Source of the DNA: Isoetes taiwanensis | Lineage: Eukaryota; Streptophyta; Lycopodiopsida; Isoetales; Isoetaceae | Direction: 5' to 3' | NCBI GenBank assembly: GCA_021234155.1 | Contig: JAJEKV010000023.1 | Location: forward strand, 8,813,141 to 8,877,140 | DNA length: 64,000 nt | Shown here: in pieces, positions 1-64,000 of the stretch | Layout of the letters: each line of letters begins with the position of its first letter | Position numbering within the stretch: position 1 is the stretch's first letter | Made by a program: the position numbers and the translations under genes | The notes under the pieces: model-generated | Seen by the model: only the letters and a program-made list of their open reading frames with translations | Told to the model about the DNA's origin: nothing | Databases searched by the model: none

Positions 1-1064
1 CATCGAGGACGCTGGGACACAAGCATTTGTCAGACATCCCAATATCTTGCATTACAATTTCTACACAGTGATAATTTCTACAGAACGACCACAACACTGT
101 GAATGAAAACTCTGTCAAATAGAAATATCGGAATCAAGAAAATGAACTTTGTGTTCCCATGTTTGGGGCCCAAGACTATCTCCTATGCTCTATATTGATT
201 TACAGGAGCAACTCAAAAGTAAAATGTAAAACAACACAAAATTATCTCTACAAAATAGACCAGCGCCATGTTTAATACATCTGCACTAGATATTTATTAT
301 CATATACATACTATGATGAACATACAAAACTTATTTGCTGCAATAGAATGTAAATATTCATCATCTTACATTGTAATTAGACACAGCTTCCCACAATTGC
401 TACGTTGTCCAAGTACAGATACACAATTGAGTTACTACTAAGAGCTTTTCCATAGACACCAAAGGACTCTGATACGACAGCACCATTAGAATCTTTCACT
501 TTAACACCAGCGCTCTCAAAAGACCAAGGCGAGCTTGAGGAGTATCTAACTTTAGCAGCGCAAACGTTTTTGAAACAGGGCTGGTTTTGGAATTATCGGC
601 ATAACAATGTGATCTTCTTTGGTTGATCTTTGCGCGGCAGATGAAGCAAACAACAGCATCAAGAGCATCATTATGCTACTACCAGATAATGTTAACAATG
701 CCATGTTTCTCCCAAGATGATGCAAATCAAGCATTGGTTGCATCTATATATCTTGTTTCCAATGCATTATGGACGTGGCATGCATGCATAGTAGACTTTT
801 CGCATGCATGCATGCATGGTTTCGTAACCCTCCATATTTATCACTTTATCTCGAATCATCCATTAGGTTTCCAATGAAGATTCTAGACGATCAAATGCCT
901 TTGTTTTTTTGCAAAAAAACTATTGTCCGTCGGATTTGCAATCTTCCTTCTCTAGTTTGCTCTTTCTCACCAATTTGGGCTTACTCGGGAAGGAGCTGCC
1001 ATTTTTTTGTTGCCCAGAGATGTCTTTTTGCATGCACTTACTGAAATATATCGGTGAAGCCAAC
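1..1064. other. AT-rich stretch behind gag, no gene seen
   Basis: This lies 3' of the minus-strand gag ORF, where protease and pol would be expected. I see no aspartic protease, reverse transcriptase, RNase H or integrase motif on either strand. A short minus-strand reading frame (about 920-1177) is rich in K and S with a few C and could be a decayed gag tail. A (GCAT)n palindromic patch lies at 780-816. No copy of the LTR at 6454-7715 is visible here, so the 3' end of the element is off-window or lost. Confidence 0.5.
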
Positions 1065-2143
1065 TTAGAGCATGGTGAACTGTAGATACCTTTGAGTTTT
1101 TGTCGTAGATTCCTCAACAAGCTTATATGAGCAACACGAAGATAGCATATCCTTCTTAGTTCTGAGATTGCCTCCATTTATACATGCTTTGAGGCAACTC
1201 AGACTTCTCTTTGGCTTTAAAACCTGCCACCCTTGATATTGCCCTGTTGATTTACCCTTGAAGGCCGACTGTTTCTCACCTGGAGTTGCTGGAGCTTCTT
1301 CCAAGCTTATGGCTTTATCCTCGGCTTCTGCCACTGACTTTGGGTTGATTGCTCGGACTAGCCTTTTGATATTGCTGTTCAATCCCTCAATGTAGGTTTC
1401 AACTGCTTGCCTTTCCGAAACTCCGGGAACATGGAGCCTGAGCCGCATGAATTCCTCTGTGTACTTTGCTACTGACAAGGTACCCTGGTTCAATCTGTAG
1501 AATTGCTGGATCTGCCTGCTAGTATGTGATCTTGGCACATAATGTTTGCGAAAGGCCTTGCTGAAGGTCTTGAATCTGCAATTGTTCCTTCTTAGCTTAT
1601 TGGACTTTGCATAGCCTTTCCACCAAATCCTAGCTACTCCTATTAAGTTGGTTGTAGCAACTTTCCCTATATCTTTATCCTTCATGCCATAAGAATTGCC
1701 AAACTCTTCCATCTCGTCAAGCCAGGCTTCTGCCTCCATACCTGACCTGTCCTTCCCTGAGAACTGACCGAGCTAGTCTTCCACACATTGCTCATAGCAC
1801 TGTCAACCTTTTTCTGATAGTCATCTGTTTTCCTTGCCCTTTTTCTTGTCTGAGGTGTATCGTACTGACTGTCGGAGCTAAGACTGTCCTCACTGGAAGA
1901 GCTATCTGATGTGCTGGAGCTAGACGATGATGGGCTCCTAGTTCTCCTTTTTCTTTTCCTGTCCCTGACATTTCCCTGATTGTCTTGCCCCTCCGGCTGT
2001 GGGCCTTCCTCAATGCCTTGCTGAGGTAGTGGTGGTGCAGATGCATATTCTTGGGCATTCATCAGTGGGGTGGCCCGATGAATCAGCTGATGCATTTGGT
2101 TCCTCATCTGGGTAAGTCTCGCGTTGATTGATTCCACCGTCAT
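1065..2143 (-). pseudogene. Retrotransposon Gag, split by a frameshift
   Basis: This is the structural (capsid/nucleocapsid) protein of an LTR retrotransposon, which would package element RNA in the cytoplasm. The upstream part (2143 to about 1770) starts at an ATG and has a serine/arginine-rich low-complexity stretch. The downstream part (from about 1770 to 1065) shows the Retrotrans_gag core: AEAWLDEME, an RIWWKGY motif, F..F...F spacing, QGTLSVAKYTEEF and a final GLN/ARAI region. The two parts are in different frames, and joining them needs one shift near 1765-1780. No clean CCHC zinc knuckle follows; the tail holds scattered cysteines only. It is the last ORF of the H3-bearing element on the same strand. 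The family call is strong; that it is inactive is inferred from the frameshift. Confidence 0.82.
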
Positions 2144-2468
2144 TTCCTCGTTGTTGTCGTCTTGCTCACGTCCAAATACGTTTCTGGGTACCCACTGGTG
2201 ATGTCGGCCCTAGCCTTGAGAACCTGAGCCGATGTTCCTTGCTGCAAGGATTGATCATCAATGCTTGTTATTTAGGTTACTCATCAATCATACCTATTTA
2301 TAATTAAATTATTGTTAGGTACAAAAGAAATCATGTGAAAATTCCACTTACAAGTCAAGATCATAATAAGTCATTAATATTTAGAAATACATTTCATGGA
2401 ATACATGATAGTATCTAAAAGGAAAATTATTCAATGCAATTTAAATGACAACAAGGCAAATTTTTCCA
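2144..2468. other. Spacer between accessory ORF and gag
   Basis: The part next to gag (2144-2225) stays open upstream of the gag ATG and is acidic when translated, so gag may start further upstream. The rest (2270-2460) is AT-rich with no motif I recognise. Confidence 0.4.
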
Positions 2469-3140
2469 TCATCGATGCCCCTTCATGGTCTTGAAGAAGT
2501 TCTTGACGTTCTTGAGTCGTAGCCCTTTGCCGACATTCTGCAAGATCCTTGCGGCCGATCCCCCTTCAAGTGCTCTCGCCATCTGGGGTGCAGGGAGTTC
2601 GGGTGCTGTCGCCGCCACTACTGACAAATGTGCGTCCCTGAGGTGGCCCCTGGCGAAGTCGAGGCAGTGAAGAGGTACGGATCTCTTGAAAAGGATGACA
2701 TAATCCAATCCGTAGTCTAGGCTGGCGTGCTGCCCAAAGCCAGAGAGGGCTATGAGGAGCGCGACAGACTCTTCTCCTCTTGGGCTGAACTCCTTGTGGA
2801 ATACTATCATCTGCCCTTGGCTAAGAGCTGGAAGATAGTATCGAAGCGCCTTACCCTTCCCCGCGATGTTGGAACCTGTGCCTCTTCTGCCAGCTGCTTC
2901 CCCATAGGTTTCCAGTGCGATGAAGTCTTCGTGGTCCCTCCACATGGTAGTTGCGTTCTCCAGGTTGATGTTGGCGTGTGCCTGGCGCGAACTCCTGGAA
3001 CGAACTGGTCAGCTGGAGCTTGGGTCTCTTCCTGGCTTATACAATCTGCTTTGTATCTGCTGGAACTCCTCCTCTGGGATGACAGGTTCTTGTTGTCGAT
3101 AGATCTCCCTTATCTGCTGGTAGGCTTCTATATCTGACAT
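2469..3140 (-). CDS. Accessory ORF of the H3-bearing element, with an in-frame TGA
   Basis: I do not recognise this protein. The reading frame opens at an ATG (3140-3138) that lies inside the last codons of the preceding 285-residue ORF, in another frame, so the two overlap by 13 nt. After 43 codons there is one TGA (3011-3009), then the same frame continues for 179 more codons to 2469. If TGA is read through the product is about 223 residues; otherwise translation could restart at the ATG at about 2945 (158 residues). The first part is rich in Q and E; the second part has a hydrophobic core segment and a basic C-terminus (RLKNVKNFFKTMKGHR). There is no transmembrane segment or known catalytic motif. 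Its position between the H3-like ORF and gag on the same strand suggests an element-encoded accessory protein. The TGA may be a simple decay mutation. Confidence 0.5.
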
Positions 3141-3985
3141 TGTCTGCCCGGCGTATGAGTGTCGCTCCGATAACTCCCTTGGAAATTCCTGGTAGGAGTA
3201 GTCGATGAGTCGCTGCCCTGCTCTTGTGCGATTAAGCCTAAGAGCTCATCAATCCTGAGGCCTTCTTCTTGGCAATAGGGAAGGTTGATGATGTCGTTGG
3301 CCAAGATGTTCTCCTCGCCGTTGATGATCACTAGAGAAAGGGCCGTGATGCCGATTGGCGGTTCAAAATCTCGCCTTAACGTGCCTTCTTGCCGGGCTAT
3401 TTGCCTCTCCATCCTCCTTGCTTCTCTCATCTCCCAATTTGCGTTCTCCTCCCCTTCTTGCTCGTAATCTTGCTCAATCTGCAGCATAGGTGTTCCTGAG
3501 GTGGAGCCGTAGTACTCGTATTTTGAAGACTCGATCTCGTGGATGATGATCTGTTCCCTTCGGGTGTCGAGAGGTGCCAAATCTAAAGGTTGAATTGAGG
3601 GCTCACCTGCCTTATTAATTGACTTATACTGCATGAACAAGGCTAGGGCTGCAGGGGCTGAAAGGTATCGGTGCCTATTATGCTTGCAGGTCATGTAGTT
3701 AGGCATGGGTCTAGTCCTATCCCACATCTTGCTTTTGGATCCTCCCCCTAAGGTTTGGCTAAGCGAATCTAGGGATACCAATTTCCCTCCCCTAGGCGGC
3801 AAGCTAACTTCCCAGGGTAGGACCTGCTGGTCATATTGGCAGATGATATCAGTGTAATAGGGAATTCTAGTGAATGTTGCATGGAGGTCAAAGAGGTGGT
3901 CAAAGACATGGAAGGCTTGCTCGGCAGGAAAATCACGGATATGGTTGGCAGCATCATACCATCTAACAAAGCTTGAGGGCGCCAT
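3128..3985 (-). CDS. 285-residue accessory ORF of the H3-bearing element, function unknown
   Basis: This is an intact ORF with an ATG at 3985 and no stop until 3128. I do not recognise a family. The N-terminal half (residues about 1-130) is globular-looking with aromatic and histidine residues (RWYDAANHIRDF, DHLFDLHATF). The middle (about 165-205) is charged and probably coiled (EQDYEQEGEENANWEMREARRMERQIARQ). A hydrophobic patch follows near ITALSLVIINGEENIL, then an S/T-rich C-terminus. A good TATA box lies about 110 nt upstream on the same strand, so it may have its own transcript. The next ORF begins inside its end. It lies between the H3-like ORF and gag, all on one strand. Alternatives are a captured host gene or a diverged capsid-like domain. 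Confidence 0.55.
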   Translation of the reverse strand: MAPSSFVRWYDAANHIRDFPAEQAFHVFDHLFDLHATFTRIPYYTDIICQYDQQVLPWEVSLPPRGGKLVSLDSLSQTLGGGSKSKMWDRTRPMPNYMTCKHNRHRYLSAPAALALFMQYKSINKAGEPSIQPLDLAPLDTRREQIIIHEIESSKYEYYGSTSGTPMLQIEQDYEQEGEENANWEMREARRMERQIARQEGTLRRDFEPPIGITALSLVIINGEENILANDIINLPYCQEEGLRIDELLGLIAQEQGSDSSTTPTRNFQGSYRSDTHTPGRQCQI

Positions 3986-4095
3986 CGAGCAGAGATGGGT
4001 GTAGAAAATGGTTTGTAAGGATCGATAGGGAGCTGGAAAATCGCCTAGGATGCTAAGAGCAACTTTGATGTAGGGAAAATGACAAATGAGGCCCC

Positions 4096-4103
4096 TTTTT
4101 ATA
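4096..4103 (-). promoter_or_regulatory. TATA box upstream of the 285-residue ORF
   Basis: The minus strand reads TATAAAAA followed by a GC-rich GGGGCC. It lies about 110 nt upstream of the ATG at 3985, a normal plant distance with a 5' UTR of roughly 80 nt. This suggests an internal promoter separate from the LTR. It is a motif match only. Confidence 0.5.
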
Positions 4104-4280
4104 GGCTAAGGTCTGCCTCGGGTTCCGTGCACAAGGGTTCTTGATGGGAAAAACTTTTGTTCAAGGGCTATGGATGTCCAAATGAGCTACCATGAAGTGC
4201 AAATCTAAGCAAAACAAGGCAAGAAACACTACATGGCAGGTTGTTGGATTAAATTTGGTCAAATTTGGCAAAAAAGGGCC

Positions 4281-4555
4281 AAATCGGAAGGGTTCGCGCG
4301 AAATCGCGTTCCGAAGCGGCCAGAAGTGGTTTTGGCGCGGACCCTTCCGGTTTCGCAATTTTGAAGCTAATTTGACGAATTTTTGAGGTTTGGAAGTCCT
4401 ATCATGACTAACTGATCAATTCTAGCCTAGCTTGCACTTTTCCTGAGCAAAATTGGCATCCAGAAGACCAAATCGGAAGGGTTCGCGCGAAATCGCCTTC
4501 CGAGGCGCTTGGAAGTGGTTTTGGCGCAGACCCTTCCGGTTTCGCCAATTTTGAT
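4281..4555. repeat. Two direct copies of a hairpin-forming unit
   Basis: Two units of about 86 bp (4281-4366 and 4470-4555) differ at only a few positions and are spaced 189 bp apart. Each starts with CGGAAGGGT and ends with ACCCTTCCG, so each can fold back on itself, and each contains CpG-rich cores (TTCGCGCGAAATCGC). They lie between the end of the H3-like ORF and the TATA box of the next ORF, so they fall in the 3' UTR of the former or the upstream region of the latter. A related core, AAACCCTTCC, recurs at 39.4 and 42.9-43.35 kb. Confidence 0.75.
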
Positions 4556-4757
4556 CAAAAAAATAATTTGGTTCATTAGGGTTATGGTAATTAGGCTATT
4601 ACAAGATCAATGCAAAAAATTTTAGTACAATCTAACTTATCTAACCGTATTTTTATATCAAATTATCATCAAATTTACAGGAACAAAGGAGCTATGTATT
4701 TATGGAGAACAATTAAAGTACCTCAAAATTTTAATTATAATTACAAAATTAGGAGAC

Positions 4758-5891
4758 TCAAGGGTACTCCTTGCAGATTCCCCGTGCCAAATGGAGATCC
4801 TTGGGCATTACAGTCACCCTTTTGGCATGGATTGCGCATAAGTTCCCTTCTTCAAAAAGTTGGGTCAGTTCCGCCTCGGCTGCCACTTGCAGGACCCGTG
4901 TCGTCAATGATGTTACCCTATAGTCGGTGACGAACTCCTGCATGACTTCTCGCATCAGGCGCTCGAAAGGAGCCTTCCTGATCAGGAGATTAGTGCACTG
5001 CTGAAAGTGCCTAATCTCCCGAAAAACACGGGCGTGCCGAGAATTAGGCCCATGATGGACCTTCTTCGGCTTTTCAGGACGTGCAAGTGGCGGCTTCGGC
5101 TGGTTCTTCTTCGGCTGGCCGCCTTTGACGTAGCGCTCCACATTCTGCCTGCAATACCAGTCATTGTACCTCGTCCAGCGATGAAGGTACTCCTGGTACG
5201 CCTTCAGCTTGTGCTTAAATAGGCGCTCCTCGCGGAGCGCGAATGGCCGCTCACCCACCTTCTGCTTCTTGACTACCTTCTGTGGCTTAGGCCACTTCGG
5301 GTAGGGTGGGCGTGCGTTGGGGTCTGAGGATTTCCCAACGACTTTGTCTCCCTCCTCGGCTTCCTCCTCTGCTTCCTCCTCATCATCTCCTCCTCCTTCT
5401 CGCTCTTCCTCCTCATGCGAGGGAGGCTCCTCGATCACGACGGTCCCTCGGGGCCTATCGTTCCTCCTCTTCGTTCTCCGCTCCTTCTTCCTAAACTCCC
5501 TCTCCCTCTTCTTTCTTGCCGCCTCCTCTTCTGGCCACTCCGCCACTTTGTTCTTGCCCTTCTTCTTCACTGACGAAGGGCCCGCCTCATGGGTCTGGTG
5601 CTGCGGCTGCTCTTGGTCGTCCTGCTGCTCTTCTTCCCGGCCGGAGAGGTTACCTACATTCTCTGTTTCGCCGGTCCGCTGAGTCTGGGCCAACGAGGAA
5701 CTGCTGCTGCTGCTAGGGCTGCCCTCCTCTGACGGGTGGAAGGTGTCGTCGGTGGAGGAAAACACCTCTTCACCTGGCTTCGGTCGAAGGTGAGGCGGGA
5801 TCTGCTTCGTGTGACGACCCGCTGCTACCTGCGCCATCGAAAGTGTAGGTCTCTCACCAAACTTCCTGGCTGTCTGCTTGGTGCGCACCAT
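4758..5891 (-). CDS. Histone H3-like protein with long tail insertion, carried by an LTR retroelement
   Basis: The 377-residue ORF begins [10 protein letters not shown], which is the H3 tail with only residue 1 changed (A to V). From residue 11 it leaves H3 and runs through a long spacer: S-rich (about 55-66), acidic or Q-rich (85-100), basic KKR blocks (108-148), very acidic (155-181), then a lysine-rich and aromatic block (195-255). H3 similarity resumes at about residue 277 (KKVHH) and runs to the end: [43 protein letters not shown]. By hand alignment about 53 of 89 fold positions match canonical H3. There is no loop-1 insertion, so it is not CENH3-like. H3 S10 is F, K79 is V; C110 and H113 are kept. 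I chose the ATG at 5891 because it places the tail at the N-terminus; an upstream ATG at 6020 would add 43 residues. The LTR and PBS lie just upstream on the same strand. A role in chromatin is inferred. Confidence 0.9.
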
Positions 5892-6440
5892 ATTTAACGG
5901 TCTAAGAAATGGATGACGTAAGGCTGAGCAAGAGAGATAAGGTGGAGGAAAGAGTTGGGGGGGAAATGAGGTGGCAAGGATATTCAAAAGGAGGGTCCCC
6001 TGGGAATGTTCTCCTACCATTAATAGGCCTACTTATTAGCCCCCCTTATTAATTACTCCAGTTTACTTAATTATTAATATGTACTTAATACAGTATTATA
6101 TTAAAATTTCGAATTTTTCCTAATTGTTTGAAGTGTTAATTATGAATTTGCGCCATTTTTCACCCAGTCTCGGATTGGCATGATTCTTTGACCCATTTTA
6201 GGTGAAATTTGATGCAGATGCATAATTTTCACTCCAATTTTACTAGAATGTTAATTTGACTCATTTTTTTCCATCATCTAACAACTTAGCCTATTCTTAC
6301 GGACCCACTACCTAGGAGAAAAAAATTTTCCACTATTTTCGAGGTTCCATGGTGGAAATTTTCATTTCGCACCCTATTAGGCCTGTTAGACTACTTTCCT
6401 GGTTATGGTCAGTGCTAGTTCCTGGTCAACCAAGAACATC
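5892..6440 (-). other. Leader between primer-binding site and H3-like ORF
   Basis: This untranslated leader lies between the PBS and the H3-like ATG. It is AT-rich near 6050-6130, then C- and T-rich on the minus strand just before the ATG. A TGACGT/ACGTCA element lies at 5914-5919, about 23 nt before the ATG. The same core is part of the LTR tip. ACGTCA is the core of the plant histone-gene hexamer motif, but a six-base match is weak evidence. Confidence 0.4.
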
Positions 6441-6452
6441 GCTCTGATACCA
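6441..6452 (-). other. Primer-binding site for initiator tRNA-Met
   Basis: The minus strand reads TGGTATCAGAGC, the complement of the 3' end of plant initiator tRNA-Met and the usual PBS of plant LTR retrotransposons. It begins one base inside the LTR end at 6454, which fixes the element on the minus strand and marks the left edge of the 5' LTR. Confidence 0.9.
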
Positions 6453-6453
6453 T

Positions 6454-7715
6454 TGTGACGCTCCCTGCTAAACATACGGCACCCGGCCGTACACTCGGCA
6501 GGAAATCCCCCATCCAGTCCTTCAACCACACGGGCCCTCCGTCTATCCCGCACTCTGAGATGATCGTAGTGCGGGAAGGGGACACGAAGGTGTCTTGCGT
6601 GCCCTTCCCCTATGGGCTCCTATCACAGCGGAAGCACAAACATCGTCAGAACTAGCAATACAATACAACATACTACCTCGAAGGGTAGCTCATCCACAAA
6701 TCCCTAGGTGCAAAGAACATAATCATATGCCATAAAACATGAGAGCTCCTACCCGTGGTTCCGACACGTAAGGAAGTCGACTGACTGGATAGGCCTCAAG
6801 ATAGAGCAGACCGAGTCATAACAATGGCGGGGCTGGCATAAGACAATGGCTAGGATTGACCACTCCATCCGCCCCTCCTGTGCATACTTTGCAGATGGGC
6901 TCCATCAGGCTCTGGCATGACTCTAGCCTTCCGGATACGCAATCCCATGGCATCACCCATCGGGACTACTCCAGGTTGCATCTCCCTGGTCCGTCGAGGC
7001 AGGAAGGGTTGCATCTCCCCCTCCCGGGATCTAGAGACTCCTCGGGCGGCTAGAGAATCGTGGCGACACACGATTCGTACCCGACTGAACCCCCCAAAAC
7101 AAGAGCCAAGCTGACACTTGCAACTCTTGAGAGGCAGGGCGGCACCATTGCCCCAGGAGGTGTCGGACCCATGCTCGGCCCACACGAAGTGACCGACCAT
7201 AAGCCTAGCTCACTATGGGATCTCCCGTAGCCCCCACTCGGCAGGGATCCTCCCTCCGCCGTTGTGTAGTGCTGAGTCAGTGCTGAGTCTCCACCTACCT
7301 GCTCCAGAAGCGCTTCCTCCCATCCCTGGTGTCTCCATTGCTTCTTGACGGGGTCGAGGTCGTGCTCCCTCTATGATCATACGCACACTTCGGGGGCTGT
7401 TGCAGCAGGCTATGCTACGATGAACGATGCTCGAAACGGGGTTTCGAGCGCGTAGGTGAGTGTTCAGGTGCTAGAGTCAGGGAAAGACGTCTAGGGTTAG
7501 GGTTTGAGCCAATATATGGGGCCATGTGGCGGTAGCCCAATAGGATAAGGCCATGTGGAAATGGGCCTTATCCAAAGGTTATCTAAGTTAAACCATTAAC
7601 TTAGATATGTGCCCCTTGCCACTTCAAAGGTATACAAGGCTACTTTTGTAGACTTGTATGGTGACGGGTCCAGGAATATACATATTTATGGCGTATATTC
7701 CCTTGGGACGTCACA
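6454..7715 (-). mobile_element. 5' LTR of the H3-bearing retroelement
   Basis: The segment is bounded by TGTGACG (6454-6460) and CGTCACA (7709-7715), a 7-bp terminal inverted repeat with the standard TG...CA ends, length 1262 bp. The PBS follows directly on the minus strand. The LTR is GC-richer than its flanks and holds no convincing ORF. A weak TATA-like CCATATATTGG lies near 7510-7520 on the minus strand. The partner LTR is not in the window, so a target-site duplication cannot be tested; the outer flank begins ccacg. Confidence 0.8.
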
Positions 7716-8049
7716 CCACGGTGTTTGCTAGTGGAGTGAAAACGACGAACTAGATGGTTTATAAGGTGGAGGTAATACCTTGGCCTCTTTCGAACAGCAA
7801 AGAATATACTTGGGTGTGTAATGTTTATGCTGTTTGGTAGAGTGTTTCATATAAAATTGATCAGAGTCTTGCTATGTCGGTTATACAGACTGCTGTGGTT
7901 CCCATGGACGGCCTTGAACTCCATCTTGTGGCAATGAATTCCAAATCAGAAGAGCAGAAGCCATTCTTTTGGGCATTTTTTGTTGCAAAACGGACTAGTT
8001 CCTGTATGTAACTGTTCTTGTTGATCATCTTATTCGATTATATGGCTCA

Positions 8050-8353
8050 TGCGACTGTTGGTTTGAAGCAAATGATGAATTCAAAACAGTGTTACACCCA
8101 AGTGTGTACACATGGATTGCAATTATTGCAGCCCATGCCAACCTTGGCCAAACCCACAGTACCATGAATTTGTATCACAGTATGCAATTATCAGGATTAT
8201 ATAGTATAACAAATACATCTATCTGGTTGTTCTCAAAGCATGCATAGCCACAACAGCTCTTAGCAAAGCAATACTAATTCATGCCTGGGTTATTCTAGTT
8301 GGTCTACAGTATGACATTTTTCTAGAGACCACAATGCCCTGGACTTCGAAGTA
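8050..8353 (+). pseudogene. Pentatricopeptide repeat (PPR) relic
   Basis: PPR proteins bind organellar RNA with tandem 35-residue helical repeats. Here the frame from 8101 reads SVYTWIAIIAAHANLGQ and STMNLYHSMQLSG, and after a one-base frameshift near 8200 it continues YLVVLKACIATTAL, ILIHAWVI and GLQYDIFLE. This is the usual PPR layout: W..II.A....G, A..LY..M...G, Y..VLKAC, IH......G...D.F. The reading ends at TAG at 8351. The frameshift and the lack of neighbouring repeats mark it as a relic. The Copia-type element next to it was inserted only about 160 bp downstream. Confidence 0.75.
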
Positions 8354-8513
8354 GTCAGTTAATTCGTAGCCTTAGTTTTGCATGATTGAGATACTTCACC
8401 TTCGTTTCATTATCTTGCCCCTGAGAATTGCCTATAATATCTATGCTTAGTAAGTCATTGACTACCTAGTTTCCAGATTCTTTAGCAAGAAGAAGATTGA
8501 CGTCCCTACTATT

Positions 8514-8757
8514 TGTTATGAAATAGAATTGTGCGGAAAATTGTATTGATATGAGATTAATCAGAGTTAATCAGAGTTAATCCAAATAGCCTGGATTGTG
8601 GCTTTACATAGTGTATGAAGAGGCATGAGTTGCATCTCTTCATGAATGGACACATTCCACATCATCAAGTCCTTTGGCATGGATCGATGACGTGTACAAG
8701 CACAATATCATTTGTGTTTGTTTAGGGAGATTAATCCCTTATTCATTACTGTTAATA
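8514..8757 (-). repeat. 3' LTR of the Copia-type element
   Basis: This 244-bp copy is nearly identical to 12591-12834. It contains two GAGTTAATCA units in tandem. Its low divergence from the partner indicates a fairly recent insertion compared with the other decayed elements in the window. Confidence 0.88.
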
Positions 8758-9004
8758 CTCCCCCTTAATCTTCATGAACAAACCTTTATATAATCTTCTT
8801 CTTGAGATTTTTGTGGCGGCTTCATATCTTGGAGTCTTCATTGCTCCTTTCCATACTTGCAGCTTCATCAATATAAACATTACCACCATAACATGGTCTT
8901 CATCAATATGGGTGCCATCAAGTGTGGGCTTATTCCCAAAATACAAGTTAGATGCCACTAGGGTTGTGGACTTAACTTCATAAGCTGCAATACTTGAATT
9001 TATT

Positions 9005-9475
9005 CAAGTCTTTGGAAGTTTACAAGATCAAACTTCCAGAATAACTCCAACTACTCTTAAAAATGGGTGTGCCATGTACTTATGGCTTTCCCTAACTTCT
9101 CCCCCTTTTGATCTTGGGAACTTCCAACAAGATCTAGGCTGAGAGTTTTGGGCCTTGAGTGAAGATCTTCATCATCAAGGACCTAGAAGAGTTAGTGCCC
9201 TATGGAGTACCATACAAATGTGGCTTTAACATCTTCAAGTCTTTGGAAGTTTACAAGATCAAACTTCCAGAATAACTCCAACTACTCTTCACACATAAAA
9301 TGGGTGTGCCATGTGCTTATGGCTTTCCCTAACTTCTCCCCCTTTTGATCTTGGAAACTTTCAACAAGATCTAGATTGAGAGTTTTAAGCCTTGAGTGAA
9401 CGTTTTCATCTTCAAGGACCTAGAAGAGTTAGTGCCCTATGGAGTACCACTCAAACGTGGCTTTAACATCTTATA
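9005..9475. repeat. Tandem duplication of about 235 bp
   Basis: The segment beginning CAAGTCTTTGGAAG occurs twice, at about 9005-9235 and 9237-9475, with scattered substitutions and small indels. Both copies lie in the interior of the Copia-type element near its 3' LTR. It explains no ORF. Confidence 0.8.
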
Positions 9476-9681
9476 GATGACCACTAATTCGTGGGTTTAT
9501 GCATCCAAATTATTATGGATGGCTTTTATTACTTTTGCAGAATTGAACAACTTAGCTGGAATTTGATGACTCCGGATACTCTTGAGCTCCAGTTGTGGTT
9601 GCTTCTAAGAGTTGATAGTATTCGTCATCATTTGCCAAATCTTCTTCATCAGAATTGGGAGTACTTATGCTTGAATAATCG

Positions 9682-9966
9682 TCATGACTCGGCTGCCAGA
9701 CTAGATGAATCACTTGAAATTTCTATAATAGAAATTGGAGATGCAGCACTCTCATTATTTCCGTTGGGAATTGGAGTGTCGTCATCTGAAGTGATCTCAA
9801 TGGGACTCTCATTAATCTGGGGACCATTCAAGGAATAAGGTTCCTTGGTCTCTCCCTCTGGATGGTGTAAGATGTACACCGGTTGCTGAAGCTCTTGTTG
9901 ATGCTTAGAGCAACAGTATGAGTTTAAGTCCAGATTTAGATTATGTGAATTTAGTTCACAATCCAT
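9682..9966 (-). pseudogene. Acidic linker fragment of the Copia-type polyprotein
   Basis: The 94-residue frame is rich in S, N, D and E (ISIIEISSDSSSLAAES) and continues after a stop as more acidic sequence (NSDEEDLANDDEYYQLLE). Such low-complexity acidic sequence is typical of the linker between integrase and reverse transcriptase in Copia polyproteins. There is no catalytic motif on either side, so the call rests on position and composition inside the element. Confidence 0.4.
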
Positions 9967-10008
9967 AATTTTAATCTCTTTTATTGGAAGTCTTAAAGAG
10001 TTCTGGCA

Positions 10009-10376
10009 TTAACACAACCATTGGGTCCAACACATTTAAATTAAAATCCCCCTTAAACCCCCTTTGGTTTGGGTGCATATTCACACGGGGGGTGACTCCA
10101 GGCAACGAGAGCTGTTGGATAGGACCCCTTATTCCTTAATCTACACCGTACGTAAAGTTCCTCATTTGTGCGGTATGCAAGTACAAAATTTGCTACACTG
10201 CAAAATACTATAAGATTTCAAGCGGAATACTATATGGTGTTGATTTCGTACGTGCAAAATACAATTATGAGGGCTCTCGCTGCCCTACGTCACCCCCCGT
10301 GTGAATATGCACCCAAACCAAAGGGGGTTTAAGGGGAATTTTAATTTAAATGTGTTGGACCCAATGGTTGTGTTAA
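10009..10376. mobile_element. MITE with long terminal inverted repeats, copy 1
   Basis: The left arm (10009-10097) and right arm (10289-10376) are near-perfect inverted repeats, including the shared block CCCTTTGGTTTGGGTGCATA. The interior is AT-rich and non-coding. It is nested in the Copia-type element. A second copy lies at 51324-51800. Short tandem repeats with the unit GGTTGTTATGTGTTGG follow on the right (10380-10490). Confidence 0.85.
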
Positions 10377-11144
10377 TTAATGTCAATGGTAGTTATGTGT
10401 TGGTTGTTAATATCAATGGTTATTATGTGTTGGTTGTTATGTGTTGGGGGATTTAATTTTTATATGTTGGATGTTAATGGTTTGTGTTAGGGACGCCACC
10501 CCCCCCTCCCCCCCTCCTGGGTGTGACAAAAGTTTTAGAATTCAAACTAGAAAAAAACTAGAATTTATTTGAGGCTTTCATCACCTGTAGCTTTTGAATT
10601 TGATCACAATAAAACAAATAGAACATAAGTAAAAATTACCATAAAGATAGAGCAGATTGATCCCATTATTCTGAAAGTCATAAAGTTTGCAACACCCATA
10701 CACAAACATTTTTCAACTAGAATTTAACAGCAGCCTTTGGCCTCCATGGATTCTTGTGGTGAGAAACCAAAGTGGGAAATTTTTCTGCTTGTTAGCACAA
10801 GAATCTAGAAGCCTTGGAATTTGCTTAATAACTGCCTCAAAATCTAAAAATGCATGGTAATTTTTTGCAAGCTTCATTCAGAATGAGCCATAAAACAATA
10901 TCCAATAGCGCAATCCTGTATTAATCAGCTGGTAGGATGTGAAAGCCTACCAAACCCGGCCGAAAAATTGCTGTTTTAGCATAGATAACTTAACCAAACA
11001 TATCCATATCATACACTATCAAAAAGATCTCGGAGAGAACTTTCCAACGCAATAAAAATCATCTCAAACAGAGCTCTGGATCAAAAGTTATTATAAGAAA
11101 CGTGTTGCCAGCGGGGAAACTGCACTACATGCGCCCTTCAAGCC

Positions 11145-11340
11145 CTTCATGTGCCCATTATGCACCACATACACAAAAAGAGGGCTTTTGTTGTGAGCTA
11201 TTGGTTGTTGACCATTGGAAAAAAAAGGCTAAAATCAATGGCCCTTCATGTGCCCATTATGCACCACACGCACAAAAAAGGGCTTTTATTGTGAGCCATT
11301 GGTTGTTGACCATTGAAAAAAAAAAGGCTAAAATCAATGG
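11145..11340 (+). repeat. Two tandem 97-bp repeats
   Basis: A unit starting CCCTTCATGTGCCCATTATG occurs at 11145-11241 and 11241-11340 with few differences, each ending in an A-run and GGCTAAAATCAATGG. It lies inside the Copia-type element and is not coding. Confidence 0.8.
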
Positions 11341-12578
11341 CTCAGAAATGGTGCACTCTAGATGTACGCATTAGTACATCCATTTGAATACATCACGAAA
11401 TCATAGGAAAACCTTAGTGAAAAGCGTACAAAAACACAAAGAAAACCCCCTGTTATTATGCTACATATTCATAAATAAATTCTGAGAATACTTCACCTTG
11501 CGTTTTGGAGGAGGTAAGTACGTTCAACATCCTTGGGAGTTCGAAGATTGGTTTGATTGAATGTCTTCAGCAGGTCTTTTGCCTTTGTCCATTGTAATCA
11601 GCACCAAAGAAAGGTCTTGAATAATATACTCCAAAAAACAGAATAAGTGTCTGCTATAAGATTTGAATCTTGAGGAGGTGATCAAGCTCTTCAAGAGCAA
11701 TTTGGAAAAACGGACAGGATTGTAGCAGTTGGTGGAGCAGAGAATCGTGTTTGGAACAGGATTTAGAAAGCCGGAAAGGATGCATCTGTTAGGGCGCACC
11801 TTCTGATTTCTGTCCACGTGGCAAATTATTGCCACAAAAAATTTGTTTGGGCGACGTCTGAGATTGCCGCGACCTGGTGCGAATCGGGCAAAAGCCTTAT
11901 CTTTGGCATGGCTAGATCCGGCCGACTGGCGGGGGCTGCAGGTACAGCTTCGGATTCAAAGAAGACAGGAGGTTGTTTCATCCTTCTGCTGTCGTTTGAC
12001 AGCAAGAGTGAAAGCGATGCCTCCAAATTTCTGCTGTTGTTCAATAGGAGTAGCAACGCTTATTGCCCTCCATAAATAGATGGATCCAATAAATCAGATT
12101 GGCCCATTTTCTTTCTGCAATTTTCTTCTGCGGTTGTCTTCTGCAGCATTATTCTTCGCAGAGTTATCTCGCTGGGAGAATAGCATGCAATTTGATGCAT
12201 GATCTTCAGTGTCTTGTTCACTGGAATAACTGCTGAGCATCGTTTGATGGCTACAGCATCATTTTTGGTCTACGCAGCATTCTTTGCTGGGACGTTGAGA
12301 TGAATTTGGCAGGGGGGATGCCAATTCCGAATTCTTGTACAGAAGCCGTTATAAATTTGCTTCAATGAGCAATATGATGTTGGCAGCATGATTGCGCTGC
12401 TTCTTGTGCTTGCTTAAGATAGATTTAGAGAAAAAAATTTAAGAATTGAATAAACCTTAATTTCTTCCGCATTCTTGTGTCCAGGATCATTTGCTTCCAT
12501 TGCTTGGATTGCTTGCTTGGGTCGCTTGGGTTGGGCTGCTCTACAAGGCAGCCCTCGATTTCTTTAGCCTTTAACGAG

Positions 12579-12590
12579 GCTCTGATACCA
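12579..12590 (-). other. Primer-binding site of the Copia-type element
   Basis: Minus strand TGGTATCAGAGC directly abuts the LTR at 12591. It matches the 3' end of initiator tRNA-Met and sets the orientation of the element. Confidence 0.88.
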
Positions 12591-12834
12591 TGTTATGAAA
12601 TAGAATTGTGCGGAAAATTGTATTGATATGAGATTAATCAGAGTTAATCAGAGTCAATCCAAATAGCCTGGATTGTGGCTTTACATAGTGTATGAAGAGG
12701 CATGAGTTGCATCTCTTTATGAATGGACACATTCCACATCATCATGTCCTTTGGCATGGATCGATGACGTGTACAAGCACAATATCATTTGTGTTTGTTC
12801 AGGGAGATTAATCCCTTATTCATTACTGTTAATA
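12591..12834 (-). repeat. 5' LTR of the Copia-type element
   Basis: This is the 244-bp partner of the LTR at 8514-8757, with 4 differences by eye. The TSD base block CTATT follows at 12835-12839. Confidence 0.88.
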
Positions 12835-12839
12835 CTATT

Positions 12840-15189
12840 TCTGATGATAATAACACCAAGTTGTTGCAGTTGGAAAAAGGAGACTATTTCATGGCATACG
12901 ATATGGCAATTGCCTAGGTCTATACAAAGAAAAATCTCTGTGGTAAATGCTGCTTTTGGAGGCCCTAGAAGTTTTCCCTGTAGAGAATATGTAATTGTAC
13001 GCTGTCTACACTAAACTTGGTAGGGACCATATTATTTTTTGTCTTTGAGAGTGTATGCAATAATTTAAGGAAAATTAAAGAATTCTGTCCTGGTTAGTCG
13101 CTGTATCTAACATAAATTGCTCATGGCTGACCTTTTCTCATGGGAATGAAGTCAGGAAAAGACTAATATCTGGGGTTCATGACCATCCCAGCTGATATAT
13201 ATGTCCCATAAGCTGTTAAACAGGTTTCCAATCCAATGAAATTTTTAAAATGATTGTGCATGACACTAAGGGCATGTAGCACTAAATGGCTTCCTGAGGG
13301 ATATGACAAAGTAGTGGTTGGGTGTTATGGGCTTTGAGCTAACGATAACGTGGCCCCAAATTTGAAGAGAACTAATTTGGAATGTGATCATCGTTATTTT
13401 GACTTGCATGTCTAGGGGCTTCTCCAACAATCGTCCCATTTCGTGCACTCAAACCACTGAAATCAACTCCAGATATCTGCCCTATGCCAGTATCTCGGGA
13501 TATTTATGGAGATTCTAGTAGATGGCTCTGGGTTTATACTCTGAAAGTATAATCTGCTCTTGATGAGTTCAATCAATTTCAGTCAGTTCATTGTGCTTGT
13601 TACTAATAAGGAACCTATCAAACTGATGATCCCACAAAAAGAAAAGGCAGGGGATGTAGGGTTTTTTATACAGAATATCTCAGACGGCATAGCCATAGTT
13701 CTGCCTTTGCCTACCCGGTTCTCTAGGCTAGCAAACAACCTAGCTTCTTCAGCTTATGATTTCAGAAATAACTTAAACTTTGAGGATGCCCGTAGTTTAA
13801 TCTAATATTGAAGACCAAAATCAGAGAGCTTACTGAAATAAGACGAATACGTTTAGAAGCCCCTTGCCATAACGATCTGAAGCAGCCCGATTTGAGAGTA
13901 GGAGATGTGGACTCTTAAATATGCATGCATTCAAGAACATATGGCAGAGCTGTCACCAGGAAGTGGCGTAGCTGTCTCCAGGCGAATTCAGACAGCAAAA
14001 AACAGCCAGAAAGATCCGGTAATGTGGCAAGAAGAGCATGGCTGCCATAGCCCGATTAGATCGAGCTTGCTGGAGCGACCGCAAAAAAAAAAAAAAAAAA
14101 AAAAAAAGGAAAATTTCAAACACAATTACATATGAGTTGATTATTTAGTTTCTGTATGTTTGTTGATACATATTCCATAGCATTATCTTATGGAGAGTTT
14201 GCCTACACATTAGGTAGTCAAATATCCCAAATGAGAGCTTAGCTCTCATAGTTTGCAGATTGAGTGCTAAAGAAATGGGCTAATAGAAAATGTGAGGTAT
14301 GTGGATAGAGGGTGTATGGGGGGATGAAAACTGGGGAGCAGATTCTAGGGGTCCTGCGACCGGCGGGAGCCAAGAGTGGGTCTGGAATCGGCGACCCAGT
14401 TTCATCCCCCCACAACATAGCCATTGGGGAGGGATTGAGAGGAATCAAAGACCCACTTTCCATTCCGCAGCCAAAACGAGCTCCCCGGTTGCCATGTTGT
14501 GACTGATGTGTATTTTTTTTACAGTTACATCTCTTAAATTGGCGACGGTTAACTAAACTCTCTTACCCTCTTAAACTGCGTTAAAGAACTATGTCAAGTT
14601 CAATAGGCACAATTAGCCCGTGTAATCACGTGGATTTTATTTATGTGACTTTCCTTCTAGAACACAAAGTCTTTATAAGATGTTGAATGGGTATTTTTAT
14701 TTGTTCATGGCTTCCAATAGACTATGGCTGTAAGTCGTAAGTTTTACAAGCTGTGGAAAAGCAAGTTGTGAGCTACTGTTTCATCGCTGTAAAAACACTT
14801 ATTGCAAATTACTACATAAAACCGGCTACTAAAGAACCAAGTAATAAGTCACCACTGGCGACAGCTTTTTCCAGCTTTCACATCCAGAAATTTAGTATTC
14901 TATCCCGCAAAATACAAGATCAGCGGCCAAGAAGCAAAGCTTCTGTCAGGAAACAGTCCACATCATCTAGAATTGAATTTAAGGTGGGAATTCACCACCA
15001 ATTCATGACAGAAAAGCACTGCCATCTTAAAGAATAGGTTGCACAATATAATGCTTTACGAAATATGTGTGCAACATGACCTTAGCCAAGGCAATTATTG
15101 ACTTTACAATGGCTTTTGAAATGCCATATAATTCAACACGCATCAGGTGGCTCCTTGTGCTAAAAACATTAGGAGCCACTTTATTGGAA
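12840..15189. other. Intergenic, no gene recognised; poly(A) tract
   Basis: Just after the Copia-type insertion the plus strand stays open for about 30 codons in frame with sequence before the insertion, so a gene may have been split, but I cannot name it. A 25-base A run lies at 14083-14107 and could be a retroposon tail. Several short ORFs here look like chance. Confidence 0.4.
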
Positions 15190-18100
15190 CTATTTTAGTT
15201 GGCAGTCTAATGATACAGGAACAATTGATTGAACTGGGACCTGAGCAGTTATTTGGTTCTTTATTGTATCAAGGCATTGCTCAATCTCCTTAAATAGCTG
15301 ATGATTTTGTGCAGAATGTGGGCGCAAACTAGTTAGTGTATTTTCTAATATCATTGCCACATCTGGAGATGACAAATGCTTCTCTGTACACATCTGCAGG
15401 GAGGACAAAACGAGATAATGAATGAAACCCAAAACTGAATACCAGTAGATAAAGGTTAAGTTTTTACCTGTATCATCAACAACGTTGCCACGCATGATGC
15501 TATTAGATCCATTGGAATGATTGACTCTTTTCCAGAAGGTAATGTCCTCTGGCTCAATAGGTCATGGGAACCACCTTGTGTCCGACATGAATCAGCAGCT
15601 GCTCCTGTTGGCTGTGGTGGACATAATCTATCATACTCGATTCCTATGTGTGTGTTCAAGGAACAGTTTGTGGTAAAACTTTCTCCTTTTACACTTGATG
15701 GGATATAGCTGCTCTTAGAAGCTAATTTACCATCACTTTCACCTGAAGCTGACATTTCCTGAGAGGAAAGAAAAAGTAATCGAATACGAAGAACCATAGT
15801 CAGACGTCTTCAATGTCGCATAGAAAGAAAGCACTAACAAATGTCAGCTCATCAGCAGACTCAGCACATCTTCAACATGGGCCATAAAAGTAACTTGTCC
15901 TTGTCAGAAAGTCCTCAAATATTTCTGGCTAGTACCAGTCCTACATGACAACTTTCTTCCAAGTAAAGTCAGTCTAATTTACCAAACACAACATCTGTCT
16001 TTGTAGATCAACATTACTAAACAAAGTGACAATCTAATCAGGCACTGCTCTATCATCTACAGATTACAGTTATGTCAAATTACCTGTACTGCCTCCGTTA
16101 CCATGTTCCTTGCTTCCCTTTGAGCAGATACAGCTATTTCTTCTACTGGTGGTCCAGACAATGGAGTAGAAACATTAGCCTCGGAAAGTACATACGTCGA
16201 ATTCCAGGGTTGGGAAGGTGTAGAATGCCATGGAGGTACTAAATTGTCCTGATATTTATTCCTCTGTCTCAATTGTAGCAATGCTGCAGAAACCTGACAC
16301 GGTAAATTACTTAGTAGATTGTCCCACGGGTCACATAGTGGTCTAAGTATCCAATTCACCTGTTTATTGACTTCCTTTAGTTGAAGGACAACTGTGGCAT
16401 ATTGCCTTCGGAAAGGCTCTGAACCTTTTATGGATTCACTATCTCCAGTTACTTCATCATTCATTCTTCGTAACTCTACTAATAATGCCTCCTGGAAAAT
16501 AATCAATCAACATTATATCAACTAGTTGCATTCTATCAAAGACAATCTTGAGTTTTAATGTTGCACAAAACATGCAGCATGTGGTTTGGAACCTTTTTAT
16601 CGAGTGCTCGAGACAGTTCTGCAAGTGCCCGGATATCAGCTTCACGTGCTTGAACCTGGGCGGATGTATGAGGTTGCGTATGTACAGCTTGTTGAACAGC
16701 GGCGGCTGCTTCGTTTGCAGCAGCCTTTGCAAGTAGTACTGCATCAACAGAATCTGTCTGCAATCCACAAAAGCAAGAACATATAAGCCTTTTCTTACAG
16801 CTGGTTAAAGCACATTACTCAAAGAGAGTGTATAACCTGAGCCCGTCTACATAGTGTATTTAGGAAGTACTGTGATGGGGTGGCAAAGGCTTGAACTGTC
16901 CCTGGTCTTTCCAGCCTTTCATTTAAGGCAGTACGAGCTGCAACTCCTGCATTGACTGTTTTCTCATACCTTGCTTCCATTTGATTTCTGCCTGCAACAT
17001 TTATAACGCGTTTCTTGCGCATCAGTTCTGACATATTTTCAAAAGGATGCACTGGCATTGTATCAATGTCCTGCCATACAAAATAGGAAACATCAGTTAT
17101 ATGTACGATCTAGCATGTTGAACCAATCGTGATGTAGAAATGCCCTTTATAGGTGACTTACAAGCACGAATTCGACTCCAAGCTCTGGATTATCAAATTG
17201 CACACGACATCGGTTCCGATCGACAGTAAGAATGCTCCCGTCATGAATTTGCTTTGTTCTTGGGTGGCGAGCAATCACACGTTGTCCCACTGTAAGAGGG
17301 CGTGCCAAATCAAGAGGTAGTCCATCCTTAAGACCACTGCGTAGCTCATGATAATGATCACGTACTGATTCACGATACTTTTCTAATTTTTCGCGTTCCT
17401 CCTGCAAAAACTTTTTGGAAAGCCTTCGTGGTTTTCCAAGAGAGCTGCAATGCAAAAAAATAAAAAAATAAAAAATCATTTTATGTATCAATCTATTTTA
17501 TCTCCAAAAAAAACTCATTTAAACCTATAATATACAAAATGATAGTGCATTCTTCAGATTGTTACCTGCGTATCACTCCCCATTCAGCCCGTGTGAGTTT
17601 AGATACATGCCCTAGGCCAGCATGGTTGAGATATTCTACAAATTCATTCCGTGCAAACCATGGAAGGTCAATTGCACTATAAAACCACTCATATAAACAC
17701 CACTGACGAGCTCCCGATGACAAACAATGTGTCAACCTTGTCTGAAAACAAACAGCAATGTAAAGCTATACGGGTCTACAGAACATATGAGTTGTCTCAG
17801 ATGGTTATGTGCCAACCTTTAAACTGGAAGGACCAGCTTCTGCTGAAGAATGTGGGCAATATGGACCACCATTCCGCATATGCTCAATGGGTTGGGGTTC
17901 TTCTACAGCGGCCATCACAGGAACCTCAATTGCGCCTCTTTCAATCTTCTTCTTGTTCCTCAATTTTGCTGGCAGATTACACTCGTCATGCACAAGGCCA
18001 TTGCGAAATTGGTCATCTGTCTGTTTCACGGCTTTTGAAACTTGTCTTGGCAGACGTGGAAGCCGTTTGTATTTGCTGGAAACCCTTGGCTGAAATGCCC

Positions 18101-20391
18101 AATAATAGCAATTATATCATAGCAAAGACAAGAGTGCTAAAAAATCAAACTGGTACCTCTTCATCAACACGTCTATTGCTCCCATTGCGATCATCATAAC
18201 CATTCCCCTGAATGTTACCATGACTAGACAATTCAGTATTTCTCAAGCTACCAATAAACCCATAACCCACACAAAAAAAATTAAAAAGCAGCACTGAAGT
18301 ATAACCTTGTCCACACTTGTTCTCTTTTTCTTGCTTTTTGGTTCAGAAGGGGACTGATACACAGCTTCCAGTTTCATGTTCTGCTCCTTGACTTCAACCT
18401 CCAGCTTTCTTGATATGTGTTTAATAGCTTGATACTCCAACAGCTTCTGTTGGTGCAAATGCATGACTTCAGTAGCTATGTCCTCAACTTCCAGTCTTTC
18501 AAGCTCTTCCTCATCGGAAACCTTGGCTGAAGTTCAACCATAATAATAATTATGTGCCCATTGTTCAAAAGTTTTTCCTATGTGCAATGAGACACAGAAA
18601 ACTAACAAATTCTATTTTGCATGGTTGCAAAAAGGATAGTCATATAGCTTCAAACAACGCCAACAATTTTTCTGAACAAAAAACATGTACAGAAGTATGA
18701 TGCAGGCAGTATGAAATTAACCTGATTCTAGTGTTGGTGAAGGAAGCAGACCACTCAAAGATAAGTCAGCAAGAGTTGCAAGAGTATCCAGGCCACTCTG
18801 CTCATCTGCGAAATCTCCAGGGTCAGTAAAATCCTTTTGAAAGCGAACGTACTCTCTTGAGATGGTATATACCTCCAGAAAATAACTGCCTACTTCGTTT
18901 CATTCGTTGACTATTTATCCTTTTTCCTAGTAAAAAAGGCTTTGAATCTTCAACAGCTCCATTATCAGCATCTGCACACAATTTATCCTCTGTATGACTG
19001 CTTTCTTCTTCTGCATTGCCATATTCATCATGCTGCACTTGATTTTTCAGTTTTTGTGGCAAGCGTTTCAATCGAGTGGCGGCAGTATCTCCACCATTTG
19101 TTTTCGCAGCGGTGTCCAATATATCCCATCGCCTTGAACTACGTTCAAAATTATTATCATTACTCTTACTTTGCTTGCTATCATCAGATCCATCATCAGC
19201 GCTAGATGATTCTGTAGGCCTGACTCCTGATCTGAATGATCTGTTGCCATTTTGGGCTGAACCATGTATGCGGGCAGACCTTCGAGATGGTGTTTGAGGT
19301 GCCCCTGTCTTTTTTGAAGCCGAAGCCAATGTCATTGCCACTGCCTTCGCTACTGTACTAACAGAATCCTCTTCAGATTCTTCCTGCTGTGCTTTATTTA
19401 CAATCCTCCTGTTTCTTGGATTTTTTCCAGACAACTCTTCCATTAAAAAATGAGGCATCCTGTTTCCTGCTACTCGAGGACGTGTTGCTGCACATCAAAG
19501 ATTATCAACCCAACGATTCTACTAAATGTTGACAACAGAATACTTACTTCTTGGTTTTTTTGCTGGAGAGGGACCACCATAACCTGGACCAGGCAAGGCC
19601 TGTGCTGCAGAACAAGTTTTATTGCTCAGAACAGAATTTGCTCCAGAAGGAACCTGATAATTGCAAAACTTTGTCAGAACATCTACTCGTTTATACTCCT
19701 CCAAGATATCACAAAATCTACCATATCAAATCAAGAAATATCATTTGTGGGACTCACTAATATATTGTAATGGTCTGTCATCATTGCAATCAATCCTGCT
19801 GCAGACGCAGCCCCCTCAGGAAGAGACAAATATGCCTGCATTAAGTCTTGTTTGGCTAAGTACATACAAATTGGACATTTACATTTACAGATGATAAGGA
19901 ATTACTTTTGTTACCTTATTCATGTTGTATAGAGTTTCAACCATCTCAATTGAACGATTATGCAAACAACCTGAGACCTGCAAAAAGTTTATGTTTAATT
20001 AATTCCAAGCACCTTCAATAGAATGCTCATACACAAGGTCAAGCTTATTACTTAGTTGTATTTATCAATAAGCATTTTTACAGGCAACTGATACCTTTTT
20101 CCAATCTCTTCCATACGATCGGTATGCTCGATAAAACTGCTCTATCTCATCCTTGCTCCATGGAAGTCCAAGTGCTTCTGGAGGCTTGCGTTTCTGTAGG
20201 ATTAGACCCAAAATATTACTTTCAATATCATCTGCTGCACAGGTTATCTATTGCCTTTCCAAAGGATACAGTTTCAAACATTTTGGTAGATAACTGACCC
20301 TTAGTTTGCCGCTTCCTTCATCATCTTTGTCCACGCTTTCCTCGTTTGCCTTTGGAACCGTTCTTAGCCTTCTCGCACATGGCAGTTTCAT
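15190..20391 (-). CDS. ALWAYS EARLY / LIN9-type protein, 18 exons
   Basis: This is a subunit of plant MuvB/DREAM-like complexes, which regulate cell-cycle and developmental genes in the nucleus. The exons I read, with GT/AG borders, are 20391-20299, 20193-20095, 19977-19915, 19835-19758, 19653-19548, 19487-18853, 18833-18722, 18526-18306, 18207-18157, 18089-17817, 17741-17576, 17444-17162, 17070-16837, 16757-16593, 16491-16360, 16293-16084, 15758-15468 and 15393-15190. The SANT/Myb domain spans exons 2-3 ([35 protein letters not shown]) and is followed by [20 protein letters not shown] charged nuclear region follows, then TLADLSL, then the DIRP domain in exons 11-12 ([56 protein letters not shown]). 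Exon 14 is an alanine-rich coiled stretch. Exons 6 and 7 are joined only if 19 nt (18852-18834) are skipped; see findings. Confidence 0.93.
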
Positions 20392-22175
20392 TCTCTGTTC
20401 TGTTCTCTTTTTAAGATTTCAACGCAGGCTGACGGTACAAACGCTCATAAGTGAAGTGGAGACTATGTGGGAATAGAAGATGACAATATTGGTATGCTGA
20501 ACTCGACTGCGAAATCGGGAAGAAGATCTACTATCTGGAGCTACAATATCCGGGTGGGAGAAAATAGCGAAAAGGCTCCATATCTTTCAGAGAACATAAA
20601 TCCCTGCAAAATTCAAACTATCCCAAATCAATTGATCAAATCATCAATTTCAAATCCTTCGGAGACAGAGATACAAGAACCATCAAAATCGGGCACATAC
20701 CTGTCTTGAACTGCCGTTATAAAACATCAAACTGATCAACCCGCAACGCCTAAAAAGCTAGTGGGGCCGATAAGGAAATGGAGCTACAAAAACCGATAAT
20801 CGGGAGGGAGAATTGTAAGGAAAAGCAGGGCTGAACGGATTTAAAAGCGGAAAAAACCCTAGACCGATCTGGAAGTAGAGAATTTAAGATTGAGAAAGAA
20901 AAGGTTTTGCTTCTCATGCAATAGGATCTGGCAATCTAAATGGGCTGCCGGAGCGAATAATGCCGCCGGATATGGAGGCTCCGGTAGAGAGAGAAGAAGG
21001 GCAAAACAGTGAGCGACTAGCCTAGAACAGAATTCAAACAATGGAAAAAGAGGCCTTTTTTAAATTTTCAAATTTAAAATTTGCGAAAGCAAAGCCCTCC
21101 CCGACTCCTATATTAAAAAAATAAATATAGAAGTAATTAGAAACCGGTTTATAACTTCCGCCGCTTGCCCGCGGTTTTTCCGTTGGTTTTGTTTCTTTTA
21201 AGGCTTGTCGGCCCGAACACTAACGGGATTTCAAAGCTGCCTTCCAATTTAATTTTTTGCTATGTCAATCTGAGCCGTTGAATTTTTGTGCCACATCCAC
21301 GGTGGGGATACGGGAGACATCTAAATCTCAGCCGTCGGTTTTCTTAAACTGCATCCGTCTTTCGCGCCATATGTGCTGGCTGGTTAACCAAAGGATAAAT
21401 AGCTGTTTAATTTTCAATGGGCCTATTGAAATTTGAGCTTTTCTTTTTTCTTTTTCTTTATTTTCTTTGAATTTGATTGATATTTACATTTTAGATTAGA
21501 TACGGCCATAATATATTGTCCTCGACCACTACTTTATCACAATTTCTTTACTCATTATTTTAGCATATACGTCTCTGGTCTCTGTCCTGGTTTTGGAGGT
21601 AGGACACTTAAATAGCTTTGGACATGGAAGGCTAACATTTGTACCACACAAAATATTCCAATTCCTTCATGCCAACTTTATGGTGCTTCCTTTTGCCTTA
21701 TCTTCTTTTACTTGGATCTAACACTTTCGAATTCCAATGTGCAAAAATCATAGGAACTATTCTAGGTGTAGTGGCAAAGCATACTTACACTGATTTGAAA
21801 ATCTGTAATATGTTCTGCTTTTGTTGTGCTCCAGAGTAGCAAGGATTACTAAAATGTAAGTCTTAAATGGGACTAATATCTTGTTTCTTTCTTTCTTTTA
21901 ACATTCTAACATTTCTAACAACATGCAAACATTAATGTGGACGTCCTCCACTCTTCTATTGTGCATGCATCGATAGCGCATCCCCGATGTTGGCAATTAC
22001 TGCAAATTACATTTTCTATTATTGGTAATATATCTCTTTTTTAATTTGCCGGATACCTCTTTTCTTTTATCCCTCTTGCTTGGAGCATTCTTTTGTTAAA
22101 TAAACACCTTTGCTACAGCTTCTCTTTCCCTTTGTTTATTTGCTTGCTTCTCAGTCAGCTATTGCATCAATTTAT
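20392..22175. other. Upstream region of the ALY gene, no other gene seen
   Basis: The ALY promoter and 5' UTR must lie at the start of this stretch on the minus strand. I see no clear TATA box close to the ATG. The stretch 20400-20860 is purine-rich on the plus strand and could be 5' UTR. The rest is AT-rich and has no recognisable coding sequence. Confidence 0.4.
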
Positions 22176-22179
22176 ACAG

Positions 22180-23190
<1,011 letters not shown>

Positions 23191-23234
23191 ATAGAATAGA
23201 ATAGAATAGATTTTTAGCGAAAAGTGTGGTGGTT

Positions 23235-23350
23235 GGGTGCAGCACCGAGACTTCCCGAGAGGTCACCCATCCCAGTACTATTCCGGCCCAAGCGCGCTTA
23301 ACTTCAGAGTTCTGATGGGATCCGGTGTGGTAGCGCTGGTATGACCGCAC
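23235..23350 (-). rRNA. 5S rRNA sequence, possibly a 5S-derived SINE
   Basis: The minus strand reads the 5S gene from GTGCGGTCATACCAGC to CGGTGCTGCACCC. The internal Pol III control region is intact: GTTAAGCGCGCTTGGGC (A box) and TACTGGGATGGGTGACC (C box region). The first bases (GTGCGG in place of GGGTGCG) differ slightly from the usual start. A TTTT run follows about 10 nt behind the 3' end and could terminate Pol III. There is only one copy, not a tandem array. Directly behind it comes GCTAAAAAT and a (CTATT)n tract, which also ends the LINE 3' tail at 29.4 kb. It may be a dispersed 5S gene, or a 5S-headed retroposon. Confidence 0.88.
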
Positions 23351-26300
23351 AAGATCGTCTCCATCAAAACATAGAACAAGTGTGCCAAATGGGATTGGTC
23401 ATAAAGCTCTACTTTGTGGCAGCTATTTTGCATGGCATATAAAGCCCTCTAGCATGTGGTCGCCACTGTTGGTATAGGTGTCTCAGTATATATTATTTGT
23501 AAACTCCATTTTAAGGTATTTGTGTGTTTATATCACCTGCATTTTGACCCTGATAACTAAAACGATGCTTTTTGCCTAGAAGAGGATATTAGAAGAACCA
23601 TGGTCTTGGTCAAGTTGACATTTATCCCAGTGTTCTGACATAAACTAATGCAGGTGTAGGTGTGGTTGCATACTAGCAGTGATATAAGCTAAAAGATCAC
23701 GTATATGTACATATAGCAACTGACTGATGATGTGATGAGCAAGCTAGATCCCTCCACCTCCATGTCAAGTAAGCCAGTCCTCAAGCTAGATGTATAGTTC
23801 AAATTGTGTGGGAGAGAGTGGACATCCATGGTGGACTCTCATACTACTATTGATAGGCTAGCTCAATGGCCGCATTCGAACTGAGACTGCTTCATACAAT
23901 CTGTAGACTGCATTTTGCAATTCCTAAGGGACGCCTAATTGTGACAATCGCCTCCATAGCTCCTCCCTATGAATTGTTGAAAGCCTTCACAAAATCCACA
24001 AAGTATAAATAACGATCATGCCATTATTTCGATTGCCTTCTAGCATGGTGCTTAATGTAAAAATATAAATACGGCCAATGTTAGAGTGATTAGGTATAAA
24101 ACTATTTTAGCCAAGTGTACTTTTAGCCCAGTTCCTAATGTCGGATTACTGGGATTCGAGGGACTGCTCTCCAAATGCGGGGTTTATAGCAGCGTATTTT
24201 CTATGCTAGAGGATTGGCATGAAACAACGTATTAACTTCTGAAGTGTTCTTACCTTGAAGGTTAGTAGTTCAACTATTGCAATACAATGTAGATACCAGA
24301 AAACATAACATTCATTGATACATCATTGGATATTAGGATTAATGGATCCTTTAAAACTCTTGAAGCGGATCACTTATATGACAAAATTACATTGGGTGGA
24401 TTCCGTCTAACCTGTTTGAGCAAGGTTGGTAGTCTATTCTCTTGTTTCTGCAGTCAATGAGTTTATCTCTGGGATTTGGGTCTTTTTGTTGCAATGGTTC
24501 TTATGAGTTGCATATTTTGTTTGGACTATAGACATTACTTTGTTGAATTGAACTATTGTCCTTCAACAAGAATGTAGCCCACCCTAGAAATCACATAGTA
24601 TTTTGACAAGGCCTTGACTTTCTAGAGATGAATAGCATGAATGAAATGAGCAGGCAAATGCCCATCATTCCAGCCAGTTAATGCTGCAACAAGTATTTTG
24701 AACCTAGCAATATAAATAAGAAATTGGTAGAGAGTCTGCCCATATAGGTTTTGACCAATTTATCTCTAAGCACACATTTCTTATGGTGATTGCTCATATC
24801 CGAGCCAATTTGTGTGTATAGTTGACTGCCATGTTGGAGTTTAATGAACATCAATATAGACTTCTACAGATATACCTCATATTTGAAAGTAATGTTCTTA
24901 TTTAAACCTGTGAATAGTCTTCTGCACTTTTAACGCTTTTCTTTAACCGAACTTTTTTATCTTGAGAAGATCAAGTCTATTTTAGACTTGCATGTGTCAG
25001 TCTTCCCCTTTAGCCAATGACTATAGGTTTAAGATTATCACTATTAAGTATTATTGAGGGAAGAAGGAAGATCAGAGCTTAAGTAAATTAATGGATTTTG
25101 TACAAGGATGGATTCATAGGGTTTAGATAGATGTGTTGTTGTATTTCTTTCTGCGATTTGGGTCTTTTTGTTGCAATGGTTCTTATGAGTTACAGATTTT
25201 ATCCCGGATGTACTTTAATCAGTGCTTTGAAGATTATGCAGCACACCCAACAGCCCTCCAGATCTTTGTCATATTCTGCTTGGGCCAGGTATGCATTGAT
25301 TATCTTTATTACGTTGTTCATCTTAGTTTGCTGCGTTGTTGGGATTTTATAGATTGAATTTTACATGAGTGGCTTTTCTTTCTTGGGTCATAAGTATTTT
25401 TGTATTTTCTACAATAGAATATAGTTTTAGGTGGTCTTGGCAGTAGGTTAGTAGTTCAACTATTGCAATACAATTTTAAGAACATCACCATAATACCACA
25501 TCTGTTTCTCCATGGGAGTCATCACAAATAGAACCTTCCATGCCCACAACAGCTAGGCTTTTAATACCTTTCTTTAGAAGCCCCACTAGTTTGGGTTTAA
25601 GCTCTTCTTCATCCAAGGGTTGAATGATCTGCAAAAGTTCCCAGACACACCTTTTATAGTGTTGGCACAATTTTATATTGAATTCCAATGATCTTACTGC
25701 AGTAAACCTTCAGCATTATGGTTTGAGGAGCTAGAGCACTTTCCTTGGAAAACAGAAAGGTCTGGCACCATCTGTGTTTGGACACTGCATGGCATGTATA
25801 ATTTCTGATCTATATTGTATATAATTTTCAGACTCTGTTAGCGATGCCTCTTTTTGAATGGGGAATCTAGATCGTTCGAAGAACAAATAGTCTTAGTTAA
25901 AAATGGGATTCATGCATCAACATATTTCTGACCTTGGTCAAGTGCATATTCTAAGGAATATATATTCTTTGTTGTTATTCATTTTGTCTATGTTACCACA
26001 TTCTTTTTCTGCTGCTGGGAATCTGATATTGCAACATTGAAAAGGTTCTAAAGGTAATGTTTTAAAGCATTTAGAGCTAATGGCCTGGATGTTCCATTGG
26101 TTTCAGGCAGTGCCCTTCCGCTTACTGACTAGCAAGGTATTATACTTTTTAGTATTTCATGCTTCTGAAGAAATCGTTTATATATTAAACCCTTTGTCAT
26201 CTACAGAATATGATGGAAAAGGATATATATAAACAACATGAAGCTCTCACGGAACAGAGGCAGTACCAAGTGTAATTCCCATCTTACTTATTGCATATGT

Positions 26301-29284
26301 CTGTGTTCTGCCTGTATAATTCGAGATCCTATGTATAAGTTCCAGGATTGAGTTATTCCAAGTGAGGAATTTAGATCCAAGATGGTGGTTTAGAGAACCT
26401 ATATGGTAGTAAAATGGGTTTTATTTCAGTATATTTCTGTCCTGGATCAGAATTGATCCTTTCAAGCATAAGTACATATTCTCAAATCAAATTGGTGAGA
26501 AATCTGTGTTTTTTTGTCTACCGGGACATGTGATTTGAGACCATCGTGGTTTTTTACAGTGGTTATTAGGGTTGCATTTTTCTGGTGTCAAATGAGGCAG
26601 TGTACATGAAGATCCTTGCCTTTTTTATCCTTGCTGATTTGCTGTCTTATTCTTCTTGTGCTCATTGTCAGGTATTTCTACACTGCATTTGTTTGTTATG
26701 CAAGCGTTACGAAATTGGTATTGAAAAGCATTGGAAAACGCATTTCACAGTTGCTGTGGCTGCCCTTGATGCTTCGGTTACTGCACATTTGTGCACCTTA
26801 ATGCTATGAAAATTCATGTTCCTTTATGGAAAAAAGCAGGAGACTCGGGCTTTGTCTCTTATATTGATTTTATTTTCTGCACAAATGCTTTTGTCAAAGG
26901 CAATCCACCTGAGTGCTTTTACACAAAAAGAGCAGTCTACAGAGTGACTTTGCCATAATGCATTATGGCATGGGATGAAGGTATTGATGACATTTTACTA
27001 TAAAAACAGATTTAGGATCTAAGAATGTACACATGAAAATGTCCAGCAAAAAGTTGAAATGCAACTGGTCTTCATATCTTAACATACCGTGAATTGCGTT
27101 ATTGTCATCAATTTACTTGATGTTATTATTTTATTTAGTTGACTATTACAATAGATTTTGCCAGGCATCTGTTTGCCACCTTCAATGGAGTAATATCTTA
27201 TTATTGGACTCATATATGTCATCAATCTTGATTGGGAATTGTTGTTTCAAATGAGTGATGAAGATTCCGTTTTCAATGAAAACTAATGGGCGTGAAAAAA
27301 GACAAAGGGAAGGATGCCAAAGAAAAGAAAAGACAAAAAGCTGCTACTCTTTTTTTCCTCGCACGGGCCACTCCCAATGAATGCATGTAGGCTTCAATGC
27401 TCTGCTAGATATGTATTTTATTTCATATGCTTGGTTCCATCTCAGTTGATGCAAGCTCAGTGGAGTGAGAAAGGAAAAGGAAGAGGTTTGCTCTCTATGT
27501 CTGCTTAATTTGGCATGTGCGATGCATTTAAGTTCATTTGTACAAATTTGTGAGCATAATATTCATGGGTGTTCTTGGTAGTGCAGATGGTGTTTATGGC
27601 ATGGAAAGTTTGGGTTGCATATGGCAAAATCATCATGTAGGGTGAAAAGTATAAGTATATCAGTGCCCAAGATTGTTCCAGGCAATTTATCTCAAACAAA
27701 GACTTAATTTCTGCCATAAAAGACCACCCATGGTGGTCTCATTATGACTTCATAGTGGACAAGATTCTGAATGCATATGATGGAATAGCAGAAGAAATGA
27801 GGTGATGTTTGCATCCAAACTTCAGGTATACAATTGAAAGTTAAATGATCTACATATATGCTAAATTTGTTGCATAAATTAAACCCACTAACTACTAGAA
27901 AAGTTGTTCTAGACAGTTCTTGTATGTATCATGGAACATTTTAATTGTTGCATATAATGACCTGGATGCACAGTATTATGGAGAGAGTATCTTAACAAAA
28001 TGCCTTGCAGATATGATGCTTCATGGATTGCAGTCGTTTCCATATATTTATGTAAGAATATTTCACCTGCAGCATTCTAAGCATGGCAGATAAGTGTATT
28101 AGCATCTTTTGGATTCGTGTGGTAGATGTCTGAATGATTGATCTCTGGCACTAGATCAAGATTACAACAATTGAGAGAGGATTTTGTACAAATTTTGAAA
28201 ATCAAAAATAAAAATCAAGATAATGTACGTCCATTTTGCACAAATTTTGGTTGGATATTGTTGCAAGAAGCAGGAAATCTATTGATGCTCTAGGGTTGAA
28301 TCCGTTTGAAATACATGAAGTTGCTTGATCTGCTCTATGCTATCTGGGATGGTTTGCAAGTAACCACAAAGTTTGGCTTCAAAGTTTATGCATATCTGAG
28401 TATCTAAACACTTGGAATGATGTACAAAATGCATTATATGCAGATCATGCGTAGATAGAGTGCAGAATCTAGAATCGGGTAACTTGCATTATAAGGTAGC
28501 AATGTTGCAAATAGATTCTTTTATATTCTTACCAATTTGTCATCTTGCCACAATAATCTGAGATCACCAAATTCAACCAAATTATCACCAACTAAATCAA
28601 ATATGACAATATTGTTATAAAAAAACTACAAGATATGTATGGTCAACAATTATATGTGATTTTTTTTGCTATTTGTAGAGAATTGAAATTATTATGCACT
28701 ATGTTGTTTAGTGTGGAAGTCTGAACAAATCGTGGAAGATGTGTACTACCTTAAGCGCTTAAATGTATGCAATTGCGTTTCAAGGTCGAAATCAATAAAG
28801 TAGAAGGTTAAATTAAACTTCCATCCTGCATGTCCATGAGACTTCTAAATCAAGTAATCCAATATTAGATGCTTCAAAATCCACCGTATTTGAATATGCC
28901 TGACGAAAACCCCAGCAACACTGGGCACTTTTTCTAGTAGGCTCATAATTGATAAATATCGATTCAAAAAAGGGGGGGAGGGGCACTGTGAAGAATACCA
29001 TGTAAGACTTTGAACGCAGTTTTCCTCACAATTTCTGGCTCAAGTATCAGATTCAGTGTATGGATTTTGTAGTTTTATTGAGTCTATCTGGCCTAGATTT
29101 GGGATTTTTAGATTTCAGCCACCAAGACACACCATATTTTATTGGTTTTTGAAATATATTTTTTAACCGTGGATGTCTCTAAAGTGGTAGGTGGTGTTGT
29201 TGCCTTTTCCTCTGTGGTTCTAGATAAACGTCTGCAATTACTGAGCCCTCAGTAGTCATTATCTCCGCTTGTATAGTATCATGG
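23351..29284. other. Long AT-rich region with no gene recognised
   Basis: I read both strands and found no domain I can name. A block with GATTTGGGTCTTTTTGTTGC and its flanks occurs twice (about 24470-24520 and 25145-25195). A plus-strand exon-like segment (25197-25289, YFNQCFEDYAAHPTALQIF, followed by a GT donor) may belong to an unknown decayed gene. AG-TTCAACTATTGCAATACAA repeats near 24267 and 25453 show further local duplication. Confidence 0.4.
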
Positions 29285-29415
29285 TTTTTCCCTTGAAAAC
29301 CTTTCGAGGCAGGGGTTTTTTAATCCTAGTAGTAATGATTGTACTAGCCCATTGTATGGGTCCCATGACCTATTGGTCTCCGTGGACGTTAAAAAAAACT
29401 ATTCTATTCTATTCG
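29285..29415 (+). mobile_element. LINE 3' end with (CTATT)n tail
   Basis: The plus strand has GGGGTTTTTTAATCC, then GGGTCCCATGACCTATTGG, CTCCGTGGACG and an A-run followed by CTATTCTATTCTATTC. The same order of motifs ends the minus-strand LINE at 47174-47340. No ORF2 sequence is recognisable upstream, so this is a short 5'-truncated copy. Confidence 0.65.
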
Positions 29416-29524
29416 GTGTGTAATATGCATTCTTCCTTGGCACTTATGCTTACGTCAAATTTAAGGCGGGAAAACAACAAGAAATGAGAGCATATTATTA
29501 CCTGTTGACAAAAGGTAAGATTTG

Positions 29525-30292
29525 CTATATAAACAACTTGCAGATTGCAACCTTGGATTTGATTACATTGATCCTAAACAACAGAACAACAAAGACATTC
29601 TTAAAGGCTTTGGCACCAGATCCACAAAAGATAGTGACATTAAATCCATCACCAGAAGTCCTGTGCCCAATCTTGAGGTCGGCGAACTCATAGATCTTAC
29701 ATCTAACCATATAAAAAATCCTATTCATTCTAGGAGTAGATACACCACTTAAACCTCTCCTATGCACAACTACATTTTCAAAATACACTGACCTGTCTCC
29801 ATAATGCATCAAATTTGGATTCAAATCTTGGCCAAAAGAGCCAGTCACTCCAATCTCCCATTTGCCCTATTACTTCATCCCAGTGGTATAGTATCAAATG
29901 ATCTGGTGCATCATATTTGTTCCTTAGCCTCCAGTCCACCAGCCTAACCAGAGTAGCTATGCCGGATTCATAGTTATCCACCACAAATGTTAACCCCGAT
30001 TTAAGCACTGCATTCAAAGGCAAGTAGCCTTTCCAAATGAATCCATACCTATTTTGGTGCCATCTCTTGTGTTGCTTCCATGCAGGCATAGTAGCCTACC
30101 TTGTGAAAAATTTGAAGGAAAATCAAACTCTTCAAGAAAGCTATATTTACTTTTTCTATATATGTTACTCATAAACCCTGTGTTGTTGTCATCAATTAGC
30201 TCTAATGCCCTTGTATCCTTGAGTGGCCAGAATTTTGTAGATTGCTTTAGCCTTTTCTCCACAAACTTAAGCCTTTGCACAAATTCTAACAT
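29525..30292 (-). pseudogene. Family 61 glycosyltransferase (DUF563) relic
   Basis: GT61 enzymes are Golgi type II membrane proteins that add sugars such as xylose or GlcNAc to glycans. The minus strand reads QGRLLC, then in a second frame GYLPLNAVLKSGLTFVVDNY, LVRLVDWRLRNK and PDHLILYHWDEV, then in a third frame SVYFENVVVHRRGLSG, VSTPRMNRIFYMVRCKI and NVTIFCGSGAKAFKN. The order fits the central GT61 domain of DUF563 proteins. At least two frameshifts (near 30086 and 29850) and the missing C-terminal third, which should hold the rest of the catalytic domain, mark it as a pseudogene. A LINE tail lies about 110 bp further on. No N-terminal membrane anchor is visible. Confidence 0.72.
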
Positions 30293-31241
30293 TCTTTATG
30301 CAATGCTTTCTGTATCCTCCAATGCCCTAAACATTGAACTCCATGTTGCACTTGCTTTTAGATTGGTTGATTCTCTAGAGATGGTTTTTGTGTAACTTCT
30401 TGCCTCAATTGCCACCTGAATTGATCCTTTATGTAAAAGATGTTGCTTAATGCATTGCACGATATTTCACAAAGAGATTTCAACTAATTTGTCTGAGATA
30501 TGTTACATGGTCTGGTTCAGATCTCAATGACATGTAAGACTACTGCACAGAGCATGTGGTTGCCATGGCACACCCAACTTTTTCCCCTCCATATCTAATG
30601 CTCCAAAATTTGCTCACAAATGTAATCACTTGGGAATGCCTGTGGTTAATGTGTGACCAATCAGACGCAGTTTAAAGCCCCAAAATCACTTGTTTTTTTT
30701 TCTTGGTCGATCAGGCTCTATTTTGTTCAAATCTCTTCTTCTATTCATCAATCTAGCATAAAAAAAGCAAACAAAGCGATTAGCATGCTTTTTAAAGCGA
30801 ATCAAGCCATCCATGGAGCAGAAAGAACGAGCCGATCAAAATTTATGCCCCTCCTGGGAGGGGGGGATTTGAAGCATAGTTTTTGGCCACATTAATCACT
30901 TTTCAGCCATTAACCCCCTTTCTTGTTTGGCCTCAGCAATCACCTGGTTGATATTGGACGGCCAGATTAGCCAATGTTAATTCAACCCCACCAGATTAAC
31001 CATCAATTTTGGCTACATTGACCACATCTTGCTTGTAAAATACGGAGTTCCAATCACTTGGACAATGATATGCTGTAATTCTGTTGTCAATCAATAAATC
31101 TCTTCACTTTGATTTTCTTTTATGTCCTTCTTATTACAAATCTTTATTCTTAATTCACCATTGTAATATGGATATGGATGAAAGAATAACCCGTTCAACA
31201 CTATTAGCAAAACTTCTTGGTTGGTGAAGCGGTTATTTTTT

Positions 31242-32100
31242 GGGTAAATTGTAAAAATGCCCCTATATTTTTCTATAATTGTCAAAATACCCTTGTATTT
31301 TATATATCTATCAAAATGCCCTTAATTCTTGTACTGCATCGGGAAGCATCAACATGAGATCGTCCAACACCTCTGAGAGACAAGCTTGGATTCTTACAGC
31401 TCTATGGCCGAATTCTTACAGCCACGAACCGGATTTCTACACCCCAGGTAATTTGAAAGCAAAGTTTAGATTGAAACATCAAGACCCAAAATTATCACAC
31501 AGAAGTCGGCCTAGAAGCATAAGAACAAATTTTTACAGAGATAAGTTGGGATTGGCGAATTTTTGGCCGAATTCCTTGGCAGGCTAACGGATTGGGGTTG
31601 GTTCAATCGATATCCCTGATCTACTATAGAATACCGACCGGTTCTTGGATTCAACCACGTTCTTGGACCGGTTCTTGGCTTCTTGGATTGATTCCACTTC
31701 CAATTGACTGGTTTGCCTCCTTTGCTTCAACATTTCATCCAAGCTTTGTTGATGTCCTTAGCATAGAAATGGTCTGTAAGTAATGTGGCATGTGCAGAAA
31801 GCGGCAAGTGCAGACAGCTAAAGCAAAGCGGCAGTGCGTTGATTTGAGAAAGGATCTTTGGCTTCGACTTGCTGCAGACATTAACTCGACTTGCAGGTGA
31901 TTCATCTGGCAGACCAGAGGAAGAGTCTGCATATAATCAAGAGATTCTAGAAGCACTGAAGGCAATCTAGAAGATAAAGGGGAGAAGAGAAGATAGGAAC
32001 TGTCGTGAAAAGCACAAAAGGGGTATTTTAACAATTACGCTAAATATGGGGGCATTTTTACAATTAGAGGAAAATACATGGGCAATTTTACGATTTTCCC
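31242..32100. mobile_element. Mutator-like MITE, 859 bp, with 9-bp target duplication
   Basis: The element starts GGGTAAATTGTAAAAATGCC and ends with the inverted counterpart ...GATTTTCCC. It is flanked by a perfect 9-bp direct repeat TTATTTTTT (31233-31241 and 32101-32109). Nine-base duplications are typical of Mutator-like elements, though the target here is low-complexity. Each end holds two or three diverged tandem copies of a unit around ATTGTAAAAATGCCC. The interior has no transposase and several short ORFs that look like chance. Confidence 0.85.
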
Positions 32101-32109
32101 TTATTTTTT

Positions 32110-32784
32110 TGATGCAATATTATTCGTACTTGTGTTGCAAAGCCATTTTATTCTTTGACACAAGACAAACTATTGGTTTTTTCAAGGGGGCTTCACCCTG
32201 TGGAACTTGTCAAAACCACGTGCATGAACGGGCTTTTTCCGTATGTATGCTAGGGGTCATAGGGGTTTTTGGATGTTGTTCTAGTTATAAAACCATATGG
32301 AAAGGGGTTAAATATTCCTATCATAAACCCTTTACTATGAGTTTTTTGGCTACCCTATACACGCAGGTGGCATGTCCTGTATAAAGAAAGTGTATCCCCC
32401 AGGGGTTTTTTATCTTTTGGACACAACTTTTATTATTGATCATGTTATAATTAATGAAAATGTAGATATTGTTTTTGCCATAGGCTTGGTGCAATGTAGT
32501 TCCTAGTTATGGTTTATTTTTGTCACAACTTTGTTAAAATATTGTCAAACCTTTGATGTTACTTCTACATAAACTTGTCACAATCTTGGTAGAAAATACT
32601 TTTTGTAACAAAAATTGGAGCCACAATCTTGACACAATGGTTGTCACTATTGTGTCAACTTTGTGATCAATGATCACCACGTGTAGTGCCAAGATTGTGA
32701 CAAGAAGTGCCATTTAACAGGTTATGCTTGTGTCAACAAAGTTGACGTTATACCTGACACTATTGGTACCAAGTTCTTGTAGTG
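32110..32784. mobile_element. CACTA-like transposon end
   Basis: The minus strand from 32784 begins CACTACAAGAACTTGG, the signature of CACTA (En/Spm) termini. Subterminal sequence behind it repeats TTGTGACA/TTGTCACAA motifs (about 32520-32740), as CACTA ends usually do. I could not find the other terminus; the left boundary shown is only the edge of the neighbouring MITE. Confidence 0.55.
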
Positions 32785-33184
32785 GTATGTTTTTGATGAA
32801 GACATCTTTTGTGCCACGTTGTGGCCGGCGAACAACTCCACAATTCTCTTGATTTAGAACGACGTAAAAGTCAAAGTCCTTTAGCTTAAGAACAACTGAT
32901 ATAATATCGAGTATGTTAGATCTGATCACGATCACGGAGAACTATATACCAATGCATGCTCTGCTCATCAGATGGGTTAACAATTTATGTACATCATGTC
33001 TTGGATAAACCCATTCTGTATTTGTCTCTAGAAACCCAGCTGGAAAAGGAGGTGCAGCACGGTACTCTGCCTTGGAAAAGGTCTTCAGAAGAACTCCATT
33101 CAAGTCGAAGAGGATTAGTTTTTTGTTGTTTGACGTGGTTTCCTGTTTGCACATTACATAGTGGAGGTTAGCACTTGCAAACAA
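32785..33184 (-). pseudogene. FCP1-type phosphatase domain relic, cut by CACTA end
   Basis: FCP1/SCP-like phosphatases (HAD fold) dephosphorylate proteins such as the Pol II C-terminal domain. The frame reads KKLILFDLNGVLL (HAD motif I region, DLN in place of DLDGT), then WVYPRHDVHKLLTHL, an in-frame TAG (32944-32942), then LDIISVVLKLKDFDFYVVLNQENC and GTKDVFIKNI. The Q-E-N-C in place of Q-E/D-H-C before the basic block fits this plant FCP1-like group. The CACTA-like terminus starts at 32784 and replaces the rest of the domain. Stop codon and truncation mark it as a relic. Confidence 0.7.
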
Positions 33185-33314
33185 AGTCGCGCATAGCGCA
33201 AGATGTATTTCGAAATATCAAACTGAATAGACTCGCGACGCGCGCGAGCCAGCCATCCGAACTAAAATTTAAATAAATGAAAATTGCAGTAACTGGCGTT
33301 GCGCGCGAGGTAAC

Positions 33315-33860
33315 TTACTTTTTTGTCCCCGTTGAACTTGCCTCTTCCACTTTTCTGGATGCCCTATCTTCTTCTTCAGCCCTGATAGGCGAAGGACGAG
33401 TGTCAGTTTGTGCATGAACAGGAGAAACAACCTCTTGAGCAGGTTCCTGTTTATTTACCTCAAAGAGTGGCCTCTTCCTCCTGCAGTTCCTTGGCCAATT
33501 TTTCCTGAGTTTTTGGAGACCTTGGTGGTGGAGTCTTAGAGCCAGTTTCACTTTCTTCGGACATAAGACTCTTCATCAGAGGCAGTCTCTTCGGCACTGC
33601 CATCCTCTGCCTCTAACTCACTAGGTTCTCTCCCTTTGTCCTTCTTGGCCTTTTCTATATCCTTCTTTTCTCTTTTACCAAGATAGAACAGTTCATACTT
33701 CTCCACATCGGGATAGAACAACTTTAGGAACTCATTTTGCTCCTCAATGGCCACCCAGCTTTGGATCTTTCTCCCATTAACAAAGATAGCAACATCATGA
33801 CATATACCATTATATTCCCGTCTTTTATCACCACATTTCTCAATTTGCTTCCTAAATTAA
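33315..33860 (-). pseudogene. Charged exon sequence upstream of the phosphatase relic
   Basis: I do not recognise this. The minus strand stays open from about 33855 (KQIEKCGDKRREYNG, HDVAIFVNGRKIQSW) into a very charged stretch (GKREKKDIEKAKKDKG, ELEAEDGSAEETASDEES), then needs a frameshift near 33550 and another near 33490 to continue as PRSPKTQEKLAKELQEE and KRPLFEVNKQEPAQE. It lies just upstream of the FCP1-type domain on the same strand and is probably the N-terminal part of the same decayed gene. Confidence 0.4.
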
Positions 33861-36800
33861 AAATGGTGAGAGCTTACTTTTGATTCAGAAAAACCCATTT
33901 CATCAAACTAAGGAATTGATGAAAATAGACAGAGATTGATCAAAAATATGCAAAACAGAAAAAGCCCTAACTTTGCAACAAATATTTGCAATTGTTGTAC
34001 TGAAAGAGAAAAGGAAATTTCAAGGAGAGCCGGCATGAATCTTGTCAAACCGTCCATCTATATTGAACGTATAAATAATGTGCTAAGTTTAGTGGTTATA
34101 GGCTAGATGCATATTGCAGACGATGAACGATCCAAATGAAGCCAAAGCATATAAAGCATATGCATGAAAATGTAAAATATGCATGTAGTAGAAACACCTT
34201 TATTTTATCGGGATATGGTGGTGCCATATTTCTTGCAAATGTTCATTTTCGAGATATTCCATAACTAAAGGGCGACTTACATACCCCTTCGAAAAGCCCA
34301 TCCACGAAATAGCGGCACATGTAAATAGTCCCTAAGCCCAATGTATAATGCTCCAGCATGGACATCGTGATGAAGTTTCAATTTCCGGTTCCCTAAAAGC
34401 TCAATTTGAGTATAAATTGCTCAACCATAGATAGCCGAAAGCGACACTTTATCTTGATGAAGTCTGACAATTGATGTGTTGTTGTCTCTGAGCTCCGACC
34501 TCGTGTTCACCATGAAACTCATCCTTAATAATATATAACTATGCAGTTTGGAACTAAAGTTGCCTTTGGTGTTCATTTGCATGGTGGCATTAGAATCATG
34601 ACCTTGTTGAGCAGAAAAAGGATGGCGAAATCTTTAGGATAGAAATCTTGTATATGTTATAACTAATTTCTTCCTGAGTTACTTGAACTGGCTATGGCTA
34701 TGGTAGACGCGTAGGCATAGACAAGTAGGATCTATTAGAGTGGGGATTTTGCCTAAAAATCTATAAGAAGAAGGTCTGGTGCAATGTTAAACATAGGATA
34801 TCAAAAAATGTTTAAGCATTTCGAAATTTTGGCAAGATTTCGAGCTTCCTAACATAGCAAGAACACGTATTTGTTTCATGTTGTCATTTTGAAGAAGATG
34901 TAAGTGTGGCTCCTCGAAGAGGTTTTGAATCTAAGTTCAACTTCTAGGGAGCAAGAACTTTAAAACTCTTGTTAAAGTAGTTTATTGTAAATGTAGGTTT
35001 GTGTATGCAGGTATTAGACCTTAGTGCATATTGTAAAATGTATTTTAGAATCATAGGCCCATATGATATGATACTAGATATTAAAGATTAGCTATAAAAC
35101 ATACTTAGCTATAACTTCAGATATTAAGGTTGCTAAGATTTTCATTTGAACCATGGTTGACACATGGTGTAATGTCATTCCTTGAAGCAAGAAACAAATC
35201 TGTTTCTAAGGGAAGTATTAAACAATATGGCATACATGTAAGAACCTCGAGAGAATGCAATGCATCTACTAATATATCTCTCCATTTACCACGAATCACT
35301 TCCTGCATTTACACTAAAATTTCATCATCCACTCCAAGTTCCCTTCTCCCCAATTTCTTTTTCTTTTGCTTTTATTTGTTTTTCCTTCGAGCCAGTTTTT
35401 AACAAGTTTTGAATGGAACTTCCAAATTTAATCAACTCTAATTATCTCAAATCAGATCAATGTTGTATCCTAGGCGCAACTTACCACATCACATCCATTT
35501 CATTTGTCTTCCCCAAACCATCGAGGTGGATCGAACCCAGTTCCACCTACAATCATGAGTCAACAATACATATTAAAGAGGTTCTTTCATCATTTGTTTA
35601 TCCCAGTCAAACCTGTAAATTTACTTTTGTGTGACAGTATTTTCTCGGTCAAGGTTGCATTCATCCACCAACAATGAGGATATAAGAAAGGATGATAACC
35701 TTTTCTCCTTCCGAAAAATGTAAGCCACTTTGTTTGGCTCTTTAATGGATGGCCTAGAGGATTGAATTGCAAAGAACGATAGAACAAGAACTAAATATAT
35801 TTTTTTCCTTTCCCTAGGAGAAGCATGCATGTGTGCAAGCACCTTTGAAGACGAGGGAAGTGTTGAGTTGTTAGGAATCAGGGAGTTGTGTTAACCCCCA
35901 TAATGAAGTTCTTCTCCATTTGATAATGCTCCTCTTATGTTGAGTGAGTTCATAGGCACATGTTGTCTATATTTGACCATTGCCTTTGCAAGATTTCAAA
36001 GCTCCTGAAACAACAATACAATCTTCCTTTTGTTCCATAATTACACCATATGTCCAGCCTCAATGGAGGTTTGAAACTGTCCTCTTCAGGGATTGCTAAC
36101 TCGTAAGTTCCTTCTCATAGAGCTCTTTAGAAGTGGTCCATGTGTTTGCTATATGCTAGGTCATCTCAGACAGATGATATCTACAGCTGATACCAGAATC
36201 ACGAGCAGAAAACTCCAGTTATCACGTGTCCAAAACCAGCAGTCCTGTGTTGAACTAACCAGCTGTTCAGCAGGATGTAAAATGGATGCACGTCCAACCT
36301 TCCTGCATTTCAGCAAGCTTATATAAGTATGGACATATTGAACAGCTTGCAACCTGCCCCATGTTATAAAAGTTTGGCCCCAAATTTTGTCATACTCACT
36401 CTATGAGGCAAAGAGGGAGCTTTTGATTTATCTGCCCTCAAGTCAGGCCACCGTATCTGATCATCACAGACGAGCTAAACTGAAAAAATCTTGGTTTACC
36501 ACATGAAAGTGAATTTAAAGCATTTTCTCTAATTAAAAGCCCAACATCAATGCTACTTGGTTGGGGAGCTGGCTTCACCTTAAAAAAGGGGCCAGATAAT
36601 TCACATCCCAAATAAGTGTACGATGAGACAATTCAGTCATGGTGCTTGGTATGCCGTGAGGCGCTAAAGCTAATTATCTTAGGTTTTGCAGGTTGAAAAC
36701 CAAGGCCACATCATATGCACAGAGCAAGATTTCTTCAGGCAGCAAACATCTTTCTCCGCCTAATGTAATGATGAAACACTCCAGCTCATCAATATCGAGA

Positions 36801-37443
36801 TCAGAAAGAGTGGACCATGCTGCTCTACTGCAATTATGCTGCATACTTTATCCAACCATTGTCCATATTTTCATACATATAGGACATTCTCAGACTGTAA
36901 GTGAGAGCGAAAAATGTTTTTAAGTCTACCAAAGACTTACACGATACATTGAACCTGGTATAAGAGCATGAACCTCCTGGTCAAACTGATTAAACATAAC
37001 TAGATTTATTGAGTATTACATCACATAGTTAACCATATCAGGTTATCATTCTCAAAATAGTTTCTGACGAGTATTTAATTATTTTTCTCTATTGTTATTC
37101 CTTAAATACTTCCTTTTATTTTAGGACCTTCAAACACATCTTGTTCCTGTTCCCGTTCCTATTGTACCAGCATACTGTGCATTCGGTAAGAAGAATGAGG
37201 TTAATTCGTGGACATAAACGTGTTTCTCCAGACCCTCCCCTCCAGATTTTTGGTTTCATTCCTTTGTTTTTAGAAATTCGTGGACATATAGAGCTACATC
37301 CTTTAGATTATAAAATTCCATCATGAGTGGCAAAACGTAGTTAGCCCATTGGAAAGAACGAAATGCCATTTTAATTTCCAATGAAGGCCAAAGTGATCCT
37401 TCTTCAAAGCCTTGTATAGTCCATGTCATCTTATAAATTCAGA
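33861..37443. other. AT-rich region, no gene recognised
   Basis: I read both strands and found no domain I can name. Short ORFs here have no motif and no exon-like borders that I trust. Confidence 0.4.
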
Positions 37444-38220
37444 CTAACTCCCCTCTCCTACAGGCAGGGCAAAGCGAGGGGAGGACAGATAGCATAAAAA
37501 GTAGGATCCCAATAAATATAGACTGATTCTCAATAATGCAAACAAGCAACAACAAAAAGCAGTCATTACGAGCATGATCACACAATCCTTCCACACTAAA
37601 TTGGTATGCACTCTTTATCATTTCCAAAAGGTAAAAATTTTAAATGAAGATATACTGACCTAAAGGGTTACAACGCAACAAGCGCCAAGTGGTTAGAACT
37701 GATCCTCTAAAAAACCCATATTTCTTGTACGATTGAATAGCATAGTCACTGCATGTGGGTACATAACGGCATGAAGCTGGTATGTATGGAGAGATCTCCC
37801 CTAAAAACGTAAAATCCAGTTAGACATAGCTTATTTAATTCTAGAAATTTAACTAAGCTTAAAAATCTGTATCAATATCCTTGAAGTGGACATGAAACCA
37901 GTCAGCATCTGCCAACAGAGCTACTGCATAGAATAAGTGCTTAATTTCTTTCTGAGCATACTGTTTGAAATGGGTCTGTTTGAAATTGCTATCAAATGCC
38001 TTTTGATAGCTGTAAATACTCTTCTAAGACTAGTTCCCTCTTTTATATTTATTATTATTATTGTTTATCTCACTCCAATTTCAATCTTTATTTATGTATT
38101 TTTCTTTTTCCAGCTTAGAATGGGATAGTATCCAACAGACGTAGGAAGAACTTGAGATATTGGTTGCTTAGGGCAGTACTTCCTTTGAAAGCAATCAAGG
38201 TGATTGCAATTTTACCCTTC
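37444..38220 (-). CDS. YidD-like membrane protein insertion factor, partly resolved gene
   Basis: YidD-family proteins (UPF0161) assist YidC/Alb3 in inserting membrane proteins; plant copies are expected in chloroplasts. Three exons join in phase: 38220-38180 (KGKIAITLIAFKG), 37800-37660 (REISPYIPASCRYVPTCSDY, AIQSYKKYGFFRGS, TTWRLLRCNPLG) and 37457-37444 (short end, GEGS then TAG). All borders are GT/AG. The core shows the family signature: ISP..P.SCRY.PTCS.YA, then a helix, then LLRCNP. The usual GG.G.DP ending is missing, so the last exon may be wrong or the gene shortened. The first exon with transit peptide is not certain; a minus-strand ORF at 38729-38974 is one candidate. Confidence 0.75.
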
Positions 38221-38224
38221 CTAA

Positions 38225-39380
38225 TTGCATGGATACCATGCTCTGTTAATTAAGCATACTAGGATATTTCCCTCAAGCTGTTTGTTGCTTCTGCCTGGCA
38301 TGCTGCTGTCATTCCACACTGCTCATTGTAAGAAAAAAGTATGCTTCTCCACGGTGAATATGATTGTAAGGTGAATAAATCTGGAGAGCTGTTACTTTTG
38401 TAATATAGAGCTGTTACTGGACATGTACAAGTGTCCAAGTTAATGGGAGGCAACTGACTGCATTCGCCTCATTTTCACTTTGGAAAAATGTCATAAAATC
38501 TATAGCTAAAACCTTGTAAGACTTTTTATCTGTTAAAGCCAATGCTGATAAGTATTACTATATGAGCACACATACTCACGCATCAACTTACTCTTATAGA
38601 ACTTTATCATGGCCACCGCACAAACCACTCCCAAATTTGCAAAGCTCTTTCCCTCTATTCCTGCCATTATATAGCAATCTGATCAGTGTAATCCAAGTTG
38701 CAATTTGCAAGACTACCATAGCGTATGTTTAAAAACGCCTGCCTGATTCTGAGGACTCTTTCTTTCTGCTATTGCTTTTCAACGCAAAAATATCTTCTCT
38801 TTGAGAACAGCCACAATGTAGATCACACAAGTTCTTTGGGATACTGTTCGATGATAAGAAATCCTGCCATATACTATCAGAAAGACAAGCATTGATAGAA
38901 AACAATAAACGCCCGTGCAGGACTGAACTGTACAAAGCAGGAAATGAAAAGTGGCAATGCAAAAGTTTAGGCAAGGGAGCAGTATTGAGCTGTCACATTC
39001 CGAAAGTTCCTTTGATAAGGAAGGGCGAAATAAATTGCGCTGTCACTGATATTTCGGCGTCACATTGCAGACAACCCATAGAGCAATTGAGGAAAAACGA
39101 AAGAGATGTTCGAAAAATTTTCACACCTTACTGTTTCGTGGACTGTTGTGGTAATGACATCTGATTCCGGGCAGGTTGAGATGCAGGAGCGAGCTGGTCC
39201 GTCGTGGTAGAGGAAATAGCAGCTGCTGCGTATTGAGCAAGGTCCCTCCCGTCATCAATTTGTTCGCCTCCAACATGAGGAATTTGTAGTGAGACTACTA
39301 ACTAGTTCATCAACACACACCCAAAAATACCCTTAAATACGGCTCACACTATCTCCACCCGATTTGGGTTATTAAATATA
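38225..39380. other. Region upstream of the YidD-like exons
   Basis: The minus-strand ORF at 38729-38974 (H, S, K-rich, ending KKESSESGRRF) could be a transit-peptide exon of the YidD-like gene but lacks a clear donor. Nothing else is recognisable. Confidence 0.3.
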
Positions 39381-39384
39381 AATC

Positions 39385-39475
39385 AGTAAAACCCTTCCGT
39401 GCTCTACGAAACCCTTCTGAATTTTCGTGAAATCCGGAAGGGTTTCATATTGAAGCCCGGAAGGGTTTCTAGAAA
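39385..39475. repeat. Inverted AAACCCTTCC repeats, small cluster
   Basis: Two forward units (GAAACCCTTC, AAACCCTTCC) are followed by two reverse units (GGAAGGGTTTC), so the 90-bp block can fold. The core is shared with 42880-43350 and, in the shorter form ACCCTTCCG, with 4281-4555. Confidence 0.75.
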
Positions 39476-39479
39476 AAAT

Positions 39480-41070
39480 AGAATTTTTTTGGGTGAAGAT
39501 ATCCATCATTAATTAATGATTAGAACGCTGTCACATGTCCGATAGGACGCTGCCTTGTGGCGTGACGTTAAAATCTCTTCTTCTTCTTCTTCTAATTAAA
39601 TTCCCACTGCTATTTTTAAAAGGCTTTTTAGAAAGGATTTTCTTTCTTGCTTTTTAGAAAGGAATTTTTTTCTTCTCACCTCTTCTCCAACGATTTTTTT
39701 TTTTCTGAAATAGCGAGGTTCAAGGAAGTGTTTCAGTGGCGATTCAGGCGATTCAAGGAAGCGTTTCAGTGGCGATTCAGGATTCGTGTTTCAATGGATA
39801 TTCAGGAAGTTCAAAAGTTAAGTAGCATCAATCGAGACGATAAATACCTCTTGTTTTTTTTTTTTGTCACACATCCATTTTTTAGTGTCGGATTGGTCCG
39901 AATCAGAGGAGAAAAAGGGGCTTTAAACATCCATGTTATAAAGTCGATGTGGGACATAACATTGCTTTTTTATCCAAGCAGAACTCTAAAAACATTTCAA
40001 AAATTCTTGAACTCTGAATGCTTTCAAAAATTTGGGATGATTTCGCCAGAAGCAGCTCCATCATATTTCTGTGCGAACTGGAGACGAGATCCTTAGCAGA
40101 TGAATTCAGTGCAGATCCTTAGAAGCAAGATCTTTGATGCAACACTCAAATCTCAACAGAACATAAGACTTCTCAGAAATCCAGAATTTGTTTTGGAGAA
40201 GGTATGGCATCTGCATTTGTTCTTTGGATTGATGTTACACAGGCGGCACACTGCGTAGCTTCTATGTCCAATGCCCAATGGCAGGCAGCATAGCAATTTC
40301 AACAATTTCACAGCCTTTGGATTGTTTGTTGTCAAGAAAACAGGTGTATTTTTATGAGAAATATAAATAAAATGTCTTTCATGTATGTTCAGATGTGGCC
40401 AGATTTCGTAAGCAAATTCTTCTCCTACCATACTATTCTTCCCTGATGGCAATATATCAGATTTCAGTATGTAATCTCTTTCATGTATCCTCAGATCTGG
40501 CCAGATTTTGTAAGCAAATTCTTCTCTTACCATTCTCTTACATTCTTCTCTTCGCTAGCAGGTCCAGTAATTCGATCCTTTTAATCCGGCAATAATCCTT
40601 TGAATCTTTTCAATCTTCATCTGTGGGCATGGGTTGGGATATTCCGCCCAAGCTTTCTAAAGCTTGGAAAAAATATGACAGAACAAAGGGGATTATTAGG
40701 CCCCGGATGATTACGAAGAGCTGGAGTTAAGCACTCTAAAAATTTAAGGAATTATTGGACACCGGATTTGAGAAATGCACTTGGGCTGTTTATTCACAGG
40801 CTTCTTCTACTTCCTTTTTACATGCATGAGCAATTTGGACACGCCGGATTTGCTATAACTGCTGCATCTTCAACATGGAAACTGTAAGTAATGTGTTCCT
40901 TAATCTTCCTCCCTTCTGAAGCTAAAATGAAGAACATGAAAGCTTATATCGCAGAAGGATAGACCGTAAACCATAGACCACTTTCTTCCTCTGCGGAAAT
41001 AGGTGATAAGGTCAACTGGGTAGACAAATTTGTCGATTTTTAAGGATATAGTCAGATCTTTGCTTCAAAT
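39480..41070. other. No gene recognised; short local duplications
   Basis: A block TTTCAGTGGCGATTCAGG occurs twice (about 39735-39780), and a block with AGATTT.GTAAGCAAATTCTTCTC occurs twice (about 40400 and 40503). No domain is recognisable. Confidence 0.4.
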
Positions 41071-41425
41071 ATGGGCAGCCAGGTGAGTACTATAAAGGCT
41101 GCTGCAAATAAGCTCACTACAGAGGCTAAGAAGAGGGGCAATAGATCAGAGAAGAATAGAATTGGAATTCTGGTCTTTGAGGTTGCAAATGTGATGTCTA
41201 AATCTATGCAGCTATGGCAGTCCCTTAATGATCAGGAGGTGATTCATCTTCGAACCGAAGTTATCAAGACCGAAGTCTTCTGATAGTGAGGCTGTGCTTC
41301 TTAAGTCTTTCTTGCAGAGAAAAGCTTCAAGAACTTACCTCCCTCCCTGCTGCTGTTGCAAGGCTTGGGGAAAAAATGTCAGGATGCTGCTTTGCAGGGA
41401 TTTGAACATGTATTAATGTTTTTTA
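41071..41425 (+). pseudogene. PSI1-like (DUF3475/DUF668) relic
   Basis: PSI1 family proteins are plant-specific, N-myristoylated and linked to growth control. The frame begins MGSQVSTIKAAANKL (an MG start fits myristoylation) and reads RIGILVFEVANVMSK.MQLWQSLND, the opening of DUF3475. A stop at 41281 ends this frame. Sequence continues after frame changes as EKLQELTSLPAAVARLGEKC and QDAALQGFEHVL, which also fits DUF3475. Nothing of the central region or the DUF668 domain follows. It is a truncated, frameshifted copy. Confidence 0.75.
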
Positions 41426-41429
41426 AAGT

Positions 41430-42879
41430 TTGATATTGGCAAAGGCAGAGGCGGGTTTAAATCTTATCAGGGCCTGTTTTTGAGCTGCGGCTTGGAGCAC
41501 AAAACAAGGTTAAACAAATTTCTCCATCTTGTCCATTATAGCTGTTTTTGGATGCAATTAGGAGATAAATAATTGCATCTAATTCCTTCAAGATTAGGTT
41601 AATTCCAGTGAATAAATTTTGAATCCTTTTCATCTTGAATGCTTGAAGGTGGAGCGCATTTATCAAATGGGCACATCATCAATCCTCTTCCGAAGTTTTT
41701 ATTTCCATTAAAAAATATTAGAAACGCTTGGGTTTTGGAGCGACCACACATGTAACAAGTTTATATATTAATGCAAAAGCACTCCAAGTGCAATTTTATT
41801 GCATCTCTATTTCTTCTCACATGTAAATGGTCATGGCAATAAGAAAAGCCTCGGGTGTTCTCTAGCAAAATAAAAAAGGGCTGAACATATTAAGCTTAGA
41901 AGCGACCAAAAAGGACATGGAAACGAACCTTCTATATCCACTCAAATAAATCCTACCTTGAACAATCTTAGAGCACAGTCACAAACTAAATGTGAACTAG
42001 CCAATTCATTTAGAATTATGATTTGTGTGATTGGAAGTTTTTATGTGTTGTCATTGTGCTTAAAATTTGCTGGGTTTTTTCTTTTTCTTTTTTTTTTTTA
42101 ACAGTTTTTCTCATATGTTTCAAATAAATTACCTGCTAATGGTTCTTTTGTATCTGTTCATACAGATATGGCAGGAATAGAGGCAGGCCAAGATGTGGTG
42201 GGCGCGCCAACAGTTCCACAGTCGATTTTGCATGTGACTTAGAAAATACCCATACCAACTAATTCATATGGTTTTCTTTTATAGGTTGGATGGAATTGGT
42301 TTTCTCCTTCCACACAGATCCGAGGAGAGCGACAAGTTCTCTCCTTTGCTATTGCGTTATTACACTATGGCTATCTCATAACAAGCCAAGGGGTTGATGA
42401 CTTATATGTATCGAGACACTTGCTTACGTTTATCAAATACTTAAGTTTGTTCTCTCTTGTTTACATTTATCATTTACTTAAGTTTGTTTCTTTTTTCTTT
42501 TGGTCTCTTACATGTACGACGCAATAATATTTAACAAAGACAAAGGTTATGCAACAGAAATTATGTAGAGCATAGTGCCATGATGCAACATAATAGAGTG
42601 CAACATAACATCATTTCTATATTTCTTCATCCAAGGGAAACTTCACACGTATGCTTGTTCCTCCCTTTAGCAAAAATAGTTATGCATTTCCACACGATAT
42701 CTCAACTCCGAGCCTACTTTGTTTGCCATACATCAAATTGTGTTGTTGAATTCGAACCACTTTTGAAGAGTCACACGCTATTTTTTCACAAGCTTGGAGG
42801 CAGTTTTTTTGCAGTTTCTCCATTCTGTCCTTTGGGGTCTCAATTCATTAGTTAATCTTACCCCATGAAATTTCTATGC
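41430..42879. other. AT-rich region, no gene recognised
   Basis: No domain or repeat that I can name; microsatellite-like T and CTTTT tracts near 42080. Confidence 0.4.
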
Positions 42880-43350
42880 ATGTGGAAACCCTATCTATTT
42901 TCCTCCTTGTGCGGAAACCCTTCCTATTTTCCTCCTCCTGTAGAAACCCTTCCTAATTTCCATCATCCAGGGAAATTAGGAAGGGTTTCCACTCAAAATT
43001 TGAATTTTGGGGTGACGTGTACTTGGTGGACGTGCCTCCTTAATGTCGGACGTCTGTCTCGAAAAGCGTAAGCTATAAAGGCTCACGTCCGTAAATATTA
43101 AAAAAAAAAAAATCATGGAAACCCTTCCTGTATTCCGTGGAAACCCTTCCAATTTTCCAATATGGAAACCCTTCCCATTTTCCATGGAAACCCTTCCGAC
43201 GTGGAAACCTTCCTGATTTCAAAAATTGAAAATTTGGAAGGACCCTTCCGATTTTCCATGGAAACCCTTCCGGGTTTTATTGAAAGCCGGAAGTGTTTCC
43301 TTGGAAAATCGGAAGGGTTTCCGTGGAAATTCGAAGGGTTTCCACGGGAG
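42880..43350. repeat. Dense cluster of AAACCCTTCC inverted repeats
   Basis: More than a dozen copies of GGAAACCCTTCC or its complement occur here in both orientations, spaced about 20-35 bp. One pair (42943-42961 and 42971-42989) forms a perfect 19-bp stem with a 9-base loop. A second, longer imperfect arm pairs about 43240-43275 with 43285-43325. ORFs through the cluster are compositional artefacts. The core contains the plant telomere unit AAACCCT, but units are not head-to-tail. Confidence 0.88.
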
Positions 43351-43854
43351 GGCAACCCAAATCGGGCGTACATAAAACCATCGCTTAAATATATTCCTCA
43401 AAATGTACTATACAATATCAATGCGTTGATTCTCTATAAAACACTATGTATACGCACAAGTAGCCAAAGTCAATGCGTTTTGATAATTCCAGATATACAT
43501 CCAAATTTGCCATTCATCAAATTCCAAATCTAGAGCATCAATTTCCAAGCACTCAAGTGACAAAAACGAATACGAGACAAAGCTTATGATACCACTTAGT
43601 AGAGGTTTTTGCACGTTGTTACGCCATGGTCACCATCTGTGATGCATACACTTCTAAACACAATTTTGATTATCCCTATCCCAACATAATCACAAGATAT
43701 GAATGCTTGTAGTTTATGAAAAGCAAGACTCCCTAAATGGTTCTTTTATGGTTCTCATGTATTAAGACCTAGCTTTGTTTGGGAATGCATTCATTCTAGT
43801 ATACTTAAGTAAAATAGGAAGGTAGTCATGTGATAGTCTATTTTCATTTTTGGG
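43351..43854. other. AT-rich spacer before the L1 relic
   Basis: No domain is recognisable. It separates the repeat cluster from the 5' end of the L1 relic. Confidence 0.4.
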
Positions 43855-45700
43855 GTCATTAAAAGGATGGTCCATGGTAAGAGCTCGGGTCCGGATGGAA
43901 TTCCTCCAAGATTCTATGTTAGTTTATGGGAAATTCTTGGGAAAGACATGGTCACTTTTATACAAGGTGCTTGGGAAGGAAGCAAGTTACACCCTTCTAT
44001 CAATGCTGGACTCATAACTTTGATTCCCAAGGTGGATAAGCCAACAAATTTTTTGGATTGGAGACCAATTTCCTTGACGAACATTTCATATAAAATTTTA
44101 GCCAAAATCCTGGCTAATAGGATCAATGAGATCCTTCAGGAAAAGATAAAACTTGTTCAGTCAGGGTTCCTTTCAGCCGAAGCATCCTGGACAACTTCAT
44201 TGGGGCTCACGAGGGTTTGCATTGGAACATGGTTTCAAGGCAAAATTGTATGCTGCTAAAATTGGGTTTTAGAAGAGCATATGATACAATTTGTTGGAAC
44301 TTCCTTCACAGAGCCATGTCACAGATGGGTTCCCATAAGAAGTCATTAATAAAGTAGCTGGCTTCAACATTGCAAGATGCTCGGCAGCCCTTTCCCCTTC
44401 TTTGAGTGCAAAAGGTGGGTAAGGCAAGAATGCCCCCTAGCCCCCTATTTGTTTCTCATTGTAGCAGAAATGGTCACTAGAGCCACATTGAAATTGTAGA
44501 AGAGGGGATTGATCAATGGTCTATAGCTTCTAGATAACCTCGATATTTTCTCACTTATGCAATATGCAAATGATTCATTTGTATCATTGAATGAGCAGGA
44601 CAACAACCTTGATAATTATATTGTTGCCTTGGGAGAATTTGGTAAAGCTTCTGGTGTCCTCCCGAATAAGGAGAAATGCACTATTGTTACAGGCACTGGA
44701 GTGGACTCATTGTCTGGAATAAAAGTAACAGGTCATCACTCTGCCACCAAGTTACTAGGATTGCCCTTGGGACTAAATATGAATCTTCAAGGTTTGTGGG
44801 ACCCTATTGTCTGTAGAATGAAAAAGAAGCTTCAAAAGTATCCTAGTACCCTGTCCTTAGCAGGCAAAATTCAAATAGTCAATGGTGTTATTTCCAGTAC
44901 ACATGTCTTCTTCTCCTCTGCTATTATTGCAGATAAGAAATCATACATGGTCCTGGACACAACTATGAGACAATTTACATTGCAAGCTTCTACTATGGTT
45001 ATCTAGAAGAATCTTGTTCTCCCCAAGAACAAGGGGGGTATGGGGTGTAAAGAAGGGTATAGGGTGTAAAGACTTGTTTTGTGCAGGCACAAGCCTTGGC
45101 ATCCAAATTGATATGGAGAGCTTTGTTCTCCACAAACGCCTCTCCTGCTCTTATGGTAACCAAGTATTGGATCTAAAAGACCACTCTTATAGGGATGCCT
45201 TCTGTCCCACATCAACTCCCTGATTTTGCATTTTACTAATTGAAGTCAGGGATAGGTACCTCTAAAATCACGAGGAGAATTATACAGGCTTGGAATCAGG
45301 CATCTTGCTATTCCAAAGTCAGTCCTATGTCTGAAACATCTTGCTATTCTAAAGTCTGTCCTATGATTTTGGCTTCTTTTGGCATCAAGATCATGTTCAT
45401 GAGGCCGAAGGTTGTTTAGCTCTCAAACATCCCATGAAGTACAAAGAATGGAGATAGGCTGGGCTCCATACAGTTAATAATATGTTGAACAATAACACTT
45501 GGAAATTCTGACAGGAGATTTTTGGTATTATCTCAGACTCTGAAACCAATAAAAAGATATATCTTCAATTATAGCTCTTATAGATGCCCTTTGAGATGTA
45601 GACAACCAAAAACCTCTATACATATTTTTCTCTGCCCTTGAATCACCCCTTTCTGGTACTCGATCAGGCGCTACATTGGTTTTGTTCCTCGGAATGATGA
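43855..45700 (+). mobile_element. L1-type LINE relic, ORF2 reverse transcriptase region
   Basis: The plus strand reads KSSGPDGIPPRFY, GLITLIPKVDKP and WRPISLTNISYKILAKIL (reverse transcriptase blocks 1-3), VQSGFL, then with frameshifts the palm region. The catalytic motif reads MQYANDSF, so the first Asp of YADD is Asn. It goes on with ATKLLGLPLGL, SLAGKIQIVNGVISS and a decayed C-terminal part to about 45700. The endonuclease is absent (5' truncation). The LGLPLGL region is close to that of the L1 at 61.6 kb, so both are one family. It cannot encode an active enzyme. Confidence 0.85.
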
Positions 45701-46331
45701 GGATGTCTTTGTCTTCTTACATTGTAACACTCCTTTCATTGGTACTATAAGGGTCCTTTCATTGGTATGTTGAAATATCTAGCATTATAACAGGGGGTTT
45801 GTTTTAGATTTTTATACATTTTTTTCTATGGTTTTTATAAGATTTGATGGCCGTATTACACGAGATCTACTAATTAGTATTTATAGAGTGCGCACCACAT
45901 TTATTGTCGATAAAATTCAATTCTGCAATGGTTTACTCCCTTTGTTTTTTTTTTTCTATTATTTTGATAAGGAGGCGTGCCATGCAAGGCTCGGGCCTGT
46001 TTACTTTAGGTAAAATTTTAGGGTAAAAAAGTTTCGATTTCTTATGGGCTCTGTTTACGACTCTTGCTATTCCGCTGAAGCTCAGATCTTGGGCTAAGGT
46101 TTCCTATCCGGGTTTGTGACATAGTGCAATTTATGCTGAAGCTTAGATCTTGGGCCAAGTTTTCCTATCCTATTTGTATGACGTTGCTTTAAGGCGCTGA
46201 AGAGATCTGCAAATAGGAGGTCTGATTCCTTCAGACGGTTGCACCATTGTACCCCTTGAAGACATATAGAATTGTATGTCACGGTCTGCTTGTCTGCTAC
46301 AGAAATTCGAAAAGCCTATTAAAGTCCTGCC
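45701..46331. other. Spacer with a 60-bp-period duplication
   Basis: A block around GCTGAAGCTCAGATCTTGGG occurs at about 46074-46111 and again at 46134-46171. No gene is recognisable before the SKA3-like exons. Confidence 0.4.
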
Positions 46332-47149
46332 ATGGCCGCTGCATTTTGTTCTGACCTCAAGACCTTTTGCTCACGTCTGGAGTTGTCATGCAAAGCTCTA
46401 CACAGAGCTTGCCAGATGCCTGCAGATACGAACTCCGATAATTTTTCTATGTTCTCTTCAGGTGTGTTTTTCCTTCCTTACAGACTGAGAGCCTCACGTT
46501 TATTTCCAGATGAGAAAACATCTACTTTTGTTCAAAAGCTGAATGATAAAATCGTATCTCTTACTAACGACATTGACATTATAAAGTCTATGAGTATATG
46601 CACTTTGCCTTTTGAAGATCTTATTAGCCATGCTACAGACCTGTTCAAGCAGAATGAGAAGGATATTGAGCTTTTGGAAACAGAACTCCAGCGTCATGGC
46701 TATGCCCCATGTATTATTGGGTCAGGACATTGCATTCATCCAATTTCATCCTAGAATGCCTACAGATAAGTGATCACATTTTGTACCCTAAATAGGCAGC
46801 TTTGTAGAAAAAGCAGCAGCAGCACGTGAAGAGGAGTCCAATGTGACAAATGACAGGTCAGGTGGATAATAATAGGACTATGCTGAAGGGCACTTATTCT
46901 AACGTCCCCAGACCTACATCAGTGCCTTCGATACCAAATGACATTGAGGATGTTTCTCCTTTAAGATCAACAGTCGATGGATGTCAAGTTCCAGATGCGG
47001 ACAGCATGTATCTTTTAACTTCTCGATGTCTCAAAAAGGTTCAATTTTACTTTATTTTCTGGCAATTTTCTTGATGAAGAAGTAGATTTTTGGAGTCCCT
47101 GAGTTTGACAGACATTGGACTATTTGCATCAAGCCTTGCAGCTTTATTC
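46332..47149 (+). pseudogene. SKA3-like kinetochore protein, 5' exons, interrupted by a LINE
   Basis: Plant SKA3-like proteins belong to the Ska complex, which couples kinetochores to microtubules. Exons: 46332-46461 (FCSDLKTFCSRLELSCKAL), 46510-46720 (TFVQKLNDKIVSLTNDIDII, SMSICTLPFEDLISHATDLF, LLETELQRHGY) and 46800-46856 (FVEKAAAAREEESNVTND); these join in phase with GT/AG borders. A later exon starts at 47086 (FLESLSLTDIGLFASSLAAL) and runs straight into the LINE insertion at about 47156. The homology call rests on my memory of the N-terminal FI..LN..V......L..L.SMS pattern. Downstream exons are not identified. I call it a pseudogene because of the insertion; the sequence before it looks open. 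Confidence 0.5.
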
Positions 47150-47155
47150 AATGAA

Positions 47156-50099
47156 GGAAGGAAGGAAAGAAGGTTCTTTTATCGTCCGCGGAGGCCAATC
47201 GGTCTATGGGACCCAAATTACACGGGTGCAGCAAGCCCGTTGCTACCCGGATTAAAAAACCCCCTTACGAGGGAAAAAAAGTCGCAGCAACAAGCCTGCT
47301 GGCAGCTGTACAAATATACATATACACATGAATTCCTGGCACCTCAGGTAGGCGCGCGCGGACAGAGGTGAGTCCGCAGATCCAAAACCTCCTGGAGGTA
47401 GGAGCCAAGGGATCGAACTGACGGCGTACTGAGTAGCTCATGTAGTGGCAGACCAGGTCGCACCAAGAGGGCGTAGCGAGCCCGAATCTGACTATAGGTT
47501 AGACAGCTCTGGAAGGCATGACTTTCATCCTCAACAACCCCCAGCGGGCAACACTGACAAAGCATGTCCTGGCGTGGCTCTCCAATCCACCGACCCATCT
47601 CAAGCCGAAGATGGTGGGCCCCTGTTCGAATGGACGCGATGATCCTGTGCTTCTTCATGGGCAACTGAGAATGCAGGTAGAGCTGTGGGCCTCGAACCAG
47701 GGTGGGGTTTATGTGCTGTTTGTAGTGTGCCATCTTTACCTGTTCCAGAGCATTGTGATCCCAGAGCTTCCCCAGGAAGCAAGAGTCCAAGTACCCTCGA
47801 CCTATCCCTACGGCGCCTGCATGTGCACTGGGACGCACCTATGTGCCTCTACGTTCAAGTAGCGCCCGCCCACCGGGCTCTCTTGTCCTTCCAACAAGCC
47901 CTGAGTCGTTGCAGGCTCATCGCCACAACGTAAGCCAAGTGCGGGAGCCGAGTGTCGCCCTGCTGGCCACCTTCTAGAAATAAACAATGTGTCTATCGAG
48001 GAAGATCTGATATGGAACTGAGGGCTTGACCCCAAGTGCCCGCATCAAAAATGCCTTCTGGACCTGCTCCAAGTCGTTCCAAGTCGCCAAAGACACCCTT
48101 TGGGCCCCACACCTCGACCCCATACGTAAGAAGCTGGCTCCACGGTGCACGGAACAAATGTGACTAGTGGCCCCGGTCATACGGCTACCGCCTGTGACTA
48201 TTGTTTTGCATTATGCATAACGCCTTCCAACCTGCGCGGTCACCAAGGCTTAATGGATGCATCCCAATACATTGAGGACGGAAATTCCACCCTCGTGTAC
48301 TTGTAGTCGGGTGTAACCTCTACCATCGCCCCGATAAGTGAGAGCGGAGGTTTGGATGACGTGAGGAGGATATGAGGACCACCTTAGTCTTGGCGAGGTT
48401 GACACGCATGTCCGTCGCCTGGCAGAATGTGTCCAGGGCATCTAGGTGTGCCTGCATGCCCTCTAGTGTATGGGCCAATAGGTCCACATCATCCGCGTAG
48501 ATGAGCTGCCGGATGACTTGGTGCAAGAGTCAGATATACCCCCAATTGGCAGCAAGCCAGGCTTCCAACTGGTCAATGTAGAGTCCAAAGAGTGTGGGTG
48601 AGAGAGGACAACCTTGCCTAACTCCAATGCTGCTGGCAAATGACTGTCATTTCGGTTTGCGGCTGCCTCAGGTAAACTCAGATAGCGATCAGATAATCGC
48701 GTTACGCAGATCTATCTGGGGAGCTCCGGATGGTGCAATCTCGCCCACAACTTTTTCCTGTGGTACCGCGGTCGAAAGCTTTTGCAAAGTCCACAAAACA
48801 AAGAAGACAGTCCTCCCGACGGTTCTGGCGTCCCCGACTGTGGCCCCGAGTGTGAAGATGTGATCAATGGTCGAATATCTGGTCGGAAGTCTTCCGGGTA
48901 AGTGCCCCGATTTACATTTGCCCCCTGCCACCGGGTTACCCCGTTGTTCGAGAATGCCAACGGCTTGGCAAACACCGAAATGACCATGATGGTTCGGTAA
49001 TTGGTCGGGCGATTGTGGGTCCCCGCCTTGTAGATCGGAACAACCCCGCTTTTGTGGTCCATGACTGGGAAAAACCCTTTGCGGTGCCCTGTTGAGCGGT
49101 GCAACAAGGGCCGGGCACCATGGGTCGCCCCGCCCACTTGAGCAACTTCGCGGGGCCGCCTAAGTCCGTTGCCTTCCCATTAGCCAGCGCTGCGGGCCCT
49201 CTTCGACATCTTCTTCGCGGATCACCGGGGCCGGTAATATGCTGCGGGGCACATCCGTCCGTGCGGGGGATCATAAAGCCGCCGCGTGTACGCGCTCCCA
49301 TTGCTCCGCCGTGATGTGCCCCGTAGAGGTCGCTACCGGCCTTTGGAGTACCCCCGCCCGTAAAGTTCTCGGGTGGATGTCTAGTAGGCCGAACATTTCT
49401 CCTTGGTGCCTTGCCAGGTACCTTGCCTTTGTTTCCTTGAGGAAGGCGCGGTAATGGCTGGTGGCCTGAGCTCGCGTGTCCTGATCCATGATGAGACGGA
49501 GTGCGCGTTTGCGTTCCTTACACTCAGCATCAAACCATTTGTTACGCGGAAAGGTTGCGATCTCTGATCTCTGGCGTGGGGAAGGTCTCCCAAAGCAGTG
49601 GTATGCCCCTGATCTGAGGAGGTCAACCAGTTGGTCGGTTTGCTGCTCCAGCGTGTGGGCCCACAGAACTGTCGGGAGGGCTTCTGCGAGCATGTCAGCG
49701 TAACCCTCCGCCCGCTCATAATCCAAGCGCAACCGAGGTCGGCAAGGTGCTGCTACTGAGGGGGCCGTAGCAGCTGGCCAGGCCAGCCTCACATAGAGTG
49801 GGAGGTGATCTGAGTCGGCCTTCTCGTCCCGACTGTCCGTGCCCACGTGAAAATGGCTGACAAGATGTACATCCTGTGCAGCCACTATGACATAATCCAC
49901 GACACTAGTTCTGCCGCCGTGATTGTCCTGTCTGCAAGTGTACCCGTGGGAAGAGGGCCATTGTGGTAGGCCATTGCATATGAGCAGGTCAAAGATACCA
50001 CACATCAGGAGCAATTGTCTGCCGAAGCGGGTGACCTGACTGTCATCTGAGTGCCGTGGGCAAGCTGTCTCTGCGGGATGCCAAGTAGTATAGCTGGTA
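47156..50099 (-). mobile_element. GC-rich LINE (endonuclease, reverse transcriptase, C-terminal zinc region), 5'-truncated
   Basis: Read on the minus strand. At 50014-49271 lies the apurinic-type endonuclease C-terminal half with SVVDYVIVAA and SDHLPLYVRL (the SDH motif); its N-terminus is missing. Reverse transcriptase follows with gaps and frameshifts (PIYKAGTHNRPTNYRTIMV near 49050; QLIYADDVDLLAHTLEG at 48526-48320 with an intact YADD). Then TWNDLEQVQKAFLMRALGV (about 48100) and the C-terminal part at 47838-47344 with RTGAHHLRLEMGRW and a C..C...H....C cluster. The 3' UTR has GGGTCCCATAGACCG and ends in a (TTCC)n tail (47156-47173 on plus). AATGAA at 47150-47155 and 50100-50105 may be the TSD. 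Confidence 0.88.
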
Positions 50100-50105
50100 A
50101 ATGAA

Positions 50106-51323
50106 TGGTTTTATGTTTTGTGTTTCTGCATTTTAGGGTCCTTGTTGCTGCCGTAAGCTTCTCATCGAATGCTCCAGACTTTGCATTTGAGATTTATTCT
50201 ATTGTGAATGTTCATTCCTGTGACAAACCTATGCTTACCAAGTACGTTTTGTTTTGTACTGGACACCATGCTTGCCAAGTATGTTTTTTTTTTTCTGTAC
50301 TGGGCACCTCTGTATTTCAAAGCTGCTGTTGATGTTTGCTTTTGCTTTGTTCGGATTAGAGGAAGAAAGTGCACTTAGAATAATTTTCAAGTTGGATGCT
50401 GGTTGCTTTTTAGCTGTCTCACACTCACTAGTGCTGCTTGTGTCTCAGGACTATTACATCCGATATCTTGATGGGTGCACCATGAATTCTGAGGCTCAAC
50501 CATAAATTTTGAGTCTGAACAACAAAGGGCAATAAAATGCCTAGAAGCTGCAATAGAGCACTGCATCTCTGAGGTATCTAGGATTCCATTTATATCATTT
50601 TCATTCCTCTGTCAGTTTAAAAATTGTAACCCTTGCCTTGGTATATTCAGGGCAGTGAGGGTGCAATTGTGTGTTCAGATAGAGTGGGTTTGTTATTAGA
50701 AGTGAGACATCTGTTTTGAGAAAATGGGTTGTGCGTAACCCGCGCCAATGTTATCACGCACGATCCATGGAAATGAATGTATTTTGAAATGAATGTATTT
50801 TACGTGACTGATGCTGAAGGAAATCCTGTTAACATGCAAGATCAGGGCTTCAAGATCAGGGCTTCAACTGTCTATTACCTGTTTTTCCTTTATCTTGCTA
50901 TTTAATGTAGAACCTGGTACATAATGTTTCTGAGATCTAGTAGGAATACCACATTTTGAAATATTTATTCTTTTGGGTATTAAACAATCTTCTTTGGTAT
51001 TTCAGTCTGGCATGCATTGTTTCGATTAATCTGATTTACGCTACCAAATTTATAAGCATTCGTAGACAAACGTCGTGCTATTCACACACGTTTATTAAAT
51101 ATTCGCTATGCCATGCATATTCAATATGTTTATATTGATGCTACAGTATTTGCTATGCCATGTAAGTTCAATAAATTGTGGCAATATGTTGATATCTCTA
51201 TCGATTCTCACATAATCATATGATGAGAATTATGCAAGTGTTTGGTTTGTATTAAATGCTTTTCTATTTTTTTCATCAATCTTTACACAATTCCTAAGGC
51301 CATTAAAGTTTACCTCCTTTCTT
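50106..51323. other. Region right of the LINE, no gene resolved
   Basis: If the LINE split the SKA3-like gene, later exons should be here on the plus strand. A possible exon lies near 50360-50505 (SQDYYIRYLDGC) but I cannot assign it. The rest is AT-rich. Confidence 0.3.
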
Positions 51324-51800
51324 AGGGCCCGAAAGGCCAAAATTTTTTTTTAGTATAACTACCAACACATAACTACCATTAACATTAATTAATACAAACC
51401 ATTGCATTTCACACTTAAAAATAAAATTCCCCCTTAAACCCCCTTTGGTTTGGGTGCATATTCACATGGGGGGTGACGTAGGGCGGCGAGAGCCCTTAAA
51501 ATCATGTTATACATATACAAAATCAACACCATATAGTACATTGTCTCAAATCTTATAGTATTTCGAAAACTGTGTTATACAGTATACCAAAACTTACCCC
51601 ACAAACGAGGATCTCTATGTACGGTCTAGATCGAGGAATAAAAGGCATATATGCTCATCCAACAGCTCTCGCTGCTCTACGTCACCCCCCGTGTGAATAT
51701 GCACCCAAACCAAAGGGGGTTTAAGGGGGAATTTTATTTTTAAGTGTGGAATGTAATGGTTTGTGTTATTTCTAAAAAACATTTGGCCCCTTCGGGGCCT
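51324..51800. mobile_element. MITE with long terminal inverted repeats, copy 2
   Basis: The outer ends are AGGGCCCGAAAGGCC (51324-51338) and its imperfect complement GGCCCCTTCGGGGCCT (51785-51800). Inside, the arms share with copy 1 the block CCCTTTGGTTTGGGTGCATA and the right-arm block GTGAATATGCACCCAAACCA. The left arm carries an extra TAACTACCAACACATAACTA segment that matches the tandem repeats right of copy 1. No transposase is present. The TSD is unclear. Confidence 0.82.
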
Positions 51801-52581
51801 TCAACAAACCAAAGGGCCCGAATGTAATGAATTGTATTTATTTTAAAAAAAATTGGGTCTTGGTTGCTTATTATAAACCAAGTTGTTGGCATATCTTTTT
51901 GAACATGCAACACAACATGGTGAATAGTCTGCGGCACATTCCTTTGCAAGAGGTTTGCCAATACTTCTAAAATGCTTATACCTAAAATTGAGATTGAAGA
52001 CAGTGTTTATGAAACTTTAGCAATACGATGTAATGCCTTTGCACTACAGACCAAAATCTTGGCACAAATCATCTTCATGATGTGCCTATATGGTATGTAA
52101 GAACATCCGCAACAAAAAAAATATGCACATGTGGCACATATCTATGGCCCTGCATGCACACCTCAGCGCCATGTTGGCGATCCACACCAAGGGTCATGTC
52201 TGTGTCTTTTGGCTATGGCTGCGTTTCTTGGTCTGTACGCCTCCATGAGGCATATATATGTGTGCTATGGTGAGGGCTTTTCTCACCATCTCCATCTATT
52301 CATATCCAGTTTCTGCTGTATATCTCTGATTTTCTACATGGTACTATAAGGATCCTCTGCCTACGGTCTATTTGGAAGCAGAGAAATCATGCTGCTTTTT
52401 CCCAAGCCAATCCAAAGCTTTCAGATTTAAAAGCCTCTGTCCAATAGGAAACAGCTAATGCTACCATGGCACATCGAATGTTAAAAGGATCAAATTATGA
52501 TTCCCAATGGGATAGCTTAGGCTCTTTCCAGAGATTTTTCAGTTTCTTTTCTAACTCATCTTGACAGTTTAAACGTTACCA
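51801..52581. other. No gene recognised
   Basis: Nothing that I can name is present on either strand. The first 40 bases (AACAAACCAAAGGGCCCGAA) resemble the MITE tip again. Confidence 0.4.
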
Positions 52582-52926
52582 TTGACGGATTATCTGATTG
52601 AGAAGCACTTGGCGGGAGGACATGCTCGAGAAGTTCTGCTTGATACAGCTCGGCTGAACCAGCAAGAGGCCATTGAGGCCTTATACTGGGTTAAAACTGA
52701 AGTGATTGGTAGTCAAACTCTAAAAGGGGTTCTGGAAGACAAAGATATATGGCGATTTAATCTGGAGCTCAAGCTATACTTTTAGGAAAAGCTTAAGATT
52801 CGTGAAACTATTCGGGATGCTTGGATATTCGATCTCCTGAGTTCCACTACTTATGGCCCACTGGAGCAGGACCGTTTGATGTTTAATCATACCAGAGATG
52901 CTTATGCCATCGTAACCTTAGATGAG
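52582..52926 (+). pseudogene. Unrecognised coding-like segment with one in-frame TAG
   Basis: The frame reads LIEKHLAGGHAREVLLDTAR, LNQQEAIEALYWVKTEV, a TAG at 52783-52785, then EKLKIRETIRDAWIFDLLSS and DRLMFNHTRDAYAIVTLDE, where GTATAT could be a splice donor. The amino-acid composition looks like a real, soluble helical protein, but I do not recognise the family. There is no start codon in frame, so it would be an internal exon. The TAG suggests decay. Confidence 0.35.
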
Positions 52927-53219
52927 GTATATGTTATGTGATTTGCTATCTGACTGCAGATTTTTTGAACTCAAAGTGGTCCTAATATTAGAACTGCTAG
53001 TGGTTGGTTTCTTTTTCCACCACTCCTTTTGTTAACAGAGATCCTATATCTCTGTAATTTTGTATATCCCATCGATCCGAGCCATCGGATCGCCATTCTG
53101 GGAAGGGACGAGCGCCTATATTAGGCCATTTCCGTTTTCGGCACAGTAGCTCTTCTTCTCTCTCGTGGCTTCCCTCCCTTCCCGCCCTGCTGCGTGGGCG
53201 CATGAGTCTTTTTCATTTG

Positions 53220-53420
53220 TATTTTTTTGTTCATGCACTCCTTGTTGTTCTCCACCTGTGGGTGTGGCTATTCTCATGTTTCTGTTTCCTCGGCATCCTG
53301 CTGCGTTATTCTCCGCCTGCGGGTGATGCTGTTTATTTCCACCTCGATATTTTTACATAATGGTTTTCCACCCGCTGGGTGATGCTTTTTCCACCCTATA
53401 GGTGATGCTATCTTTTTCTG
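53220..53420 (+). repeat. Imperfect tandem repeats with CCACCYGNNGGTGATGCT core
   Basis: At least four units with a core like TCCGCCTGCGGGTGATGCT or CCACCCGCTGGGTGATGCT occur at uneven spacing. The core is partly self-complementary. The GC-richer tract after it (53420-54030) contains long ORFs in several frames that carry no motif. Confidence 0.65.
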
Positions 53421-54006
53421 TTATGTTCTTTTTTCACCTATTTTCATTCCTCATATCTTCGGCCCTTCTTGGTGCAGCTTGTTTTTCATGGCTATGCCTG
53501 TTTGTTTTCTCTAACCATTTACGGGTGTTTTTTGGGGAGTTTTTTGGTCTTGCTTGCAGGAGTCCGCCGTCTTCCGCCGTCTGCTGGGGTCCTGCTGTAT
53601 TTCTGTTCGCCATCCACCATCTCCTTCGGTTCTCCATGGATACATCCGGGGGTTTTTCGCCGTTTTTGGGGGTTGTGCTCTATTTTTGCATTCGCTCTCG
53701 ACCACTTTTCTCTCCGTTCTCCGGGCAACACATTCAAGGTTGTTGGCGACCATTTCTCATTAGGGTTTTCCTCGAAAACCCGAAAGGGCGGGGTTTTTTT
53801 TATCCCGATGAGAAGTTGTCACCATTACTCTTCTATATTGCCTCGGCACATTTCTTTTTATGGGGTAGTCCGATATTGTTCCTATGGTCGGCTACCCCTC
53901 TCTATTCTTCCAAACATTGTATACTGCTACTGTGATGAATGACAAGCCTCGGCCGGTTTTGTGTCTCTCGCGAGTCCTTTCCCAGAATCATCATTTATTA
54001 GTAATG

Positions 54007-54026
54007 GGTGCCCGGCCTTGCCGGGC
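54007..54026. repeat. GC-rich perfect hairpin
   Basis: GCCCGGC CTT GCCGGGC is a perfect 7-bp stem with a 3-base loop, in AT-rich surroundings, followed by ATAAATAGGATTCTATT. It could mark the 3' end of a retroposon, as hairpins often close LINE or SINE 3' ends. Confidence 0.55.
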
Positions 54027-54029
54027 ATA

Positions 54030-57000
54030 AATAGGATTCTATTGGGAGTATTGAACTTATTCCTTTCCTTTGAAGATGATGTTGCATTTCAATAATTAAT
54101 TAGATGTGCAATTATTTCTTCTTCTAGATCTCTTATGAATTTTTATATAAGAGTGGGTAATGAAATATATCTCTAATATATAATTGTAATATGGACGATA
54201 AGGGGGCAGCTTAATGCGGTTTATGATAAGGTTATTTTTTCTTAGTTAGGGTTGAGCATGTGGAAGAATATAAAGATTTAGCCTTTTGGGAATTGACAGG
54301 TGTCCCATAATCTCTGGAATCTTCACCGTGGTTCTAGAACTTATAGTATGCTCCGAATTCTAGAAGCTCGGGATTCTAGAAGTAGGTTCCGGAAGGTCAG
54401 AGTGTGGCCATTTGTGTTTTTTGTGCTCTAAAAATGCCTTCTTTGGATTCATGTCGGGATCAGATAGTCGCCAAGAAGCCTTTGTTGAAGCAATCTATAT
54501 CTCTATGTATGCTTTGATGCTCAGCCCTAGCTGCGGCCATCGCTAATTCAAAACGCAGATCCATGTACTTTCGGTTTTGCTTCTATCCTTCCGGCATAGT
54601 TTCTTCGCAGGCTCCTTGTATCATCAGTAAGCAGTAGGTAAGTACCCCTTTTACAGTTAATCTCAATTATCCTCCTGAATGCTATCTTTAAATTCCGAGA
54701 GGTCTTAATAATTTACAGTATGGGGCGAGCATCAAATTCCAGTAAGTGGCTATTCAAAAATTGTGCATGCAACAGGTGATTCGAATAGCATATAAAGCAT
54801 TTTTTTGCCATTTGGACATGATATGAGAGAACAAGCTGGATAGAAATGCTGGACAAAAGCCCACTTAGCCGGCGTGCCAGAAGCAGAAACTTTTTAATTT
54901 TGTGCAGAGATGCCATTATCTTTAATGAGTTTGGGTGGAACAAGACAAGTTTTTCTACCTTTTATCAAAACTATTTTGCAAGTCTGGAACAAATTATTTA
55001 CAAAAGATTGCATGGTTCAGAATGCCATTTAGCAGCACAATTTCATGTTCTTCGGGGGAGCGATTTGGAAGGACAGAAGCACCAGTATGATTGACCAATT
55101 CACTCAAAAGTCATGGGCTCAATGGAAAGAAACTTATGGCTCTGTGGATAGTGAAGCATTCAATGGAGATTATTTATCTCCTAATTGACGAAATCCAATA
55201 CAAATCATCGGTCATGCTATTATCAACAGGTAACAGTCCTCACTCATAGTTTATTATATTAGTTATTATATATATTAGGATTGAAGAGGGATTCAGATGT
55301 GTGATTTGGAGGGATAATCTGTCCCATGTTGAAGTCTAAATGTTTATGAGGTTGAAAGCTATTATCATGCACTTTGCTTTGCTCTGGGTACTAGCCGTGC
55401 AGACCCTTGAGTTGTTTGAGTTGTTAGTGTGATGCACAATTGGCCAAATTTTTGGAATTATATTGTTATTTTCAATTGGTATTGTAGTTTGGTCGGGTGA
55501 TGTTGATGTATTATTACATAAACAATATGTTAAAATTGCATATTTGTGCTATGCATTGTCTAGAAAACTGTTTTTGAAGCAGTGGTGGAGGGCTAAGGCA
55601 TTATTGCAATGTGCTAAGATAGGCACTAAGGAGGACCTTAAAACTCCTGTAATGGAGACATACTTAGGCATATGCAATGTGGCCATTCTACTCAAAATTA
55701 AGTTAGTATATTTGAAACACTTTTACAATTGCAACCTCTGATTCATGGAGTTACTTTCTATGCGGATAATATTGTTGTCAACTTATGTTGTTCATTTTGT
55801 TATTCATGTAGTGTCTGCCTAGCTATATTTCCTCTGAACAAGTCTTATTCAGTATTTACGAGGCCATTTAACGGACGAAGTTGTTTAGAAAGGTGATTTT
55901 ATTTATCACATTTCAGTAAAATGCTAATTGTACACCCTCTACTCCCCAATTTGTCCTGTCATAGCAAAAAGTTTGATCAAATTCCAAGTTTTATTTTTCT
56001 TATCAAAGCAAAAGTTTTGATCGAAATCCAAATTTTGTAACTTGCATTTAGATTTTTTGATTCCTTTTCTTCTCTTTGGTGTTCTCAAATATGTTGTTTA
56101 AGCAAAAATTAACATATTTGACTGGAGAAGCTTGAACCTCCATCTTCAATGGACAACCCTTCTAAAACACATAGTAAAAAGTACAAAACAACGACAGTGA
56201 AGGCCGTCGCGACAAATTCTTGTAAGTATAGGAGAGTTAAGAAAATGATGTCTAATCTTATAACTAAGAGGAGGCGCATTCATTTTGGGTTAGAATGATT
56301 GTTTCTTTTGGTTTTTGCATTGGACATTGGATATATGAAATCTAAGCATTTAACTTAGTTCAAATCCCCGTCTTGCTAAGTTCAAAATTGGTAGAATCCG
56401 CAATTGTAACGTTGGAGCATATAGCAATTTATGGATGGGAAACTGAAAGTTGCTTGGCACGTGCAATCCGTATTTCATATGCATTAATAGCTTTACGATA
56501 GAAATGCATATTTCAAATTAACTATAGGGATAAACATGTATAAATATTATACAATGATTCTTCAGCATATTCGTGTCACTGGGGCACTTATTCAGACCGT
56601 CCCCTTCTTCAACGGCTGTTGGTTGTGATTCACTTGACAGTCAAAATTCTTCCAGCTTGCATCGAATGGGTATGAAAGCGACTTCGATTGCATCGAAAAA
56701 TCTTGAAAATGACAGAGGTAAACCTTGGAAAAGGTATTGGCATGCTGTGGGTTGGCCAAAATTCTGTTTTTTTTTTTTAAAGTATGTGGATCGATTTTGT
56801 GTGGAAATTGTTTATTGGAGCTCAGATTCAGAGCCGTTTCTAGCTGTCTCGGCGCTAGCTGTTGATGAAAAAAACTTTTCTTCAAAGCAAAGCTTGTGAT
56901 TCTATATAAACCTAATTTTTTTTCTTCTCTTTTCTTTGAACGAAACGCACCGCATCTCCCTTTCCGCGGCGATGTGAGCTTTCTACGGCATCGGTTGTGA

Positions 57001-57147
57001 TTGGTACAGAGTCTAATGTCTGTTGCCAGTGGCTTCATCGGAAGAACTATTCCAGGGCCGTTGGTGCTTTTCTGGGGTTCTCCTTTTCTGTCATGAAACT
57101 TATTAGCAATGGGCTCTTACATGCGTGCAAATTGAACTTATTTCAAG
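54030..57147. other. AT-rich region, no gene recognised
   Basis: No domain is recognisable. A segment at 56573-56720 could be an exon upstream of the dehydrogenase relic (SSLHRMGMKATSIASKN then GT), but there is no support beyond position. Confidence 0.35.
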
Positions 57148-57437
57148 CAGCCATATTGGGAGGAGGTTCTGTCGGTACTACAATGGCAGTGTTGCTTGCA
57201 AGAAACAAGTGGGTATGGAGATCGACATCCTAGCAGGGACAGTTCGATTTGTCACTCCATCAACATGGGACATGCCAATCTATAAGTTTCATTTTTACAT
57301 GCCATTGCAAGCGCACCACATTTTTATATTTCATTTTGCAGTGCAATTCCACTGATTTGCTGAGGGTACCTAACCTTGATTTCTAAACTTTTTCAGGAAG
57401 TATTTCCCACAATATAAATTGCCAAGTCATATCATTG
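57148..57437 (+). pseudogene. Glycerol-3-phosphate dehydrogenase relic
   Basis: NAD-dependent glycerol-3-phosphate dehydrogenase reduces dihydroxyacetone phosphate. The frame at 57148 reads AAILGGGSVGTTMAVLLARN, the family's GxGxxG-type nucleotide-binding loop (GGGSFGTAMA in most members). After a frame change GMEIDIL and SRDSSICHSINMGHANL follow, fitting the RD...C..IN region. After an AG at about 57396 comes RKYFPQYKLPSHIIA, fitting the KYFP.HKLP..I.A block, then a stop. Order and spacing fit the plastid-type enzymes. Frame changes and the stop mark it as a relic. The substrate-binding C-terminal domain is absent. Confidence 0.6.
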
Positions 57438-57439
57438 CA

Positions 57440-59700
57440 TGAGGACATTTTGGAGCTTTCATATAGCACGTCTGGCAAATTGCTCTTAGGAAGTACGAAT
57501 ATCAAGGATTTCTGGATTTATAAAGAAGTGAGAGAAAAGGTATGCCCTTGCTATAAATGCCATAACTGAAGCACTCTGTGCAGATGCTACTTATTGTATA
57601 AAGGAAGTAGCTTTGGCTTAAACATATTAATATAGAGTTGTTTGTTGATTTTGCTTATTGTCTTTGCTGTTGCTTTGGCGTTTTTTCTCTCCAAGAGCTT
57701 TTGTTAAAATTCATTGAGGAGTTTGTTTCTTTAATATTTCTTGGGTGGACAAGTGCTCCACATATGTTTTAATTATATCTTTGAGCGAGGATCCCAGATA
57801 GGTGAGATTTACGATCATTCTCCTTGACCTCTCTAAATTCATAGATTACAGTGTAGCATAACATTTATAATCATCTATCTCTTAATTTTAACTCTGGTCT
57901 ATTGTAATAGAGGCATAATTCCATCATCAAATGCGGTCTCGAAAAGGTAAAGTTCCATGTAATCTATATTTGACACTGGATATGGGTTTAATTGCATCAA
58001 CATTTGGCATTGTATTTCCTGTTATGGGCTTAACTACATGTGCCATTTGTCACTGTATTTCGTAGTCATCTGCAGGCATATCTTGGCACGGTATGGTATG
58101 ATCATGCTTGAAGTTCTTCTCTTTCTGTGGACTAAGGTGTTAGTCCAATTTAGATATGGCTATAATATGTGCCCAAATGAGTTGTCATGGTCTACATGCA
58201 GAGATACTAGTTGACACTTTGGGCATAACTTGGCACTTAGGAACCTTTAAAGTTCATATTGCTCTGCATACCAAGTCTATTCCCTTGCATTTTTTAGTTT
58301 GCACATGAGGGTTGTAGAAAATGCTTGAATAGTTAATGAGGGTGCCCAAAGCACTTACCAAGAGATGTTTCTGCTCAGGCATTTCAGATGTTGAAGAGAG
58401 CTAGGTAAATATGTTTCATTTGTTGCTGGGAACATCTTAACCTGTTGAAATAAGGTGAAGCGCCCGTAAGAACGCGAGATATTTAAGGTATGATATTGAC
58501 ACTTATTCCTCTGCATGGTTTTGCTTGCACTAGATAATCTATGCATTTTTTAATTAAGGCATGTGAGGTCTTCATGATTCAAAAGTTTACTCTATTTTGT
58601 GGTTGGAAGCCAAAGTTTACTCTTTGCAATGGATATGCATTAGATGCTCTGTTTTTATTGCAAATGCGTTGATTCTAATGAAGATCTGGTTTCATCTCAT
58701 ATATGTCTCCTGATGAGTTCTTATTTTTGCTCAAGCATTGATGTAGTCTAGAAATCTTGGAATCAGAACAAAATAATGTCTTTATGCTTAACTATTTGGT
58801 TGGGAAACATGCTGCCAAGTCTGTGTTTTTCATTTGAGATGCATCACTGATCTGATGATGAGAATGCATCAAGTAGTAATTAATGTCTTCTTCATGTCAT
58901 GTCACAATGGTTTAATTTAACATTTGCTTAATAATGAACTGTTGCTGGGTGCATCTTTATTTATGTTGAACTCTTTGTTAATATTCAGAATTTTAAGGAA
59001 GGTTGCTAAGTAGAGCAGGCAAGTTCTTTTTTCTGATTTCCCTCGTATTTTTATTACAGTATGGATTATGAATCTTATTTTTTGTCTTATTGTAACTTTT
59101 GTAGAAGCTTGATTCAGTCATTTTGCTGACTTGCAAATCCTGCATGTGAAAGCCTTGCTTGGACGATATATCGATCCCACACATATAAAACATATGCATC
59201 CACGTGAATCATGCTCCGCTTACTCCACTTCAAACCTCCAGAACCACAATTTTCTGCATGATTATCCAGCTCCCCGACACCAAGCTTATTGAAGACACGT
59301 CATGTATTGGCAGTGTTCTTCTAAGTGCTCATAGATAGAGGACAATGTAGGATAATGAACATATTTTCTATTTGAATAGGAGCAACATTCTTCAGATGTA
59401 TGAGCTGCCAAAGAATTTCAATTTTAATGGTGATTGAATTGTAGATGTATTGTTGACAAAGTTGTAATTAAAGTAGAGCAAATAAATAAAATAATCCCAG
59501 GTAGATTAGATGTTATAAATGTGTAATATTTGCTAATTCACTCTTTAAGTACAGTTGCATTTCTGTTTGTTTTGAAACATCTATACCTAGAGTTTTATTT
59601 GCGCCCCCTCTTTTCCAACTCTGCATTTTTGTACAACCGCGGAACAATATATAACAAATGACGGTAACAAATAATGAAATAAAAATGTTCAATGTACAAG
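57440..59700. other. AT-rich region, no gene recognised
   Basis: I see no domain on either strand. Several imperfect local duplications of TTGCAT-rich sequence occur. Confidence 0.4.
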
Positions 59701-59880
59701 TAATAAAATAATGAAATAAAAATGTCCAATGTACATAGGGCAACTATACAAGAGTTGCCCTAAGATACGTGGGGAGCACATTATATAACAATAACAAAAT
59801 GATGAAATAAAAATGTCCAATGTACACAGGGCAACTATACAAGAGTTGCCTTAAGATATGTGGGGAGCACATTATATAAT
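59663..59880 (+). repeat. Tandem repeats of about 94 bp with a hairpin core
   Basis: The unit GATGAAATAAAAATGTCCAA ... GGGGAGCACATTATATAA occurs at about 59705-59788 and 59799-59879, with a partial third copy at 59667-59700. Each full unit includes GGGCAACTATACAAGAGTTG, which forms an 8-bp stem. It is not coding. Confidence 0.8.
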
Positions 59881-60162
59881 GACCTGCTTGAGTTTGTCGC
59901 TAATAATTTGGGCTCTTCTTCTTTCACACCGAGTATCTTTTACACCCAATATCTTGTAGGGACTAATTTGTTAAGGGGGTAATAAATAATCACATAGAAT
60001 ATACGATGTTGGAAGGTGGCTTGATAAAAATAATAAATTATTTGAGAATTAAAATATTAATACTGCACTCAATGTGCAAGAACTTACATGACCCTTATTT
60101 TTATATTCTGTTGTGAAGTATGAGCCAATGGAATTAAAGATTTTTGAGAAGCAGTCATCATT

Positions 60163-60872
60163 TCAATAAATAGGATTAAGATCACTCATGGTGACAGAAG
60201 CAACCTGGAATTTCTTGAATTCATTCAAAGGCAGAGTGGGATACCATTTAAGAAATGAGAGTTGATAGGTATCACAGGTAGATTTGCCAAGCTTGAGAAT
60301 GAAATTGGATGTTCTCTTGCAGCCACATTTTGCTAACAGATAGGGGTAATTGAGCCAGTATATTGAATTAATGGTGATCCCTTTATGAAGCCTAAGTAGA
60401 TGATCCCATAGTTTTTCGATTTTTATGCTCACAGAGTCAACTCTAATTATCACATCACATTTCGAGAGACATTCAATTCTAGAGGATATCAGAGGAGAAT
60501 TTAAGTGAATACCTCTAAAGAGCTGAGTATTTACTGGTGATCTTGATTGTTGGAAAGCAAAGTCATCAGCAAGAGATTGATCAGAATTTATTGGATCAGA
60601 GGGCCTCGGGACCATTTGATAGATACTCCATTTGCATCCAAAGGGGGATCTCTGAAGAGGTTGTCCCAGTGAGGAGGAGAGTTACTGAAGTGATGCATAT
60701 CTTTAGCAGAATAAACCAGGTCAGAAAAATCACCAAAATTTAACATATTGGCGGGATCAGAGTTGAAAGAACTTAACTGTGTCAAGAGATCGGATCTTTG
60801 ATCAGTTGGAAGAAGCATAAAGTTGTGAAGCAGAGCCAAAGATTGCAAGTTTAGGGTATGCGAAGTAGTCAA
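60163..60872 (-). pseudogene. L1-type LINE ORF1 (DUF4283-like), frameshifted, minus strand
   Basis: L1 ORF1 proteins bind element RNA. The first frame starts at the ATG at 60872 (LLHNFMLLPTDQRSDLL) and runs to 60588; the second frame continues to 60163 (CDVIIRVDSVSIKIEKLWDH, GITINSIYWLNYPYLLAKC, LSFLKWYPTLPL). The K-W-hydrophobic pattern ending in W-P resembles DUF4283, the usual N-terminal domain of plant L1 ORF1. I see no zinc knuckle. One frameshift separates the parts. It points away from the ORF2 half at 61.6 kb, although the two are only about 700 bp apart. Confidence 0.5.
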
Positions 60873-61574
60873 TTGAGATATTTGAATTTCTTGGGGAATT
60901 TTAGCGATTAATGCAAGGAAAAAGATAAAGGTAATGAGGAAAGCAGAGGAAAGGAAATAGAGGGAATGAAACTGGGGAAAGAAAACAGCAAAGATGGAAA
61001 ATGGATCAAGAAGCTTGAACTCTAGGAAAAGAAATTAAAAAGAAGCTTATGGATTGACTTACCAAATAAATGCCAAAAGAACACTGAATTACAGAGCTAT
61101 TTAACCTCATTCCGAATAAATTTTGACTGAGATCTTTTGATCAATCCAATCACAAAACACCTGGAATTGAGCTGTTGCAGTAATGCTACTTTTTCTAGTG
61201 AATTCAAGCGTCTAAGCCTCAATAATTTCGTTGGCAAATTCCTCCGAATCCGGGACAAAGGAGTATTCAGACTGAAACAGGTGATCTAGAAAGGTTTGTT
61301 TACAAATAAACTGATATCAGAGTTCAGAAAAGGAGCCTTGCAAGAAACCACGGGTAATTCTTTGATCTTGCTTCAAAATTGTGAAGAATTTTATATCCAT
61401 AGGAAGATCAGAGCATCAGGAATGAGGTGGAGACTGGCCCTCTACAAGGCCGGCAAGGAATCGAGCAAAAGAGAGGATCGATCAGGCAGAAAGATGATAA
61501 TCGAGGCCAATTTTGTGCGAAGAAAGTTCAAATTTGAATAAGACAAAAATTTCAAGAAAATAGACGCTCATATT
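60873..61574. other. Putative L1 5' UTR between divergent LINE halves
   Basis: Purine-rich on the plus strand, no domain. On the minus strand it lies just upstream of the ORF1 ATG, so it may be the L1 5' UTR. A short ORF at 61296-61541 has no motif. Confidence 0.35.
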
Positions 61575-63330
61575 TTTCTGGTAAAATATTGATTCAATTG
61601 ATAATAGGGCTAAATTGTCGTGCTCAATCCTCTGTTCTTGTAAATGGATCTCCAGGTAATTTCTTCCCCTTCAAAAAGGGAGTCAGACAAGGTTGCCCTC
61701 TTGCACCTTATCTTTTTATCATTGCTGCTGATCAGTTAACCAGAGCTATTTTACACCATCAAAACATTGGCAATATCAAAGGTCTAGTTATGCCAAAAAC
61801 TCAGAATCAGTTGACTCTATTACAGTATGCAGATGATACTTTCTCCTTCTTACAAAATGATGTAAAGAATATTGAATTCTTCTTAAGAATCATTCATAAT
61901 TTCAGTCAAGCTTCAGGTATTCACTTGAATTTTCATAAATCCATCATCATTGGTGATTCTAACCAAACAGATATTCTTGGCATTAAATGTGCTGCTGCCA
62001 ACCAAGCCACAAAATTACTCGGCATGCCTTTAGGTTTGGATATAAATATTAAAACTCTTTGGAGTCCCATTGTTGAAAGGACTAGAAAGAAGCTTATTAT
62101 GGAAGTTGCATCTCTCTAGCTGGCAGGACCATCATTGCATCCTCTGTCATAGCAAGCTCTCATGTATACTTTTCTTCTGCTCTTATTGCTCCAAAATGCA
62201 TTTATCAACAATTGGAGAGGATCATTAGGAACTTTATTTGGGGTAAGAATCACTTGGTCAACTGGAACTCTGTAACCAGAAAGAAAAAATTAGGTGGACT
62301 TGGCTGTAAAAATTTGCTGCTGCAAGCATATGCTCTGGGGGGAAAATATATCTCGAAAACTTTATTTCATAAGCAAAATCCTGCTACTGAGTTTTTTCAA
62401 TATTGGCTTTCTAGAAGTGTTATCAAGGGCCATCCCTCTTTGGAACATCAGTTCCCTGATTCTGCCTTTTATGATATCAAACCTGCTGCCAATACCTCCC
62501 CTTTGATGAGAAATCTTTTGATGGCATGGAATAATGTCTCCAAAGCTTTTTCTTATACTAAGCTAAATCATGCTCATCAAGCTATGAATATATTTTGGAA
62601 TCCTGCTTTGTCTAAAAGAGATAATATTCCATTAGCCATAATTCATCTTAAGATTTATAGAAAATGGTGTGACAATAATGTCTGCAAGCTGGGTGATCTC
62701 TGGTGCAATGGAAATTGGATTTCCTGGACTAGGCTAAAAGCTAAAATCAGGGGATCTAGCTCTAATAGAATTCTTTATAAGTACATCATCAGCAAGGTGG
62801 CCAGCATAAATTTGGATGTAAATCCTATTTTTGAAATTGATTGGTCCCTAAGTGGGAAAAAAATTTACAAGGTATCTCGGATTTATGATTACTTAAGTAA
62901 CTCAAATTTGCCATCCAAATCAGCTACTTATTGGCACATTTCTAAACAAAAGTGTCCCAAACTTGCAAACTATCTGCAAACAACAGAGCAGCCAGGTGAA
63001 TATTACTCTTGTCAATATGGTTTTCCCTCTATGTCATTTGGGATGTGGTATTCAAGAATCTATGGAGCATATCTTTTTATGTCCTAAACTAAACAGTTTT
63101 TGGTCATGGTTTGAATTGAAGTTTAATCGATGTGGTCAATAATAATGCTCTTATCAATATTATATGTTTCATTGCTCTTTGGAACATTTGGAAACACAGG
63201 AACAGATGTTTATATGGTGGTCACAACACGGCTGTATTTTGGATAAAATTGCAGGTTATCTTTGACATAGAGCTCGCAGCTACTGCTCAAAGAAATAAAT
63301 ATGATGATACACATTTTGATCAGCATTAAA
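61575..63330 (+). mobile_element. L1-type LINE ORF2, 3' half
   Basis: The frame from 61589 reads VNGSPGNFFPFKKGVRQGCP and LAPYLFIIAADQLTRAI, then LLQYADDTFSF (intact YADD), ASGIHLNFHKS and ATKLLGMPLGLDI. A stop at 62117 and a frame change follow, then IASSVIASSHVYFSSAL, RNFIWGKNHLVNWNSV and KKKLGGLGCKNLLLQAYAL to 63087, and a last piece (ICFIALWNIWKHRNRCLYGG) at 63132-63329. This is the C-terminal layout of plant L1 ORF2 with a decayed zf-RVT region. Endonuclease and the first half of the reverse transcriptase are missing. It is the same family as the relic at 43.9 kb, but better preserved. Confidence 0.88.
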
Positions 63331-63523
63331 ATTTGCATGGACATTTTACTGGCTTTTTTAATTTATTTAGGCTACATTGTCATGAAGAAATTACTAATAC
63401 AGATTCTGATGTGGCTAGATTACCTCTGGAATTGCAAATTCAAGCTCGATCTTCAATTTGATGATGTAGAAGCATCCAAATACAGGCCAACCATTATCAG
63501 AACAGAATAAGGTACAGGATTAG

Positions 63524-63898
63524 GTGAAAACTGAGGTTGACTACAGCTTCTGGACAGGTCAGGTCAAAGGAAAACTTTGTCAGGATATAAATGAAATCCC
63601 AAAAAGAGAGGTTGAGTGGGCAAAAGAGTTCTGCAGGGAAACTCAGCTAATGTATGTTCTATGGTGGTTCATAAATGCCAATAGCAGTGATATGACAGAT
63701 AGGCAGTTTGAATTCTACAGGGAGTGTTATTACTATCACAGAGGTAGAGCTGATTGCTATGGCACTCTGATTCATTTATATTCCACATGCAACTCAAACA
63801 GGCTTCTTGAGATAGTAGACTGGGGAAAGCATTTCACTCCAATTCTGTTTCCACAGTTCCGAGATCATTTTCACTTCATTGACACATACAATTTCTGA
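63524..63898 (+). CDS. Unrecognised ORF after the L1
   Basis: This frame of 124 residues has no ATG at its start (GTG at 63524) and no motif that I know. It is rich in aromatic residues and charged (VDYSFWTGQVKGKLCQD, QFEFYRECYYYHRGRADCYG) and looks like real protein sequence. It follows the L1 by about 200 bp and could be an exon of a host gene or an L1-linked domain. There is nothing else to decide it. Confidence 0.25.
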   Translation: MKTEVDYSFWTGQVKGKLCQDINEIPKREVEWAKEFCRETQLMYVLWWFINANSSDMTDRQFEFYRECYYYHRGRADCYGTLIHLYSTCNSNRLLEIVDWGKHFTPILFPQFRDHFHFIDTYNF

Positions 63899-64000
63899 TA
63901 CCTTGCTTTACTTTATGATTAGCTCTTTTTGCAGATTACTGGCTCAATGAATCTACATAATAAGTTTTGGCTTCATCAGAATGAATGATTCGAGCTTATG

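Follow-up and report, generated by a model that had tools for sequence, protein, structure and literature searches.

The genome of Isoetes taiwanensis contains Ty3/gypsy LTR retrotransposons whose first gene encodes a histone H3 fold, and one copy of such an element lies in the window, the whole analyzed stretch of 64,000 nucleotides (C1027:8813141-8877140). A sequence-only reading of this DNA had reported an LTR (6454-7715), a PBS, an H3-like ORF and a gag ORF on the same (-) strand, with the H3-like ORF about 550 bp behind the PBS, and had proposed that they form one element. All of these features were present as reported, and the distance from PBS to ORF was measured at 561 nt. Searches of the genome (1,658,258,908 bases in 1110 contigs) confirmed that the window features are parts of one repeated Ty3/gypsy element. 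Judged from its sequence and divergence, the H3 is an old, selected, element-encoded histone that goes back to an ancient capture of an H3 gene. The features of the window copy are collected in Table 1.

Table 1. Features of the H3-bearing retrotransposon copy in the window, with positions in window coordinates.
Feature	Position	Strand	Remarks
5' LTR	6454..7715	-	1262 bp; TGTGACG...CGTCACA ends
PBS TGGTATCAGAGC	6441..6452	-	at most one mismatch in 26 of 30 loci
ORF1, 377-aa histone H3 fusion protein	4758..5891	-	frame open from 6032; Pfam and PDB matches
H3 N-terminal tail motif M(A/V)RTKQTARK	5862..5891	-	V in the window copy
H3 histone fold, residues 286-377	4761..5036	-	dN/dS and residue retention
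ORF1-ORF2 spacer with two 84-nt direct repeats	4279..4551	-	repeats at 4279-4362 and 4468-4551
ORF2	2469..3985	-	frameshifted in the window copy: 3128-3985 and 2469-3008
gag 5' part	1220..2209	-	N-terminal region, frame 1682-2209; capsid Retrotrans_gag/Ty3_capsid, frame 1065-1772
Unrelated flank, element broken off inside gag	1..1220	.	homology ends at about 1220

The window copy was incomplete. Its homology to the element stopped within gag, and no second (3') LTR was found across the next 10 kb. Compared with other copies, its LTR was short by about 330 bp, the missing segment falling between query positions 826 and 836. The gag ORF at 1065-1739 matched Pfam Retrotrans_gag at 5.9e-18, and ORF2, where intact, encoded about 506 aa. 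The V at the second position of the tail motif was a private change, since almost every other copy that retains this residue has A. The PBS is taken here to be of the initiator tRNA-Met type.

Several further repeats were observed in and around this copy. Each of the 84-nt direct repeats in the spacer can fold as a hairpin, with z values of -2.3 and -4.3 for folded stretches that differ slightly from the repeats themselves. At least one match to the spacer repeat, in some cases a short one, was present behind the H3 ORF in 20 of 30 family-1 loci, and the repeats are possibly an element RNA signal, as far as their sequence suggests. The flank that breaks off the element (locus L039, C1027:8803141-8813140, together with window 1-1040) contained a repeated segment with a short ORF that was weakly ATS3-like (E 0.002, below the Pfam cut-off), and similar ATS3-like frames were located at 7943-8335 and 8957-9310 of L039 and at 377-592 of the window. 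Elsewhere in the window, two 246-nt direct repeats (8514-8759 and 12591-12836) were 98% alike and 4077 nt apart; they might be the ends of another element.

The linkage between the LTR and the H3-like ORF was analyzed across the genome, where all copy counts are lower bounds taken from the best-scoring candidates only. When the 377-aa protein was used as query, the loose first look yielded 22,610 candidates, and the best 109 of them, all at E <= 4e-129, were assigned to family 1; matches in such number rule out a chance resemblance. No in-frame stop was present in 67 of these 109 listed places, and 42 contained stops. The canonical H3 genes were located elsewhere, so the H3-like ORF, with at least 109 genomic places, is not a single host gene. 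The LTR 3' end was found upstream of the H3 ORF in 27 of the 30 fetched loci (the window copy counted), and the sequence-only reading, which would have been refuted had no other copy joined LTR and H3-like ORF, was upheld by this and by a copy with both LTRs. Where a PBS with at most one mismatch lay upstream of the ORF (26 loci), its spacing to the ORF was 561-591 nt in 23. Among the matches listed, ORF2 followed the H3 ORF downstream on the same strand in at least 38 of 109 places and was never found upstream or on the opposite strand, and gag followed in at least 31 of 109, compared to 1 and 1 in the controls. A search with the LTR itself gave 6615 first-look candidates, and 19 of the best 40 lay within 15 kb of a listed H3, ORF2 or gag match.

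These results bear on whether a host H3-like gene had merely received a chance LTR insertion, in which case its link to a retrotransposon would be accidental. The window copy, taken alone, shows a single LTR and would agree with such an event. This explanation was tested and rejected, and it retains practically no credibility against the LTR end common to 27 of 30 loci, the narrow PBS-to-ORF spacing, the number of genomic places, and two copies that retain the LTR pair and are flanked by a target-site duplication (TSD).

The first of these two copies, at C1025:12724151-12737203, was complete and showed the order LTR, PBS, H3-bearing ORF1, ORF2, gag-PR-RT-RH-INT, chromodomain piece, PPT and LTR. 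Its LTRs of 1622 and 1641 bp had 21 mismatches in 1620 aligned bases (1.3%), 19 of which were transitions, and the 5-bp TSD CAGGC was present at both flanks. The PBS was TGGTATCAGAGC, the PPT was AAGGGGGGGAGAA, and the H3 ORF was free of stops. Pfam domains were detected in the order Retrotrans_gag, RVP_2, RVT_1, RT_RNaseH_2, Integrase_H2C2 and SH3_Tf2-1, and a CCHC knuckle was identified by eye. Frame changes and a stop interrupted the pol region; the Pfam search gave no match to the integrase catalytic core in this copy because the frame is broken there.

The second copy, at C908:3250542-3263772, represents family 2. Its LTRs were 96.7% alike, the TSD GCCAC was found on both sides, and it had a PPT and the same PBS as family 1. 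It contained a 485-codon H3 frame (442 aa from the first M), a 470-codon ORF2 and a 1385-codon open gag-pol, as read by eye. Chromo matches were obtained in both copies (2.8e-12 for C1025 and 1.2e-8 for C908), but past INT they lay downstream of a stop or in a different frame, and neither copy encodes an intact protein with this domain. Two TG..CA LTRs, a TSD, a PBS, a PPT, and gag followed by the PR-RT-RH-INT order place these elements in Ty3/gypsy. Another family-1 copy (C982:901533-908938) had lost gag-pol and kept the H3 ORF and, in part, both LTRs; from its structure, it is a possible non-autonomous derivative.

The H3-bearing elements fell into at least three families. In families 2 and 3, ORF1 is longer and has the H3 at its C terminus, ahead of a related ORF2 and gag-pol, and in family 3 (C1034) the PBS, the H3 ORF and the homologs of ORF2 and gag were all on the same strand. 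The position of the H3 ORF between PBS and ORF2 was constant in the three families. A Pfam Histone search of the genome yielded 8704 candidates. Among the best 150, 15 places scored 164-165 bits, and the 12 of these that were fetched were canonical H3. The other 135 places scored lower and had open frames of 108 to 494 aa; eight were fetched, of which seven were frames of 337-494 aa with a C-terminal H3 and one was a 122-aa frame with the fold alone. Family 2 was found at no fewer than 88 places and family 3 at no fewer than 87. Families 2 and 3 and the 135 Histone places formed a union of 247, and addition of the 109 family-1 places gave at least 356 distinct places, counted as matches to the H3-bearing ORF1 or its fold, some of them fragments short of the fold. 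Separately, 72 of the 135 non-canonical H3-fold places were in neither the listed family-2 nor the listed family-3 set, and these may belong to the same families or to further ones.

The ORF2 proteins of families 1 and 2 were related (E 1e-15), which would favour one capture before the two families split. Profile comparison between families by hhalign gave a probability of 99.8 over the fold, but the remainder of the family-1 ORF1 profile did not align with that of families 2 and 3, so that several captures are possible as well. ORF2 and the N-terminal region of ORF1 had no Pfam family over the cut-off and no PDB sequence match at E <= 1, and ORF2 had no relative in IMG/VR. The AlphaFold2 models were poor, with pLDDT of 53.6 for the family-2 ORF1 (12 rows) and 36.4 for ORF2 (8 rows), and Foldseek found no match for the family-2 ORF1 model in PDB at E <= 0.001.

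The identity of the H3 module was confirmed by several comparisons. ORF1 of the window matched Pfam PF00125 Histone at 2.6e-27, and histone H3 chains were its best PDB matches at 3.8e-27. Unlike a compact H3 of 135 residues, in which the tail is joined to the fold without a linker, the protein has 377 aa, and tail and fold are separated by about 240 aa. Majority residues from 13, 10 and 2 sequences of families 1, 2 and 3, respectively, were compared with host H3 over 99 positions, of which 56, 84 and 85 were unchanged. Three residue sets, which we chose from structural knowledge and take to represent the H3-H3' bundle, the DNA contacts and alphaN, were compared as well. The H3-H3' bundle set was kept at 9 of 9 positions in every family, and the DNA-contact set at 10/10, 9/10 and 10/10 in families 1, 2 and 3. 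The alphaN set was kept at 6/7 in families 2 and 3 and at 0/7 in family 1, in which residues 39-45 were all changed. At the alpha2 chaperone site, defined as in the consulted part of PMC9145170, the host SAVL was replaced by LTTR in family 1, FAIL in family 2 and HAIL in family 3.

The tail motif M(A/V)RTKQTARK, including K4 and K9, was kept only by family 1 among the sequences examined, and the family-2 and family-3 proteins examined did not contain ARTKQTARK. Past residue 10, the similarity of the tail was lost: residues 11-60 of one family-1 copy aligned with H3 no better than chance, since 36 of 500 shuffles reached the score. The CENH3 loop 1 is longer than that of H3. An assignment to CENH3 was ruled out by the alignment to host H3, which was ungapped across loop 1 in all three families.

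Selection was estimated by pooled Nei-Gojobori dN/dS. The sequence-only reading had suggested comparing the fold between copies, and this comparison revealed strong constraint. In family 1 (16 of 30 copies, 14 being dropped for stops), dN/dS was 0.19 for both tail and linker, and the fold had a value of 0.041, with a codon bootstrap range of 0.016-0.049 in the first 10 copies. In family 2 (8 copies), the values were 0.092 for the N-terminal part, 0.233 for the linker and 0.047 for the fold, and the single pair of family 3 gave 0.015 for the fold and 0.185 for the rest. Thus, the fold was the most constrained part of ORF1 in all three families (other parts 0.09-0.23), and the restriction to stop-free copies biases these values down equally for every part. 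The median pairwise dN/dS of the family-1 fold was undefined, we think because some pairs are saturated. Synonymous divergence was also saturated when one copy per family was compared with a single host H3 gene. The capture therefore looks old, although differing codon usage may add to this saturation.

Transposable elements often capture host genes, and the H3 could be a passively captured gene (transduplication) that is carried as cargo with no role in the element. The stops in 42 of the 109 listed family-1 places would fit such cargo, as would the H3L gene of a fungal hAT element, which the available part of its report considers possibly to have drifted (PMC3538342). However, fold dN/dS of 0.015-0.047 in three families at saturated divergence from host H3, and an ORF kept in its place between PBS and ORF2 throughout, make mere cargo very improbable.

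A role in chromatin is the reading that we consider somewhat probable: a lineage of Ty3/gypsy elements would carry an old, selected H3-fusion ORF1 that enters chromatin and aids integration or escape from silencing. The ORF1 protein would be made from element RNA, would use its conserved H3 fold to pair with host H4, and would enter nucleosomes or (H3-H4)2 particles. Its faster-evolving part, N-terminal in families 2 and 3 and inserted in family 1, would then be displayed on chromatin, where it might tether element proteins (integrase or Gag) or cDNA and/or dilute repressive tail marks. The outcome would be easier integration or escape from silencing. The sequence-only reading had named marking or packaging of element DNA, steering of integration and interference with silencing as possible roles, and these stay conjectural. 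Since selection was strongest on the surfaces that build the H3-H4 tetramer on DNA, H4 pairing and nucleosome-like entry would be the simplest reading. In family 1, entry into nucleosomes is less sure because the chaperone site is LTTR and alphaN is all changed. With its chaperone site lost, serious alternatives in that family are a different route of deposition and action on the element DNA before integration.

Such action before integration would mean that the H3 module condenses or protects the cDNA, or imports the pre-integration complex via H3-H4 chaperones, and never enters host chromatin. The DNA-contact and H3-H3' residues kept in three families are compatible with it, as is the lost chaperone site of family 1; the available text of PMC9145170 describes Marseillevirus histones that lack the chaperone site and accumulate in viral factories. 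As a general explanation it is nevertheless unlikely, because families 2 and 3 retain alphaN and a near-host chaperone site. We regard as decidedly improbable that ORF1 serves as an anti-silencing decoy, whose altered tail would sequester or poison the enzymes or readers of H3 tail marks. The family-1 tail motif with K4 and K9, followed by nothing alignable above chance, would suit a decoy, as would the absence of ARTKQTARK from the family-2 and family-3 proteins examined, but in family 1 the constraint was strongest on the fold (0.041) and not on the tail (0.19).

Beyond the chromatin role proposed above, a stronger version can be offered tentatively, as a minority view: the core histone might be obligate in the element life cycle, with nucleosomes of the element's own H3 on element DNA or on targets, and the fused N-terminal region and the chromodomain integrase would read and write the element's own chromatin state. 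In family 1, the ARTKQTARK tail made by the element could itself be read by the chromodomain of its integrase.

Core histones are indispensable to the host, and chromatin silencing is normally directed at transposons. An element-encoded H3 under selection on its nucleosome-building surfaces implies that mobile elements can use their own histone to act on chromatin, and the sequence evidence suggests that H3-encoding retrotransposons may act directly on host chromatin. This opens the questions of histone variants as tools in the conflict over transposon silencing, and of element-made nucleosomes that steer integration or escape. For annotation, hundreds of H3-like frames in the I. taiwanensis genome look like transposon genes and not like host H3 variants.

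No histone-bearing LTR retrotransposon was found in the literature (open-licence PMC full texts, preprints excluded). In the available parts of the sources, the word "histone" was absent from the main texts of two Isoetes genome papers (one is PMC8566536) and from a review of additional ORFs in plant LTR elements (PMC7264820), and a review of viral histones contained no word starting with retrotranspos- (PMC9145170). H3 in a transposable element is not without precedent, because a hAT DNA transposon of Pyrenophora tritici-repentis has the H3-like gene H3L, which its report describes, in the part available, as 26 very similar recent copies that are possibly drifting (PMC3538342). What appears new is that H3 forms part of the first gene in a retrotransposon lineage that is old, under selection and divided into several families.

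The H3L element likewise has its H3-like gene beside another ORF without an assigned function, according to the same part of the report (PMC3538342). It is a fungal DNA transposon, whereas the Isoetes elements are plant LTR retrotransposons of several old families with a strongly selected fold. Transduplication of the H3L type, in a DNA transposon with terminal inverted repeats, was ruled out for Isoetes by the LTRs, PBS and gag-pol. Additional ORFs are also known in other plant LTR elements, as the accessible portion of PMC7264820 reports, and Gypsy elements of orchids carry an ORF for an AlkB m6A demethylase (available part of PMC9289625). There, too, an additional ORF with a cellular domain was acquired by a plant Ty3/gypsy lineage and has been retained. 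They differ in encoding an RNA-acting enzyme in another element lineage, and the Isoetes elements encode a core histone.

Single viral H3 proteins (in xenomavirus, phycodnavirus and others) and a bracovirus H4 are known from the consulted part of PMC9145170. They are likewise single core histones encoded by parasites, some with an extended or altered N-terminal tail. In contrast to these DNA viruses or virus-derived systems, the Isoetes elements are retrotransposons, and the family-1 fold (56/99) is more diverged from the host than the single viral H3s (73-87% in that source). In element structure, the likeness is to chromoviruses, whose plant clades are treated in PMC3350952 (as far as available): the LTRs, the 5-bp TSD, the PBS, the PPT, gag and the PR-RT-RH-INT order are the same, and both have a chromodomain piece that follows the C-terminal region of the integrase. 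Compared to chromoviruses, the Isoetes elements add the H3-bearing ORF1 and ORF2 between PBS and gag.
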